From Echinarachnius parma (Eukaryota > Echinodermata > Echinoidea > Clypeasteroida > Echinarachniidae): a stretch of 64,000 nucleotides of DNA. Of the stretch, positions 1-64,000 are shown piece by piece. The notes under the pieces are model-generated. The model was not told the DNA's origin. It saw nothing but the letters and a program-made list of their open reading frames with translations, and ran no database searches. Within the stretch, counting starts at the first letter, position 1. Every line of letters begins with the position of its first letter. Made by a program: the position numbers and the translations under genes. The stretch is taken from positions 178,632-242,631 of the forward strand of contig JBAMJV010003081.1 of NCBI GenBank assembly GCA_037951105.1, given 5' to 3'.

Positions 1-315
1 GGCAAACTGATGCTCTGATTTCATCCTTCTTAATTCGTCCTCTTGATCCATCAACTGGAGCTCAGCATGAAACGCTTCTACAAGCCTTTCACTCTTTACA
101 GAACGCGCACTCTTCTCGCTCCTCTGCTCCATCTCAGCATCACCCCTCTCAGAACGTGCATTCTTGACGCTCCTCTTCTCCAACTCAGCATCACCCTTCT
201 CAGAACGCGCACTCTTCACGCTCCTCTTCTCCAAATCAGCATCGCCCTTCTCGGAACGCGCACTCTTCACGCTCCTCATCTCCAACTCGGATGTAAGACT
301 TTTGGCTGTTGACAT
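1..315 (-). CDS. partial open reading frame with 17-residue repeats
   Basis: An ATG at 313-315 opens 105 codons that run off the left edge without a stop. After MSTAKSLTSE the protein has about four tandem copies of a 17-residue charged unit, consensus LEKRSVKSARSEKGDAE, encoded by a 51-nt DNA repeat. A Glu/Leu-rich helical stretch follows (EAFHAELQLMDQEDELRR). No domain is recognised. Charged N-terminal repeats of this kind occur in host coiled-coil proteins and also at the start of gag-like retroelement frames, and the two cannot be told apart from this fragment. Conservation of the repeat as protein, with mostly synonymous or conservative differences, argues that it has been coding. Confidence 0.45.
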   Translation of the reverse strand, partial: MSTAKSLTSELEMRSVKSARSEKGDADLEKRSVKSARSEKGDAELEKRSVKNARSERGDAEMEQRSEKSARSVKSERLVEAFHAELQLMDQEDELRRMKSEHQFA

Positions 316-2044
316 GGTTACTGCTAAGCACAGTTCTTGTTGGTTGTAGTTTCACTCGAAACATCCACTGGGAGCCAGTCCGTAGATTGTTATTGTGGCT
401 GCCTCGGCTTACAACTAGTAAACCGAGGAGTTTCATTAAAAAACACGAACACCCTAAAGTTGTTATTCACAAGATTTGAATGACGCGATACGAAGACTCA
501 GTTAAAGTTCACGAACTGTCGTTTATTCAATGGTCACGGTCACCAATCTTCAGATAACAATCTGTAACGCAAACAAAAGAAACAAACAAACTACATAATA
601 TTCATACTTATGAGACACTACGACAATATACATGTATGTACATTTATCATTAACAACTAAATTAAAACTATTAAGAAGCACCTGTACTCGAGACAATCTT
701 GATCTATGAAATATTAAAACGAACATGTGATTACCGAATTATGGGTGGTAGCAATAATGACCTTCTTATTATGTAGTATATATAATATCACTTAATTCAT
801 CAAGTTATACGTTGTGTGAGAGTTTTACATTAACTGCCAGAGTTAAACCCCATAGTATCTTCTTACTAATGAGTAATGCTTTGCACACTCCATACTACAG
901 TGTATCATATCAAAAAGAGTTAAATAAGTAATTGAGCCTCCATGAAGTTAGACTGACCAATTGACTACATGTGTGTATCCAAAACTTTCTCTTTGTTTCA
1001 TAATCAACAAGTCATAACCTGTACATTTACTGTTCAAGAATAACCAATTATACCGGGCAATTATACTACGTTAATAAACATAACAAATCGTTCATAATAA
1101 TACAAAACATCAAGTTAAAACAATGAAATGTAAATCAACTTACATTAACTAATTATGCAGTCTATTTACATATTGGCTGCAACAAAACAACTATAAGTAT
1201 TAAGAATAAAACTATCCAAAATAGAATATACTATCCTACTAAACCGTAAAGTACCTTTCTTAGAACACATTATGATGCAGTCACGAGCATGCATGCAAGG
1301 CTGAATAAAGGAAATAGAGAGAGAGAAAGGATGAGAGCAGAGAGGGATGAATGGCAAAACAGAGAAGAGAGAGGGGGATGGATAGCGATAAAGAGAAGAG
1401 AAAGAGAGGAATGGATAGCGATAAAGAGAAGAGAGAGAGAGGGAGGGAGAGGAAATCTAGCCGATGCACACATCTCATACACACACTGGAAGAGCACACA
1501 TATTACTTTCTTGCCTTCCATGTTCCGAAACTAGGTATCTATAACAAACAAAAGGTGACTACAATATTCTCTAATAATCTTACATTACTTCATTAGTCAT
1601 ACAAACACTTCAACATTAACTACCACTATAATATATCAAGTGAGTTCTTACCTATTCGGGTCTGTAAAATGCTCCACAATCACTGGAAAACAAACTTTAA
1701 AGGGCGGTTGCAACTTGCAACCTTACTGTAGTAACATTCACTTGAACAATGATGGTATATGACCTCTACACATAATATGTAATACATCTACAGAACTCCT
1801 ACTTCCATGGTATAATTACAACACAAGTGCTTGACACCGAATGCATGGTATATACATTGTGGGCAAATACTTTCATTTAGCCCTGAAACAAGGGGGCTTC
1901 TGTTCTACGTTCCCCACAGAATAACTAAATCGGTAGTCTACGAATTCAGACTATAGTAGGCCTATGGCATTAATAATCTTCAATTTGAGACATATTAAAC
2001 TAAATGTCTTCAACAATTTCTCACTACACATTGCTGTAGTGACA
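316..2044. other. A+T-rich region without recognisable gene
   Basis: No supported exon is seen on either strand. The only structure is a purine-rich stretch at about 1310-1455 made of GA-rich repeats, including two copies of a unit containing GATAGCGATAAAGAGAAG spaced 33 bp apart. The short open frames over this stretch are low-complexity translations. The region lies between the partial frame at the left edge and the satellite array. Confidence 0.5.
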
Positions 2045-5000
2045 AATAGAGTATCATGGGAACGTCCACCATTCAATGATTTATATTGCAATGAATAGAG
2101 TATCATGGGAACGTCCACCATTCAATGATTTATATTGCAATGAAAAGGATTTCATGGGAACGTCCCCCATTCAATGATTTATATTGCAATGAATAGAGTA
2201 TCATGGGAACGTCCACCATTCAATGATTTATATTGCAATGAATAGAGTATCATGGGAACGTCCACCATTCAATGATTTATATTGCAATGAATAGAGTATC
2301 ATGGGAACGTCCACCATTCAATGGTTTATATTGCAATGAATAGAGTATCATGGGAACGTCCACCATTCAATGATTTATATTGCAATGAATAGAGTATCAT
2401 GGGAACGTCCACCATTCAATGGTTTATATTGCAATGAATATAGTATCATGGGAACGTCCCCCATTCAATGATTTATATTGCAATGAATAGAGTATCATGG
2501 GAACGTCCACCATTCAATGGTTTATATTGCAATGAATAGAGTATCATGGGAACGTCCACCATTCAATGATTTATATTGCAATGAATAGAGTATCATGGGA
2601 ACGTCCACCATTCAATGGTTTATATTGCAATGAATAGAGTATCATGGGAACGTCCACCATTCAATGATTTATATTGCAATGAATAGAGTATCATGGGAAC
2701 GTCCACCATACCCCCAGGTTATCTACCCCATGATTTATATTACAATGAATAGAGTATCATGGGAACGTCCACCATTCAATGATTTATATTGCAATGAATA
2801 GAGTATCATGGGAACGTCCCCCCATTCAATGATTTATATTGCAATGAATAGAGTATCATGGGAACGTCCACCATTCAATGAGTTATATTGCAATGAATAG
2901 AGTATCATGGGAACGTCCACCATTCAATGATTTATATTGCAATGAATAGAGTATCATGGGAACGTCCACCATTCAATGAGTTATATTGCAATGAATAGAG
3001 TATCATGGGAACGTCCACCATTCAATGATTTATATTGCAATGAATAGAGTATCATGGGAACGTCCCCCATTCAATGATTTATATTGCAATGAATAGAGTA
3101 TCATGGGAACGTCCACCATTCAATGATTTATATTGCAATGAATAGAGTATCATGGGAACGTCCACCATTCAATGATTTATATTGCAATGAAAAGGATTTC
3201 ATGGGAACGTCCCCCATTCAATGATTTATATTGCAATGAATAGAGTATCATGGGAACGTCCACCATTCAATGATTTATATTGCAATGAATAGAGTATCAT
3301 GGGAACGTCCACCATTCAATGATTTATATTGCAATGAATAGAGTATCATGGGAACGTTCACCATTCAATGGTTTATATTGCAATGAATAGAGTATCATGG
3401 GAACGTCCACCATTCAATGATTTATATTGCAATGAATAGAGTATCATGGGAACGTCCACCATTCAATGGTTTATATTGCAATGAATAGAGTATCATGGGA
3501 ATGTCCACCATTCAATGATTTATATTGCAATGAATAGAGTATCATGGGAACGTCCACCATTCAATGGTTTATATTGCAATGAATAGAGTATCATGGGAAC
3601 GTCCACCATTCAATGATTTATATTGCAATGAATAGAGTATCATGGGAACGTCCACCATTCAATGGTTTATATTGCAATGAATAGAGTATCATGGGAACGT
3701 CCACCATTCAATGATTTATATTGCAATGAATAGAGTATCATGGGAACGTCCACCATTCAATGGTTTATATTGCAATGAATAGAGTATCATGGGAACGTCC
3801 ACCATTCAATGATTTATATTGCAATGAATAGAGTATTATGGGAACGTCCACCATTCAATGGTTTATATTGCAATGAAAAGGATTTCATGGGAACGTCCAC
3901 CATTCAATGGTTTATATTGCAATGAATAGAGTATCATGGGAACGTCCACCATTCAATGATTTATATTGCAATGAATAGAGTATCATGGGAACGTTCACCA
4001 TTCAATGGTTTATATTGCAATGAATAGAGTATCATGGGAACGTCCACCATTCAATGATTTATATTGCAATGAATAGGGTATCATGGGAACGTCCACCATT
4101 CAATGATTTATATTGCAATGAATAGAGTATCATGGGAACGTCCACCATTCAATGGTTTATATTGCAATGAATAGAGTATCATGGGAACGTCCACCATTCA
4201 ATGATTTATATTGCAATGAATAGAGTATCATGGGAACGTCCACCATTCAATGGTTTATATTGCAATGAATAGAGTATCATGGGAACGTCCACCATTCAAT
4301 GATTTATATTGCAATGAATAGAGTATCATGGGAACGTCCCCCATTCAATGATTTATATTGCAATGAATAGAGTATCATGGGAACGTCCACCATTCAATGA
4401 TTTATATTGCAATGAATAGAGTATCATGGGAACGTCCACCATTCAATGATGTATATTGCATTGAATAGAGTATCATGGGAACGCCCCCATGATGTATATT
4501 GCATTGAATAGAGTATCATGGGAACGTCCTACCCCATGATTTATATTGCAATGAATAGAGTATCATGGGAACGTCCACCATGAAATGATTTATATTGCAA
4601 TGAAAAGGATTTCATGGGAACGTCCCCCATTCAATGATTTATATTGCAATGAATAGAGTATCATGGGAACGCCCCCCATGATGTATATTGCATTGAATAG
4701 AGTATCATGGGAACGTCCTACCCCATGATGTAATTGCAATGAAAAGAGTATCATGGGAACGTCCACCATTCAATGGTTTATATTGCAATGAATAGAGTAT
4801 CATGGGAACGTCCACCATACCCCCAGGTTATCTACCCCATGATTTATATTACAATGAATAGAGTATCATGGGAACGTCCACCATTCAATGATTTATATTG
4901 CAATGAATAGAGTATCATGGGAACGTCCCCCATTCAATGATTTATATTGCAATGAATAGAGTATCATGGGAACGTCCACCATTCAATGAGTTATATTGCA

Positions 5001-8000
5001 ATGAATAGAGTATCATGGGAACGTCCACCATTCAATGATTTATATTGCAATGAATAGAGTATCATGGGAACGTCCACCATTCAATGAGTTATATTGCAAT
5101 GAATAGAGTATCATGGGAACGTCCACCATTCAATGATTTATATTGCAATGAATAGAGTATCATGGGAACGTCCCCCATTCAATGATTTATATTGCAATGA
5201 ATAGAGTATCATGGGAACGTCCACCATTCAATGATTTATATTGCAATGAATAGAGTATCATGGGAACGTCCACCATTCAATGATTTATATTGCAATGAAA
5301 AGGATTTCATGGGAACGTCCCCCATTCAATGATTTATATTGCAATGAATAGAGTATCATGGGAACGTCCACCATTCAATGATTTATATTGCAATGAATAG
5401 AGTATCATGGGAACGTCCACCATTCAATGATTTATATTGCAATGAATAGAGTATCATGGGAACGTCCACCATTCAATGGTTTATATTGCAATGAATAGAG
5501 TATCATGGGAACGTCCACCATTCAATGATTTATATTGCAATGAATAGAGTATCATGGGAACGTCCACCATTCAATGGTTTATATTGCAATGAATATAGTA
5601 TCATGGGAACGTCCACCATTCAATGATTTATATTGCAATGAATAGAGTATCATGGGAACGTCCACCATTCAATGGTTTATATTGCAATGAATAGAGTATC
5701 ATGGGAACGTCCACCATTCAATGATTTATATTGCAATGAATAGAGTATCATGGGAACGTCCACCATTCAATGGTTTATATTGCAATGAATAGAGTATCAT
5801 GGGAACGTCCACCATTCAATGATTTATATTGCAATGAATAGAGTATCATGGGAACGTCCACCATACCCCCAGGTTATCTACCCCATGATTTATATTACAA
5901 TGAATAGAGTATCATGGGAACGTCCACCATTCAATGATTTATATTGCAATGAATAGAGTATCATGGGAACGTCCCCCATTCAATGATTTATATTGCAATG
6001 AATAGAGTATCATGGGAACGTCCACCATTCAATGAGTTATATTGCAATGAATAGAGTATCATGGGAACGTCCACCATTCAATGATTTATATTGCAATGAA
6101 TAGAGTATCATGGGAACGTCCACCATTCAATGAGTTATATTGCAATGAATAGAGTATCATGGGAACGTCCACCATTCAATGATTTATATTGCAATGAATA
6201 GAGTATCATGGGAACGTCCCCCATTCAATGATTTATATTGCAATGAATAGAGTATCATGGGAACGTCCACCATTCAATGATTTATATTGCAATGAATAGA
6301 GTATCATGGGAACGTCCACCATTCAATGATGTATATTGCATTGAATAGAGTATCATGGGAACGCCCCCATGATGTATATTGCATTGAATAGAGTATCATG
6401 GGAACGTCCTACCCCATGATTTATATTGCAATGAATAGAGTATCATGGGAACGTCCACCATGAAATGATTTATATTGCAATGAAAAGGATTTCATGGGAA
6501 CGTCCCCCATTCAATGATTTATATTGCAATGAATAGAGTATCATGGGAACGCCCCCCATGATGTATATTGCATTGAATAGAGTATCATGGGAACGTCCTA
6601 CCCCATGATGTAATTGCAATGAATAGAGTATCATGGGAACGTCCACCATTCAATGATTTATATTGCAATGAATAGAGTATCATGGGAACGTCCACCATTC
6701 AATGAGTTATATTGCAATGAATAGAGTATCATGGGAACGTCCACCATTCAATGATTTATATTGCAATGAATAGAGTATCATGGGAACGTCCCCCATTCAA
6801 TGATTTATATTGCAATGAATAGAGTATCATGGGAACGTCCACCATTCAATGATTTATATTGCAATGAATAGAGTATCATGGGAACGTCCACCATTCAATG
6901 ATTTATATTGCAATGAAAAGGATTTCATGGGAACGTCCCCCATTCAATGATTTATATTGCAATGAATAGAGTATCATGGGAACGTCCACCATTCAATGAT
7001 TTATATTGCAATGAATAGAGTATCATGGGAACGTCCACCATTCAATGATTTATATTGCAATGAATAGAGTATCATGGGAACGTTCACCATTCAATGGTTT
7101 ATATTGCAATGAATAGAGTATCATGGGAACGTCCACCATTCAATGATTTATATTGCAATGAATAGAGTATCATGGGAACGTCCACCATTCAATGGTTTAT
7201 ATTGCAATGAATAGAGTATCATGGGAATGTCCACCATTCAATGATTTATATTGCAATGAATAGAGTATCATGGGAACGTCCACCATTCAATGGTTTATAT
7301 TGCAATGAATAGAGTATCATGGGAACGTCCACCATTCAATGATTTATATTGCAATGAATAGAGTATCATGGGAACGTCCACCATTCAATGGTTTATATTG
7401 CAATGAATAGAGTATCATGGGAACGTCCACCATTCAATGATTTATATTGCAATGAATAGAGTATCATGGGAACGTCCACCATTCAATGGTTTATATTGCA
7501 ATGAATAGAGTATCATGGGAACGTCCACCATTCAATGATTTATATTGCAATGAATAGAGTATTATGGGAACGTCCACCATTCAATGGTTTATATTGCAAT
7601 GAAAAGGATTTCATGGGAACGTCCACCATTCAATGGTTTATATTGCAATGAATAGAGTATCATGGGAACGTCCACCATTCAATGATTTATATTGCAATGA
7701 ATAGAGTATCATGGGAACGTTCACCATTCAATGGTTTATATTGCAATGAATAGAGTATCATGGGAACGTCCACCATTCAATGATTTATATTGCAATGAAT
7801 AGAGTATCATGGGAACGTCCACCATTCAATGATTTATATTGCAATGAATAGAGTATCATGGGAACGTCCACCATTCAATGGTTTATATTGCAATGAATAG
7901 AGTATCATGGGAACGTCCACCATTCAATGATTTATATTGCAATGAATAGAGTATCATGGGAACGTCCACCATTCAATGGTTTATATTGCAATGAATAGAG

Positions 8001-8818
8001 TATCATGGGAACGTCCACCATTCAATGATTTATATTGCAATGAATAGAGTATCATGGGAACGTCCACCATTCAATGATTTATATTGCAATGAATAGAGTA
8101 TCATGGGAACGTCCCCCATTCAATGATTTATATTGCAATGAATAGAGTATCATGGGAACGTCCACCATTCAATGAGTTATATTGCAATGAATAGAGTATC
8201 ATGGGAACGTCCACCATTCAATGATTTATATTGCAATGAATAGAGTATCATGGGAACGTCCACCATTCAATGAGTTATATTGCAATGAATAGAGTATCAT
8301 GGGAACGTCCACCATTCAATGATTTATATTGCAATGAATAGAGTATCATGGGAACGTCCCCCATTCAATGATTTATATTGCAATGAATAGAGTATCATGG
8401 GAACGTCCACCATTCAATGATTTATATTGCAATGAATAGAGTATCATGGGAACGTCCACCATTCAATGATTTATATTGCAATGAAAAGGATTTCATGGGA
8501 ACGTCCCCCATTCAATGATTTATATTGCAATGAATAGAGTATCATGGGAACGTCCACCATTCAATGATTTATATTGCAATGAATAGAGTATCATGGGAAC
8601 GTCCACCATTCAATGATTTATATTGCAATGAATAGAGTATCATGGGAACGTCCACCATTCAATGGTTTATATTGCAATGAATAGAGTATCATGGGAACGT
8701 CCACCATTCAATGATTTATATTGCAATGAATAGAGTATCATGGGAACGTCCACCATTCAATGGTTTATATTGCAATGAATAGAGTATCATGGGAACGTCC
8801 ACCATTCAATGATTTATA

Positions 8819-9348
8819 CAGGGTGGCCCAAAAAAAACGGAACGGGGCACTTCCCAAAATATAGTAACAAATGTATTATGTCCATCGGAAATAGTGTCTT
8901 TTCAAATGAACAACGATACCAAGAACAGTCAATTTGGTCGTGTAGTTTTTGTTTTAGGGCGCTGTGAGTGACACCATGTCAGGTTCTCTTTTTTGTCAAT
9001 TTGTATTGAGCCAGCGCTTGATGAATCGCACTAACCGCCGTCCATATCGTTGAGCATCGCGCACTATTGTTTGTGTGCACTCAGCCGTGTGCCGAGAGAA
9101 TGGACATGGTCGCTGAATGGTATTACGGGCAAGGAGTGCGGTTAAACAGGCATTGACTAGGTCGAAATCGACATAAATCGGCACCTGACATGGTCTCACT
9201 CACTACGTCCTTAAACAAAAACGACCTAACCAAAATTACTGTTCTTGGTATCGTTTTTCATTGGAAAGGACACCCTATCCGATGAACATAAACATTGTGT
9301 TATTATATTTTGGGAAGTGCCCCGTTCCGTTTTTTTTGGGCCACCCTG
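8819..9348. mobile_element. Tc1/mariner-like MITE inserted in the satellite
   Basis: A 530-bp insertion begins CAGGGTGGCCCAAAAAAAAC and ends with the inverse, flanked by TA on both sides (8817-8818, 9349-9350). Removing it with one TA restores a normal satellite monomer. The inverted repeats are about 45 bp near-perfect and continue imperfectly to about 150 bp. There is no transposase frame; the 67-codon frame inside is not recognisable. Terminal CAGGGTG with a TA target is typical of the Tc1/mariner (IS630) superfamily. Non-autonomous. Confidence 0.85.
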
Positions 9349-12300
9349 TATTGCAATGAATAGAGTATCATGGGAACGTCCACCATTCAATGGTTTATAT
9401 TGCAATGAATAGAGTATCATGGGAACGTCCACCATTCAATGATTTATATTGCAATGAATAGAGTATCATGGGAACGTCCACCATTCAATGGTTTATATTG
9501 CAATGAATAGAGTATCATGGGAACGTCCACCATTCAATGATTTATATTGCAATGAATAGAGTATCATGGGAACGTCCACCATTCAATGGTTTATATTGCA
9601 ATGAATAGAGTATCATGGGAACGTCCACCATTCAATGATTTATATTGCAATGAATAGAGTATTATGGGAACGTCCACCATTCAATGGTTTATATTGCAAT
9701 GAAAAGGATTTCATGGGAACGTCCACCATTCAATGGTTTATATTGCAATGAATAGAGTATCATGGGAACGTCCACCATTCAATGATTTATATTGCAATGA
9801 ATAGAGTATCATGGGAACGTTCACCATTCAATGGTTTATATTGCAATGAATAGAGTATCATGGGAACGTCCACCATTCAATGATTTATATTGCAATGAAT
9901 AGAGTATCATGGGAACGTCCACCATTCAATGATTTATATTGCAATGAATAGAGTATCATGGGAACGTCCACCATTCAATGGTTTATATTGCAATGAATAG
10001 AGTATCATGGGAACGTCCACCATTCAATGATTTATATTGCAATGAATAGAGTATCATGGGAACGTCCACCATTCAATGGTTTATATTGCAATGAATAGAG
10101 TATCATGGGAACGTCCACCATTCAATGATTTATATTGCAATGAATAGAGTATCATGGGAACGTCCCCCATTCAATGATTTATATTGCAATGAATAGAGTA
10201 TCATGGGAACGTCCACCATTCAATGGTTTATATTGCAATGAATAGAGTATCATGGGAACGTCCACCATTCAATGATTTATATTGCAATGAATAGAGTATC
10301 ATGGGAACGTCCACCATTCAATGGTTTATATTGCAATGAATAGAGTATCATGGGAACGTCCACCATACCCCCAGGTTATCTACCCCATGATTTATATTAC
10401 AATGAATAGAGTATCATGGGAACGTCCACCATTCAATGATTTATATTGCAATGAATAGAGTATCATGAGAACGTCCCCCATTCAATGATTTATATTGCAA
10501 TGAATAGAGTATCATGGGAACGTCCACCATTCAATGAGTTATATTGCAATGAATAGAGTATCATGGGAACGTCCACCATTCAATGATTTATATTGCAATG
10601 AATAGAGTATCATGGGAACGTCCACCATTCAATGAGTTATATTGCAATGAATAGAGTATCATGGGAACGTCCACCATTCAATGATTTATATTGCAATGAA
10701 TAGAGTATCATGGGAACGTCCCCCATTCAATGATTTATATTGCAATGAATAGAGTATCATGGGAACGTCCACCATTCAATGATTTATATTGCAATGAATA
10801 GAGTATCATGGGAACGTCCACCATTCAATGATTTATATTGCAATGAAAAGGATTTCATGGGAACGTCCCCCATTCAATGATTTATATTGCAATGAATAGA
10901 GTATCATGGGAACGTCCACCATTCAATGATTTATATTGCAATGAATAGAGTATCATGGGAACGTCCACCATTCAATGATTTATATTGCAATGAATAGAGT
11001 ATCATGGGAACGTCCACCATTCAATGGTTTATATTGCAATGAATAGAGTATCATGGGAACGTCCACCATTCAATGATTTATATTGCAATGAATAGAGTAT
11101 CATGGGAACGTCCACCATTCAATGGTTTATATTGCAATGAATAGAGTATCATGGGAACGTCCACCATTCAATGATTTATATTGCAATGAATAGAGTATCA
11201 TGGGAACGTCCCCCATTCAATGATTTATATTGCAATGAATAGAGTATCATGGGAACGTCCACCATTCAATGATTTATATTGCAATGAATAGAGTATCATG
11301 GGAACGTCCACCATTCAATGATGTATATTGCATTGAATAGAGTATCATGGGAACGCCCCCCATGATGTATATTGCATTGAATAGAGTATCATGGGAACGT
11401 CCTACCCCATGATTTATATTGCAATGAATAGAGTATCATGGGAACGTCCACCATGAAATGATTTATATTGCAATGAAAAGGATTTCATGGGAACGTCCCC
11501 CATTCAATGATTTATATTGCAATGAATAGAGTATCATGGGAACGCCCCCCATGATGTATATTGCATTGAATAGAGTATCATGGGAACGTCCTACCCCATG
11601 ATGTATATTGCAATGAATAGAGTATCATGGGAACGTCCACCATTCAATGGTTTATATTGCAATGAATAGAGTATCATGGGAACGTCCACCATACCCCCAG
11701 GTTATCTACCCCATGATTTATATTACAATGAATAGAGTATCATGGGAACGTCCACCATTCAATGATTTATATTGCAATGAATAGAGTATCATGGGAACGT
11801 CCCCCATTCAATGATTTATATTGCAATGAATAGAGTATCATGGGAACGTCCACCATTCAATGAGTTATATTGCAATGAATAGAGTATCATGGGAACGTCC
11901 ACCATTCAATGATTTATATTGCAATGAATAGAGTATCATGGGAACGTCCACCATTCAATGAGTTATATTGCAATGAATAGAGTATCATGGGAACGTCCAC
12001 CATTCAATGATTTATATTGCAATGAATAGAGTATCATGGGAACGTCCCCCATTCAATGATTTATATTGCAATGAATAGAGTATCATGGGAACGTCCACCA
12101 TTCAATGATTTATATTGCAATGAATAGAGTATCATGGGAACGTCCACCATTCAATGATTTATATTGCAATGAAAAGGATTTCATGGGAACGTCCCCCATT
12201 CAATGATTTATATTGCAATGAATAGAGTATCATGGGAACGTCCACCATTCAATGATTTATATTGCAATGAATAGAGTATCATGGGAACGTCCACCATTCA

Positions 12301-15300
12301 ATGATTTATATTGCAATGAATAGAGTATCATGGGAACGTCCACCATTCAATGGTTTATATTGCAATGAATAGAGTATCATGGGAACGTCCACCATTCAAT
12401 GATTTATATTGCAATGAATAGAGTATCATGGGAACGTCCACCATTCAATGGTTTATATTGCAATGAATAGAGTATCATGGGAACGTCCACCATTCAATGA
12501 TTTATATTGCAATGAATAGAGTATCATGGGAACGTCCCCCATTCAATGATTTATATTGCAATGAATAGAGTATCATGGGAACGTCCACCATTCAATGATT
12601 TATATTGCAATGAATAGAGTATCATGGGAACGTCCACCATTCAATGATGTATATTGCATTGAATAGAGTATCATGGGAACGCCCCCCATGATGTATATTG
12701 CATTGAATAGAGTATCATGGGAACGTCCTACCCCATGATTTATATTGCAATGAATAGAGTATCATGGGAACGTCCACCATGAAATGATTTATATTGCAAT
12801 GAAAAGGATTTCATGGGAACGTCCCCCATTCAATGATTTATATTGCAATGAATAGAGTATCATGGGAACGCCCCCCATGATGTATATTGCATTGAATAGA
12901 GTATCATGGGAACGTCCTACCCCATGATGTATATTGCAATGAATAGAGTATCATGGGAACGTCCACCATTCAATGGTTTATATTGCAATGAATAGAGTAT
13001 CATGGGAACGTCCACCATACCCCCAGGTTATCTACCCCATGATTTATATTACAATGAATAGAGTATCATGGGAACGTCCACCATTCAATGATTTATATTG
13101 CAATGAATAGAGTATCATGGGAACGTCCCCCATTCAATGATTTATATTGCAATGAATAGAGTATCATGGGAACGTCCACCATTCAATGAGTTATATTGCA
13201 ATGAATAGAGTATCATGGGAACGTCCACCATTCAATGATTTATATTGCAATGAATAGAGTATCATGGGAACGTCCACCATTCAATGAGTTATATTGCAAT
13301 GAATAGAGTATCATGGGAACGTCCACCATTCAATGATTTATATTGCAATGAATAGAGTATCATGGGAACGTCCCCCATTCAATGATTTATATTGCAATGA
13401 ATAGAGTATCATGGGAACGTCCACCATTCAATGATTTATATTGCAATGAATAGAGTATCATGGGAACGTCCACCATTCAATGATTTATATTGCAATGAAA
13501 AGGATTTCATGGGAACGTCCCCCATTCAATGATTTATATTGCAATGAATAGAGTATCATGGGAACGTCCACCATTCAATGATTTATATTGCAATGAATAG
13601 AGTATCATGGGAACGTCCACCATTCAATGATTTATATTGCAATGAATAGAGTATCATGGGAACGTCCACCATTCAATGGTTTATATTGCAATGAATAGAG
13701 TATCATGGGAACGTCCACCATTCAATGGTTTATATTGCAATGAATAGAGTATCATGGGAACGTCCACCATTCAATGATTTATATTGCAATGAATAGAGTA
13801 TCATGGGAACGTCCACCATTCAATGGTTTATATTGCAATGAATAGAGTATCATGGGAACGTCCACCATTCAATGATTTATATTGCAATGAATAGAGTATC
13901 ATGGGAACGTCCACCATTCAATGGTTTATATTGCAATGAATAGAGTATCATGGGAACGTCCACCATTCAATGATTTATATTGCAATGAATAGAGTATCAT
14001 GGGAACGTCCACCATTCAATGATTTATATTGCAATGAATAGAGTATCATGGGAACGTCCACCATTCAATGGTTTATATTGCAATGAATAGAGTATCATGG
14101 GAACGTCCACCATTCAATGATTTATATTGCAATGAATAGAGTATCATGGGAACGTCCACCATTCAATGGTTTATATTGCAATGAATAGAGTATCATGGGA
14201 ACGTCCACCATTCAATGATTTATATTGCAATGAATAGAGTATCATGGGAACGTCCCCCATTCAATGATTTATATTGCAATGAATAGAGTATCATGGGAAC
14301 GTCCACCATTCAATGATTTATATTGCAATGAATAGAGTATCATGGGAACGTCCACCATTCAATGATGTATATTGCATTGAATAGAGTATCATGGGAACGC
14401 CCCCCATGATGTATATTGCATTGAATAGAGTATCATGGGAACGTCCTACCCCATGATTTATATTGCAATGAATAGAGTATCATGGGAACGTCCACCATGA
14501 AATGATTTATATTGCAATGAAAAGGATTTCATGGGAACGTCCCCCATTCAATGATTTATATTGCAATGAATAGAGTATCATGGGAACGCCCCCCATGATG
14601 TATATTGCATTGAATAGAGTATCATGGGAACGTCCTACCCCATGATGTATATTGCAATGAATAGAGTATCATGGGAACGTCCACCATTCAATGGTTTATA
14701 TTGCAATGAATAGAGTATCATGGGAACGTCCACCATACCCCCAGGTTATCTACCCCATGATTTATATTACAATGAATAGAGTATCATGGGAACGTCCACC
14801 ATTCAATGATTTATATTGCAATGAATAGAGTATCATGGGAACGTCCCCCATTCAATGATTTATATTGCAATGAATAGAGTATCATGGGAACGTCCACCAT
14901 TCAATGAGTTATATTGCAATGAATAGAGTATCATGGGAACGTCCACCATTCAATGATTTATATTGCAATGAATAGAGTATCATGGGAACGTCCACCATTC
15001 AATGAGTTATATTGCAATGAATAGAGTATCATGGGAACGTCCACCATTCAATGATTTATATTGCAATGAATAGAGTATCATGGGAACGTCCCCCATTCAA
15101 TGATTTATATTGCAATGAATAGAGTATCATGGGAACGTCCACCATTCAATGATTTATATTGCAATGAATAGAGTATCATGGGAACGTCCACCATTCAATG
15201 ATTTATATTGCAATGAAAAGGATTTCATGGGAACGTCCCCCATTCAATGATTTATATTGCAATGAATAGAGTATCATGGGAACGTCCACCATTCAATGAT

Positions 15301-17303
15301 TTATATTGCAATGAATAGAGTATCATGGGAACGTCCACCATTCAATGATTTATATTGCAATGAATAGAGTATCATGGGAACGTCCACCATTCAATGGTTT
15401 ATATTGCAATGAATAGAGTATCATGGGAACGTCCACCATTCAATGATTTATATTGCAATGAATAGAGTATCATGGGAACGTCCACCATTCAATGGTTTAT
15501 ATTGCAATGAATAGAGTATCATGGGAACGTCCACCATTCAATGATTTATATTGCAATGAATAGAGTATCATGGGAACGTCCACCATTCAATGGTTTATAT
15601 TGCAATGAATAGAGTATCATGGGAACGTCCACCATTCAATGATTTATATTGCAATGAATAGAGTATCATGGGAACGTCCACCATTCAATGGTTTATATTG
15701 CAATGAATAGAGTATCATGGGAACGTCCACCATTCAATGATTTATATTGCAATGAATAGAGTATCATGGGAACGTCCACCATTCAATGGTTTATATTGCA
15801 ATGAAAAGGATTTCATGGGAACGTCCACCATTCAATGGTTTATATTGCAATGAATAGAGTATCATGGGAACGTCCACCATTCAATGATTTATATTGCAAT
15901 GAATAGAGTATCATGGGAACGTCCACCATTCAATGGTTTATATTGCAATGAAAAGGATTTCATGGGAACGTCCACCATTCAATGGTTTATATTGCAATGA
16001 ATAGAGTATCATGGGAACGTCCACCATTCAATGATTTATATTGCAATGAATAGAGTATCATGGGAACGTCCACCATTCAATGGTTTATATTGCAATGAAT
16101 AGAGTATCATGGGAACGTCCACCATTCAATGATTTATATTGCAATGAATAGAGTATCATGGGAACGTCCACCATTCAATGATTTATATTGCAATGAATAG
16201 AGTATCATGGGAACGTCCACCATTCAATGGTTTATATTGCAATGAATAGAGTATCATGGGAACGTCCACCATTCAATGATTTATATTGCAATGAATAGAG
16301 TATCATGGGAACGTCCACCATTCAATGGTTTATATTGCAATGAATAGAGTATCATGGGAACGTCCACCATTCAATGATTTATATTGCAATGAATAGAGTA
16401 TCATGGGAACGTCCCCCATTCAATGATTTATATTGCAATGAATAGAGTATCATGGGAATGTCCACCATTCAATGATGTATATTGCATTGAATAGAGTATC
16501 ATGGGAACGCCCCCCATGATGTATATTGCATTGAATAGAGTATCATGGGAACGTCCTACCCCATGATTTATATTGCAATGAATAGAGTATCATGGGAACG
16601 TCCACCATGAAATGATTTATATTGCAATGAAAAGGATTTCATGGGAACGTCCCCCATTCAATGATTTATATTGCAATGAATAGAGTATCATGGGAACGTC
16701 CACCATTCAATGATTTATATTGCAATGAATAGAGTATCATGGGAACGTCCACCATTCAATGATTTATATTGCAATGAATAGAGTATCATGGGAACGTCCC
16801 CCATTCAATGATTTATATTGCAATGAATAGAGTATCATGGGAACGTCCCCCATTCAATGATTTATATTGCAATGAATAGAGTATCATGGGAACGTCCACC
16901 ATTCAATGATTTATATTGCAATGAATAGAGTATCATGGGAACGTCCACCATTCAATGATTTATATTGCAATGAATAGAGTATCATGGGAACGTCCACCAT
17001 TCAATGATTTATATTGCAATGAATAGAGTATCATGGGAACGTCCTACCCCATGATTTATATTGCAATGAATAGAGTATCATGGGAACGTCCACCATGATG
17101 TATATTGCAATGAATAGAGTATCATGGGAATGTCCACCATTCAATGATGTATATTGCAATGAATAGAGTATCATGGGAATGTCCACCATTCAATGATTTA
17201 TATTGCATTGAATAGAGTATCATGGGAACGTCCACCATTCAATGATGTATATTGCATTGAATAGAGTATCATGGGAACGTCCCCCATGATGTATAATGTA
17301 TTA

Positions 17304-20300
17304 TGGGTCAATCCACGTCAAATCACCCAATTTTCAGAGAAATGTTCACCCGACCCCCTTCAATTTTGCTAAAATTCGCACCAAATGTTCCCCCAAGTGT
17401 CTCACGGAAAATTCTGAAATATTTTGCCCCAAGGTCAAACGGTTGCTAAGATACGGCCTCACCTAGCAACCAATGCGCAATTCTTAAAAGGTGTTATAAA
17501 AAAATCAGCCATTTTCAACTGCCCCTCACAGCTAAAGTGAATGAGGGAGCAAGCTAAATTTTTGTAAGTTGAAAGAACTTTATTATCTGTAAAAGAAAAA
17601 AAAAGAAAAAAATCTGCTACGAAATTTCATTTTCACGTACGAGGTCATCAAAAATTACCTTAAGTCATAAAATTTAAATTTTCGGACAGTGTTTAGGGGT
17701 CAATAAAATAAATATGACAACAAATAAAGAAAAAGTAAGAATGTAAATCAATTTAAAACAACTTTCTGTAAAAGCACACAAAAAATCAGCACAAAAAATG
17801 GTTCCGTTTTCGTGTAGGGCGCCCTCAAAGTCTGAACATATCAGAAATCAGCAAAGTTGACGGTCAAAGTTCACCTTTAGTCCAACCTAGTAGAAGCATG
17901 AAAATTGGTGGAATGATAGACATTCATCTATATTTTAGAGTACCACCAGCGAAAATTTGCTTCCGAAATGTTATCTAGCTTAAAATCGCACACGAAAACG
18001 AGGTTAAACACTGTTACGCAACCATTTATTGCCCTTAAGTGGTTTTCAGGTTTTTTTGAAAGCTTCTGTGAAAAAAACTAATCATGCTGCTAGGCTCATT
18101 TTAGCATGTCTGGTAGTCCTTAATGGGTACTTCAAGAAAATGCATACATTGGGTAGGTTTTCTTAGAGGATTGACCTAAAAAATGCATCTGAAAATGGTT
18201 AGAAAACATGTTTTTTACAATTATTGTCAATTTTCTGGTAACGTGCCTGTGTTTAGAGGCACTTTCAAACTTCAATATTTGTAAGATGGAAAGTGACATA
18301 AAGCTCATATCTTCTAATCTGGTAGACATTCATCTATATTTTAGGGAACTATCAGTGAAATTTTGCTCCCGAAATGTTATCTAGTAAAAAAATGCTCACA
18401 AAAATGGGGTCAAACACCATTACGCTACCATTACGCTACCATTTATTGCCCTCGAGTGGTTTTCAGAGGATTTTGAAAGCGTCTCTGAAAAAAAGTATTA
18501 ATGCTGCTAAGCTCATTTTGGCATGTCTGGTAGTCCTTCATGGGTACTTCAAGAAAATGCATATGTTGGGTAGGTCTTTGTACAGCATTGACCTTGAAAA
18601 TGCATTCGAAAATGGTTAAAAACATGTTTTTTTACAATTGGTCTATTTTCTGGTAACGTGCATGTTTTTACAGGCACTTTCAAACTTAAATATTTTCGAG
18701 ATGGAAAATGGTTCATAGCTCATATCTTCAAATCTGTTAGACATCCATCTATATTTTAGTGAACAACTAGTAACATTTTGCTTCCGAAATGTTATCTAGC
18801 ATAAAAACGCACACGAAAATGAGGTTAAACACTGTTACGCAACCCTTTATTGCCCTGAAGTGGTTTTCAGGGGTTTTTGAAAGCTTCTGTGAAAAAAACT
18901 AGACATGCTGCTAGGCTCAATTTAGCATGTCTTGTAGTCCTTCATGGGTACTTCAAGAAAATGCATACATTGGGTAGGTTGCCTACAGCATTGACTGTAA
19001 AATTGCATCTGCAAATGGTTAAAAAACACGTTTTTTACAATTATTTGTCTATATTCTTGTAAAAAACGTTTTTTAATCATTTTCAGATGCATTTTTTTGG
19101 TCAATGCTGTATGAAACCTACCCAATGTGTGCATTTTCTTGAAGTACCCATGAAGGACTACTAGACATGCTAAATTGAGCCTAGCAGCATGTCTAGTTAT
19201 TTTCACAGAAGCTTTCAAAAAACCCTGAAAACCACTTCAGCGCAATAAAGGGTTGCGTAACAGTGTTTAACCTCATTTTCGTGTGCGTTTTTATGCTAGA
19301 TAACATTTCGGAAGCAAAATGTTACTAGTTGTTCACTAAAATATAGATGGATGTCTAACAGATCTGAAGATATGAGCTATGAACCATTTTCCATCTCGAA
19401 AATATTTAAGTTTGAAAGTGCCTGTAAAAACATGCACGTTACCAGAAAATAGACCAATTGTAAAAAAACATGTTTTTAACCATTTTCGAATGCATTTTCA
19501 AGGTCAATGCTGTACAAAGACCTACCCAACATATGCATTTTCTTGAAGTACCCATGAAGGACTACCAGACATGCCAAAATGAGCTTAGCAGCATTAATAC
19601 TTTTTTTCAGAGACGCTTTCAAAATCCTCTGAAAACCACTTGAGGGCAATAAATGGTGTTTGACCCCATTTTTGTGAGCATTTTTCTACTAGATAACATT
19701 TCGGGAGCAAAGTTTCACTGATAGTTCTCTAAAATATAGATGAATGTCTACTAGATTAGAAGATATGAGCTTTATGTCACTTTCCATCTTACAAATATTG
19801 AAGTTTGAAAGTGCCTGTAAACACAGGCACGTTACCAGAAAATTGACAATAATTGTAACAAACGTGTTTTCTAACCATTTTCAGATGCATTTTTTAGGTC
19901 AATCCTCTAAGAAAACCTACCCAATGTATGCATTTTCTTGAAGTACCCATTAAGGACTACCAGACATGCTAAAATGAGCCTAGCAGCATGATTAGTTTTT
20001 TTCACAGAAGCTTTCAAATAACCCTGAAAACCACTTAAGGGCAATAAATGGTTGCGTAACAGTGTTTAACCTCATTTTCGTGTGCGTTTTTAAGCTAGAT
20101 AACATTTCGGAAGCAAATTTTCGCTGGTGGTACCCTAAAATATAGATGAATGTCTATCATTCCACCAATTTTCATGCTTCTACTAGGTTGGACTAAAGGT
20201 GAACTTTGACCTTCAACTTTGCTGATTTCTGATATGTTCAGACTTTGAGGGCGCCCTACACGAAAACGGAACCATTTTTTTGTGCTGATTTTTTGTGTGC

Positions 20301-20760
20301 TTTTAGAGAAAGTTGTTTTAAATTGATTTACATTCTTACTTTTGCTTTATTTGTTGTCATATTTATTTTATTGATCCCTAAACACTGTCCGAAAATTTAA
20401 ATTTTACGACTTAAGGTCATTTTTGATGACCTCGTACGCGAAAATGGAATTTCTTAGCAGATTTTTTTATTTTTTAACTTTTACAGATAATAAAGTTCTT
20501 TCAACTTATAAAAATTTAGCTTGCTCCCTCATTCACTTTAGCTGTGAGGGGCAGTTGAAAATGGCTGAATTTTGTATAACACCTTTTAAGAATCGCGCAT
20601 TGGTTGCTAGGTGAGGCCGTATCTTAGCAACCGTTTGACCTTGGGGCAAAATATTTCAGAATTTTCCGTGAGACACTTGGGGGAACATTTGGTGCGAATT
20701 TTAGCAAATTTGAAGGGGGTCGGGTGAACACCACTGGTTGATTTGACGTGGATTGACCCA
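17304..20760. mobile_element. 3.46-kb foldback (giant palindrome) element
   Basis: The segment starts TGGGTCAATCCACGTCAAAT and ends with its reverse complement, with TA on each side in a satellite context. The whole element is one inverted repeat centred near 19034: each arm is about 1.72 kb with a very small or absent loop. Open frames at 18132-18329 (minus) and 19744-19941 (plus) are mirror images differing at only a few residues. Each arm has an outer unique part of about 750 bp and then about 2.4 tandem copies of a 400-420-bp unit, starting near 18057, 18474 and 18877. No transposase is encoded. The architecture, long inverted repeats containing tandem repeats, resembles foldback elements such as Drosophila FB and sea urchin TU. 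The superfamily is not determined. Confidence 0.85.
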
Positions 20761-21310
20761 TATTGCATTGAATAGTATCATGGGAACGTCCTACCCCATG
20801 ATTTATATTGCAATGAATAGAGTATCATGGGAACGTCCACCATGATGTATATTGCAATGAATAGAGTATCATGGGAACGTCCACCATTCAATGATGTATA
20901 TTGCAATGAATAGAGTATCATGGGAATGTCCACCATTCAATGATTTATATTGCAATGAAAAGAGTATCATGGGAACGTCCACCATTCAATGATTTATATT
21001 GCAATGAAAAGAGTATCATGGGAACGTCCACCATTCAATGATTTATATTGCAATGAAAAGAGTATCATGGGAACGTCCACCATTCAATGATTTATATTGC
21101 AATGAAAAGAGTATCATGGGAACGTCCACCATTCAATGATTTATATTGCAATGAAAAGAGTATCATGGGAACGTCCACCATTCAATGATTTATATTGCAA
21201 TGAAAAGAGTATCATGGGAACGTCCACCATTCAATGATTTATATTGCAATGAATAGAGTATCATGGGAACGTCCACCATTCAATGGTTTATATTGCAATG
21301 AAAAGAGTAT

Positions 21311-21542
21311 TTCATTTTTTCATTTCATTTCAATTTATTCAGCATTTCCATAAAAACATACATATAAAATACAAACAATAAATAGGAATACTACACAAAC
21401 AAAAAACAATGAAAATGCAAAGAGATGCAGCAGAAAGGCAGAGCCTTATATAAAAGCTGCATCCTTCATACAACTATCACCTCAGTAAAAACATTAACAA
21501 AAAAAGATTACACGATAATTGCCCTGTCATACTCAAATTCAC

Positions 21543-21586
<44 letters not shown>

Positions 21587-21834
21587 ACACATATGCATGT
21601 AAACAGTATGATTATTGCACAGTTGAATTTCCAAGTAAAAGTTGTTTATACTTTTTCTTAAAAACATTCAAAGATAAACTAGACTTTATATCATTTGGTA
21701 TTTCATTCCATATTTTTGGACCATTAAAAAATATAGATTTTTGAAAAGCTGTAGTCCTTATAAGAGGTAGACGATAATTATTAGCACTGCGAGTTTCATA
21801 ATTATGCACAGTTGAATTTACATCAAAATACATC
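21311..21834 (-). mobile_element. 5'-truncated LINE inserted in the satellite
   Basis: A 524-bp insertion is flanked by the 10-bp direct repeat AAAAGAGTAT (21301-21310 and 21835-21844), which is part of the satellite monomer. On the minus strand it encodes the C-terminal tail typical of non-LTR retrotransposon polymerases (HNYETRSANNYRLPLIRT, then FFNGPKIWNEIPNDIK). It ends in a GAAAT-type simple repeat at its 3' end, on the left. Only the last 80 or so codons remain, as expected from aborted target-primed reverse transcription. A (CA)n microsatellite sits inside at about 21546-21585. Confidence 0.85.
21546..21585. repeat. (CA)n microsatellite
   Basis: About 19 CA dinucleotides in a row inside the 3' untranslated part of the LINE fragment. 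Confidence 0.95.
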
Positions 21835-22361
21835 AAAAGAGTATCATGGGAACGTCCACCATTCAATGATTTATATTGCAATGAAAAGAGTATCATGGGA
21901 ACGTCCACCATTCAATGATTTATATTGCAATGAAAAGAGTATCATGGGAACGTCCACCATTCAATGATTTATATTGCAATGAAAAGAGTATCATGGGAAC
22001 GTCCACCATTCAATGATTTATATTGCAATGAAAAGAGTATCATGGGAACGTCCACCATTCAATGATTTATATTGCAATGAAAAGAGTATCATGGGAACGT
22101 CCACCATTCAATGATTTATATTGCAATGAAAAGAGTATCATGGGAACGTCCACCATTCAATGATTTATATTGCAATGAAAAGAGTATCATGGGAACGTCC
22201 ACCATTCAATGATTTATATTGCAATGAAAAGAGTATCATGGGAACGTCCACCATTCAATGGTTTATATTGCAATGAAAAGAGTATCATGGGAACGTCCAC
22301 CATTCAATGATTTATATTGCAATGAATAGAGTATCATGGGAACGTCCATCATTCAATGGTT

Positions 22362-22500
22362 TTTGTGGCTGGATGGTTGAGAACCAGTCTAGCAATCCGG
22401 AGGTCTCGGGTTCAATTCCCGGCAAAGTCTATTTTTCTTTGCTGATTTTCAAGTTTCAACCCATTCACCAAAATCAGTCCATCATGAACGGGTTAGATAT
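22362..22500 (+). mobile_element. tRNA-like SINE head or tRNA pseudogene
   Basis: At the right edge of the satellite there is an A-box-like TGGCTGGATGGTTGAGA and, about 40 bp on, a good B box, GGGTTCAATTCCCG, which forms a T-arm stem (CGGG/CCCG). A four-pair D stem CTGG/CCAG can be drawn, but the anticodon stem is poor and the acceptor pairs only partly. This fits a tRNA-derived SINE or decayed tRNA rather than a working tRNA. The 3' limit is arbitrary. Confidence 0.5.
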
Positions 22501-23056
22501 TTAGATATTTGTAGTCGGTTACCTGTATGTTTGAATTTATCTTTATTTAAAGTTCAATCCCATGCTAAATCTCTGTAATTTACTATGAAAGAATGTGAAT
22601 GAGAGGAGTCATGAAAGGAAAACCCGAGCACAAACTGCAGAGGGTCTGAAAAGTTAAGACAGTTGGAATGTAGTTTATAAATGTGTACATGACGTTTGTT
22701 ATTGCCATCAATCTTGTCTTTTGGAATCTGCTGCCATTGTGATTTGTTTATATTATGAATTAAAATAAAGAGTGACATTTTATAGTAAAATTCTGATTGA
22801 AATGTTACAAATATTTTTCACCCTTTTTATTCTACTTCAATCTAGCCAGAAATTTCTGTTTAAATTTATAATGTGCTAATAATACATATTTTCTAGTCCA
22901 ATTCTAATTGAAATATTACAATTATTTATTTTCCTATTCATTTTATTGAAGAAAAAACAACAACACTTAAATCCAGGCAGGGATTCCCATTGAAATGTAT
23001 ATTGTTCTTATATTGTTGTATTAATCAGTAATGTTTTTTTTCTCTTTTTTTTCCAG
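22501..23056 (+). other. intron sequence upstream of SNRNP25 exon
   Basis: A+T-rich sequence ending in a long pyrimidine tract (TTTTTTTCTC then TTTTTTTTCCAG), which is the splice acceptor of the exon starting at 23057. No earlier SNRNP25 exon (the part matching LDLKKAIQRY in the human protein) was found here. Confidence 0.5.
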
Positions 23057-23131
23057 GAGATATGTTTGGAGGAGTTACTATCTGAGTTTTGAGGGTGAGA
23101 AGCTATCAGATGATTACAAGAGGATCAGAGA
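23057..23131 (+). CDS. SNRNP25: SNRNP25 penultimate coding exon (U11/U12 snRNP 25 kDa protein)
   Basis: A 75-nt exon lies between a strong acceptor (pyrimidine tract, CAG) and donor AGA/GTAAGTTAG. Its frame is one base completing a codon, 24 codons, then two bases (phase 2-2). It reads RYVWRSYYLSFEGEKLSDDY then KRIR. This matches the C-terminal half of the human U11/U12 25-kDa protein, which I recall as SYVWRTYHLTSAGEKLTEDR then KKLRDYGIRN. The first base would complete the Trp codon that precedes this block in the human protein. The protein has a ubiquitin-like fold and belongs to the U11 snRNP of the minor spliceosome, which recognises the 5' splice site of U12-type introns in the nucleus. 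Earlier exons must lie to the left, outside the window or across the satellite. Confidence 0.85.
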
Positions 23132-23189
23132 GTAAGTTAGCTTTCCTTTGAAACGTGTGCAAATATTTGTGCATATTGCTATTACTGTA

Positions 23190-23364
23190 CAGTCAAACCT
23201 GTATTAGTGGCCACCTGTCTACAGCAGCCAACCTGCTTATAGTGGCCACCAAAAGTGATCCTTGCAGAGGGAAACAATTTTGCATACCCTGTCTATAGAG
23301 GTCACCTGTCTACAGTGGCCACTTTTCCCTTTATATAGGTGGTCACTATACACAGGATTGACAG
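23190..23364. mobile_element. short TA-flanked MITE in SNRNP25 intron
   Basis: A 175-bp element begins CAGTCAAACCTGTATTAGTG and ends with an imperfect inverse (CACAGGATTGACAG), with TA on both sides. Internal GTGGCCACC-type repeats recur. No coding capacity. The left part of this element is also present at about 44655-44740 within the duplicated exon fragment. Confidence 0.7.
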
Positions 23365-23556
23365 TATGTCCAAAGGGGGGAGGGCATGAAAAAGGTGCAC
23401 AATTTCACCTCTATTGGCATTACACTACTTTAACCCCTCATACGGTACGATGCCAGCCAAAATATATGGGACAATTCCTTTGAAGCGGCTCCTGGGCATT
23501 GAGAAGATCTTTGCTTCCCCCTGCTGTCTGGTCACTATTGGCATTACACTACTTAA

Positions 23557-24614
23557 AGGGGTAGTTCAGTTTTGGTAGAGAGGGCGCTGCACAATACAAT
23601 TTTTTTGTGAGGTAATGAAAAACTGAGTGTCGAATTTGAAAGAACATGCAATTTTAACCCTTTTACCACGGCAATAGATATACTGCTTCAATAGCTATAT
23701 ACGAGATTATTTTACGGACCGGTCGAGTTACCCCACTGGGAGCGCACAAAATTAACCGATCGATAACTGGTTGACCATGGCATTGTATTTGCTTCTATTC
23801 AACCTAGCGTGAGTTCGCTGGTCATGTAGTTCACACAATAGAGGCGATCGATATGCATAGTATAGGGACAGCGAAGTGAAATTCTATGCGAAAACTATGA
23901 TTCTGGCTTGTATGTGTTTGTATACGAATATCCTGAAATTAGACTTGTGTATTACCATGATAAAATTGTAATAAAACAATAATCACGCAACTAGAGTCGG
24001 GGAAACTTGATATACATGTAGCCAAGGGTTCAATCTTTGTATTCAGCCAAATTATATTGTACTTACAAGATGCATACATGTATGTTTATGCAATTAATAA
24101 AGCCCTTGCTCAGAACCGAGAAATCTCGGTTCCCGTATATGAGTAGGCGCAACGGGGACCGAGAATTCTCGGTCCCCGTAGTGATCGGGTTAATGGCAGA
24201 ATAAACTTTATTTGGTCAAAATCGGTTGAGAAATGGCTGAAATATCAATAAATATATCTGATCGTATTTATTATTTTTTTTTACAAAATTTTAAAAATGC
24301 TTACACTTTTTCAAAAAATTGTAAAAGCGGTTTTTAAATAGTTGTTGATGATCTCTCTATTTAATAATTATTTCAACAAAACATGACATGCATAATTTTG
24401 TATGAAAAATGGTTGAAACCTATGCCTTATTAGAGATCAGAGCGCCCTCTCGTGTTTTAATGGCGCTTTTTGAATGATAACAGGCTTTTTACTTACCTAG
24501 TCGTTTGTATTTTTGTATACCTTTCGAGCATGGTGGGGTTATAAATATTAGTAATGTTACTGTGCAGGTTTTGGTTACTTAGAAGTTCTGCCTTACCAAA
24601 ACTGTACTGCCCCT
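23557..24614. mobile_element. TTAA-flanked palindromic MITE (AGGGGTAG family) with nested insertion
   Basis: Inverted ends AGGGGTAGTTCAGTTTTGGT and the reverse complement (ACCAAAACTGTACTGCCCCT) are flanked by TTAA on both sides, as in piggyBac-like elements. The family recurs at 31118-31557, 50659-51164 and 59458-60006, and partly in each 1.88-kb tandem unit. Other copies are about 440-550 bp; this one is 1058 bp because another element lies inside it (23658-24189). Located in the last SNRNP25 intron. No transposase. Confidence 0.85.
23658..24189. mobile_element. second TTAA-flanked element nested in the MITE
   Basis: A 532-bp insertion starts CCCTTTTACCACGG and ends CCCGTAGTGATCGGG, flanked by TTAA duplicates at 23654-23657 and 24190-24193. 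Uninterrupted family copies (e.g. at 50750) read TTTTAATGGCAGAATAAAC here, proving the insertion point. CCC...GGG termini with a TTAA target suggest a piggyBac-like non-autonomous element. A related sequence, CCCGTTAACTACGGGAACCG, occurs at about 55854 and 58304. Confidence 0.75.
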
Positions 24615-24946
24615 TTAAGTCTTATCGTGCCAGGGATTTTTAATGCTTCTCTTAGGGACCATACCCACCAAGATTTGTTTATCTTTAATTATGGTCCCTA
24701 CTCATATTCCAATCTCATTTATTTGTATTTTACAATTGCTGTATTTTATTATATCTTATTTTTTGTCTTACATTGTAAAATGTTTATCTTTGGATTTAAC
24801 TGGTTTTATAGCCACTCAGTTCTCATAGGCAAGGGGTTAAAAATAATAACATACATAGAACCTTTACTTGTACAATTATCGCACTAAATCAGGTTACTCG
24901 TTATAACAAAGCTTGTTATAAAGAGGTTCCACTGTCTTAGTTTTAA

Positions 24947-25579
24947 AGGGAGAGATCCTCTTTTGCAAGCCAAAATTCAAAAGTTGTGAGGTTATTGTCT
25001 TATATGAAAGGAAATGTCATTTAATAGCATGCCTGAAAAAAATTAGGGCTTGAAATCTCTTTTTCGTGGAGTTATAGACCTAAAACTGATTAAACTGAGG
25101 GACGTCGGTTAATTAGGTACATACGTATTTTCGGCCGGTCAGTAAGTTCATACACAGATTTCACAGAGTGCCAGATCGGTATGCATGACCCCTACGTGAC
25201 CCGCGCTAGCTACGTGTCCAGCGCATAAGTACTAATGTGTGAGCGCTTACCAAGCAAAATACCCAAACATCGCTTAAACTGACTACATGTAATTATAGGT
25301 TCTTTCTTTTTAAGATCTTTATCCGTGACATACGTTAACAAATGTCGGCTTCACAATACCTTTACGAGAATTAGTACTATATTGTTGTAATATTATGCTA
25401 AATCAGTTGAACTCCTTTATTGACCGATATAGAGTTTAAATGGAGGGACGCATTCGTTTTTCATTCGTAGAATCCAAATTAGAGGACTGTTCGCTCTGAT
25501 TTATTTTTTGCGTGTTACATTGATCCCCATCCGTCAACTGAAAGCTGTTCAGACAATTTGTAAAAGTGGACCTGTCCCT
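24947..25579. mobile_element. probable TTAA-type MITE in SNRNP25 intron
   Basis: Ends AGGGAGAGATCC and GGACCTGTCCCT are imperfect inverses, flanked by TTAA on the left and TCAA (one change) on the right. No coding frame is seen. It ends 35 bp before the last SNRNP25 exon, so the exon's acceptor tract lies just outside the element. Confidence 0.55.
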
Positions 25580-25614
25580 TCAATACAAAATGACCACTCT
25601 TCCCGTTTCACCAG

Positions 25615-25684
25615 GTATGGGATCAGAAATTGCAGTGAGGTTACCTTCATCAAGAGACTGCATGCAAAGGAAGCTGGCTACTGA
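25615..25684 (+). CDS. SNRNP25: SNRNP25 terminal coding exon
   Basis: The acceptor CCCGTTTCACCAG precedes G TAT GGG ATC. Joined to the two bases left by the exon ending at 23131, the first codon is GAG. The exon reads E-YGIRNCSEVTFIKRLHAK-EAGY and stops with TGA at 25682-25684. Human SNRNP25 ends DYGIRNRDEVSFIKKLRQK by recollection, so the C terminus is conserved with a four-residue extension. The phase match between the two exons, separated by an intron of 2.48 kb, supports a functional gene. No clear AATAAA was picked out directly downstream. Confidence 0.85.
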
Positions 25685-25853
25685 AATCTACAGGCTCAAA
25701 TGACTCTTCTGTGACAGAAGTACTTGTGGTGTCATAACTGATGACTACATACTCTTACAAGACAAAGTCTGGAAGTGTCTACTGAGATCACTCCTGTAGC
25801 ATTCTGGTTTGCATGGGGATACGTATGACGAATTATGTCATTCAGAGGTGACC

Positions 25854-26021
25854 AGGGGGTACGATTCTGAAGTTAGATTTATTTTAATCTATGTCATATC
25901 TACGTCACTAAAATATATTTTAGCAAATCGCTATTCCTAAGTATAGTGTAATATTTTATTGACGTATATGACATAGATAAAATTAATTCTAACTTTAAAT
26001 CGTTTTCAGAATACACCCCTT
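25854..26021. mobile_element. short MITE, ATTCTGAA-type ends
   Basis: Ends AGGGGGTACGATTCTGAAG and TTTTCAGAATACACCCCT are imperfect inverted repeats. Arms containing TATGTCATA-type motifs fold on each other. The same end type bounds the element at 29244-29932. It probably lies in or after the SNRNP25 3' untranslated region. Confidence 0.6.
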
Positions 26022-26181
26022 GTTTCAATAGACTGCATGCATAGGGAGCCAGCTAATGGTGACAATATAAGTGGACTTGTTACACCTGGTAACATTTTGA
26101 GGCAATGATGATAATATAGATTTACATAGCATCTTAAAATGATTGATCATCATCTCTAAGTGCTTTACAATGATATTATTA

Positions 26182-26359
26182 CCCGGTCATCAGGCACACT
26201 CACAATCAATCCGCACATGACGTGCACTTTCTAATCCCTAGGGAGCAAGGCAACCTGCCAGCTACATTACCCCGGTCATCAGGCACACTCACAATAAAAC
26301 CGCACATGACATCCACTTTCCACAACCTTGGGAGCAAGGCATTCTGGCAGCCACATAAT
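26182..26359. repeat. two tandem copies of an 89-bp repeat
   Basis: CCCGGTCATCAGGCACACTC occurs at 26182 and 26271, each followed by similar sequence ending in GGGAGCAAGGCA and a CTGCCAGC or CTGGCAGCC block. Non-coding by appearance. Confidence 0.7.
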
Positions 26360-26364
26360 AGCAT

Positions 26365-28195
26365 AGGCGCCGGAAGTGGGGGGGCAGGGGGGGCGGCCGC
26401 CCCCCCAATCCAAAAAGTGGGGGGGCAAAACACGTTTTTGCCCCCCCAAAAAGCCCCCCCCCCCCCTCAAAAAAAGGAAGAAAAAAGAAAGAAAGAAAGA
26501 AAAAGGAAAATAACAAATTAAATGAATCAGCCAATACTTGTTAATTCTAACGTTTTAAAACTGAGTTATTCATCCATTGAACATTTTCGCTGCGCGCTTT
26601 GCGCGCAAACAAATTATCTCAGTTTGTTGTGTAACTTGCATTTGGTACTACGTCTGGGGTGGGTTTTTCTGTACCCGTCCACGTACTTCCTGTGTAGGCT
26701 GTTATTGCTCTGCTGTTTGTGTGACGTGCACCAAATCGCACCATTACAAGTAAATAAATGCAAAATCTTCCCCGTGGGAGGGGGATACTCCTCCCAAACC
26801 CTCCTCTTCTGGCTCTGCCCCAGCCCTCGGTCGCTTCGCTCCCTCTGGACTAATTTTTCAGTTTTAGGCTATGATGTTGGATCATACAAATGGGGCATAT
26901 GGTTTATGTTTTTATGCACCATATTGCACCATTTCAAGTATATACAGGCCAAAACTTCCCTGTGGGAGGGGGATACCCCCTCCCAACCCCCTGGCTCTGC
27001 CCCAGCCCTCGGTCACTTCGCTACCTTGGGACTCGTTCTTGGCTGTAAGCTATATGTTGTTGGATCATACATAATGTGGCATGTGGTTTATGTTTTATGC
27101 ACCAGATTGCACCATTTCAAATATGAAAATGCAAATTCTTCCCCGTAGGAGGGGGATACCCCCTCCCAAAGCCTCCCCTCTGGCTCTGCCCCAGCCCTCG
27201 GTCGCTTCGCTCCCTCGGGACTCATTTTTAGCTGAAAGTTATGATCATACAAATGTGGCATATGGTTTATGTTTTTATGCCCCAGATTGCATCATTTCAA
27301 GTTTTAAAATGCAAAATCTTCCCCTTGGGAGGGGATACCCCCTCCCAAACCTTCCCCCCTCTGGCTCTTCCACAGCCCTCGGTCGCTTCGCTCCCTCGGG
27401 ACTCTTTTTTGGCTGTAAGCTATGATGTTGGATCATACAAATGTGGCATATGGTTTATGTTTTTATGCACCATATTGCACCATTTCAAGTATATACAGGC
27501 CAAATCTCCCCCGTGGGAGGGGGATACCCCCTCCCAACCCCCTGGCTCTGCCCCAACCCTCGGTCACTTCGCTACCTTGGGACTCATTCTTTGCTGTAAG
27601 CTATGTTGTTGGATCATACATAATGTGGCATGTGGTTTATGTTTTATGCACCAGATTGCACCATTTCAAATATGAAAATGCAAATTCTTCCCCGTGGGAG
27701 GGGGATACCCCCTCCCAAACCCTCCCCTTAGGCTCTGCCCCAGCCCTCGGTCGCTTCGCTCCCTCGGGACTTATTTTTAGCTGAAAGTTATGATGTTGGA
27801 TCATACAAATGTGGCATATGGTTTATGTTTTTATGCCCCAGATTGCATCATTTCAAGTTTTAAAATGCAAAATCTTCCCCGTGGGAGGGGATACCCCCTC
27901 CCAAACCTTCCCCCCCCCCCCCCTCTGGCTCTTCCACAGCCCTCGGTCGCTTCGCTCCCTCGGGACTCTTTTTTGGCTGTAAGCTATGTTGTTGGATCAT
28001 GTTTTGATGCAGCAGATTGCAGCACAATTTCAAGTCCAAAAATGCAAAAGCTCCCTTGACCGTGGGAGGGGAGGGGGGGGGGGGGGGGGGGGTGGCAACC
28101 CTGTGAGTGTGGTCGGGCATGAGCCCCTAAACACATAAATCGTGAGCCCCATTCGGGTTTTGCCCCCCCAATCCAAAACTGCTTCCGGCGCGCCT
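26365..28195. mobile_element. non-autonomous element with AGGCGCCGGAAG ends and internal 185-bp tandem repeats
   Basis: The left end is AGGCGCCGGAAGTGGGGGGG and the right end is the inverse (CTTCCGGCGCGCCT), with GCAT on both sides as a possible target duplication. Near each end are poly-G/poly-C stretches and the block CCCCCCCAATCCAAAA. Between about 26755 and 28060 lie about seven tandem copies of a 180-190-bp unit containing CCCTCGGTCGCTTCGCTCCC, GGATCATACAAATGTGGCAT and a GGGAGGGGGATACCCCCTCCC hairpin. Unit types alternate so that about 370-560-bp super-units can be seen. The long frames across this region come from the repeat and show no protein-level constraint. Confidence 0.75.
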
Positions 28196-28395
28196 GCATA
28201 ATACATGTAGGTACTATTGCATACACATTCCACTTCAACCGAGACCCTATTATACACCTTGGTAAACAGTGCTCAGCATAGTGGATTAAATGTCATGCTG
28301 AAGGACAATAATTTCTAATCTGATCTACCAATTCAAATGAAGCTAGGTACAAATGACAAGGGCAGATGTGAGAACAAGATTGTGGTGATTGTTAA

Positions 28396-29157
28396 CCCTA
28401 TTCCCATTGGGTTATTTTGGTCACTTGAGTCCATTAGGGGGGGGGGGGGGGGCCATTTTGGCCCCCCCCCCTCAAATCTCGGCAACGAATGGACCGATCG
28501 ACTTGAAAATTGGCACATACGTAAAACAAGTCAAGAAGAATACGAATTTGAAGAAAAAATAAATTTTAGACCATTATTTTTTTTGTTTATTAATTAACAT
28601 TTTGAATATGCGCATTTTTTCTGTAAAAATACTTTCAAATTATGTAATTCATCATATCCATGTGTTTTCTGGTGATAAAATATATCACTAATTTGCATAA
28701 ATTATGCAAATATGCAAATTAGTATTCCCGATTTACCCACATTGTTTTCATTCTTATGTATTTTATTGTTTTTATTGTTTTGTTTTTTTAAAAGTTTTTT
28801 TTACAAGAATTTATCTCTGAAGTGTATGAATTGAACTAATAACAAAGAAATAATCCAAATTATAATTCAATGTAACAATTATAACAGACTGAGTTTACAT
28901 GGCATCTGATATATGAATTACATGTACATAGAAACCTGTACAAAAATTGCATTTTTTTGCGACGGTTGAGCAATTATCGACCTCTAAAATCAGTTCTACA
29001 TGTCCGACCGGGGTGAATTATATATCAAAACATGCGGGAGACTTGAGAGAAAAAAGTCATGAAGTTTGAACGTGAAATTCCAATCGGTCTAGATGCACGT
29101 CGAAAAAAATGACAGGGGGGGGGGGGGCCAAAATGTCCCCCCCTAATGGTATTAGGG
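28396..29157. mobile_element. TTAA-flanked MITE with poly-G/poly-C hairpins
   Basis: Flanked by TTAA (28392-28395, 29158-29161), with ends CCCTATTCCCATTGGG and CCTAATGGTATTAGGG. Just inside each end is a run of about 14-17 G, a short spacer containing CCATTTTGG or CCAAAATG, and a run of C, forming a G/C hairpin. The interior is A+T-rich without a coding frame. Related elements sit in each 1.88-kb tandem unit. Confidence 0.75.
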
Positions 29158-29243
29158 TTAAGATAAGGTGTTGCCATAGTAATTGACTAACCCAATTTTT
29201 CCTCGAAAAATCTTGCAAGTTTTGTGGACATTAAAATGAAACC

Positions 29244-29932
29244 TGGGGGTGCATTCTGAAAACTGTATTTTCTTTTGTATTACCTTGTCATAAGTCCATA
29301 CAATTCCATATAAGTCCATGACAATACACAGCTAAAATTGTCATAAATTAGTATTCTTTAAAACTGGCATAAGGGTATCATTTCTTTCCCTTTGTTACAA
29401 AATGTTTATTTGCCTCTTCAGCCAATCAAAATGGGGTTAAATTGCGTATGCATTGCATGTTTTTGAATGCCCGCATTTATCTAGCTTCGCGCAGAAATGC
29501 AATTTTTAATTAACTTTCAAGAAATTTATATTTGTTGTCAAAGAAATATATATATTTTTTTTAAGTATAAGAATTTCGTATGGTTAGATTTTCAATGGAT
29601 TTTCTCCCCCTTACTCTCATTGTCTAACTTTTTTCATTTACACACACTCACGCACGCAACATACATAGAGAGCCCTTCAAAATCTCAATTAAATGTCATT
29701 ACATGGTTTTAAACAAGATATTACAAAAGAAAAGATAGCCCCATAGTAGCATCAGCATATATACGTACAATTTGCGCAATCGTGCTTACAAAGGTGCGCC
29801 AGCTGATCATAGGGGTCAACAAACTTCCAGAGACAATACAAAAGTTATGATAGTTCTCAGAATACCGGTTTTGTCATAAGCCTTTAAGATAATACACTTT
29901 TTGAGAAAAAACCAGTTTTCAGAATACACCCT
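29244..29932. mobile_element. MITE with TGCATTCTGAAAAC-type ends
   Basis: Left end GGGGGTGCATTCTGAAAACT; right end the inverse (AGTTTTCAGAATACACCC). Inner arms with CTTGTCATAAG motifs also pair. No transposase. Same end type as 25854-26021. Confidence 0.6.
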
Positions 29933-30405
29933 CTGGTACACATAACCATCATGTGAAAATGTACACGACTTGTCAATTGTATGGTATCGAAAAGGGCATT
30001 GTCATGGTAACAGCAAGTGACAAAAGGATATGCCATTTATTGGGAAAAACCTTGTCACTTGTGAAGGGAAAGTTTTTACAGTATACAGTATTCTTATAAA
30101 ACTTGGCATGCAAGTGATGCAGTGGTCAATGTGTTGATGAGGGGGTATTAGGTGATATTTGTTATTTTTCACTACTATATATATGTAAAAATAAAGAAAT
30201 ATAAAGTCAAAATTCAATGGTTGTTATAGTTCCATTTATTGTGTAGTAATGAGGAGCACTTCAGTCACACATATGTAATCATATGGATATATGCTTGGAT
30301 ACAGCAATCAACATTTTACAGAAATATTAGGTACAAATCCATACAGACCAAATAACAAAATAAGTCTTATTTCTACATACACTACAAACTAGTTTCATAC
30401 AACAA
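29933..30405. other. A+T-rich spacer without gene
   Basis: Nothing recognisable beyond short simple repeats. It may include the 3' untranslated tail of the L1-like LINE to its right. Confidence 0.4.
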
Positions 30406-31117
30406 TCAACATTTCACAGAGATATCAGGTACATAATTATATACATATAAAACACTAGAAAGAGAGAACAGATCCATACAGACCATGAGTAACAACGAAT
30501 GTAAAAACTGCATAATACATTCAATTGCTTTGTGCAGTTTCTTTCGGTATTTAATTCCATAGATTTCTTCCACAATAGCTGACACTTTTCTTTTCAAGAA
30601 AGTAAACGGCATATTGATATTCCACAAAGAAATGTTCTAAAAGTAACCTGAACTTCAATAAAAAGTGTGTTTTAAATAACCAAAGGATGATAGTTTGATT
30701 GTACATGTAAATAAAACATTTACGGTGTAATTCACTAAGGTGTGTTTTCTTACAAATTTAAAGGTACACCTTTTTCCCCTCCATAGGGCATTTATTGGTA
30801 ACACACAAAACAAGACTAAACATAGCAGGACATTACAAGCATATCATATTAACAAAACAAAAATAATGAATGAACCATAAATGAACCGTCGTACAATAGC
30901 TTTGTATAAATTTAACTAATTAAACAATATCAGAAAACATACTTTTCAAGGATGACCATTTTTTATCAAAATATTTACTATGACCTTTCAAACTGTATAT
31001 ATATATATTTTTCATTTTTATAATATGAAATTAACAGGTATGTTATTCACTAGTTTATTTCGAAATATTATTTGCTTACTAACGAGCAATAAACAGTTCA
31101 TTGCTTCTATTATTTAA

Positions 31118-31557
31118 AGGGGTAGTACAGTTTTGGTAAGGCTGAACTTTAGTAACAAGTAAAAAGCCCGTTATCATTCAAAAAGAGCCATTAAAACACA
31201 AGAGGGCGCTTTCTTAAGAGGCATTGGTTTCTACAATTTTTCATACAAAATTATGCATGTGATGTTTTATTGAAATAATGATTAAATAGAGAGATCAAAA
31301 CGCTTTTGACAATTTTTGAAAAAGTGCAAGCATTTTTATATTTTTTGAAAAAATCATCTAAATTTTTGGGCCCCAAATAATTATAAGATCAGATATATTT
31401 ATTGATATTTCACCCGTTTCCGAGTCGATTTTGGCCAAATAAAGTTTATTCTGCCATTAAAATTGCATGTTCTCTAAAATTCGACACTCAGTTTTTCATT
31501 ACCTCACAAAAAAATTGTGATGTGCAGCGCCCTCTCTACCAAAACTAAACTACCCCT
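31118..31557. mobile_element. TTAA-flanked palindromic MITE (AGGGGTAG family), reverse orientation
   Basis: A 440-bp copy with ends AGGGGTAGTACAGTTTTGGT and CCAAAACTAAACTACCCCT, flanked by TTAA on both sides. It is inserted in the L1-like LINE remnant and runs in the opposite orientation to the 23557 copy. Confidence 0.85.
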
Positions 31558-31562
31558 TTAAA

Positions 31563-32070
31563 TAGGGCTGAGTCCAAACGGATGGACATCCGATATCCGA
31601 CCGTGAAGGTCGGATACCGGATACAAATTTTTGGATACGAGTATCCGAAAAAAAAAAATTTAAATCCCCATTCGATAGATTCGATCAGAAAATGGCACAT
31701 TGAACCCTGCTTATCTATTGCTAAAGTTAAAAGTAAATGTATTTTACATAAATTACAAATAAACAAAACAAATAATAAACCAAAGGTAAGAGGATTAATA
31801 TACAAGTGGTATAGTGAGAGCCAAATTTAGAAGAATATATGAAGAGATATCAAAATATTTCATCTTGACAGCAGTTTGTACACTAACATCGCACTGGCCT
31901 GCCGATTCTAATTGAACAAAAAACGGACAGAATATTTATATCGGATAACGATGTATTTGTTTTATTTATTTATTTATTTAATTTTTTTTTTTCTCGGATA
32001 TATTCGATATCCGACCGTTTTTACACGACTCATATTCGGTTTTTAAAATATTCGATTTGACTCAGCACTA
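31563..32070. mobile_element. hAT-type MITE with 8-bp target duplication
   Basis: Ends TAGGGCTGAGTC and GACTCAGCACTA are inverted repeats, and both flanks carry the 8-bp repeat CCTTTAAA (31555-31562, 32071-32078). Inner arms rich in CCGATATCCGACCG also pair. An 8-bp duplication and TAGNGCTG termini are typical of hAT transposons. The target is the last bases of the preceding TTAA MITE, so this insertion came second. No transposase. Confidence 0.8.
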
Positions 32071-32621
32071 CCTTTAAACCTCTTAATCCAAACAATATAT
32101 TTTAATTTGTAAAATGTATATTACATCCAGCACTTGGGTTAATCCATCTTTCTAATTCTAAATGAGTAATTGTTTCAGTATGAACAATAATTCATTTTCA
32201 ACCATATTCAATTTAGATAATATTTCGTTTGTAAACAAAATTCTATGTAATAGTGTAAATTGAAACCAACGTAAATTTACATCCAGAGTACAATTAAATA
32301 CAGGAGAACAATATTTATGCCATATGGACTCGTGAAAAATAAAGAAATAAAATTTCCATTTTTGAAAGGTTCTACACTTTTCCTTTTTTGTTGTAATAAT
32401 AAAGCATATATATGCGAGCAGCCTTTTCAAAATTGAAAGATAAGGGAAATTAAATCTAATCTTGAAGGCTGCTCCATTATCACAAAAATACCACAACGGT
32501 TATTAAAACCAGATTTAATAGCTTCACATAGGCCAAAATATTGCAAAAAATGTACTGTAATTTGGTATTTCAATTTAAATTCATTGAGTGACAAAAATGT
32601 ACCATCTTCATCTAACAAATC

Positions 32622-34506
32622 ATTAATACATATTATACCCTTTTCGTACCAAGACCTATAAAATACACACACTTTATTCACCTGAATATGGCTATTAAAC
32701 CATAGAGGCTGACAAGATATACGCGATAACTTTTAACCCTAAAAAGGCCGGGCTATTTGAGGTCTTCCTCCGGCCGGGGGGGGGGGGGCATTATGGCCCC
32801 CCCCCCTTCAGATAAGTGAAGTGTATAGAATACAATTACTTTTTTGAAAAATTCATTAATTGGCATATTTATGGTGATTTATGCAAATAAGGTCATGAAA
32901 TTCATATTTTTACCAATAAATCATATATTCTTCATAATTAAACATTGTTTTTTACTACATATGTTCTTTAGAGCATTTGGAATAATAATACGACAACAAA
33001 ATTTGGAAGAGCCAGGTTCTTCCTTATGTTTTCTATTGTTTTAAAATTTCTTATGTATTTCTTTGTTTTTTTAACTTATGTATTGTATTGTTTTTGTTGT
33101 TTATTTTATTTCTAACTATAATTCAACTATTTTGAACCCCAAAACAAACATATAAAATGTAAACAAGTCCAAATAACCAATAATGATATATCTCTTTTTA
33201 CGAAAACTGATATTTCCATATGTTTTGTACACAAATCACGAAATTGAGCGATTTTCGGGCAGACATGCATAGACAAAAGGTCATGTGACTTCGTAACGGT
33301 AGGTCCAATTTTCAAAAAAAAAAAAAAAAAATATTATGTGCAAGACCCAAAAGAAAAAAGTCACCGAGCAGCGGCGCGCCATCTTACCACGTTTTGGAGC
33401 AATCAAAACAAATCGCGAGGTGGGGGGGTGGGGGGGGGGGGGGCATTATGCCCCCCCCCCCCTCCCAGCCTTATTAGAATACTGTAGAATATTGAAAGCC
33501 ATAAACACATTTTTCCAAAACGGGTTAGTTGCAACTATTGACTTTCTTAAAAAGTGAACGTCACCGAAAGAAGAGTTTAATTTACAATGTTCAGGCATAA
33601 ATATGTATACATTAAATTATCAATAAAAAAATTTATATTGCACTTGAGTACGAGTATGTAAACATTTTAGGGTTTTGTTTGGTTTTAATTCCATTCGAAA
33701 GTTCATGGAATACAACATGTGAAATGAGAATCATTCCTTTTTGAATGCTTTGATAGTTGTAAAATTTGATTTCAAAACATTTTATTTATAAAATCGTCTA
33801 CCCAGGCGATATCGTAACTCACTGGAAAAACTCATGAAATGCTTATACAAGTGCTTGACAAAAATGACAAAAGTGTTTTTTTTTTTAAATTGTTGATGAT
33901 ATCTCTTTTTCAGTTTAACAAAACATCGCATGCACATTTTATATGAAAAATGGTTGAAACCAATGAGTTTTTAGAAAGCGCTATTTTCAATTTAACAGCT
34001 CTTTTTTTTTAATAATGATAACAGGCTTTTTACTTAGTCGTTTGTAATTGTGTATACCTTTCGAGCATGGTTGAGTTATAATTATTCGTTTGTAATGTAA
34101 TGGCGCAGGTTTTGGTTACTAAAATTCAGTTTGACCAAAACCCAACTATCTCTTTAAATTCATAAGTTTGTTTCAATGAAACAACATTTCTGCACGTCTC
34201 ATTTCTAAAATGAGGACAATAATTCAGCCATTAACCCTTCCACATAATAACCATTTTGGCCTAAATCCTTGATTAGCCATCTTACCTGTTTAAAGCTAAC
34301 CTCAGTTTTCAAAACGATTTGGAGAGATGACCATACAACACTCCATAACATTGTGGACATTAATATTGGTTTTCATATTAATTCAAGAAATATCTGGATT
34401 TTTCTCAAGTCGACAACACGTATTTTATTTCTACCAATAAACATATAATGGTCACAAACGAAGGAACATCTACCAATAAACATATAATGGTCACAAACGA
34501 AGGAAC
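32622..34506. repeat. tandem segmental copy 1 of 3 (about 1.88 kb)
   Basis: The unit runs from ATTAATACATATTATACCC to the next occurrence of the same motif. It holds about 110 bp of L1-like LINE tail, a TTAA-type MITE starting at 32737 (CCCTAAAAAGGCCGGG) with two poly-G/CATTATG/poly-C hairpins, a right half of an AGGGGTAG-family MITE ending near 34156, and unassigned A+T-rich sequence. Copy 1 differs near its end by a short internal duplication around 34430-34500. Open frames in it recur in all three copies but look like shadows of repeats. Confidence 0.9.
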
Positions 34507-36387
34507 ATTAATACATATTATACCCTTTTCGTACCAAGACCTATAAAATACACACACTTTATTCACCTGAATATGGCTATTAAACCATAGAGGCTGACAA
34601 GATATACGCGATAACTTTTAACCCTAAAAAGGCCGGGCTATTTGAGGTCTTCCTCCGGCCGGGGGGGGGGGGGGGGGCATTATGGCCCCCCCCCTTCAGA
34701 TAAGTGAAGTGTATAGAATACAATTAATTTTTTGAAAAATTCATTAATTGGCATATTTATGGTGATTTATGCAAATAAGGTCATGAAATTCATATTTTTA
34801 CCAATAAATCATATATTCTTCATAATTAAACATTGGTTTTTACTACATATGTTCTTTAGAGCATTTGGAATAATAATACGACAACAAAATTTGGAAGAGC
34901 CAGGTTCTTCCTTATGTTTTCTATTGTTTTTAAAATTTCTTATGTATTTCTTTGTTTTTTTAACTTATGTATTGTATTGTTTTTGTTGTTTATTTTATTT
35001 CTAACTATAATTCAACTATTTTGAACCCCAAAACAAACATATAAAATGTAAACAAGTCCAAATAACCAATAATGATATATCTCTTTTTACGAAAACTGAT
35101 ATTTCCATATGTTTTGTACACAAATCACGAAATTGAGCGATTTTCGGGCTGACATGCATAGACAAAAGGTCATGTGACTTCGTAACGGTAGGTCCAATTT
35201 TCAAAAAAAAAAATTAAAAATATTATGTGCAAGACCCAAAAGAAAAAAGTCACCGAGCAGCGGCGCGCCATCTTACCACGTTTTGGAGCAATCAAAACAA
35301 ATCGCGAGGTGGGGGGGGGGGGGGGGCATTATGCCCCCCCCCCCCCCCTCCCAGCCTTATTAGAATACTGTAGAATATTGAAAGCCATAAACACATTTTT
35401 CCAAAACGGGTTAGTTGCAACTATTGACTTTCTTAAAAAGTGAACGTCACCGAAAGAAGAGTTTAATTTACAATGTTCAGGCATAAATATGTATACATTA
35501 AATTATCAATAAAAAAATTTATATTGCACTTGAGTACGAGTATGTAAACATTTTAGGGTTTTGTTTGGTTTTAATTCCATTCGAAAGTTCATGGAATACA
35601 ACATGTGAAATGAGAATCATTCCTTTTTGAATGCTTTGATAGTTGTAAAATTTGATTTCAAAACATTTTATTTATAAAATCGTCTACCCAGGCGATATCG
35701 TAACTCACTGGAAAAACTCATGAAATGCTTATACAAGTGCTTGACAAAAATGACAAAAGTGTTTTTTTTTTTAAATTGTTGATGATATCTCTTTTTCAGT
35801 TTAACAAAACATCGCATGCACATTTTATATGAAAAATGGTTGAAACCAATGAGTTTTTAGAAAGCGCTATTTTCAATTTAACAGCTCTTTTTTTAAAATA
35901 ATGATAACAGGCTTTTTACTTAGTCGTTTGTAATTGTGTATACCTTTCGAGCATGGTTGAGTTATAATTATTCGTTTGTAATGTAATGGCGCAGGTTTTG
36001 GTTACTAAAATTCAGTTTGACCAAAACCCAACTATCTCTTTAAATTCATAAGTTTGTTTCAATGAAACAACATTTCTGCACGTCTCATTTCTAAAATGAG
36101 GACAATAATTCAGCCATTAACCCTTCCACATAATAACCATTTTGGCCTAAATCCTTGATTAGCCATCTTACCTGTTTAAAGCTAACCTCAGTTTTCAAAA
36201 CGATTTGGAGAGATGACCATACAACACTCCATAACATTGTGGACATTAATATTGGTTTTCATATTAATTCAAGAAATATCTGGATTTTTCCCCAATTCAT
36301 GCAGGTTATGATTATAATTTCATCTCAAGTCGACAACACGTATTTTAATTCTACCAATAAACATATAATGGTCACAAATGAAGGAAC
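34507..36387. repeat. tandem segmental copy 2 of 3
   Basis: Nearly identical to copy 1. The visible differences are mainly lengths of poly-G, poly-C, poly-A and poly-T runs and a few single bases. The near identity implies recent duplication or homogenisation. Confidence 0.9.
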
Positions 36388-38280
36388 ATTAATACATATT
36401 ATACCCTTTTCGTACCAAGACCTATAAAATACACACACTTTATTCACCTGAATATGGCTATTAAACCATAGAGGCTGACAAGATATACGCGATAACTTTT
36501 AACCCTAAAAAGGCCGGGCTATTTGAGGTCTTCCTCCGGCCGGGGGGGGGGGGGGGGGGGGGGGCATTATGGCCCCCCCTTCAGATAAGTGAAGTGTATA
36601 GAATACAATTAATTTTTTGAAAAATTCATTAATTGGCATATTTATGGTGATTTATGCAAATAAGGTCATGAAATTCATATTTTTACCAATAAATCATATA
36701 TTCTTCATAATTAAACATTGGTTTTTACTACATATGTTCTTTAGAGCATTTGGAATAATAATACGACAACAAAATTTGGAAGAGCCAGGTTCTTCCTTAT
36801 GTTTTCTATTGTTTTAAAATTTCTTATGTATTTCTTTGTTTTTTTAACTTATCATTGTATTGTATTGTTTTTGTTGTTTATTTTATTTCTAACTATAATT
36901 CAACTATTTTGAACCCCAAAACAAACATATAAAATGTAAACAAGTCCAAATAACCAATAATGATATATCTCTTTTTACGAAAACTGATATTTCCATATGT
37001 TTTGTACACAAATCACGAAATTGAGCGATTTTCGGGCTGACATGCATAGACAAAAGGTCATGTGACTTCGTAACGGTAGGTCCAATTTTCAAAAAAAAAA
37101 ATTAAAAATATTATGTGCAAGACCCAAAAGAAAAAAGTCACCGAGCAGCGGCGCGCCATCTTACCACGTTTTGGAGCAATCAAAACAAATCGCGAGGTGG
37201 GGGAGGGGGGGGGGGGGGGCATTATGCCCCCCCCCCTCCCCTCCCAGCCTTATTAGAATACTGTAGAATATTGAAAGCCATAAACACATTTTTCCAAACG
37301 GGTTAGTTGCAACTATTGACTTTCTTAAAAAGTGAACGTCACCGAAAGAAGAGTTTAATTTACAATGTTCAGGCATAAATATGTATACATTAAATTATCA
37401 ATAAAAAAATTTATATTGCACTTGAGTACGAGTATGTAAACATTTTAGGGTTTTGTTTGGTTTTATTCCATTCGAAAGTTCATGGAATACAACATGTGAA
37501 ATGAGAATCATTCCTTTTTGAATGCTTTGATAGTTGTAAAATTTGATTTCAAAACATTTTATTTATAAAATCGTCTACCCAGGCGATATCGTAACTCACT
37601 GGAAAAACTCATGAAATGCTTATACAAGTGCTTGACAAAAATGACAAAAGTGTTTTTTTTTTTTTATTGTTGATGATATCTCTTTTTCAGTTTAACAAAA
37701 CATCGCATGCACATTTTATATGAAAAATGGTTGAAACCAATGAGTTTTTAGAAAGCGCTATTTTCAATTTAACAGCTCTTTTTTTTTTTTAATGATAACA
37801 GGCTTTTTACTTAGTCGTTTGTAATTGTGTATACCTTTCGAGCATGGTTGAGTTATAATTATTCGTTTGTAATGTAATGGCGCAGGTTTTGGTTACTAAA
37901 ATTCAGTTTGACCAAAACCCAACTATCTCTTTAAATTCATAAGTTTGTTTCAATGAAACAACATTTCTGCACGTCTCATTTCTAAAATGAGGACAATAAT
38001 TCAGCCATTAACCCTTCCACATAATAACCATTTTGGCCTAAATCCTTGATTAGCCATCTTACCTGTTTAAAGCTAACCTCAGTTTTCAAAACGATTTGGA
38101 GAGATGACCATACAACACTCCATAACATTGTGGACATTAATATTGGTTTTCATATTAATTCAAGAAATATCTGGATTTTTCCCCAATTCATGCAGGTTAT
38201 GATTATAATTTCATCTCAAGTCGACAACACGTATTTTAATTCTACCAATAAACATATAATGGTCACAAATGAAGGAACAT
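36388..38280. repeat. tandem segmental copy 3 of 3
   Basis: Nearly identical to copy 2. Its right edge stops at GAAGGAACAT, where the sequence diverges into unrelated DNA. The poly-G run near 36542 is the longest of the three. Confidence 0.9.
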
Positions 38281-38429
38281 TAGTTGAATTATCTCGAAAT
38301 TAAACAATGTTCAGCAGAAATTAGCTTGTCGTTGGCTTCACTTGGCGGCATCGAAGATCGAACTTCAAATAAACCGCAAAGCCCCACTTCTCCTTTTATT
38401 CGCCTTTAGAATATAGACAGGTGTTTTAA

Positions 38430-39085
38430 AGGGGCCCTGCGAACCAAATGCATGTTGACCTCTGTTCATCTGTATTAGTGTACACATTCAATATTTGTAA
38501 ACGGTTTGACCCAAATATGTTTTGTATATTTTTAAACATGTTATCATTTATTTGTCTTCATGTTGCTAAGCCCCACCTCCTAAAAAAACCCTCCAGAGCA
38601 AATTCTATTGTTGACCTGCAGTGACATCATTTGTCAATCACTGGTCAGCTACCATGAGATTAACAAAAGATGAAAGTACAAAAAGAACATCCACACAAAA
38701 GCATGCCCTGCATACCTCCATGCAATAGCTTAGATGGTGCTTTTCTTCTGACATAGCAACAGCTATTGTAATTGAAGTTGTGTGAGTTGGTATTCTATTC
38801 AACCGTGTGATGCTATTGTGATTAGCCTAATCTTTTTGTACTTTCATCTTTTGTTAATCTCATGGTAGCTGACCAGTGATTGACAAATGATGTCACTGCA
38901 GGTCAACAATAGAATTTGCTCTGGAGCGTTTTTTAGGAGGTGGGGCTTAGCAACATGAAGACAAATAAATGATAAAATGTTTAAAAATATACAAAACATA
39001 TTTGGGTCAAACCGTTTACAAATATTATATGTGTGCACTAATACAGATGAACAGAGGTCAACATGTATTTGGGTTGCAGGGCCCT
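38430..39085. mobile_element. TTAA-flanked foldback MITE (GGGGCCCTGCGAACC ends)
   Basis: TTAA at 38426-38429 and 39086-39089. Ends AGGGGCCCTGCGAACCAAAT and GGGTTGCAGGGCCCT are inverses. The arms pair over most of their roughly 300 bp, for example the block with TGACATCATTTGTCAATCAC and its complement near 38880. No coding frame. Confidence 0.8.
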
Positions 39086-39354
39086 TTAAGCAATTAGTGA
39101 CAGTTGTGACTCCATCTATTGTAACTCCTTGGTTTAATGGGTCTCCTTAGCATGTTCCTGTATATTGGTTTTGCTTTTACGATTCGTTAACACTGTTCAG
39201 TTATGTAGTATTAACCATGTTCTTATCCCTTTTGTTATGCAAAAGCAGAAACAAATAGAACAATGTTTTGGTGTTGAAATCAATATATTACAGGAAAACT
39301 GTTACAGTGAACCTCTTCTTCTTCTTCTTCTTCTTCTGGTGTAGTACAGTCCAC

Positions 39355-42300
39355 CTACTGGTCTACAGATGTGCAGTTGACCATGTCCTTTGGCAGAGCA
39401 TTCCACAGTCGGATGGAGTCGGGGAAGAATGCTCGTTGGTACAGGAGAGTTCTTGCAAATGGAACAATGAATTTCTGTGTGTGTCCTCTTTGAGATGTTT
39501 TTGCAGGTTGGAGGTGTTCACGTGGGATGTCGATGAGACAATGCACTATCCTGTACACCATCACCACCTTAAACTGGGCCCTCCGTTCCTGCAGTGTCGG
39601 CCACTGAAGTTGAAGCATTGTTGTGACACTGCTTGTACGTCGGAAATCGTTTTATATGAACCGAGCGTAACGGCGTTGAATCATCTCCAGTTTATTGATG
39701 TTTTTGGGGGTAGAGGGATCCCATACTGTGCACGCATACTCTACAATGGGGCGGATCAGAGCCTTGTAGCAAAGCACCTTCGTGTTGCGCGGACAAGGTC
39801 CGATGTTACGTTGCAGGAAGGCACTTGCAGAGCTAGCCTTTTTTGCGACAGCATTGGCGTGTTGGTTCCAGCTGAGGTCTTTTGCTAGATGCACCCCAAG
39901 GTACTTGGCTGAGTCTGGGCTGTCAAGTGTGTGGTCATGGATTGTGTAGCGGAAGGTTATGGGCTCCTTCTTCTTGGAGACATGAAGTACTTGGCATTTC
40001 TTTGGGTTGAAATCCATTAGCCAATCCTTTTCCCACCTCTCGAGTGAGGTTAGGTCTTCTTGGAGTTGGGTGGCATCGGCTTCTGTCTTCATGTCTCGGT
40101 TCAACATGCAATCATCTGCAAACAATCTCACCTTGGTGTTTGGTGATACGTACTCCGGGAGATCGTTAACGAATAGGAGGAAGAGGAGGGGCCCTAGCAC
40201 ACTTCCTTGAGGTACGCCGGATGTGACTTCTGATGTTTCTGAAGTTACTCCTTCCAAGACAACTTGTTGAGATCTGTCCTTGAGGAAGTTTCTGATCCAG
40301 TTATGAGTCGTGCTGGTAATTCCATAGAAGTCCAATTTATACAAAAGTCTTGCATGGGGAACCTTGTCAAAGGCTTTGGACAGGTCTAAGAGGATGACAT
40401 CACTCTGTGCTCTGGAGTCAAGGCTCTTTGCTAGGTCCTGAATTGCCAGTATCAGTTGTGTCTCACATGAACGTTTATTTCGAAACCCATGTTGAGCGTC
40501 AGAAAGAATCTTGGCCTCCTCAAGGTGTGACATCATGTTGCTCGTAACTATGTGTTCCATGATCTTGCAGGTGATTGACGTGAGTGAGATAGGCCTGTAA
40601 TTTGCTGGCTTGCACTTCTCACCACTTTTGAATATGGGAGCAACATCAGCCTTCCTCCAATCGTCTGGTATTTCACCCTGGTCAAGTGATGCATGGAAGA
40701 GTAGTTTGAATACCGGGGTGATTTCTAAGGCGAGCTCCTTCAGCAGTCTGGGTGGTATTCTGTCTGGCCCAGGGGCTTTGTAGATGTCCAAACAAGAGAG
40801 GAGCTTGTATACACCAGCAGCACATATGTTGATATGAGGCATTTCTGGATGTGGGCTCTTCCCTTTGTCTTTGATGCTGGTAGCATTTTCATCATGGTTG
40901 AAGACAGACGTGAACTGTGAGTTCAGGATCCTGGCTTTGGTCTTGCTATCAGAAAACACGATTCCCTCGGAGGACTTCAGAGGAGCTACACCTGATGAGT
41001 CGCATTTCTTTCCATTTATGAAGCTCCAGAATCTCTTTGGGTTGCTTTTAGAGTCCGGGCTCACAATGTCGGTAAGGAAGTTGTTGTATGCTTGCTTGCA
41101 TTCTGACCTACACTGTGACTTGAGATGCTGGTATCTCTTAAAGTCCTTTGCCTTCTTGGAATTCTTAGCCTTTGCAAAGCTTCTCTTTTTTCGTCTAGTA
41201 AGGCGTTTCACAGTTGTGGTGATCCACGGCTGGTTAAATCGAGAAGACGTCATCTTGGATGGTACATGTCTGACGAGAAGGAGGAGGAGGGTAGACTTGA
41301 TGTCGTCCCACATCTCAGCGATCGGGCTGTCGGTTTTGTACTTCTCTACAAATTTCAATTGAAAAGTCTTGCACTCTTCCCTCATGTCTTGCAGTTTTGC
41401 TTTTTTCCAGAGGTAGATTTTACGTTTCCTTGGTTTGGTCCTTCTGGGGGTGATATCAGTATCGACGAACACGATGTCGTGGTCACTGATGCCAGGGAGT
41501 GCAGCACAACGGTTGACAAGTGACGGTCTGTTTGTTAAGAAGAGATCCAGGGTGTTCTCGTTTCTTGTGGGAAAGTCGACCATCTGCTGCAGGCCACAGG
41601 TCCCAACCATGTTAAGGAAACGTTGGTTGATTGCGACGACAATTCTGTTCCCCTGGATTGAATGTGGGGTCCAGTTAATATCTGGGAGGTTGAAGTCGCC
41701 TCCAATCCAAAACACAGCATTCTTATACCTATGGTGTAAGCTTTCGATGGTAGTGCAAAGCTCCTCCATGTAGGCTAAGGGGCTTGAGGGTGGACGGTAC
41801 ACTGAGCCTACGATGAGAGCCCTGTTCCCTTGTAGCGGCAGTTTTGCAAAGACTGCTTCACAATGCTCCGAGTCGAGCTGACTAGTTTCATAGATGAGTT
41901 CCTTGTTAATGGCAAGGAGAACACCACCAAAATCATCATCTCGATCCCTGCGGATAGCGTCAAATGTTGATGGGAATATCTCAGAACTGTAGAATGCGCT
42001 GTTCAGCCATGTCTCAGTGCCGATGATAATGCTTGGAGAGGAAGAGTCGATCAAGTTACCAATTTCAGCCTTCTTGTTTCTTACGCTCTGAAAATTTACA
42101 TTCAAAATATTGACATTAGTAGATCTTGTGTTGCGTTGTTTCTTTGAGGAGCAGGCATGTTGCGTGTTCCTTGGTGACGAGTGAAACAGTGGTGGTCCAG
42201 GGCAGTCCCTAGTGTTATGAGCAGATCCCTCGCTAGGTGAAGATGAAGACAAACTATCAAATGGGTTTGTTTGTTCCACTCTAAAAGAGTCAAATAGAGA

Positions 42301-42858
42301 TGTGGAAAACTGGGGCATGCCGCATGACACGCATTGCCATGACACGCTAACATTGGTTAGGGCTTGGTACACTGGTGTTGACATGTGCATGCAATCGACA
42401 TGATACCAGTCTTGACAATCGTCACATGCAACGCCACGTTGATTCCATCTGACTGCACGGTTGCAGATCTGACATGGATATTTCACGCCGGTGCGAGGGC
42501 CTGGATTTAGTTCAACGTCTGAGGCATTAACGAGCAGTAACAAGCTAAGGTAGAGAAGAGCATGCGCCTTGGATCTAAAATCAGTAGAAACACCATGCCA
42601 CTCCAGTTGAAGTACTTTCCGCTTTCGATGTCTCTTCTGCAAGGAGTTTCTCAGCCCTTGATGAAGACGAAGTGGTTGAAGCAGATTACCTGCCCAGGGA
42701 GATCCATTTCTGCCATAGTTGTAGAACATCTTCAGACTGGAAATGTTTGATGAATGCACATCTGTCTCACCGGTTTGCTGGGTGGTCAATATGATGTTTG
42801 TGATGACTGACAAGAACAGAACCAAACAACAGCTGTTGATGAAACATCTAGAAGCCAT
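39355..42858 (-). CDS. CR1-like LINE polyprotein: signal-like leader, 2A, PHD finger, endonuclease, reverse transcriptase
   Basis: One frame of 1167 codons, with a single in-frame TAA at 39652-39654 near the C terminus; ND-FRRTSSVTTMLQLQW follows in the same frame. The N terminus has a hydrophobic leader (CCLVLFLSVITNIILTT). Residues 114-121 are DVELNPGP, a 2A peptide. A C4HC3 PHD finger follows (C129, C132, C145, C148, H153, C156, C176, C179). Next comes an APE-type endonuclease (NVNFQSVRNKKAEI, GTETWL, GGDFNLPDINW, GISDHDIV). The reverse transcriptase has APGPDRIPP, NYRPISLTSITCK, QHGFRNKRSC, LDLSKAFDKVPH, GVPQGSVLGPLLF and the catalytic FADD at about 913-916. The tail LWNALPKDMV is typical of the clade. 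It copies its own RNA by target-primed reverse transcription. The late stop would remove about 98 residues of the C-terminal region. Confidence 0.92.
42496..42557 (-). other. 2A ribosome-skipping peptide in the LINE frame
   Basis: The residues LLLLVNASDVELNPGP fit the 2A consensus D(V/I)ExNPGP, where the ribosome skips the Gly-Pro bond and releases the upstream peptide. The predicted upstream product is a 120-residue leader beginning with a signal-like segment; the downstream product begins with the PHD finger. 2A sequences at the N terminus of sea urchin non-LTR elements are established knowledge. The skipping itself is not shown here. Confidence 0.85.
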
Positions 42859-44589
42859 GGTTATAGTATCGTCTCAATTCAGTGTGTGTATGAATCGAGC
42901 CTGGTGACTCAATATTCCCACAAAAATTGTTCTAATCTAAAGACTAAAGTCTCTCAATTTTCCAGCCAAAATTGTCAATTTTGAAAATCTGTAGGATCCA
43001 TTAACAATAATATAGAATATCCAGATGGCTGCCACAGTAACATAAATAGAAAATACAATCAGGTTGCAGATGTCCGTAAACTATAAGTATAATACAGTCT
43101 CCTTTATACAGTCTATGGTGTACATGTAGTTGATGACAAGAAGTCAGGTGACTCCCTTTTCCCGCCAAAAATATTGATCTCCAAAATCTTGTTGACCAGA
43201 GTAACAAAATCAACAAGTAAAGTTAAAAAAATCAACAAGTAAAGTAAAAAAAAAACAACAAGTAAAGTCAAAATTTAATCAAAATATCCTAGGAAAGACT
43301 GATGCTACTTAAATAGCACATACGATTGTTTGTAGCTATCCATAAACAAGATCTAGTGGGCTGGAGAATGCATCCAAGTCCAGGAAAACTCAAGCTGAGC
43401 TGACACTACATGAAAAACCACACATGGGACTGGTGTTGTGAAGGCTGATTTCACATTGCAGAAGTAGTTGAGTAGAAGGTGTCTCAATATGCAATATCCA
43501 GGCAAAAACATCACACAAAATTCAGATATATCATTGAATCCAGCAATTCTTCCCAGTAAATAGAATAGACACACAAAATAAAGTCTCAAATGAGATGAAA
43601 AATATTGAGATTTTAAGAGCCAAAAAAGGGCACACACACGCTGCACTGTGCCATTGCCAAAAAAAAAAAAAAAACAAACAAAACAAACCTACTGTGCATA
43701 CAAACATTAACCCAAACCATGCCAGGGGGAGGGGGGGGGGGGGGGGGGGGGTTGGAATCCAACTGCAACGCGCGCAAGTATGGCCGCACGACTTCATGAG
43801 TTCTTTCATTGAAGTCTTGCGCAACTTTTGAGACCAAATTTGCGACGACCCAATATACCGTTTCCAAATTTACGTAACCTTTTGTAAGTGAATGTCGGCT
43901 CAAAAATTCCTAAATTTTGTGATTTGTGTAGAAATTCTATGGAAATGGACTTTTTCCTAGAATATACAAAACCTTCATTATTTTTTATTCCAATTACTGG
44001 AATTATTTTATTTTTAGCTTAAAATGGTCGGATAATGGCCAATAATTCATTCCATTTAAAAGAACAATACAAAAACAAACAAACAAGGAAATACATACAA
44101 AATACAAAAATAAAAACAGCTAAGGAAAACTAAACTAGGAAAATTCTGGCTGTCGCAATTTTTAATGTTGAAAACCTGTTAATTAAGTAATACAGAATAT
44201 TCATGCACAAAATTAGCATATTATTCTGAAAGTACATTTGGATGAAACGAATACATTTTCTTTCATGGATTTTTTCTAAGAGTGCAAGAGAACATGCAAT
44301 AAATCTATACATTCTTTACTTGTTTTTATTGTTTTCTCTGTCATTCTAACATAATTATATATTACTTTACTTCTTATACACTATATTCACCTTCCTTGCA
44401 CCCCTGCATATTGACACCCCTTTAAGAAATGATATGCCCCCAGACTATAATAATATGATTATTTACATATTACACATACTACGGAAAGAATCTTGTGTAA
44501 TGTGTACCGTGGTGAGAAGTCATGGAATTCTTGATGCAAGATCATGGAAAGTTCGTGGAATTTGACTTTGAAATAAGGGTATGAACCCT
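42859..44589. other. no gene seen; simple repeats and poly-G tract
   Basis: This may include LINE 5' untranslated sequence close to 42858. It holds three near-direct copies of ATCAACAAGTAAAGT-type sequence at 43208-43270, an A-rich run at 43659 and a G run of about 20 at 43729-43751. Short open frames lack recognisable features. Confidence 0.5.
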
Positions 44590-44745
44590 GAGCTAAAAGA
44601 GGATCAGATAGTGAGTTCCCCATCCTTTCAAACTTATGCAAAATTGTTGCATATTGCTAGTAAAATCAAACCTGTATTAGTGGACAGGTGTCTTTGACAA
44701 CCAACCTGCTATAGTGCCCATCACAAGTGATCCCTTGCGGCAATC
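44590..44745 (+). pseudogene. decayed copy of SNRNP25 exon-intron junction
   Basis: The stretch from AAAGAGGATCAGATAGTGAG through TTGCATATTGCTAG to AGTGATCCCTTGCGG aligns throughout with 23118-23275: exon end AAGAGGATCAGAGA, donor, intron start, and the left part of the CAGTCAAACC MITE. The reading frame of the exon is not kept further upstream. As the MITE sits at the same position in both, the copy was made after the MITE landed in the SNRNP25 intron. It lies about 21.5 kb downstream of the parent on the same strand. Confidence 0.75.
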
Positions 44746-44880
44746 CATTCCATATAGTTTTCTTCTATAATACATGAAAGTTTTCTTTTCAAACAAATTA
44801 AACAGTATATTGATATTTCATGAACAAATGTTTTAAATTTATAACAACCTTAATACAAAATGTGTTTTGATTTAACTAAG
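44746..44880 (-). mobile_element. decayed L1-like LINE 3' fragment
   Basis: Similar over most of its length to 30530-30690 (blocks TTTTCTTTTCAA, ATATTGATATTCCA-like and AAAATGTGTTTT-like in the same order). No open frame. Probably the same LINE family as the remnant at 30406-32736. Confidence 0.45.
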
Positions 44881-44888
44881 GGTGATCT

Positions 44889-45047
44889 GGGCCCCGTTGC
44901 AGAAAGAGATAAAATCGATTGTAAGTTGCAATTAAGTCGGATCATGTGTTCTACATGCGCAAATCTAATTGGTTGAAACGCACAAATTTTGTGACTTACA
45001 ATCAATTACAATTTACAATCGATTGATCTCTTTCTGCAACGGGGCCC
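44889..45047. mobile_element. 159-bp foldback MITE (GGGCCCCGTTGCAG ends)
   Basis: Both ends are GGGCCCCGTTGCAGAAAGAG and its reverse complement. Inner arms with AATCGATTGTAA also pair, leaving a short loop. No coding content. Confidence 0.8.
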
Positions 45048-45211
45048 TAGAATGATTTCTATGTTCTTATGAAATATTTTCATTTGATTTTGATATAATT
45101 ATTGTAACATTTTCTATAATTATTAGTCTAAGAATATTGTATTGTTCTCTTTGTTATTGTAAAGCGCATTGATATGCAGTTATTGTAATGAAATGCGCTA
45201 TATAAGAACCA

Positions 45212-45247
<36 letters not shown>

Positions 45248-46240
45248 CATGTGCATAAGACATGTACGCTGTAATTCTTACAAGCTTCGACCACAGTTTA
45301 TCAAGGCTTTGCTTTAATAAAGCATCTATGTTTAATAATTCAGCTGCTAAAGGGATAGTTTACTTTTGGTTTAGAGGGCGCTTCAAGAAATGATGTATAT
45401 TTTTGCATTGATTTATTTGCATACCTTAGACATAAATATACATTTTATATGATTCGTAGTGCAAGCTACGGAGTCAAACATACATAATGTATGCATATGA
45501 AAAGTGGGAGGACAATCCCCTCCACTTTCAAATGTGTGTTCCTCCGCCTGTTGACGCCCATGTTTTCAAGTACCTCGTGACTAGGCCCACGACGGGTCCC
45601 TCTGGGTAGGATAAGTAGGCCTATGCTCAACTAATGCAGATGTCGACTTTGGAGCCCCTTTGGAGATGTCTGGCTGCTCTTACAATCATGATCATCATCA
45701 GTTTATGCATCATGAATGAATGGAACGGGTGCATTTGCGGCTTGAAGAAATTAGTCAACGATTTATAATTATCATATTAGGCGCAATGAAGTATTGCTTG
45801 ATTATTCGTACACTTTTTATTTTGCAAATATTTCAGTCGTACCATGCACATAACGTAAACTGACCCATCATTGCAAAAGATCGATTATATCTCAGAAGAA
45901 AAGCCTAAACTGAAATGCATTGAGAAGCTACAATATTCCTCTTTAAAAAGTACACAAAACAAGGTTAATTTTGAAATTATCTTCTCAGACCAAACAAATA
46001 ATTGTTCGCATGTACCATTTTCATTGAGTCACACGGTGGAAGTCGCACCGATTTGAGCGTATGTTCAACAGGTAATTATAACTCATTTCAGAGCATATAG
46101 TGATAATGAGTGAGTTTTGTTTCATAGAAAAGAAATTTATGAACTAAGTTCGAAAATGCGCAAACGCCGGACTGAACTTTCACACATGATAGGATGTGTT
46201 AAATAGTGTATACAGACTACAAAATAACATGTCTTGCTCA
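45048..46240. other. intergenic, with (TTA)n and a lone MITE end
   Basis: A TTATTA microsatellite lies at about 45216-45246. At 45349 a lone AGGGATAGTTTACTTTTGGT end resembles the AGGGGTAG MITE family, but no right end was found. The part directly left of 46241 would be the 3' untranslated region of the death-domain gene; no convincing poly(A) signal was identified. Confidence 0.45.
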
Positions 46241-46520
46241 TCAAAACTTTAAAGCTATACTTTTCAGTTTAGCTTCTTCAAAGATACCACGAAGATCACC
46301 TCTTGCGTTAGGACCATTTCCATGCTGATCTTTCCACGACATGAGGACTTCTGTTATCGCCTGTACATAATTGTTGTTACATTCTTTCAGTTTGACGTTG
46401 GCTTGGTTGAAATTCGAACCAAGCTTTCCGCAGAGTCTATGATAGCGACCGTCAGCAGGGACTTCTTCAGCAATCTCGTAAATGAACTCTTCTGTCAATC
46501 CCTGTTCTGATTGACTAGTG
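46241..46520 (-). CDS. terminal exon: death domain
   Basis: After the pyrimidine tract TTTCCCTTTTCTTTTG the first AG ends at 46521; a second AG six bases on ends at 46515. Both give phase 2 and keep the frame. It reads TSQSEQGLTEEFIYEIAEEV then PADGRYHRLCGKLG then NQANVKLKECNNNYVQAITE then VLMSWKDQHGNGPNARGDLR then GIFEEAKLKSIALKF and TGA at 46241-46243. The six-helix death-domain pattern, with the W-K in helix 5 (LMSWKDQ) and an LRGIFEEAKL-type last helix, is clear. Death domains self-associate and recruit adaptors. Confidence 0.9.
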
Positions 46521-48887
46521 CTTATTGTTACAAAAGAAAAGGGAAATACAAATAGCTATAATTGTTAATAACTAGAAAATGTGATTGGAAAAGGACACCA
46601 TTTTGTAATAATTTTCCTGAATGTTGATGTTTTACCCACAGATTATTCAAAATTATTCCCTTCTTATAATTTCATAGACCTGGGCCCATATTCATGAAAC
46701 CCTGCTAGATTAGTTACTTGCTAAGTCTATTTTGGATGTCTTGGCTACTATGTTAGTTGCTTACTAAAGGTTCACTTAGTGGGTACCTGAAGTTTACCCA
46801 GCTAACCCTAGAGTTGGGGACTAGGAAAACTGTGTGTTGCTCAATAAACTGCACATTTAAAATACACTTAGCAAGTAACTAAGCTAGCGGGGTTTCATAT
46901 GGGGCCTGGTAAATTGTTTTATTGTTTTTTTAATAACTAGACCAATTGCTTTATGATTGTGTACTAGAGTGCAATTTGTTGGGTTCCACAGGATAAAACC
47001 ATTATTTCAAAAAGTAAACATTCAGAGGCGATATTAAAAAAAAATAGCAAAATAATACACATAAATAAAATAAAATAAAACTAAAATTAAAATAATACAT
47101 AAATCAAAAATACAAACAAATAAATAAAATACTATATTATCCTGAAAAGTCTAAAATATGATTTGAATACGATGAAGTAACGGTCTTAGCTTAGCAAATT
47201 CCTTGGTAAATGTCTCATTTATTCTAAGTATATAATTCAATACCAACACTGATATGTTTGTGAAATAATTTGTGAGGAAGAATTGAGTTTGTGGTTGTCT
47301 TTATGCAGGTTTACCTAAAATATATTACAAGTCGCTTCTTTTGTGCTGTATGTCGGTTATGATCCCTTTTTGTTTGCACATTATATTTGGAAGTGGCCTC
47401 CATGTGGTGCCTTGGTGCAATGTGAAGATTTTATACTTTTCTGGTTAATTTGACCACAGGAAGCTGGTTCTAATCTATTGTTTCCTTCCAGGACGTTTGG
47501 GAATATTTGTTGAACCCCATTGCATATTTCAACCATACACATAATATTAGCATTACTACAAACAGTGTTCCTGAATAGTTTTAACTAAATTTCATTCAAT
47601 GACAACTTATTATTGAAAATACGTATGACATATGACCAGACAAACTTACATGTTTACCTATCTTCAATCTGTTCACTTGTTATCTCACATTTTATGCCCA
47701 AATTTTGTTGAAGATTTTCGAAATAGTTACCATCGTTGTGGAAAATTAAAGAAAATCAATACATTTATTAAAGGACAATGAAACCCAAGCAAAATGTTGC
47801 TTTCGTAGACTTGCAGAGGATAGGAGGAATAATCTCTGAAAGTTGGAGCATATTTGGGCAAGAAACAAGTCAGAAAACTATAACTCTTTAAAGATGCACA
47901 TTTATTCCTATGGGGAACTCAAATTGGCAATGCACTCTGATAATTGTGTAGACTGCAGCTCCCCATATGTTTTGTACACAAATGTTTTTACAATGTTCTT
48001 ATAGTCAATGCATTCTACAAAACATAATTATGTTGAACTCAAACGAAGGGTAATCATACATTTTGAGAAAATTTAACAACATTGAAATGCAGTGTACAAA
48101 ATGTATGGGGAGTAGTCCAGAACTTTGATAGAGTGCGTTGCCAATTTGAGTCACTCGTAGTCTAAATAAATGGCTCTTTTCAAAGAGCCATAGTTTTCTT
48201 ATTTCTTGACCGATTGTGCTCAAATTTTCAGAGACTATTCATCCTATTTAGTGTCTTCTAGTGCATATAACAATTTGTCTGGATTTCATTATCCTTTACA
48301 GAGTCCATCCAAAAATGTGATAGTGGGCACAATGTGCCCCCCCCCCCGACACTTACATAATTATAACGTGATAATGCAAGCTTGACATCTCTTGACTCTT
48401 ACCTAGTTTCTTGCGGAGTTGTGTCGGTAGCTGTTGAAGAGGAAGCATATTACGATACATAATATTATGTTAGTCACTATAGTCGTAGCAATCATTTTAT
48501 CTGGCTGACGTTACCACATTATTATAATGATAACTCACTCGAAAACTAGATATAGTTATATAATGAAATAGATAATACAGTTTGTAAACAAATACAGTGA
48601 GTTTCATTTGTGGGAAATTAAGATAGATACATAGAAAATTACTATTTCATTTCATTTCATTTCATTTCATTTATTTTCATTTTCAACAACAAAAGTATAA
48701 TTTTACAAAATGATACACTGACAAAAATATTCTTACAGAAGTCATGAAATACATAATATACACAATACACAATACAAATCAGTAATGAATAATAATTGTT
48801 GAAAATGGAGGGCGCTGCTAAAAAGCAAAGCTTGTAGTGTGCAGCGCCCTCAAGAGTTACTCTTACATTACCTTAAACTACTAGATG

Positions 48888-48928
<41 letters not shown>

Positions 48929-51900
48929 TTACTACTACTAGTAATAATAATAATACTACAAGATAATCTCTCCCCTATGATGATAAATTTAAGAAAAAAA
49001 GAAAAAAATACAAATGTATACCTACAACCAATGAAAACTACTACTTAGAATGAAACCAAAAAAGAAGGGGAAAAAAAAAAAAAAAAAAAAAAAAAGAAAA
49101 AAGAAAAAAGAAAAAAAAGAAAAAAAAAAAATAATAAATAAATAAGGAGAAAGAAAAAGAAAATTGGGAGGTAAAGAGTTGTAGAGGAAAGAAAGTAAAA
49201 GACAATGACATAGAAAATATGGATCAGTAATCTCGCCAACCAAGGTAATCCGCAATGTTGACCAGGTCAGGGCACTAGTACACACTATATCATGTGAGTT
49301 CAATTCTATTTTATATAATATAATTTAATTAATTAAATTTAATTGATTAATTTTCCTTTTATATTATGAATGAGCCTAGTCTATTAAATACGAACATAAT
49401 AAGTGTTGTTTTAGTTTAGTTTTAAACTGATTGAGGCTAGGGGAGTCTTTTATTAAATCATTCAGATTATTCCAAAACTTGGGACCACTAAATGTTATAT
49501 TTGATTTCGCTAAGTGAGTTCTAATTAAAGGTAAATGATATGCTTCGGAGTTACGCGTTTTATAACGATGTATGGTGTTATTTTTAATAAACATATGCTT
49601 AAATACGTCAGGTTGATTACCAATATTGAAGTTATACATAAATTGTCCTAATTGATAACTATAAAGATCTTGAATTTTGAGTATATTATTATCTTTAAAA
49701 AGTTCATTAAACCATGTTTAACATTTGACTTGAACAAAGTTTTGTAAGAGGGCGAATAATTGTATAAGGCATGAAATTAGCAATTATGTACGTGATATTT
49801 AGAACTCCATTAACAAAACCAAATGAAAGTCTGATTACATTTGTAATATCATGACTACAGTATTCTTCCCGTTTTATACTCACTCTTTCCTTTGCTAGTG
49901 ATTTTTTCCCGCTCACCACCAGAACTAGTGCCAGGAATATCAGTGCCTGCATGCATACAAACCAATAGGTAATCACTCTTCTTATTTATGTTGACAAGGG
50001 TTCGTACATATTAAAGGAACTACAGCGTCTAGATGGCCTAATTTTCACAATTCGGCTCTCTATATGTAATTTTCCCGAAGAAAAAGAATTTGGCAGTCAA
50101 TTCTCATGAAATCAATCAATTTTGGGGTAATTAGTAAAATGTCCTGGGAACGCCCCTTTTAAATCGCCAAAATGTGACGTCATCTAAAGAACGGACTAAT
50201 GAACTAAATACTGTAGATGACGCGTCATGACGTAAGCCAATGAATTGTCAATCACATGTCAATCACGCTGCCGATTCCGGACCCTAAATGTGGGTGGGGC
50301 GTAAACTGGCTGCTAAGTGAGATTTGGCATCAGAAAATTAGTCTTAAATCACTAATGTGTTTATTTGTATGGATTTTTTTTCGGCAGACCTATGTTTCAA
50401 GTCATCAACTATGGAATAAGTGTCAAAGTACGTTGTATTATTTAGGTCCTTTAATCACTCGTTCTGAGACGGCTCTTGCAAATGAGGGAATTTTTAATTT
50501 TTTTTTTTGGGGGGGGGGGGGGGAATACTTGCATTTACAAGGCTATGTGTGCGTCTTGTATCCTAATTTTTTTTTTGTATAGACTTCATTTTGTGGTCAT
50601 GTGTGAAAAACAGAAGATTGATTGTTGAACTGTGAAATAAGTTCGGAAAGGGCCTTAAAGGGGTAGTTTAGTTTTGGTAGAGAGGGCGCTGCACATCACA
50701 ATTTTCTTGTGAGATAATGAAAAACTGAGTGTCGAATTTGAGAGAACATGCAATTTTAATGGCAGAATAAACTTCATTTTGTCAAAATCGGTCCAGAAAC
50801 GGCTGAAATATCAATAAATATATTTGATCTTTTAATTATTTTGGGCCCAAATAGTTAGATGATTTTTTCAAAAATTTAAAAAATGCTTACACTTTTTCAA
50901 AAATGTTCAAAAGCGTTTTTTAAATAGTTGTTGATGAACATCACATGCATTATTTGTATGAAAAATGGTTGAAACCAATGCCTTTTTAGAAAGCGCCTTC
51001 TTGTGTTTTAATGGCTCTTTTTTTTAAATGATAACAGGCTTTTTACTTAGTCGTTTGTAATTTTGTATACCTTTCGAGCATGGTGGAGTAATAACTATTA
51101 GTTTATAATGTTACTGTCCAGGTTTGGTTACTAAAGTTCAGCCTTACCAAACTTTACTACCCCTTTAAAGGAAATATGGAAATACGGGTGTAATACATGC
51201 CAAAAAGCGTGTAGAATCTGTGACACGATGTCGATGAGAAAACCAAATAGCTCAACAAGCATACGCAATTATAATATCGTCATACTTGTATTTCCAAATG
51301 CTGCCTGGCAAACATAAACAGAAGTACAATCGCCAAACATGTTAACTACCATGACTACAGCGGTAATCTTCCCTTTTGATACTCACTATTTCCTTTACTT
51401 GTAATTTTGTTCTGCTTACCACCAGAACTAGGGCCAGGAGTGTCAGTTCCTGAATGAATACAAAACAATACAGAATATGCAATCACTCTTCTAATTGATG
51501 TCGGCAAGGGTTCGTACACACACACATATATAGACACAAATTTAAAGATTTACACCTGTACGACTACGAACGTCATATACGTCATCAGTTGTACATCGGT
51601 GAGATCAAGCGCCGGTTGGCCAATAGGATCACCGAACACCTGAGATCCATCCGCCTCGACACTCCTGGACTCCCCGTGGCTGCACATTTCAACATAGGAG
51701 CCCATTCCGCTGGAGATGTTGAAGTGTACATCCTTAGAACTTGCTCCGGGGAAGGGGACCGCAAGGATGCCGAGCTTAGACTGATCCACAAGCTAGGGAC
51801 ATTGGCCCCCTCCGGCATCAACATTTCTTTCCGTGCTTTCCCCATTGTGCCCCATTAGCTGCATTCTCCTACCCTACCCCCCCCCCCCCTTCCCCTCCCC

Positions 51901-54900
51901 TACACACCAATCCTCAGTTACCATGGACTCTTCTGTATCCACCCCCAGTATTACGTAACAATCGTTTTGACCCAGGATCTGTGTTTTTTTTATCCCGCGC
52001 TTGCGCGCGCGCTCACAATCATTGACTTTCAAACTAAGTTGTGTTTTCTCACGGTGTTTTCTTTAAATTTTTGTCTGACTATTCACCACACCGACGCAGA
52101 CCTTTTTTTTAAAACTCTATATAGAGGCCATCAATACTGATAAAGCTACTGGTCCAGATGGAATCCCAGGCCAATTTCTGAAGAGTTTCGCCAAGGTTCT
52201 AGCACCAGTTTTGTGTTTCATCTTCCAGCAGTCACTGGTCAGGTACCATCAGACTGGCGCCTGGCGAACATCACACCAATTTTTAAAAAGGGAAACAAAA
52301 GCACCCCTTCAAACTATCGTCCAGTTTCCGTAACATCGATATGCAGTAAGTTGATAGAACATATCATCTTCAGTCAGATAATGCACCACTACGATACCAA
52401 CAACGTACTACACGACTCTCAACATGGTTTCCGAGCAGGCCGCTCATGTGAGACCCATTTAATTATGACAGCCGAAGATCTGGCACGTTCACTGGACCAA
52501 AAAGACCAGGTTGATGCGATTGCTCGGGATTTTTCGAAAGCTTTCGACCGTGTCCCCCATGAGCGCCTCTTACTCAAACTCAGACACTACGGCATCCGAG
52601 GCGAACTACAGCAATGGATCAGATCATTCCTCACAGACCGATCCCAGCGGGTGGTTGTAGATGGACAAGCATCTGACACGATCCACGTGTCATCTGGTGT
52701 TCCCCAAGGAACGGTACTGGGCCCCCTCGTGTTCATCACATTCATAAATGACACCTCCCATGGTATCACGTCCAAGCTAAGGCTGTTTGCAGATGCCTGT
52801 CTCATATACAATCCTATTCATGACATCTCGAACCACCATGCGCTTCAGCGGGACCTTGACCGCCTTCATCAATGGTCTCTTACCTGGCAGATGAAATTCA
52901 ACACAGAGAAATGTCATCTTCTACGGTTCTCACTCCGCCAAAACAACATTGAAGGCAATTACCTACTGGGCAAAACTCAACTTACAGCAGTTCAAAACTA
53001 CAAATACCTGGGTCTTACCTTTCCTCACAACCTATCCTGGCAAAAACACATTGATGGAATTGCATAGAAAACAAACCAAATGATCGGGCTTATCAATATG
53101 AATCTACGACGCTCTTCCCAGATGATCCGACAACAAGCCTTTTTCTCCCTAGTCAGACCTCGCTTGGAATATTGTGCAACAGTCTGGAATCCATATAAGA
53201 AGAGCATCTCAAAGATTGAAGCTGTACAGAGGCGAGCAGCAAGATTCGTTCTTCAACAATTCCGCCATTCTGAGAGTGTGTCTGCTATGATTCAACAACT
53301 TCAATGGAGTACACTGGAAAGACGCAGACACAACTCCTGCCTCAACCTCCTCTACAAAATTCAGAATGACATGGTAGCAATTACACCTGACCAACTACTC
53401 ACACCAATGGCCCCAAGCATCACCAGACAATACCACCCAAATAAGTTCTCAAGCATATACCTACTTGAACTCAGCTTTACCAGAACTCCTACTTCCCACG
53501 AACTGTCACAGCATGGAATGTGCTCCCCAATATCACTATGTGCCTCTGCGGGAGCAGTTGCCTCAATCGGCAATTAATGGGACACCTCACCGGTTCCCCT
53601 CGACTCTACGTCCTGACTGATGGACCCTGTCGAGTACCCAAGTAGAAGTAGAAGTATATATACACTACTCACAACAAGTAAGTACCCCCCTAGCATGTTG
53701 TCATATATCTCAAAAAGTATTTCACCGATTTTGATCATTCAAACGGTAATGGATGCGCAATCTTCTTACGCACAATGTGAATGGTAAATGGTTGCCACAG
53801 CCTTACTTTTTCATCATCAAAAAATGATTTTCTAAAACAAAGTGCCCCCAAAAAAGTTTCACTTTCAGTTTTATTTGGCATAGTGGGTACATTTTGTACA
53901 CGAGTAAGCTTTTGAAAACTGGTTCCACTGTGAACAATGCAGCAGTAGTACTGAATTACATAGCAGATTGGTGAATTAGGCCAACTCCAATAAAGATGAA
54001 AACAGGACATGACTTCGGCCATTCTAATCCCCCGCAATTTCATATTGAAAGGCCTATTGTTTTAGAAAAAATCATGCTTTTGAAAAATGGTGTCACGAAG
54101 AACAATGCAGCAGTAGTAGTGGATTACATAATAGATTTGTGTGTCGGGTAGTCTTCAATAAAGATGTTTACTCGTATACAAAATGTACCCAGTATGCCAA
54201 ATAAAACTGAAAGTGCAACTTTTTTTGGGGGGCACTTTGTTTTAGAAAATTCATTTTTTTTGATGATGAAAATGTAACGCCATGGCAACCATTTATCACT
54301 CACATTGTGCGTAAGAAAATTGCGCATCCATTAACGTTTGAATGATCAAAATCGGTGAAATACTTTTTGAGATATATGAACAAATGCTAGGGGGTACTTA
54401 CTTGTTGTGAGTAGTGTATATATATCGATACTTTTGAGAGGGCTCTTGCAATTGTATTCAAGAAAAATCGAATTGACGTATATGACCACAAAAATGGCAT
54501 TAAAGTCTGCTTATATGCATTTATCATATCGTTATCAAGTTTCGACCACTACAAACACAGTTCGATAACCCAAAAAGCAGCAGCAGGATTAATGCCAAGA
54601 ATATCAACAGCTGATCAACTCTTCCTAGTTAATTTCATATCAACAATTTTATTTCTGCAATCAATATACAAGCTGCAACAAAAAAGTTGATACTGATTAA
54701 AGCGGAATAATCCTTGAAAACGGATCCACCATCGAGGATGCAAAATGGAACTGGGATGGGCCACGGGTGCAGTACACAGACTGAAGTCACTGAACACAAT
54801 TAGGCGATTCCTCAAAGTAAGAACACAAATAGAACTTGTCCTACCAATCAAATTGTATGGAGCAGATAATGGACGCTCCGAAAGGAAGTTGCGAACAGAC

Positions 54901-57900
54901 TTCCTACATTCGAGATGTTTCAGATAAATCATAGAATATATCATGAATCATAGAATGTACAAAGTTAGACATACATCTATCAGAGACCATTTCAACAAAC
55001 TAATCAACATAATCTTAAATAACAGAATAATGCTCCTTTGGACACATCCAGCCAATTAAATAATCAGGTCTCCCCAAATTGCGATGGATGGGAGTTCCAG
55101 GGGCCCAGGGGGTAGAAATCCTATGAGATAGACGGATTGCCATAAAGTTGACTGCAAAGAAAGGAATGTGCACACAATTACAGAGACTAGTCAATTTGCA
55201 AGATATCAGAAAGATGCGAGGGAATTACGAAGCGGATGGCACCTCTCCACCCTCCGTTTGAGTAAACGGCAAAAATCAAGTAAGTCACAGTAGGTCGCGC
55301 CAATGCTGATCAACCATACAAATGTAGCCCTTTACAACAACTAAGAAATGGCGTCTTGTTGACTGCATGTGACAGTGAAGTCATCACACAAATGTAATAC
55401 AAAGAAGATATTATATGACAGCTCATGTTATTTGTATGTTTTCTTTGCGAAATTGTCTTTTCTTTTTACCTAAACATATTGTGTAAATAATTGAATTGAA
55501 GGCAATGTCTTCAATTTGTAATCCCCATAGTATACTTACTCTTTCTTTTTCCAGAGATTTGTGTCCTCTGACCGTCAGAACTAGTGCCAGGAGTGGCAAT
55601 GTCTGCATGAACGCAACACAATACAGCATGAATAAGTCTGTATCTAAACATGCATGTGCTATTATTTGGTGACAAGGGTTAGCAATTCTAGATAAATCAT
55701 ACTGAAAAGGTTCTTGTGATGTATTCAAGTTATATCATGTTGGAATGTGCATGTAATATGGTATATGCGATAAGTCAACCGTTTATAGATGCTTTGTTTT
55801 CACATATTAAATATTTTTTTTGCCAGAGCAACAGACGATGGTTACTAACCCGTTAACTACGGGAACCGTGTTTTTTACGGCTCCCATACGACATGTTTAG
55901 AGACTGGAGCCGTGATTTCCCGGTTCCGAGGAAACCCTATTTTTGGGGCTTGAAAATCATAATATTGTGATTTTTTTTCCAAATGGACTGCAATGAAAGA
56001 GTGAGGTCCCATCTACCTCCTGCTATGTACAGTTCTATAGTACAACAATTTTAGTAGATTCTCAAGGCGCATAGAGGGAAGCTATCCATAGGGGTAGCTG
56101 CAGGCACTCTAGACCGTGTGTTATTTGTATAACATAACACAGTACGCAGGTCAGTGAATAAGAACCAACCCATTTAACTAACTTTTTTTTGTTCATCCCT
56201 TAAGACATAATTATAAAAAGTTAAGAAAAGCGTTATATTGCATTGAAACACAATTACGATACTCCTTGATTGGATGCATCGATCTGATTGGGTACGTGGT
56301 AGATCAACATAATTATGTCATTGTGTATTAACAACTCACTATTTTGCAAGAAGGTGTTCTTTATACGTGAAGCCAAAAGTTGTGAGCTGATTGTTATATT
56401 TTGTTTGGCCTACTTATGATACTGTTCATTATGAAAAACCCTATGAGTAGGCCTAATTATGTCTAGCCGATTCTGACATTACTGCAATGATTTATTTTAC
56501 ACACAAAATGAGTAGGTTTGCATACAAACAGGTAAAACAAATACTATTTTGAGGTATGTTTATCAGAACACAGACGTATTCGCTCCTTTCTCCAATGATG
56601 CTCACAGTGACACATGACACTAACACATGATCACACGTGACCAAGAGTAATTATAAGTGATATTGTCTCATATCAGGTGTAGGAACAATTGGAAAATAAT
56701 GTTAACTACCATGACGAGGGCACTCTTCCCTCTTGATACTCACTCTTTCTTTTAAGGGTAATTCTTTTCCGCTTACCACCTTGAGTGTCAGTTCCTGCAT
56801 ATACAAGATAATAATTATAATATCAGGTGAATACTCTTCCCATTTATTCTAACAAAGGTTGTTAATATGGATCAATTATTCTGAGAGTGCTCTTGCAATG
56901 TATTTAAGATAAATCGATTGACGTGCATCTTGTGTAGAAAAAGACGATTTTACTATATTGATTTGTGAAATATGAAATAATATAACCACAAAAAGGGCTT
57001 TACAATTAGGTGATCAGTGTAACGCATTTATCACATTGTAATCAAGTTTCAATCAATACGAACAGAGTTTGGTGACCTCACAAGCAGAGGTATGATTTAA
57101 GCCAGGAAGATCTACAACTGATCAACTCTTCCCATTTAATTCAATATCAATTCTGCAATCAATATACAAAGAGTGGATACTGATTACGGCGGAATAATCC
57201 ATGAAAACGGATCCACCACCGAGGATGCAACACAGAACTGGGCAGACTATGGTTGCAGTACACAGGCTGAACACAATAAGGAGATTCCTCAAAATAAGAA
57301 CAACACAAATAGAACTTGTCCTACCAATCATATTGTATGGAGCAGAAACATACACGCTCCAAACAGAAGATGAGAACAGACTTACTACACTTGAGTTGAT
57401 ATATCCTAGAATGGACAACGTTAGTGATACATCAATCAGAGAGCAGTTCAAGAATGTAATCCACACAGTCTTCAAGAAAAGAATATCCTCCATTGGACAA
57501 ATCTAGCCAATGTAATTAGCAGGTCTCCCGAAATTACAATGGATGGAAGGTCCAGAGGCCCAACCTTAGGGGAAGAAACCCTAAAAGATAGACGGATTGC
57601 CATAAAGTTAATGTGCACACAATAACAGAGACTAGTCAATTTGCAAGATACCAGATAGTTGCGAGGGAATTACGAAGCGGATGGCACCTCTCCACCCTCC
57701 GTTTGAGTAAACGGCAAAAATCAAGTAAGTCACAGTAGGTCGCGCCAATGCTGATCAACCATACAAATGTAGCCCTTTACAACAACTAAGAAATGGCGTC
57801 TTGTTGACTGCATGTGACAGTGAAGTCATCACACAAAGGTAATACAAAGAAGATATTATATGACAGCTCATGTTATTTGTATGTTTTCTTTGCGAAATTG

Positions 57901-60900
57901 TCTTTTCTTTTTACCTAAACATATTGTGTAAATAATTGAATTGAAGGCAATGTCTTCAATTTGTAATCCCCATAGTATACTTACTCTTTCTTTTTCCAGA
58001 GATTTGTGTCCTCTGACCGTCAGAACTAGTGCCAGGAGTGGCAATGTCTGCATGAACGCAACAAAATACAGCATGAATAAGTCTGTATCTAAACATGCAT
58101 GTGCTATTATTTGGTGACAATTGCATGGTTAGCAATTATAGTTAAATCATACTGAAAAGGTTCTTATGATGTATTCAAGTTATATCATGCTGGAATGTGC
58201 ATGTATGGTATATGCAATAAGTCTTCCGTTTATAGATGCTTTGTTTTCACATATTAATTGGGTTTTTTTTTTTGGCCACGAGCAACAGACGATGGTTACT
58301 AACCCGTTAACTACGGGAACCGTGTTTTTACGGTTCCGATAGGATATGTTTAGAGGCTGGAGCCGTGATTTCCCGGTTCCGAGGAAACCCTATTTTGGGG
58401 GCTTGAAAATCATATATTGTGATCTGTTTTTTCGAAATGGACTGCAATGAAAGAGTGAGATCCCATCTACCTCCTGCTATGTACAGTTCTATAGTACAAC
58501 AATTTTAGTAGATTCTCAAGGCCCCTAGAGGGTAGCTATCCATAGGGGTAGCTGTACTATACAAAATGAGGATCGCTATTCATGATTATGAGAAGAGGGC
58601 CACTATTCATACTGTAAGATGAGGGTCGCTATTCATAATATTATAAGAGTAGGATGGCTATTCATCATACGAAATGAGGGTCGCTATTCAGAAAATGTTA
58701 TTCATGAAACCTCTCCAATGTTTTTTTTTTGTGTTGTATGCAGGTAAAAGACGGAGGAGAATTAAAGTGAATTAACGACATGAAAACGAGAAAAAAAGAT
58801 CAATCAGTTGCAAACTATAAATAATTAAGGAAAACAAAATGATAAAAAAGAGAGGAAATACTGAATGGGTGACACGCCCACATTGGTAGCGTAGCTAACG
58901 AGGAGGGGGGGGGGGGGGGGGGGGGCTGGGTTGTCCCCGAATAATTTGGCCAAACAATATAAAACATAAGAGGTAAACGTTATCATTCCATGAATAGGTG
59001 GACCCTCTTCTGACATTATGAATAGAGAACCTGTTATTACATTATTAGTAGCACCCCCTTCTTCATGTTCATGATTAAACAATTGTGCTTGAGCGCGAAG
59101 ATGTTATTATTGAACAGGTAAATCAATTTAAGTATTTAGGGGTCATACTTGATAAACACATTGATTTGGTATGTGCAAAGCTAGCTAGGGACTATTGGGT
59201 ATATTAGACAAATTAAGAAATATTTACCGAAACAAGTTTTGATTCTGCTATATAATGGTTTAATTCTTCCACATTTGATATTGAAAGTAAAGCGTCTTCA
59301 AAATAGATACGCTCGCTTGATTCGGAATGCGGATGTTGAAACAAATTGGCAATCTGTCTTACAAAGAGTTAATTATCAATTATGTTTGTATATGTTTAAA
59401 GTTATAAATGGACTTTCACCAGAGTATTTGAAGGTTATGATAATTTTTAGAACTTAAAGGGATAGTTGAGTTTTGGTAGAGAGGGCGCTAGACTACTTTT
59501 TTTGTGAGGTAATGAAAAACTGAGTGTAAAATTTGAAAGAGCATAATATTTAAATAATAAAATCATCTTTGTTTGATCAAAATCGGTGCAGAGACGCCTG
59601 AAATATCCATAAATATAACAATTTGTAATAAACCTAGGGCCCCAGGTTTATTAGAGAATTTTGAACCAGCCGTTAAAAATTCAAAAAAATGCTTCCTCTT
59701 TTCAAAAAGTTACAAAATAGGTATTTAAATAGTTGTTGGTTATTTCTCTATCTAATCACTATTTCAACAAAGCATCACGTGCACAATATTTTATTCAAAA
59801 TAGTTGAAACCGATGAGTGTTTAGAGAGCGCCCTCATGTTTTAACGGCTCTTTTTGAATGATAACATGATCTTTACTACGTCATTTGTAATTTTGTGTTC
59901 CTTTCTAGTTATAACTATTAGTTTGTAATGTAATGATGCAGGTTTTGGTTACTAAAATTCAGTTTCACCAAAACTGTACTCTACTTACTAGAACTCAACT
60001 ATACCTTTAAGCCAAACAAAGACTATATGAAAAGGTCCTTTCAGTATTTAGGTTCGATAATTTGGAACAATCTCCCACTTTGCATTAGAAATACCACATC
60101 CGTTGCGTCTTTTAAAAGGCAATGTAAATTATTATCACTTATTGATCGCATTTAATTACTAATATATATTTCCTAGTATACATTTTAGTAGTAAATATAT
60201 TACACACTACCACAGTTCCTAATCTGAGTAAAAGTTAGGTTTTTTTAATTTTTTGTTTGTTTGTTTTAGTTTGTTTTTGGATGAAAGTAGTTGTTAGTTA
60301 TCTCTGACACTGATTTATTAATTATTTTATCTATATATTTGTTATTCATTTTGTGTTGTTGTGTTCAGAATTGTGCATTGTATTGTTTTTTATTGTACGC
60401 AGGGCCCCTTGGTAGATCAGTTGTTTAACTGAAAGAGCAACCCGGTTGAAATAAAACGTTAATAAATAAATAAATAAATAGCGGTCCTTATAAGCAGGGA
60501 CCTTCAATATGAATTATAAAGATCGACCCTCATCTAAGTTTTTCTTATTGATAACGGACCTTATGCCTTTATTATTAGCGACCACTATTTGCGTTTTTTT
60601 TTAAAGCGGTCCTTCAGTATATAGGGAAATAGCACAATATGACTAGCGGGTTTTATAAATAGCGAGGTTACCCCAATTATGTGATCCACTTTTTAGTGCA
60701 AAATATTTTTAGCAAGAAATGGGGGACAATATTCGTTACAATTATGATGACCATAACGAGTAACGTAAGTTGACTGTCTGCAAAGCCGAAATAATAATAT
60801 TGTGAAATATTAGTAGTGTGTGTGTGTGTTGGGGGGGGGGGGGGGGGGGGGGGGGGGTGTAGGATTCGTGGATTATGGTGCTCAGTATGTTGAGACAAAT

Positions 60901-63704
60901 CATCGAAATAAATCAATTACTTACTAGAATAGTTTGTCGGTACAATGAATTGTTCGTCCAATTCAACTTCTTGGTGAAGGAACATTTCAACAATCAAAGT
61001 TTCCATACGTTCTTTCAAATCAAGAATGACATGGAAGTGATGTTTGAACTGCCGCATGACAGTCTGCTTCCGCAATGTTTTCTATAACAAAACACATAAT
61101 TAATTAATTACATATACTCGATAGTTATAAGTTAATATTTTAACAAAATTACGCCACCCTAAGTTGTAGGATGATATTATTAAGTTCTCATTTCAAATTG
61201 AGGGACAACGTGAAGTTAAATTCACATTGAGCTTTCACCTTTTGGATTCACATTAGTATTGTTTTGTGTATTGTCTGATACATTTGCATAATTATACACT
61301 CAACGACTTTGGCACATCTCTATTTGTACAAATTTTAAACGAAATCTTGCATTTTGTTTTGTTTTCATTCGTGACATTAAGTGTGGGCTTAACACCATCA
61401 CGCATAATACAAAATACTTCAGAAAATCGAGATTAACCTTGCGCAGTCCGACCTCGGAAAAGCATTCAATATGATGATTTCAGTACCAAGCAAAATGGGC
61501 AATTTCTAACGTCACGGACATTACGCATCTCTGATAATTATATTAACTTTTGTGTAGTTTCTTTTTGAGAGCAAATTCAGTGGAACAATGTTGCATTTTC
61601 AAATTCAGCATTTACCAAGTGGCTAATTAAACCTAAATTAATGTATAATGCTCCATAAAAATACAGAAGAAGAGAAGTCAACATGCATGTTAATATCAGG
61701 GAATCTTTGAATAAAAATCTAGTGAACCGATACGGTTAGTCTCGTACTATTGAAATGCCAAACTTACAAGTGTATATCTCGGTCCGCATTAATTACAAAA
61801 CTTATGTAGCCTATGTGAACTGTATGTATCATACCTGTTTAAGAATGCTGCCAGTGTCGTCCCCGACTCGCTTACAGGTAATCTCCAAGTCCCCACTTAT
61901 GCTGTTAGTCTGCAAACAGAATTCCTGCTCAGGTAGTACAATTCTATAACCTGCTTCTCGTTCTGCTTCTTTTATTTTCTGTAAGTCAGGAATGAAAATG
62001 GAGTATTCATGCAGAATGGATGTAAAGCTTGAATAAAAGCTCAACAAGATGTGGTAATTCATATAATGTAGCCAAGCTTACAAAATTAGTATGTCTTCGA
62101 GCGACGTCCTTCTTTTATTTAGAGTATCTTCATACTATTGTGTTTATAGATCACCGTCGACGACCTGACTGTCTTTATCAATGTTTATGCAGTATATTGT
62201 GGGACTAGCGTTTTCCTAATATGTTTTGTTAGGTTGTGTGTGTGTGTGGGGGGGGGGGGGGGGGGGGTTAATGGTGGCACGTGAATTATTTTTATTTTAT
62301 AGTTCAGGCAAATGGCACAGATGATTTAGTTGTTGTTTCGCATGTTCTTGGTATTTTGTAAGGTGCGTAAGTAATTGCGAATAGGATTTGAATTCGTTAA
62401 TTGAATATCCTTGGCGAATGTCGCCATTTCTAAATTTGTATAATATCACTTTACATTGATTACATTAATAATAACCCTCTAAGAAAATTGATGTGTATTT
62501 TTATTGATATGCTTTGGTTTAGCAAGAAAAGAGTTATAATTTTTTCGAGTTAGTTACCTTTATTTCTTGTTCAACAGCCTTGTAGCACTTGTTGTACGCG
62601 TATGCTCGCAGGACGGGCCTGTTTGTTTTACCCATGTTCTCAGGAAGGAAGCAAGCAAATCCCATGAGTTTTGTAATATCGCCCCCTTCCAATAGAACGG
62701 TATTCTCGCTTTCCTGACAAAAGTGGTCAACAACAAGCTCAAGGAACTCTTCGTGAATTATGCATCTAGGCATTCCTTCTGCTGACAGCGGTGTCCTTGC
62801 AATCGTCACTGTAAATAGGATCAATATATGGGTAATAATGACAACTAAACTTTGAAGTTTGTTTTAATTACATTTATGTGCATGGTTGCTTGGGTTGGAA
62901 TTTAACCCACATGAAATCATATTATCTCCGGGCTCGTATCAAAATCAGATATTCATCCACATCCGGCAAAAGAGGCACACATCTCAAAGGTAAGTTTTCT
63001 GCCACACAATTATATACAGCTGTTGACAATTTTGCTTTATTTTAGATTTTGATCAATATGTATATTTACATCATGCACATATAACATACACTGGGTCAAC
63101 CTGAGTGGGCGATCACCCATTCAGGCGCTTTGACCTCACTATTTGACTTTCTTGACTAAATGAGTTTTTACCCCGTATTTACATGTATCTATGATAACAA
63201 TTATGTAATTGTTCAATTCTAAAATAACACACATGATAAGACAAAAACATTTATTACAAGGGAATTGAAGATAAATTGTGGATATGAAAAATGTTTTTGT
63301 CTATGTCCGTCTTTAAGTCTGGTAACGATTATCCTTCTAGAAAAAATGACAAATATTTACTAAACTTAACAAAATTACGTACCTCCATCCTTTTTAGCAT
63401 ACAAGACAGCATTGATATTCTCGGAATTAGTCCACCTTGCACAGTGGGGCATCATCAATGTGAGAGGTTCGAAAAAACGATCCAGGTTTGAGCTGCGTTT
63501 GCATCGGCATGTCAAAGCAACCACAATGTCATTATCTGCAATGTTTTCAGGAACCTTTTCAACAGCTTCGATAGAAATCACTTCATCATGCCCCTCTGGG
63601 AGAGCATTGGCTGGAATGGTTAACGTGATGTTACATCTTTTCAGGTGGAGAGCTCCTCCGGAACTATCGAAACGTTGTTCTTCCCTTTCCCGGAATATAT
63701 TTGT
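46241..63704 (-). CDS. ZU5-UPA-death-domain protein (UNC5CL-like), 3' part of gene, eleven exons
   Basis: Exons read right to left: 63704-63383, 62808-62558, 61978-61835, 61081-60925, 58047-57985, 56794-56744, 55602-55540, 51449-51387, 49946-49884, 48430-48403, 46520-46241. All have GT donors and AG acceptors, adjoining phases match, and the total is 1485 nt (494 residues plus TGA). The order is ZU5, UPA, a charged helical stretch, a Ser/Lys-rich repeated linker and a C-terminal death domain, as in UNC5, UNC5CL and PIDD. In those proteins ZU5-UPA-DD forms a closed module and the death domain recruits partners in apoptosis or NF-kB signalling. Exons before ZU5 (a membrane or ankyrin part, if any) lie beyond 64000, so which subtype it is remains open. 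The modular linker is not a feature I know from the family. Introns contain many mobile elements. Confidence 0.85.
46681..46909. mobile_element. foldback MITE (TGGGCCCATATTCATGAAAC ends)
   Basis: Ends GGGCCCATATTCATGAAACC and GGTTTCATATGGGGCC are imperfect inverses, and the arms with CTTGCTAAGT and AGCAAGTAACTAAG pair. Lies in the intron between E6 and the death-domain exon. Confidence 0.65.
46910..47771. other. intron, no further feature seen
   Basis: A+T-rich intron sequence of the death-domain gene with A-rich runs at about 47035-47120. No exon-like segment with matching phase was found. Confidence 0.4.
47772..48296. mobile_element. TTAA-type MITE (AGGACAATGAAACCC ends)
   Basis: Left end AGGACAATGAAACCCA after TTAA; right end GGATTTCATTATCCT before TTAC. 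Inner arms (CCCCATATGTTTTGTACA and its complement) pair. Lies in the intron between E6 and the last exon. Followed by a short poly-C run. Confidence 0.65.
48403..48430 (-). CDS. last linker exon E6 (28 nt, phase 1 to 2)
   Basis: Acceptor CTCTTCAACAG, donor AAACTAG/GTAAGAG. With the preceding A it reads T-TDTTPQET and leaves AG, so it is a shortened relative of the cassettes (TDT-P core) that changes the phase from 1 to 2 to suit the death-domain exon. It is therefore obligatory in the frame if the exon after it starts at 46520 or 46514. Confidence 0.65.
48646..49720 (-). mobile_element. LINE 3' remnant with microsatellites
   Basis: On the minus strand 49639-49376 encodes a LINE C-terminal tail (RYKTRNSEAYHLPLIRTHLA, ITFSGPKFWNNLNDLIK, LNQFKTKLKQHLL). 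The element ends at its 3' side in a TTTCA/TGAAA simple repeat near 48646. It contains a (CTA)n tract at 48888-48940 and an A-rich tract at 49068-49140. Same family type as 21311-21834. Confidence 0.7.
49884..49946 (-). CDS. linker cassette exon E5 (63 nt)
   Basis: Phase 1-1, residues TDIPGTSSGGEREKITSKGK. Acceptor GCATGCAG, donor AAAGA/GTGAGTAT. The flanking intron matches that of E4, so exon and intron were duplicated together. Confidence 0.75.
50015..50450. mobile_element. TTAA-flanked MITE (AGGAACTACAGCG ends)
   Basis: TTAA at both ends, termini AGGAACTACAG and the inverse TTTAGGTCCT, 436 bp, no coding frame. In the intron between E4 and E5. Confidence 0.55.
50510..50524 (+). repeat. poly-G tract
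   Basis: A run of about 15 G after a T-rich stretch; intronic. Confidence 0.9.
50659..51164. mobile_element. TTAA-flanked palindromic MITE (AGGGGTAG family)
   Basis: Ends AGGGGTAGTTTAGTTTTGGT and CCAAACTTTACTACCCCT flanked by TTAA. An uninterrupted 506-bp copy that shows where the nested insertion in the 23557 copy lies. In the intron between E4 and E5. Confidence 0.85.
51387..51449 (-). CDS. linker cassette exon E4 (63 nt)
   Basis: Phase 1-1, residues TDTPGPSSGGKQNKITSKGN. Acceptor CATTCAG, donor AAATA/GTGAGTAT. Flanking intron sequence (GCAATCACTCTTC, GGCAAGGGTTCGTACA) resembles that beside E5. Confidence 0.75.
51550..52085 (+). mobile_element. Penelope-like element fragment: GIY-YIG endonuclease and 3' tail
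   Basis: The frame 51559-51858 reads LYIGEIKRRLANRITEHLRS then RLDTPGLPVAAHFNIGAHSA then DAELRLIHKLGTLAPSGINI. This is the C-terminal GIY-YIG endonuclease found in Penelope-like retroelements. The YIG motif, the Arg pair and the Glu of TEHL are present; the upstream GIY-like strand is replaced by LYDYERHIRH. The reverse transcriptase is missing because cassette E4 lies directly to the left. The tail to about 52085 is C-rich and then of mixed composition. Inserted in the linker-exon intron. Confidence 0.75.
52120..53656 (+). mobile_element. 5'-truncated CR1-like LINE reverse transcriptase
   Basis: It begins in the reverse-transcriptase fingers (TDKATGPDGIPGQFLKSFAK) and runs through NYRPVSVTSICSKLIE, QHGFRAGRSCETHL, RDFSKAFDRVPHERL, GVPQGTVLGPLVF, the catalytic box and YKYLGLTFPHNLSWQKHIDG to the tail. 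It is broken: a frameshift near 52235, a TAG at 53065-53067 (reading continues in the same frame) and another frame change near 53480. The catalytic box reads FADA, with the second Asp changed to Ala (about 52786-52797). The 3' end has an AAGTAG-type simple repeat (53640-53656). Confidence 0.85.
53663..54416. mobile_element. Tc1/mariner-type foldback MITE
   Basis: TA on both sides and ends CACTACTCACAACAAGTAAG with the inverse. The two arms of about 375 bp pair over most of their length (for example CGCACAATGTGAATG and its complement near 54300). 754 bp, no transposase. Confidence 0.85.
54575..54605 (-). pseudogene. decayed linker cassette in copy A
   Basis: TTAATGCCAAGAATATCAAC resembles CTAGTGCCAGGAATATCAGT of E5, and the following AACTCTTCCTAGTTAATTT matches the intron beside other cassettes. 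Splice sites and full reading frame are not retained. Confidence 0.5.
54720..55215 (+). mobile_element. LINE polymerase tail fragment (copy A)
   Basis: A short open stretch at 54745-54927 (LKSLNTIRRFLKVRTQIELV then LPIKLYGADNG) matches the better preserved fragment in copy B. It is the thumb-side region of a non-LTR reverse transcriptase and is degenerate. Confidence 0.55.
55540..55602 (-). CDS. linker cassette exon E3 (63 nt)
   Basis: Phase 1-1, identical to E1, in the other copy of a segmental duplication. Acceptor and donor are intact. Confidence 0.75.
56744..56794 (-). CDS. linker cassette exon E2 (51 nt)
   Basis: Phase 1-1, residues TDTQGGKRKRITLKRK. It is homologous to the other cassettes but lacks four codons of the PGxSS part, and its basic run KRKRITLKRK is the strongest of the set and resembles a nuclear localisation motif. 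Acceptor ATATGCAG, donor AAAGA/GTGAGTAT. Confidence 0.7.
57090..57120 (-). pseudogene. decayed linker cassette in copy B
   Basis: TTAAGCCAGGAAGATCTACA followed by CTGATCAACTCTTCCCATTT aligns with the cassette-intron junction of E2, E4 and E5 and with the decayed copy at 54575. Not usable as an exon. Confidence 0.5.
57190..57660 (+). mobile_element. LINE polymerase tail fragment (copy B)
   Basis: The frame 57201-57506 reads VHRLNTIRRFLKIRTTQIEL then VLPIILYGAETYTLQTEDEN then IREQFKNVIHTVFKKRISS. The motif LLYGAETWTL-like is typical of RTE/CR1-type LINE C-terminal regions. Truncated at both sides. Confidence 0.65.
57985..58047 (-). CDS. linker cassette exon E1 (63 nt)
   Basis: Phase 1-1, residues IATPGTSSDGQRTQISGKRK. 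Acceptor TTCATGCAG, donor AAAGA/GTAAGTAT. Identical over all 63 nt to E3 at 55540-55602, including the splice sites. Confidence 0.75.
58556..58720. repeat. degenerate minisatellite (GGTCGCTATTCAT type)
   Basis: About five imperfect 25-35-bp units with GAGGRTCGCTATTCAT. Related words continue at 58970-59040 and, on the other side of a LINE insertion, at 60478-60640. Confidence 0.6.
58904..58925 (+). repeat. poly-G tract
   Basis: About 22 G interrupted only at the edges (GAGGAGGGGG start). Intronic for the death-domain gene and transcribed as poly-C. Confidence 0.9.
59060..60480 (+). mobile_element. LINE 3' fragment split by a MITE
   Basis: The left part encodes a LINE polymerase tail (QVNQFKYLGVILDKHIDL-like, then LILKVKRLQNRYARLIRNAD and LYMFKVINGLSPEYLK). 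The right part continues with FQYLGSIIWNNLPLCIRN then TTSVASFKRQCKLLSLIDRI and ends in (TAAA)n at 60462-60480. The MITE at 59458-60006 separates them. Inserted in a degenerate minisatellite. Confidence 0.75.
59458..60006. mobile_element. TTAA-flanked palindromic MITE (AGGGGTAG family)
   Basis: Ends AGGGATAGTTGAGTTTTGGT and ACTCAACTATACCT, TTAA on both sides. A 549-bp copy, more diverged than the others, inserted in the LINE tail. Confidence 0.8.
60831..60857 (+). repeat. (TG)n followed by poly-G tract
   Basis: GTGTGTGTGTGTT is followed by about 27 G. It lies 68 bp 3' (in gene direction) of the exon ending at 60925, so the poly-C in the transcript is close to the donor of that exon. Confidence 0.9.
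60925..61081 (-). CDS. exon: charged helical segment after UPA
   Basis: 157 nt, phase 0 to 1: KTLRKQTVMRQFKHHFHVIL then DLKERMETLIVEMFLHQEVE then LDEQFIVPTNYS. Basic then amphipathic-helical, with no named domain. It may complete UPA. The acceptor is TTGTTATAG and the donor TTCTA/GTAAGTAA. It ends with one base (A) that is completed by the two bases starting each linker cassette. Confidence 0.8.
61082..61834. other. intron of death-domain gene
   Basis: A+T-rich intron. No extra exon or defined repeat identified. Confidence 0.5.
61835..61978 (-). CDS. exon: UPA domain
   Basis: 144 nt, phase 0 to 0, 48 residues: KIKEAEREAGYRIVLPEQEF then CLQTNSISGDLEITCKRVGD then DTGSILKQ. The E-x-x-x-G-Y then beta-strand pattern fits UPA domains (LEKQLGGxL...LRLSI in UNC5). 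The acceptor is CTGACTTACAG and the donor AAACAG/GTATGA. Confidence 0.85.
62247..62267 (+). repeat. (TG)n followed by poly-G tract
   Basis: GTGTGTGTGTG then about 20 G, inside the intron 61979-62557. Confidence 0.9.
62558..62808 (-). CDS. exon: end of ZU5 and start of UPA
   Basis: 251 nt, phase 1 to 0. The acceptor TATTTACAG is followed by TG, completing a GTG codon with the previous exon. It reads TIARTPLSAEGMPRC, HEEFLELVVDHFC (the ZU5 closing strand, compare VDHFC in UNC5), GGDITKLMGFACFLPENMG and RPVLRAYAYNKCYKAVEQEI, the start of UPA. The donor is AAATAAAG/GTAACT. Confidence 0.85.
63383..63704 (-). CDS. exon: ZU5 domain
   Basis: 322 nt, phase 0 to 1. It starts after GGGCAG (weak pyrimidine tract) with TNIFREREEQRFDSSGG and shows the ZU5 signature GGALHLKRCNITLTIPANAL then PEGHDEVISIEAVEKVPE. 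The donor is GGATGGAG/GTACGTAA. ZU5 domains bind spectrin in ankyrins and pack on UPA and DD in UNC5. The weak acceptor leaves some doubt about the exact 5' edge. Confidence 0.8.
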
Positions 63705-64000
63705 CTGCCCAGATGATACAAATAACATGTTGGAAATGAAAACATGTGATAGAAATTGATTTGTTTCAAGTTAATAGAGTTTTAAACTTAATAGTTTTAT
63801 TTTACTACAGGAGCATCTTAATAAAATATAGTTATTACTGTTTTTTGCATAATTGTTTTAAAGTCTACATCAAATGGAAATCTGGAGATGTATTATTATA
63901 GTAGCTTTATTCAAGCCTAAGTGCAGAAGCGGCCTACTTGTCTTGCTTTATATGAAGTCTACGTTTCATCTTTAAAGTGGACTTCCACACGATTTCAAGC
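63705..64000. other. intron upstream of ZU5 exon
   Basis: No further coding exon was found before the right edge, so the 5' part of the gene lies outside the window. Confidence 0.5.

Follow-up and report, generated by a model that had tools for sequence, protein, structure and literature searches.

The window, a 64,000-nucleotide stretch of Echinarachnius parma DNA, holds on its minus strand the 3' part of a gene with the order ZU5, UPA-like, linker and death-domain (DD)-like. The gene belongs to a large family, and its product is a putative cell-death or immune signalling protein. The mitochondrial code of the genome is that of an ambulacrarian: COX1 on contig C14600 has ATA where other animals have isoleucine, a reassignment common to echinoderms and hemichordates (PMC2697986), and AAA appears once among 433 codons, at a site that is usually asparagine. 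Eleven exons (Table 1) splice into a model of 495 codons, stop included, when the last exon starts at 46520, which is the total that the first-pass annotation had given. The next AG, at 46514, is an alternative acceptor that would yield 493 codons; exon starts in the paralogs, compared by eye, favour 46520. Upstream of E1, 296 nt remain before the end of the window, which is also the end of the contig.

Table 1. Exons of the gene in the window, in order of transcription
Feature	Position	Strand	Evidence
E1, ZU5 exon	63383..63704	-	Pfam ZU5 (PF00791), 34.9 bits (cut-off 21); splice sites
E2, end of ZU5 and start of UPA-position region	62558..62808	-	Open frame, splice sites, paralog matches
E3, UPA-position exon	61835..61978	-	Splice sites, paralog matches
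E4, UPA-position exon, phase 1 at its end	60925..61081	-	Splice sites, paralog matches
Cassette C1, class A, 63 nt, phase 1-1	57985..58047	-	Splice sites, homology, HMM
Cassette C2, class B-short, 51 nt, phase 1-1	56744..56794	-	Splice sites, homology; 12-nt in-frame gap relative to B
Cassette C3, class A, 63 nt, identical to C1	55540..55602	-	Part of a 1.65-kb repeat (85%)
Cassette C4, class B, 63 nt, phase 1-1	51387..51449	-	Splice sites, homology
Cassette C5, class B, 63 nt, phase 1-1	49884..49946	-	Splice sites, homology
28-nt phase-adapter exon, phase 1 to 2	48403..48430	-	28-nt counterpart in five paralogs
DD-like last exon with stop codon	46241..46520	-	Pfam Death, 20.0 bits, E 0.00078 (cut-off 22.6); paralogs

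Domains of the gene and its relatives

Support for the three domains differs. ZU5 is present, and was matched in three of the five rows of the family alignment, the window's included; the other two rows had no such exon in the input. For the UPA-position region, no Pfam match was listed up to E 10, but the region is conserved among paralogs and sits in the right place in the alignment. The Pfam Death match, found in one of five members, falls under its cut-off. A PDB profile search returned the PIDD DD at E 0.67-0.74, ranked behind four unrelated rows, and a single-sequence model of the DD-like region (pLDDT 71) gave no Foldseek match with E < 0.001 and none that was clear on re-inspection. 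PDB sequence searches with the ZU5-UPA part found ZO-1 at E ~0.02, the rest being unrelated proteins. The earlier placement of the cassettes between UPA and death-domain exons stands as a position, between ZU5/UPA-position and DD-like exons; the names UPA and death domain are less firm.

Sequence upstream of E1 is available in the paralogous contigs C5208 (11.3 kb) and C4513 (8.4 kb). No ankyrin repeats or second ZU5 were seen there by eye among plus-strand stop-to-stop frames of at least 75 residues. Two Pro/Ser/Thr-rich frames of these contigs, run against Pfam, gave no match; the other upstream frames were judged by eye.

A possible autoproteolytic site was also considered. In E2, HF is invariant in all five rows and is followed by C or S, about 16 residues before the strand KLMGFACF, and the residue directly before that strand varies between T, S and Q (aligned by eye). 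In CARD8, the cleaved SF/S directly precedes LMGILLR (PMC3210808). Because HF does not hold this position here, autoproteolysis at HF(C/S) is unsupported, a judgement made by eye on printed peptides.

A frame-neutral cassette array and its copies in the genome

The five homologous mini-exons agree with their first description in length (63, 51, 63, 63 and 63 nt), in phase (1-1) and in their AG/GT borders. Each has a Thr/Ser/Gly/Pro head followed by a Lys/Arg tail. The reading frame is kept in all 32 inclusion patterns of the window gene; since C1 and C3 are identical, the 32 combinations proposed earlier amount to just 28 distinct linkers. Class-B copies carry a second, internal donor (G|GTRAGC) in phase, and its use would remove the basic tail.

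An HMM of the five cassettes found no sixth copy in the window, where the next matches have E 7.2. It matches five other contigs at E 3e-25 to 2e-9, far better than the reversed-sequence control (best E 1.6), and the similarity between cassettes is therefore more than chance. A short IUPAC pattern of the cassette core showed no enrichment, with 270 matches against 330 in the reversed control.

Across the 1.2-Gb genome, a seeded scan with five cassette DNA queries, C4 not among them, hit seven contigs only, which together show 20 copies, the window's five included. Six of these contigs bear family exons (ZU5/UPA or DD-like). The seventh, C6741, of which 300 nt were examined, is absent from the scored family-exon matches; a single query of the five picked it up, which means that such a scan may overlook diverged copies. 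Further paralogs, including C4249, C11989, C1337 and C10703, were covered for cassettes by the DNA queries only. This distribution bears on transposable-element exonisation, in which a cassette would be a piece of dispersed repeat with chance splice sites. The intron does contain repeats, including a broken reverse transcriptase at 52144-53577, but the confinement of matches to seven contigs, six of them with family exons, makes this origin highly improbable, and for a dispersed repeat, within the reach of the seeded search, we reject it.

Six contigs hold 19 copies; 17 of these are bordered by AG and GT and measure a multiple of three (51, 63, 66 or 69 nt), and none of the 19 has a stop in the phase-1 frame; a fourth, partial match on C9683 (E 0.11 or E 1) was excluded from this count. 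Among the 17 copies with both splice sites, every length difference is a multiple of three. The terminal donor is lost in three of the 20 copies, and one copy on C4513 has a donor, GTTAGT, that scores at most 1.

Where both flanks of the same intron could be seen, it holds five cassettes in the window, two in C4050 and six in C5030. By HMM there are none in C10202 (best match 35 nt long and antisense to the gene, E 0.023) or in C9861 (best match E 3.6). Copy number therefore varies among paralogs (0, 2, 5 and 6). The units of the C5030 array are 98.1-99.8% identical, from which it follows that this array grew very recently.

Both observations would also fit a constitutive array, in which all intact cassettes are always included and the linker is fixed for each gene, changing only as copy number evolves between paralogs and individuals. 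The presence of splice sites in all five window copies points the same way. Against this, the cassette donors score 2.8-3.0 on a simple matrix, on which, of the five other donors, that of E4 scores 3.1 and the rest 4.0-5.4, and skipping would be harmless given the 1-1 phase; neither point proves skipping. We regard constitutive inclusion as possible, if on balance doubtful.

The 28-nt exon had been described as a further relative of the cassettes, a claim that does not survive comparison with other family members. Of the six paralogs with a DD-like exon, five (C4050, C9683, C5030, C10202 and C9861) have an exon of precisely 28 nt upstream of it, and two of these five are cassette-free; the scan yielded on average 0.035 candidates per kb and strand, a figure that counts the true ones. 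The sixth, C12932, has a DD-like exon and no like 28-nt exon. On C4513 and C5208 no 28-nt candidate was seen, and a DD-like exon was likewise not found on either. Position and length in the five paralogs rule out a sixth cassette: the exon is a conserved phase adapter. Its sequence alone separates the two poorly, with 13-16 of 28 positions identical to the paralogs' 28-nt exons and 12-14 of 28 to a cassette at the best offset, and so the adapter and the cassettes may have a remote common origin.

Duplication history and constraint

Cassettes of different classes resemble each other in a restricted region. In nine between-class pairs the aligned exon columns are 63-80% identical, and the adjoining 20 nt on either side exceed the shuffle mean, in some cases by very little; 16 of the 18 flanks at 61-300 nt do not beat the best shuffle. 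Among four A/B pairs, exon identity is 68-75% and no flank at 61-300 nt beats the best shuffle. Similarity does not end sharply at 20 nt, since seven of 20 flanks at 21-60 nt still sit at least 0.09 over the shuffle mean. The resemblance between classes thus appears to be mostly that of the exon plus about 20 nt of splice site, a pattern that duplication of a short segment could mimic.

Within classes, exon identity exceeds intron identity in four of five comparisons: C9683 (0.90 and 0.94 vs 0.70), C5030 (0.88 vs 0.79), C4513 (0.86 vs 0.79) and the C1/C3 pair (1.00 vs 0.91), although near flanks are often conserved as well as the exons and the differences are raw values with no significance attached. 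Between the window and C4050, exons (C1 0.90, C2 0.86) are no better conserved than introns (0.88). Pooled dN/dS over 13 distinct copies is 0.63 for class A, 0.79 for B, 1.26 for B-short and 0.75 for all; two wrong frames give 1.21 and 0.85, and one of these is stop-free too. As far as such ratios can tell, amino-acid constraint on the cassettes is weak. The stop-free frame is not significant, as 24% of neutrally simulated runs also end up free of stops, nor do the four splice columns differ significantly from random columns (P 0.11).

Weak codon constraint, the two non-significant tests, the equal exon and intron identity against C4050 and the lost terminal donors are what would be expected of decaying duplicates, that is, functionless copies carried along passively when intron segments duplicate, and skipped for the most part. 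This is nevertheless unlikely, as A/B pairs have kept their exon identity while their distant flanks have not, exons beat introns in most within-class comparisons, and length, among copies with both splice sites, has changed only by multiples of three.

A predicted linker of variable length and charge

With no cassette, the predicted linker has 18 residues and a charge of -3; with all five it has 119 residues and +14. Inclusion of one window cassette would lengthen the linker by 17 or 21 residues and shift its charge by +1 to +7 with the frame unchanged, next to a ZU5-UPA part that is acidic (net -9). Because paralogs hold different numbers of these homologous, frame-neutral cassettes, the linkers of different genes, at least, are unequal in length and charge. 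To this extent the earlier proposal of a linker tuned by its cassettes is borne out; tuning within a gene would require that splicing varies, as we infer.

KRKR may serve as a localisation signal. The full linker contains three KRKR motifs, and the cassette-plus-adapter peptide of C5030 carries +27 over 111 residues, which could mean that the basic tail is what matters, as a nuclear or lipid-binding signal, with length a by-product. Such a localisation module seems rather improbable: a single cassette brings the linker charge only to -2 (C5), 0 (C1, C3 or C4) or +4 (C2).

The reading we favour, and consider probable by a modest measure, is that the array, comparable to the titin PEVK exons, encodes a length- and charge-tuning linker and that its copies are spliced in, in variable number. 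In the basic plan, E4 is followed by the 28-nt adapter and this by the DD-like exon, which here predicts an acidic linker of 18 residues. Some members have a phase 1-1 mini-exon in the E4-adapter intron; it has split into classes A and B, and duplication of tandem segments has raised its copy number. A linker of this kind is presumably disordered, and a longer, more basic one might loosen the death domain, or re-route it, with respect to ZU5-UPA, which is acidic, or add KRKR-type localisation signals. A bolder version, which we think unlikely, sees, in a large and recombining ZU5-DD family, an adjustable, charge-switching tether for a death domain, with exon copies that change quickly in number between paralogs and probably individuals, and in which the internal class-B donor would let splicing set length and charge separately.

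Several known systems offer parallels. Titin PEVK has many more exons than the array described here. Like the cassettes, its exons are short and highly repetitive, and they are described as giving many alternative isoforms of varying length that act as an entropic spring (PMC6469411, PMC7274174). Titin is an unrelated protein, in which the spring role is established; here it would be an analogy.

Closer in domain content, ankyrins can also insert an exon into the disordered UPA-DD linker. In ankyrin-G (Ank3), inclusion of the 27-nt microexon E35a reaches 0.65 in GABAergic neurons but 0.14 in glutamatergic ones, and when E35a is absent a UPA-DD fragment pulls down ~30% of the InsP3R1 (PMC12713133, a preprint). 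The giant exons of ankyrins come after UPA (PMC5135030). However, these are single exons rather than an array of duplicates, and a set of 24 ankyrin repeats with a pair of ZU5 domains, as in ankyrins, was not seen here by eye.

UNC5B shares the cytoplasmic order ZU5-UPA-DD, but it is a receptor in the membrane and has Ig and TSP1 domains; neither domain was seen upstream here, the window contig ending before any upstream exon; its isoform UNC5B-delta8 skips one exon and involves no cassette array. In the FIIND proteins CARD8 and NLRP1, a flexible linker of 17 or 25 residues likewise connects ZU5-UPA to a death-fold domain (PMC7794386). That domain is a CARD in place of a DD, and autoproteolysis occurs at SF/S (PMC3210808), for which no aligned conserved site was found here.

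No report of a duplicated cassette-exon array in the ZU5-UPA-DD family was met in the literature searched. The first-pass remark that no such array was known in this family is consistent with this, but was too strong given the optional exons of the ankyrin UPA-DD linker.

How easily signalling complexes form can depend on the linker that joins a regulatory module to its death-fold domain, and the sister genes make up a ladder of such linkers with 0, 2, 5 and 6 units. If the units are spliced in, the family would offer a natural experiment, parallel to the titin spring, on how tether length and charge relate to death-domain release. Changes in copy number would also give this family, perhaps one of innate immunity, a fast means of diversifying.

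Gene structure and the phase adapter

The gene lies on the minus strand of the window, which forms the end of a contig (242,631 nt) in an animal genome of 1.2 Gb. Exons E1-E4 encode a ZU5 domain (34.9 bits in Pfam against a cut-off of 21), followed at the UPA position by a region that is conserved across paralogs and for which a Pfam search gave no match. Downstream of E4 come five mini-exons, or cassettes (C1-C5), a 28-nt exon and a last exon that is death-domain-like (DD-like). The first-pass annotation had counted 495 codons over these eleven exons, a total reproduced when 46520 is taken as the start of the last exon, with a single terminal stop; AG/GT borders and phase 1-1 were likewise recovered in all five cassettes. 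Its figure of 32 cassette combinations holds for the reading frame, with every subset (32/32) staying open, but only 28 of the resulting linkers are distinct.

Between E4, which ends in phase 1, and the DD-like exon, which begins in phase 2, an exon of length 1 mod 3 is needed. A scan for AG-exon-GTRAG found a single 28-nt candidate on each of five other contigs of this genome (C4050, C9683, C5030, C10202 and C9861), the overall rate, these included, being 0.035 candidates per kb and strand in all sequence examined. No candidate was found in C4513 or C5208, where the DD-like exon was not found either, and no similar exon in C12932. The five paralog exons agree with one another at 16-28 of 28 positions; the window's exon agrees with them at 13-16 and with the cassettes at up to 12-14. 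The 28-nt exon, which had been proposed as a cassette relative, is a phase adapter by its length, phase and place, which are constant, cassette-free genes included; the cassettes are additions ahead of it, with which it may share a remote origin.

Features located in the window and in paralogs
Feature	Position	Strand	Description
E1-E4	63704-60925	minus	ZU5 domain, then region at UPA's place
Cassette relative	C5208 25167-25258 (stretch L045, 167-258)		Upstream of ZU5 exon; 69 nt, AG/GT borders
Tandem DD-like exons	C4050 (stretch L042) 14844-14716 and 14479-14228		Downstream of one array; first aligns partially
LINE frame, uninterrupted, 1073 residues	39652-42873	minus	PHD finger, endonuclease, reverse transcriptase
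Reverse-transcriptase frames, broken, of another LINE	52144-53577	plus	Intron between C3 and C4

The N-terminal part of the uninterrupted LINE frame contains DVELNPGP, which we take to resemble a 2A ribosome-skipping motif.

Cassette copies, array growth and mosaic paralogs

A genome search with five cassette DNA queries matched seven contigs, including that of the window; stretches of the other six were retrieved, and the window and five of these were scanned with an HMM. Nineteen copies were found at E below 0.01, and an HMM trained on the window's five cassettes alone recovered the identical set. Both splice dinucleotides are present in 17/19 (51 nt in eight, 63 nt in six, 66 nt in two and 69 nt in one; the C4513 copy among them has a weak donor, GTTAGT), the donor is lost in two, and all 19 are free of stop codons in the phase-1 frame. 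A twentieth copy, in C6741, has lost its terminal donor, and an internal GTAAGT would yield a 30-nt, still frame-neutral exon.

By tblastn, both E4 and the DD-like exon adjoin the cassettes in C4050 and C5030, while only the DD side of the family's exons lies beside the copies in C9683 and only the ZU5-UPA side in C5208 and C4513. Genes with both flanks seen carry five cassettes (window), two (C4050) and six (C5030). With E4 and the DD-like exon also seen, the HMM found zero cassettes in C9861 and zero in C10202, except for a 35-nt opposite-strand match (E 0.023). All four arrays with two or more copies place class A first and B or B-short after, classes having been assigned by eye with modest tree support.

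Five B-short copies in C5030 are spaced at 1.85, 3.49, 1.86 and 1.86 kb, within repeat units that show 98.1-99.8% identity across aligned parts and contain no N. In the window, the C1-bearing segment recurs around C3 (85% over 1651 nt), and the C1 and C3 exons are identical. From this unit identity and segment repeat, the arrays are judged to have expanded recently by tandem duplication.

COX1 of this genome uses ATA for isoleucine, which places the animal among the echinoderms or hemichordates. Its ZU5/UPA and death-domain families are very large. Of 481 first-look candidates for ZU5/UPA exons, 134 were scored as matches, as were 150 of 509 for the DD-like exon. C10202 resembles the window gene closely in E1 (98%) and E2 (87%) but much less in E4 (45%) and the DD-like exon (46%); its stretch L050 (27201-36000) shares 94% nucleotide identity over 772 nt with window 62551-63318, covering E2 and the E1-E2 intron. 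C9683 is 92% alike in the cassette region and 42% in the DD-like exon. Such mosaicism indicates that recombination or conversion among paralogs has probably occurred.

The copy upstream of ZU5 in C5208 scores E 1.7e-9 with splice flanks and 0.0035 as exon only (window-only HMM), and suggests possible use of the module on the N-terminal side of ZU5 as well. Open frames rich in Pro/Ser/Thr lie 5' of E1 in C5208 and C4513, and a Pfam search of them gave no match.

Constraint on the cassettes

Across ten cassette pairs (nine between-class, one within-class), similarity spans the exon and extends 20 nt into either flank. At 21-60 nt, 7/20 flanks stand at least 0.09 above the shuffle mean; at 61-300 nt, only 2/20 exceed the best shuffle. 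Duplication of short segments could mimic this confinement. In within-class comparisons, exon identity is higher than intron identity in 4/5, and cassette length differences are multiples of three; these patterns favour real exons. On the opposite side, the exon excess is absent in comparison with C4050 (exons 0.90 and 0.86, introns 0.88), and dN/dS among 13 copies is 0.63, 0.79 and 1.26 for classes A, B and B-short (0.75 overall), the two wrong frames giving 1.21 and 0.85. Also on that side, zero stops arise in 24% of neutral simulation runs, and conservation of cassette splice columns is not unusual relative to random columns (P 0.11). We read the cassettes as exons maintained as exons, their sequence loosely constrained, as for a disordered linker.

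Linker properties and related systems

Without cassettes, the linker has 18 residues and a charge of -3; with all five, it has 119 residues, a charge of +14 and three KRKR motifs. The cassette-plus-adapter peptide of C5030 has 111 residues and a charge of +27, and the ZU5-UPA part of the window gene carries -9. Extra units would give a looser tether, and their positive charge could bind the acidic module, membranes or nuclear import machinery.

Scored with a simple matrix, the window's cassette donors reach 2.8-3.0, compared with 3.1 for E4 and a range of 4.0-5.4 for the other four donors (E1, E2, E3, the 28-nt exon); weaker cassette donors are consistent with optional use. In the alignment, each of the eight distinct copies of class B or B-short has an internal in-phase donor, G|GTRAGC, at 18, 30 or 33 nt, as do 0/6 class-A copies; the chance expectation for its score is 0.029 per 63 nt. 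Its recurrence counts as one observation because the B copies have common ancestry. In four B copies, the tail past this donor is preserved about like the head (0.84 and 0.87). C2, C4 and C5 of the window each carry the site, use of which would remove the basic tail.

In ankyrins, regulated exons occur at the linker position (PMC12713133, PMC5135030), where the window gene also has inserted exons. Titin has short-exon arrays that tune a spring (PMC6469411), and the window gene likewise has an array of short exons. A literature search with most subscription papers outside its reach turned up no description of duplicated cassettes arrayed between UPA and DD. Regulated linker exons (ankyrins) and spring-tuning exon arrays (titin) are already known; what appears to be new is the duplicated array between UPA and DD.
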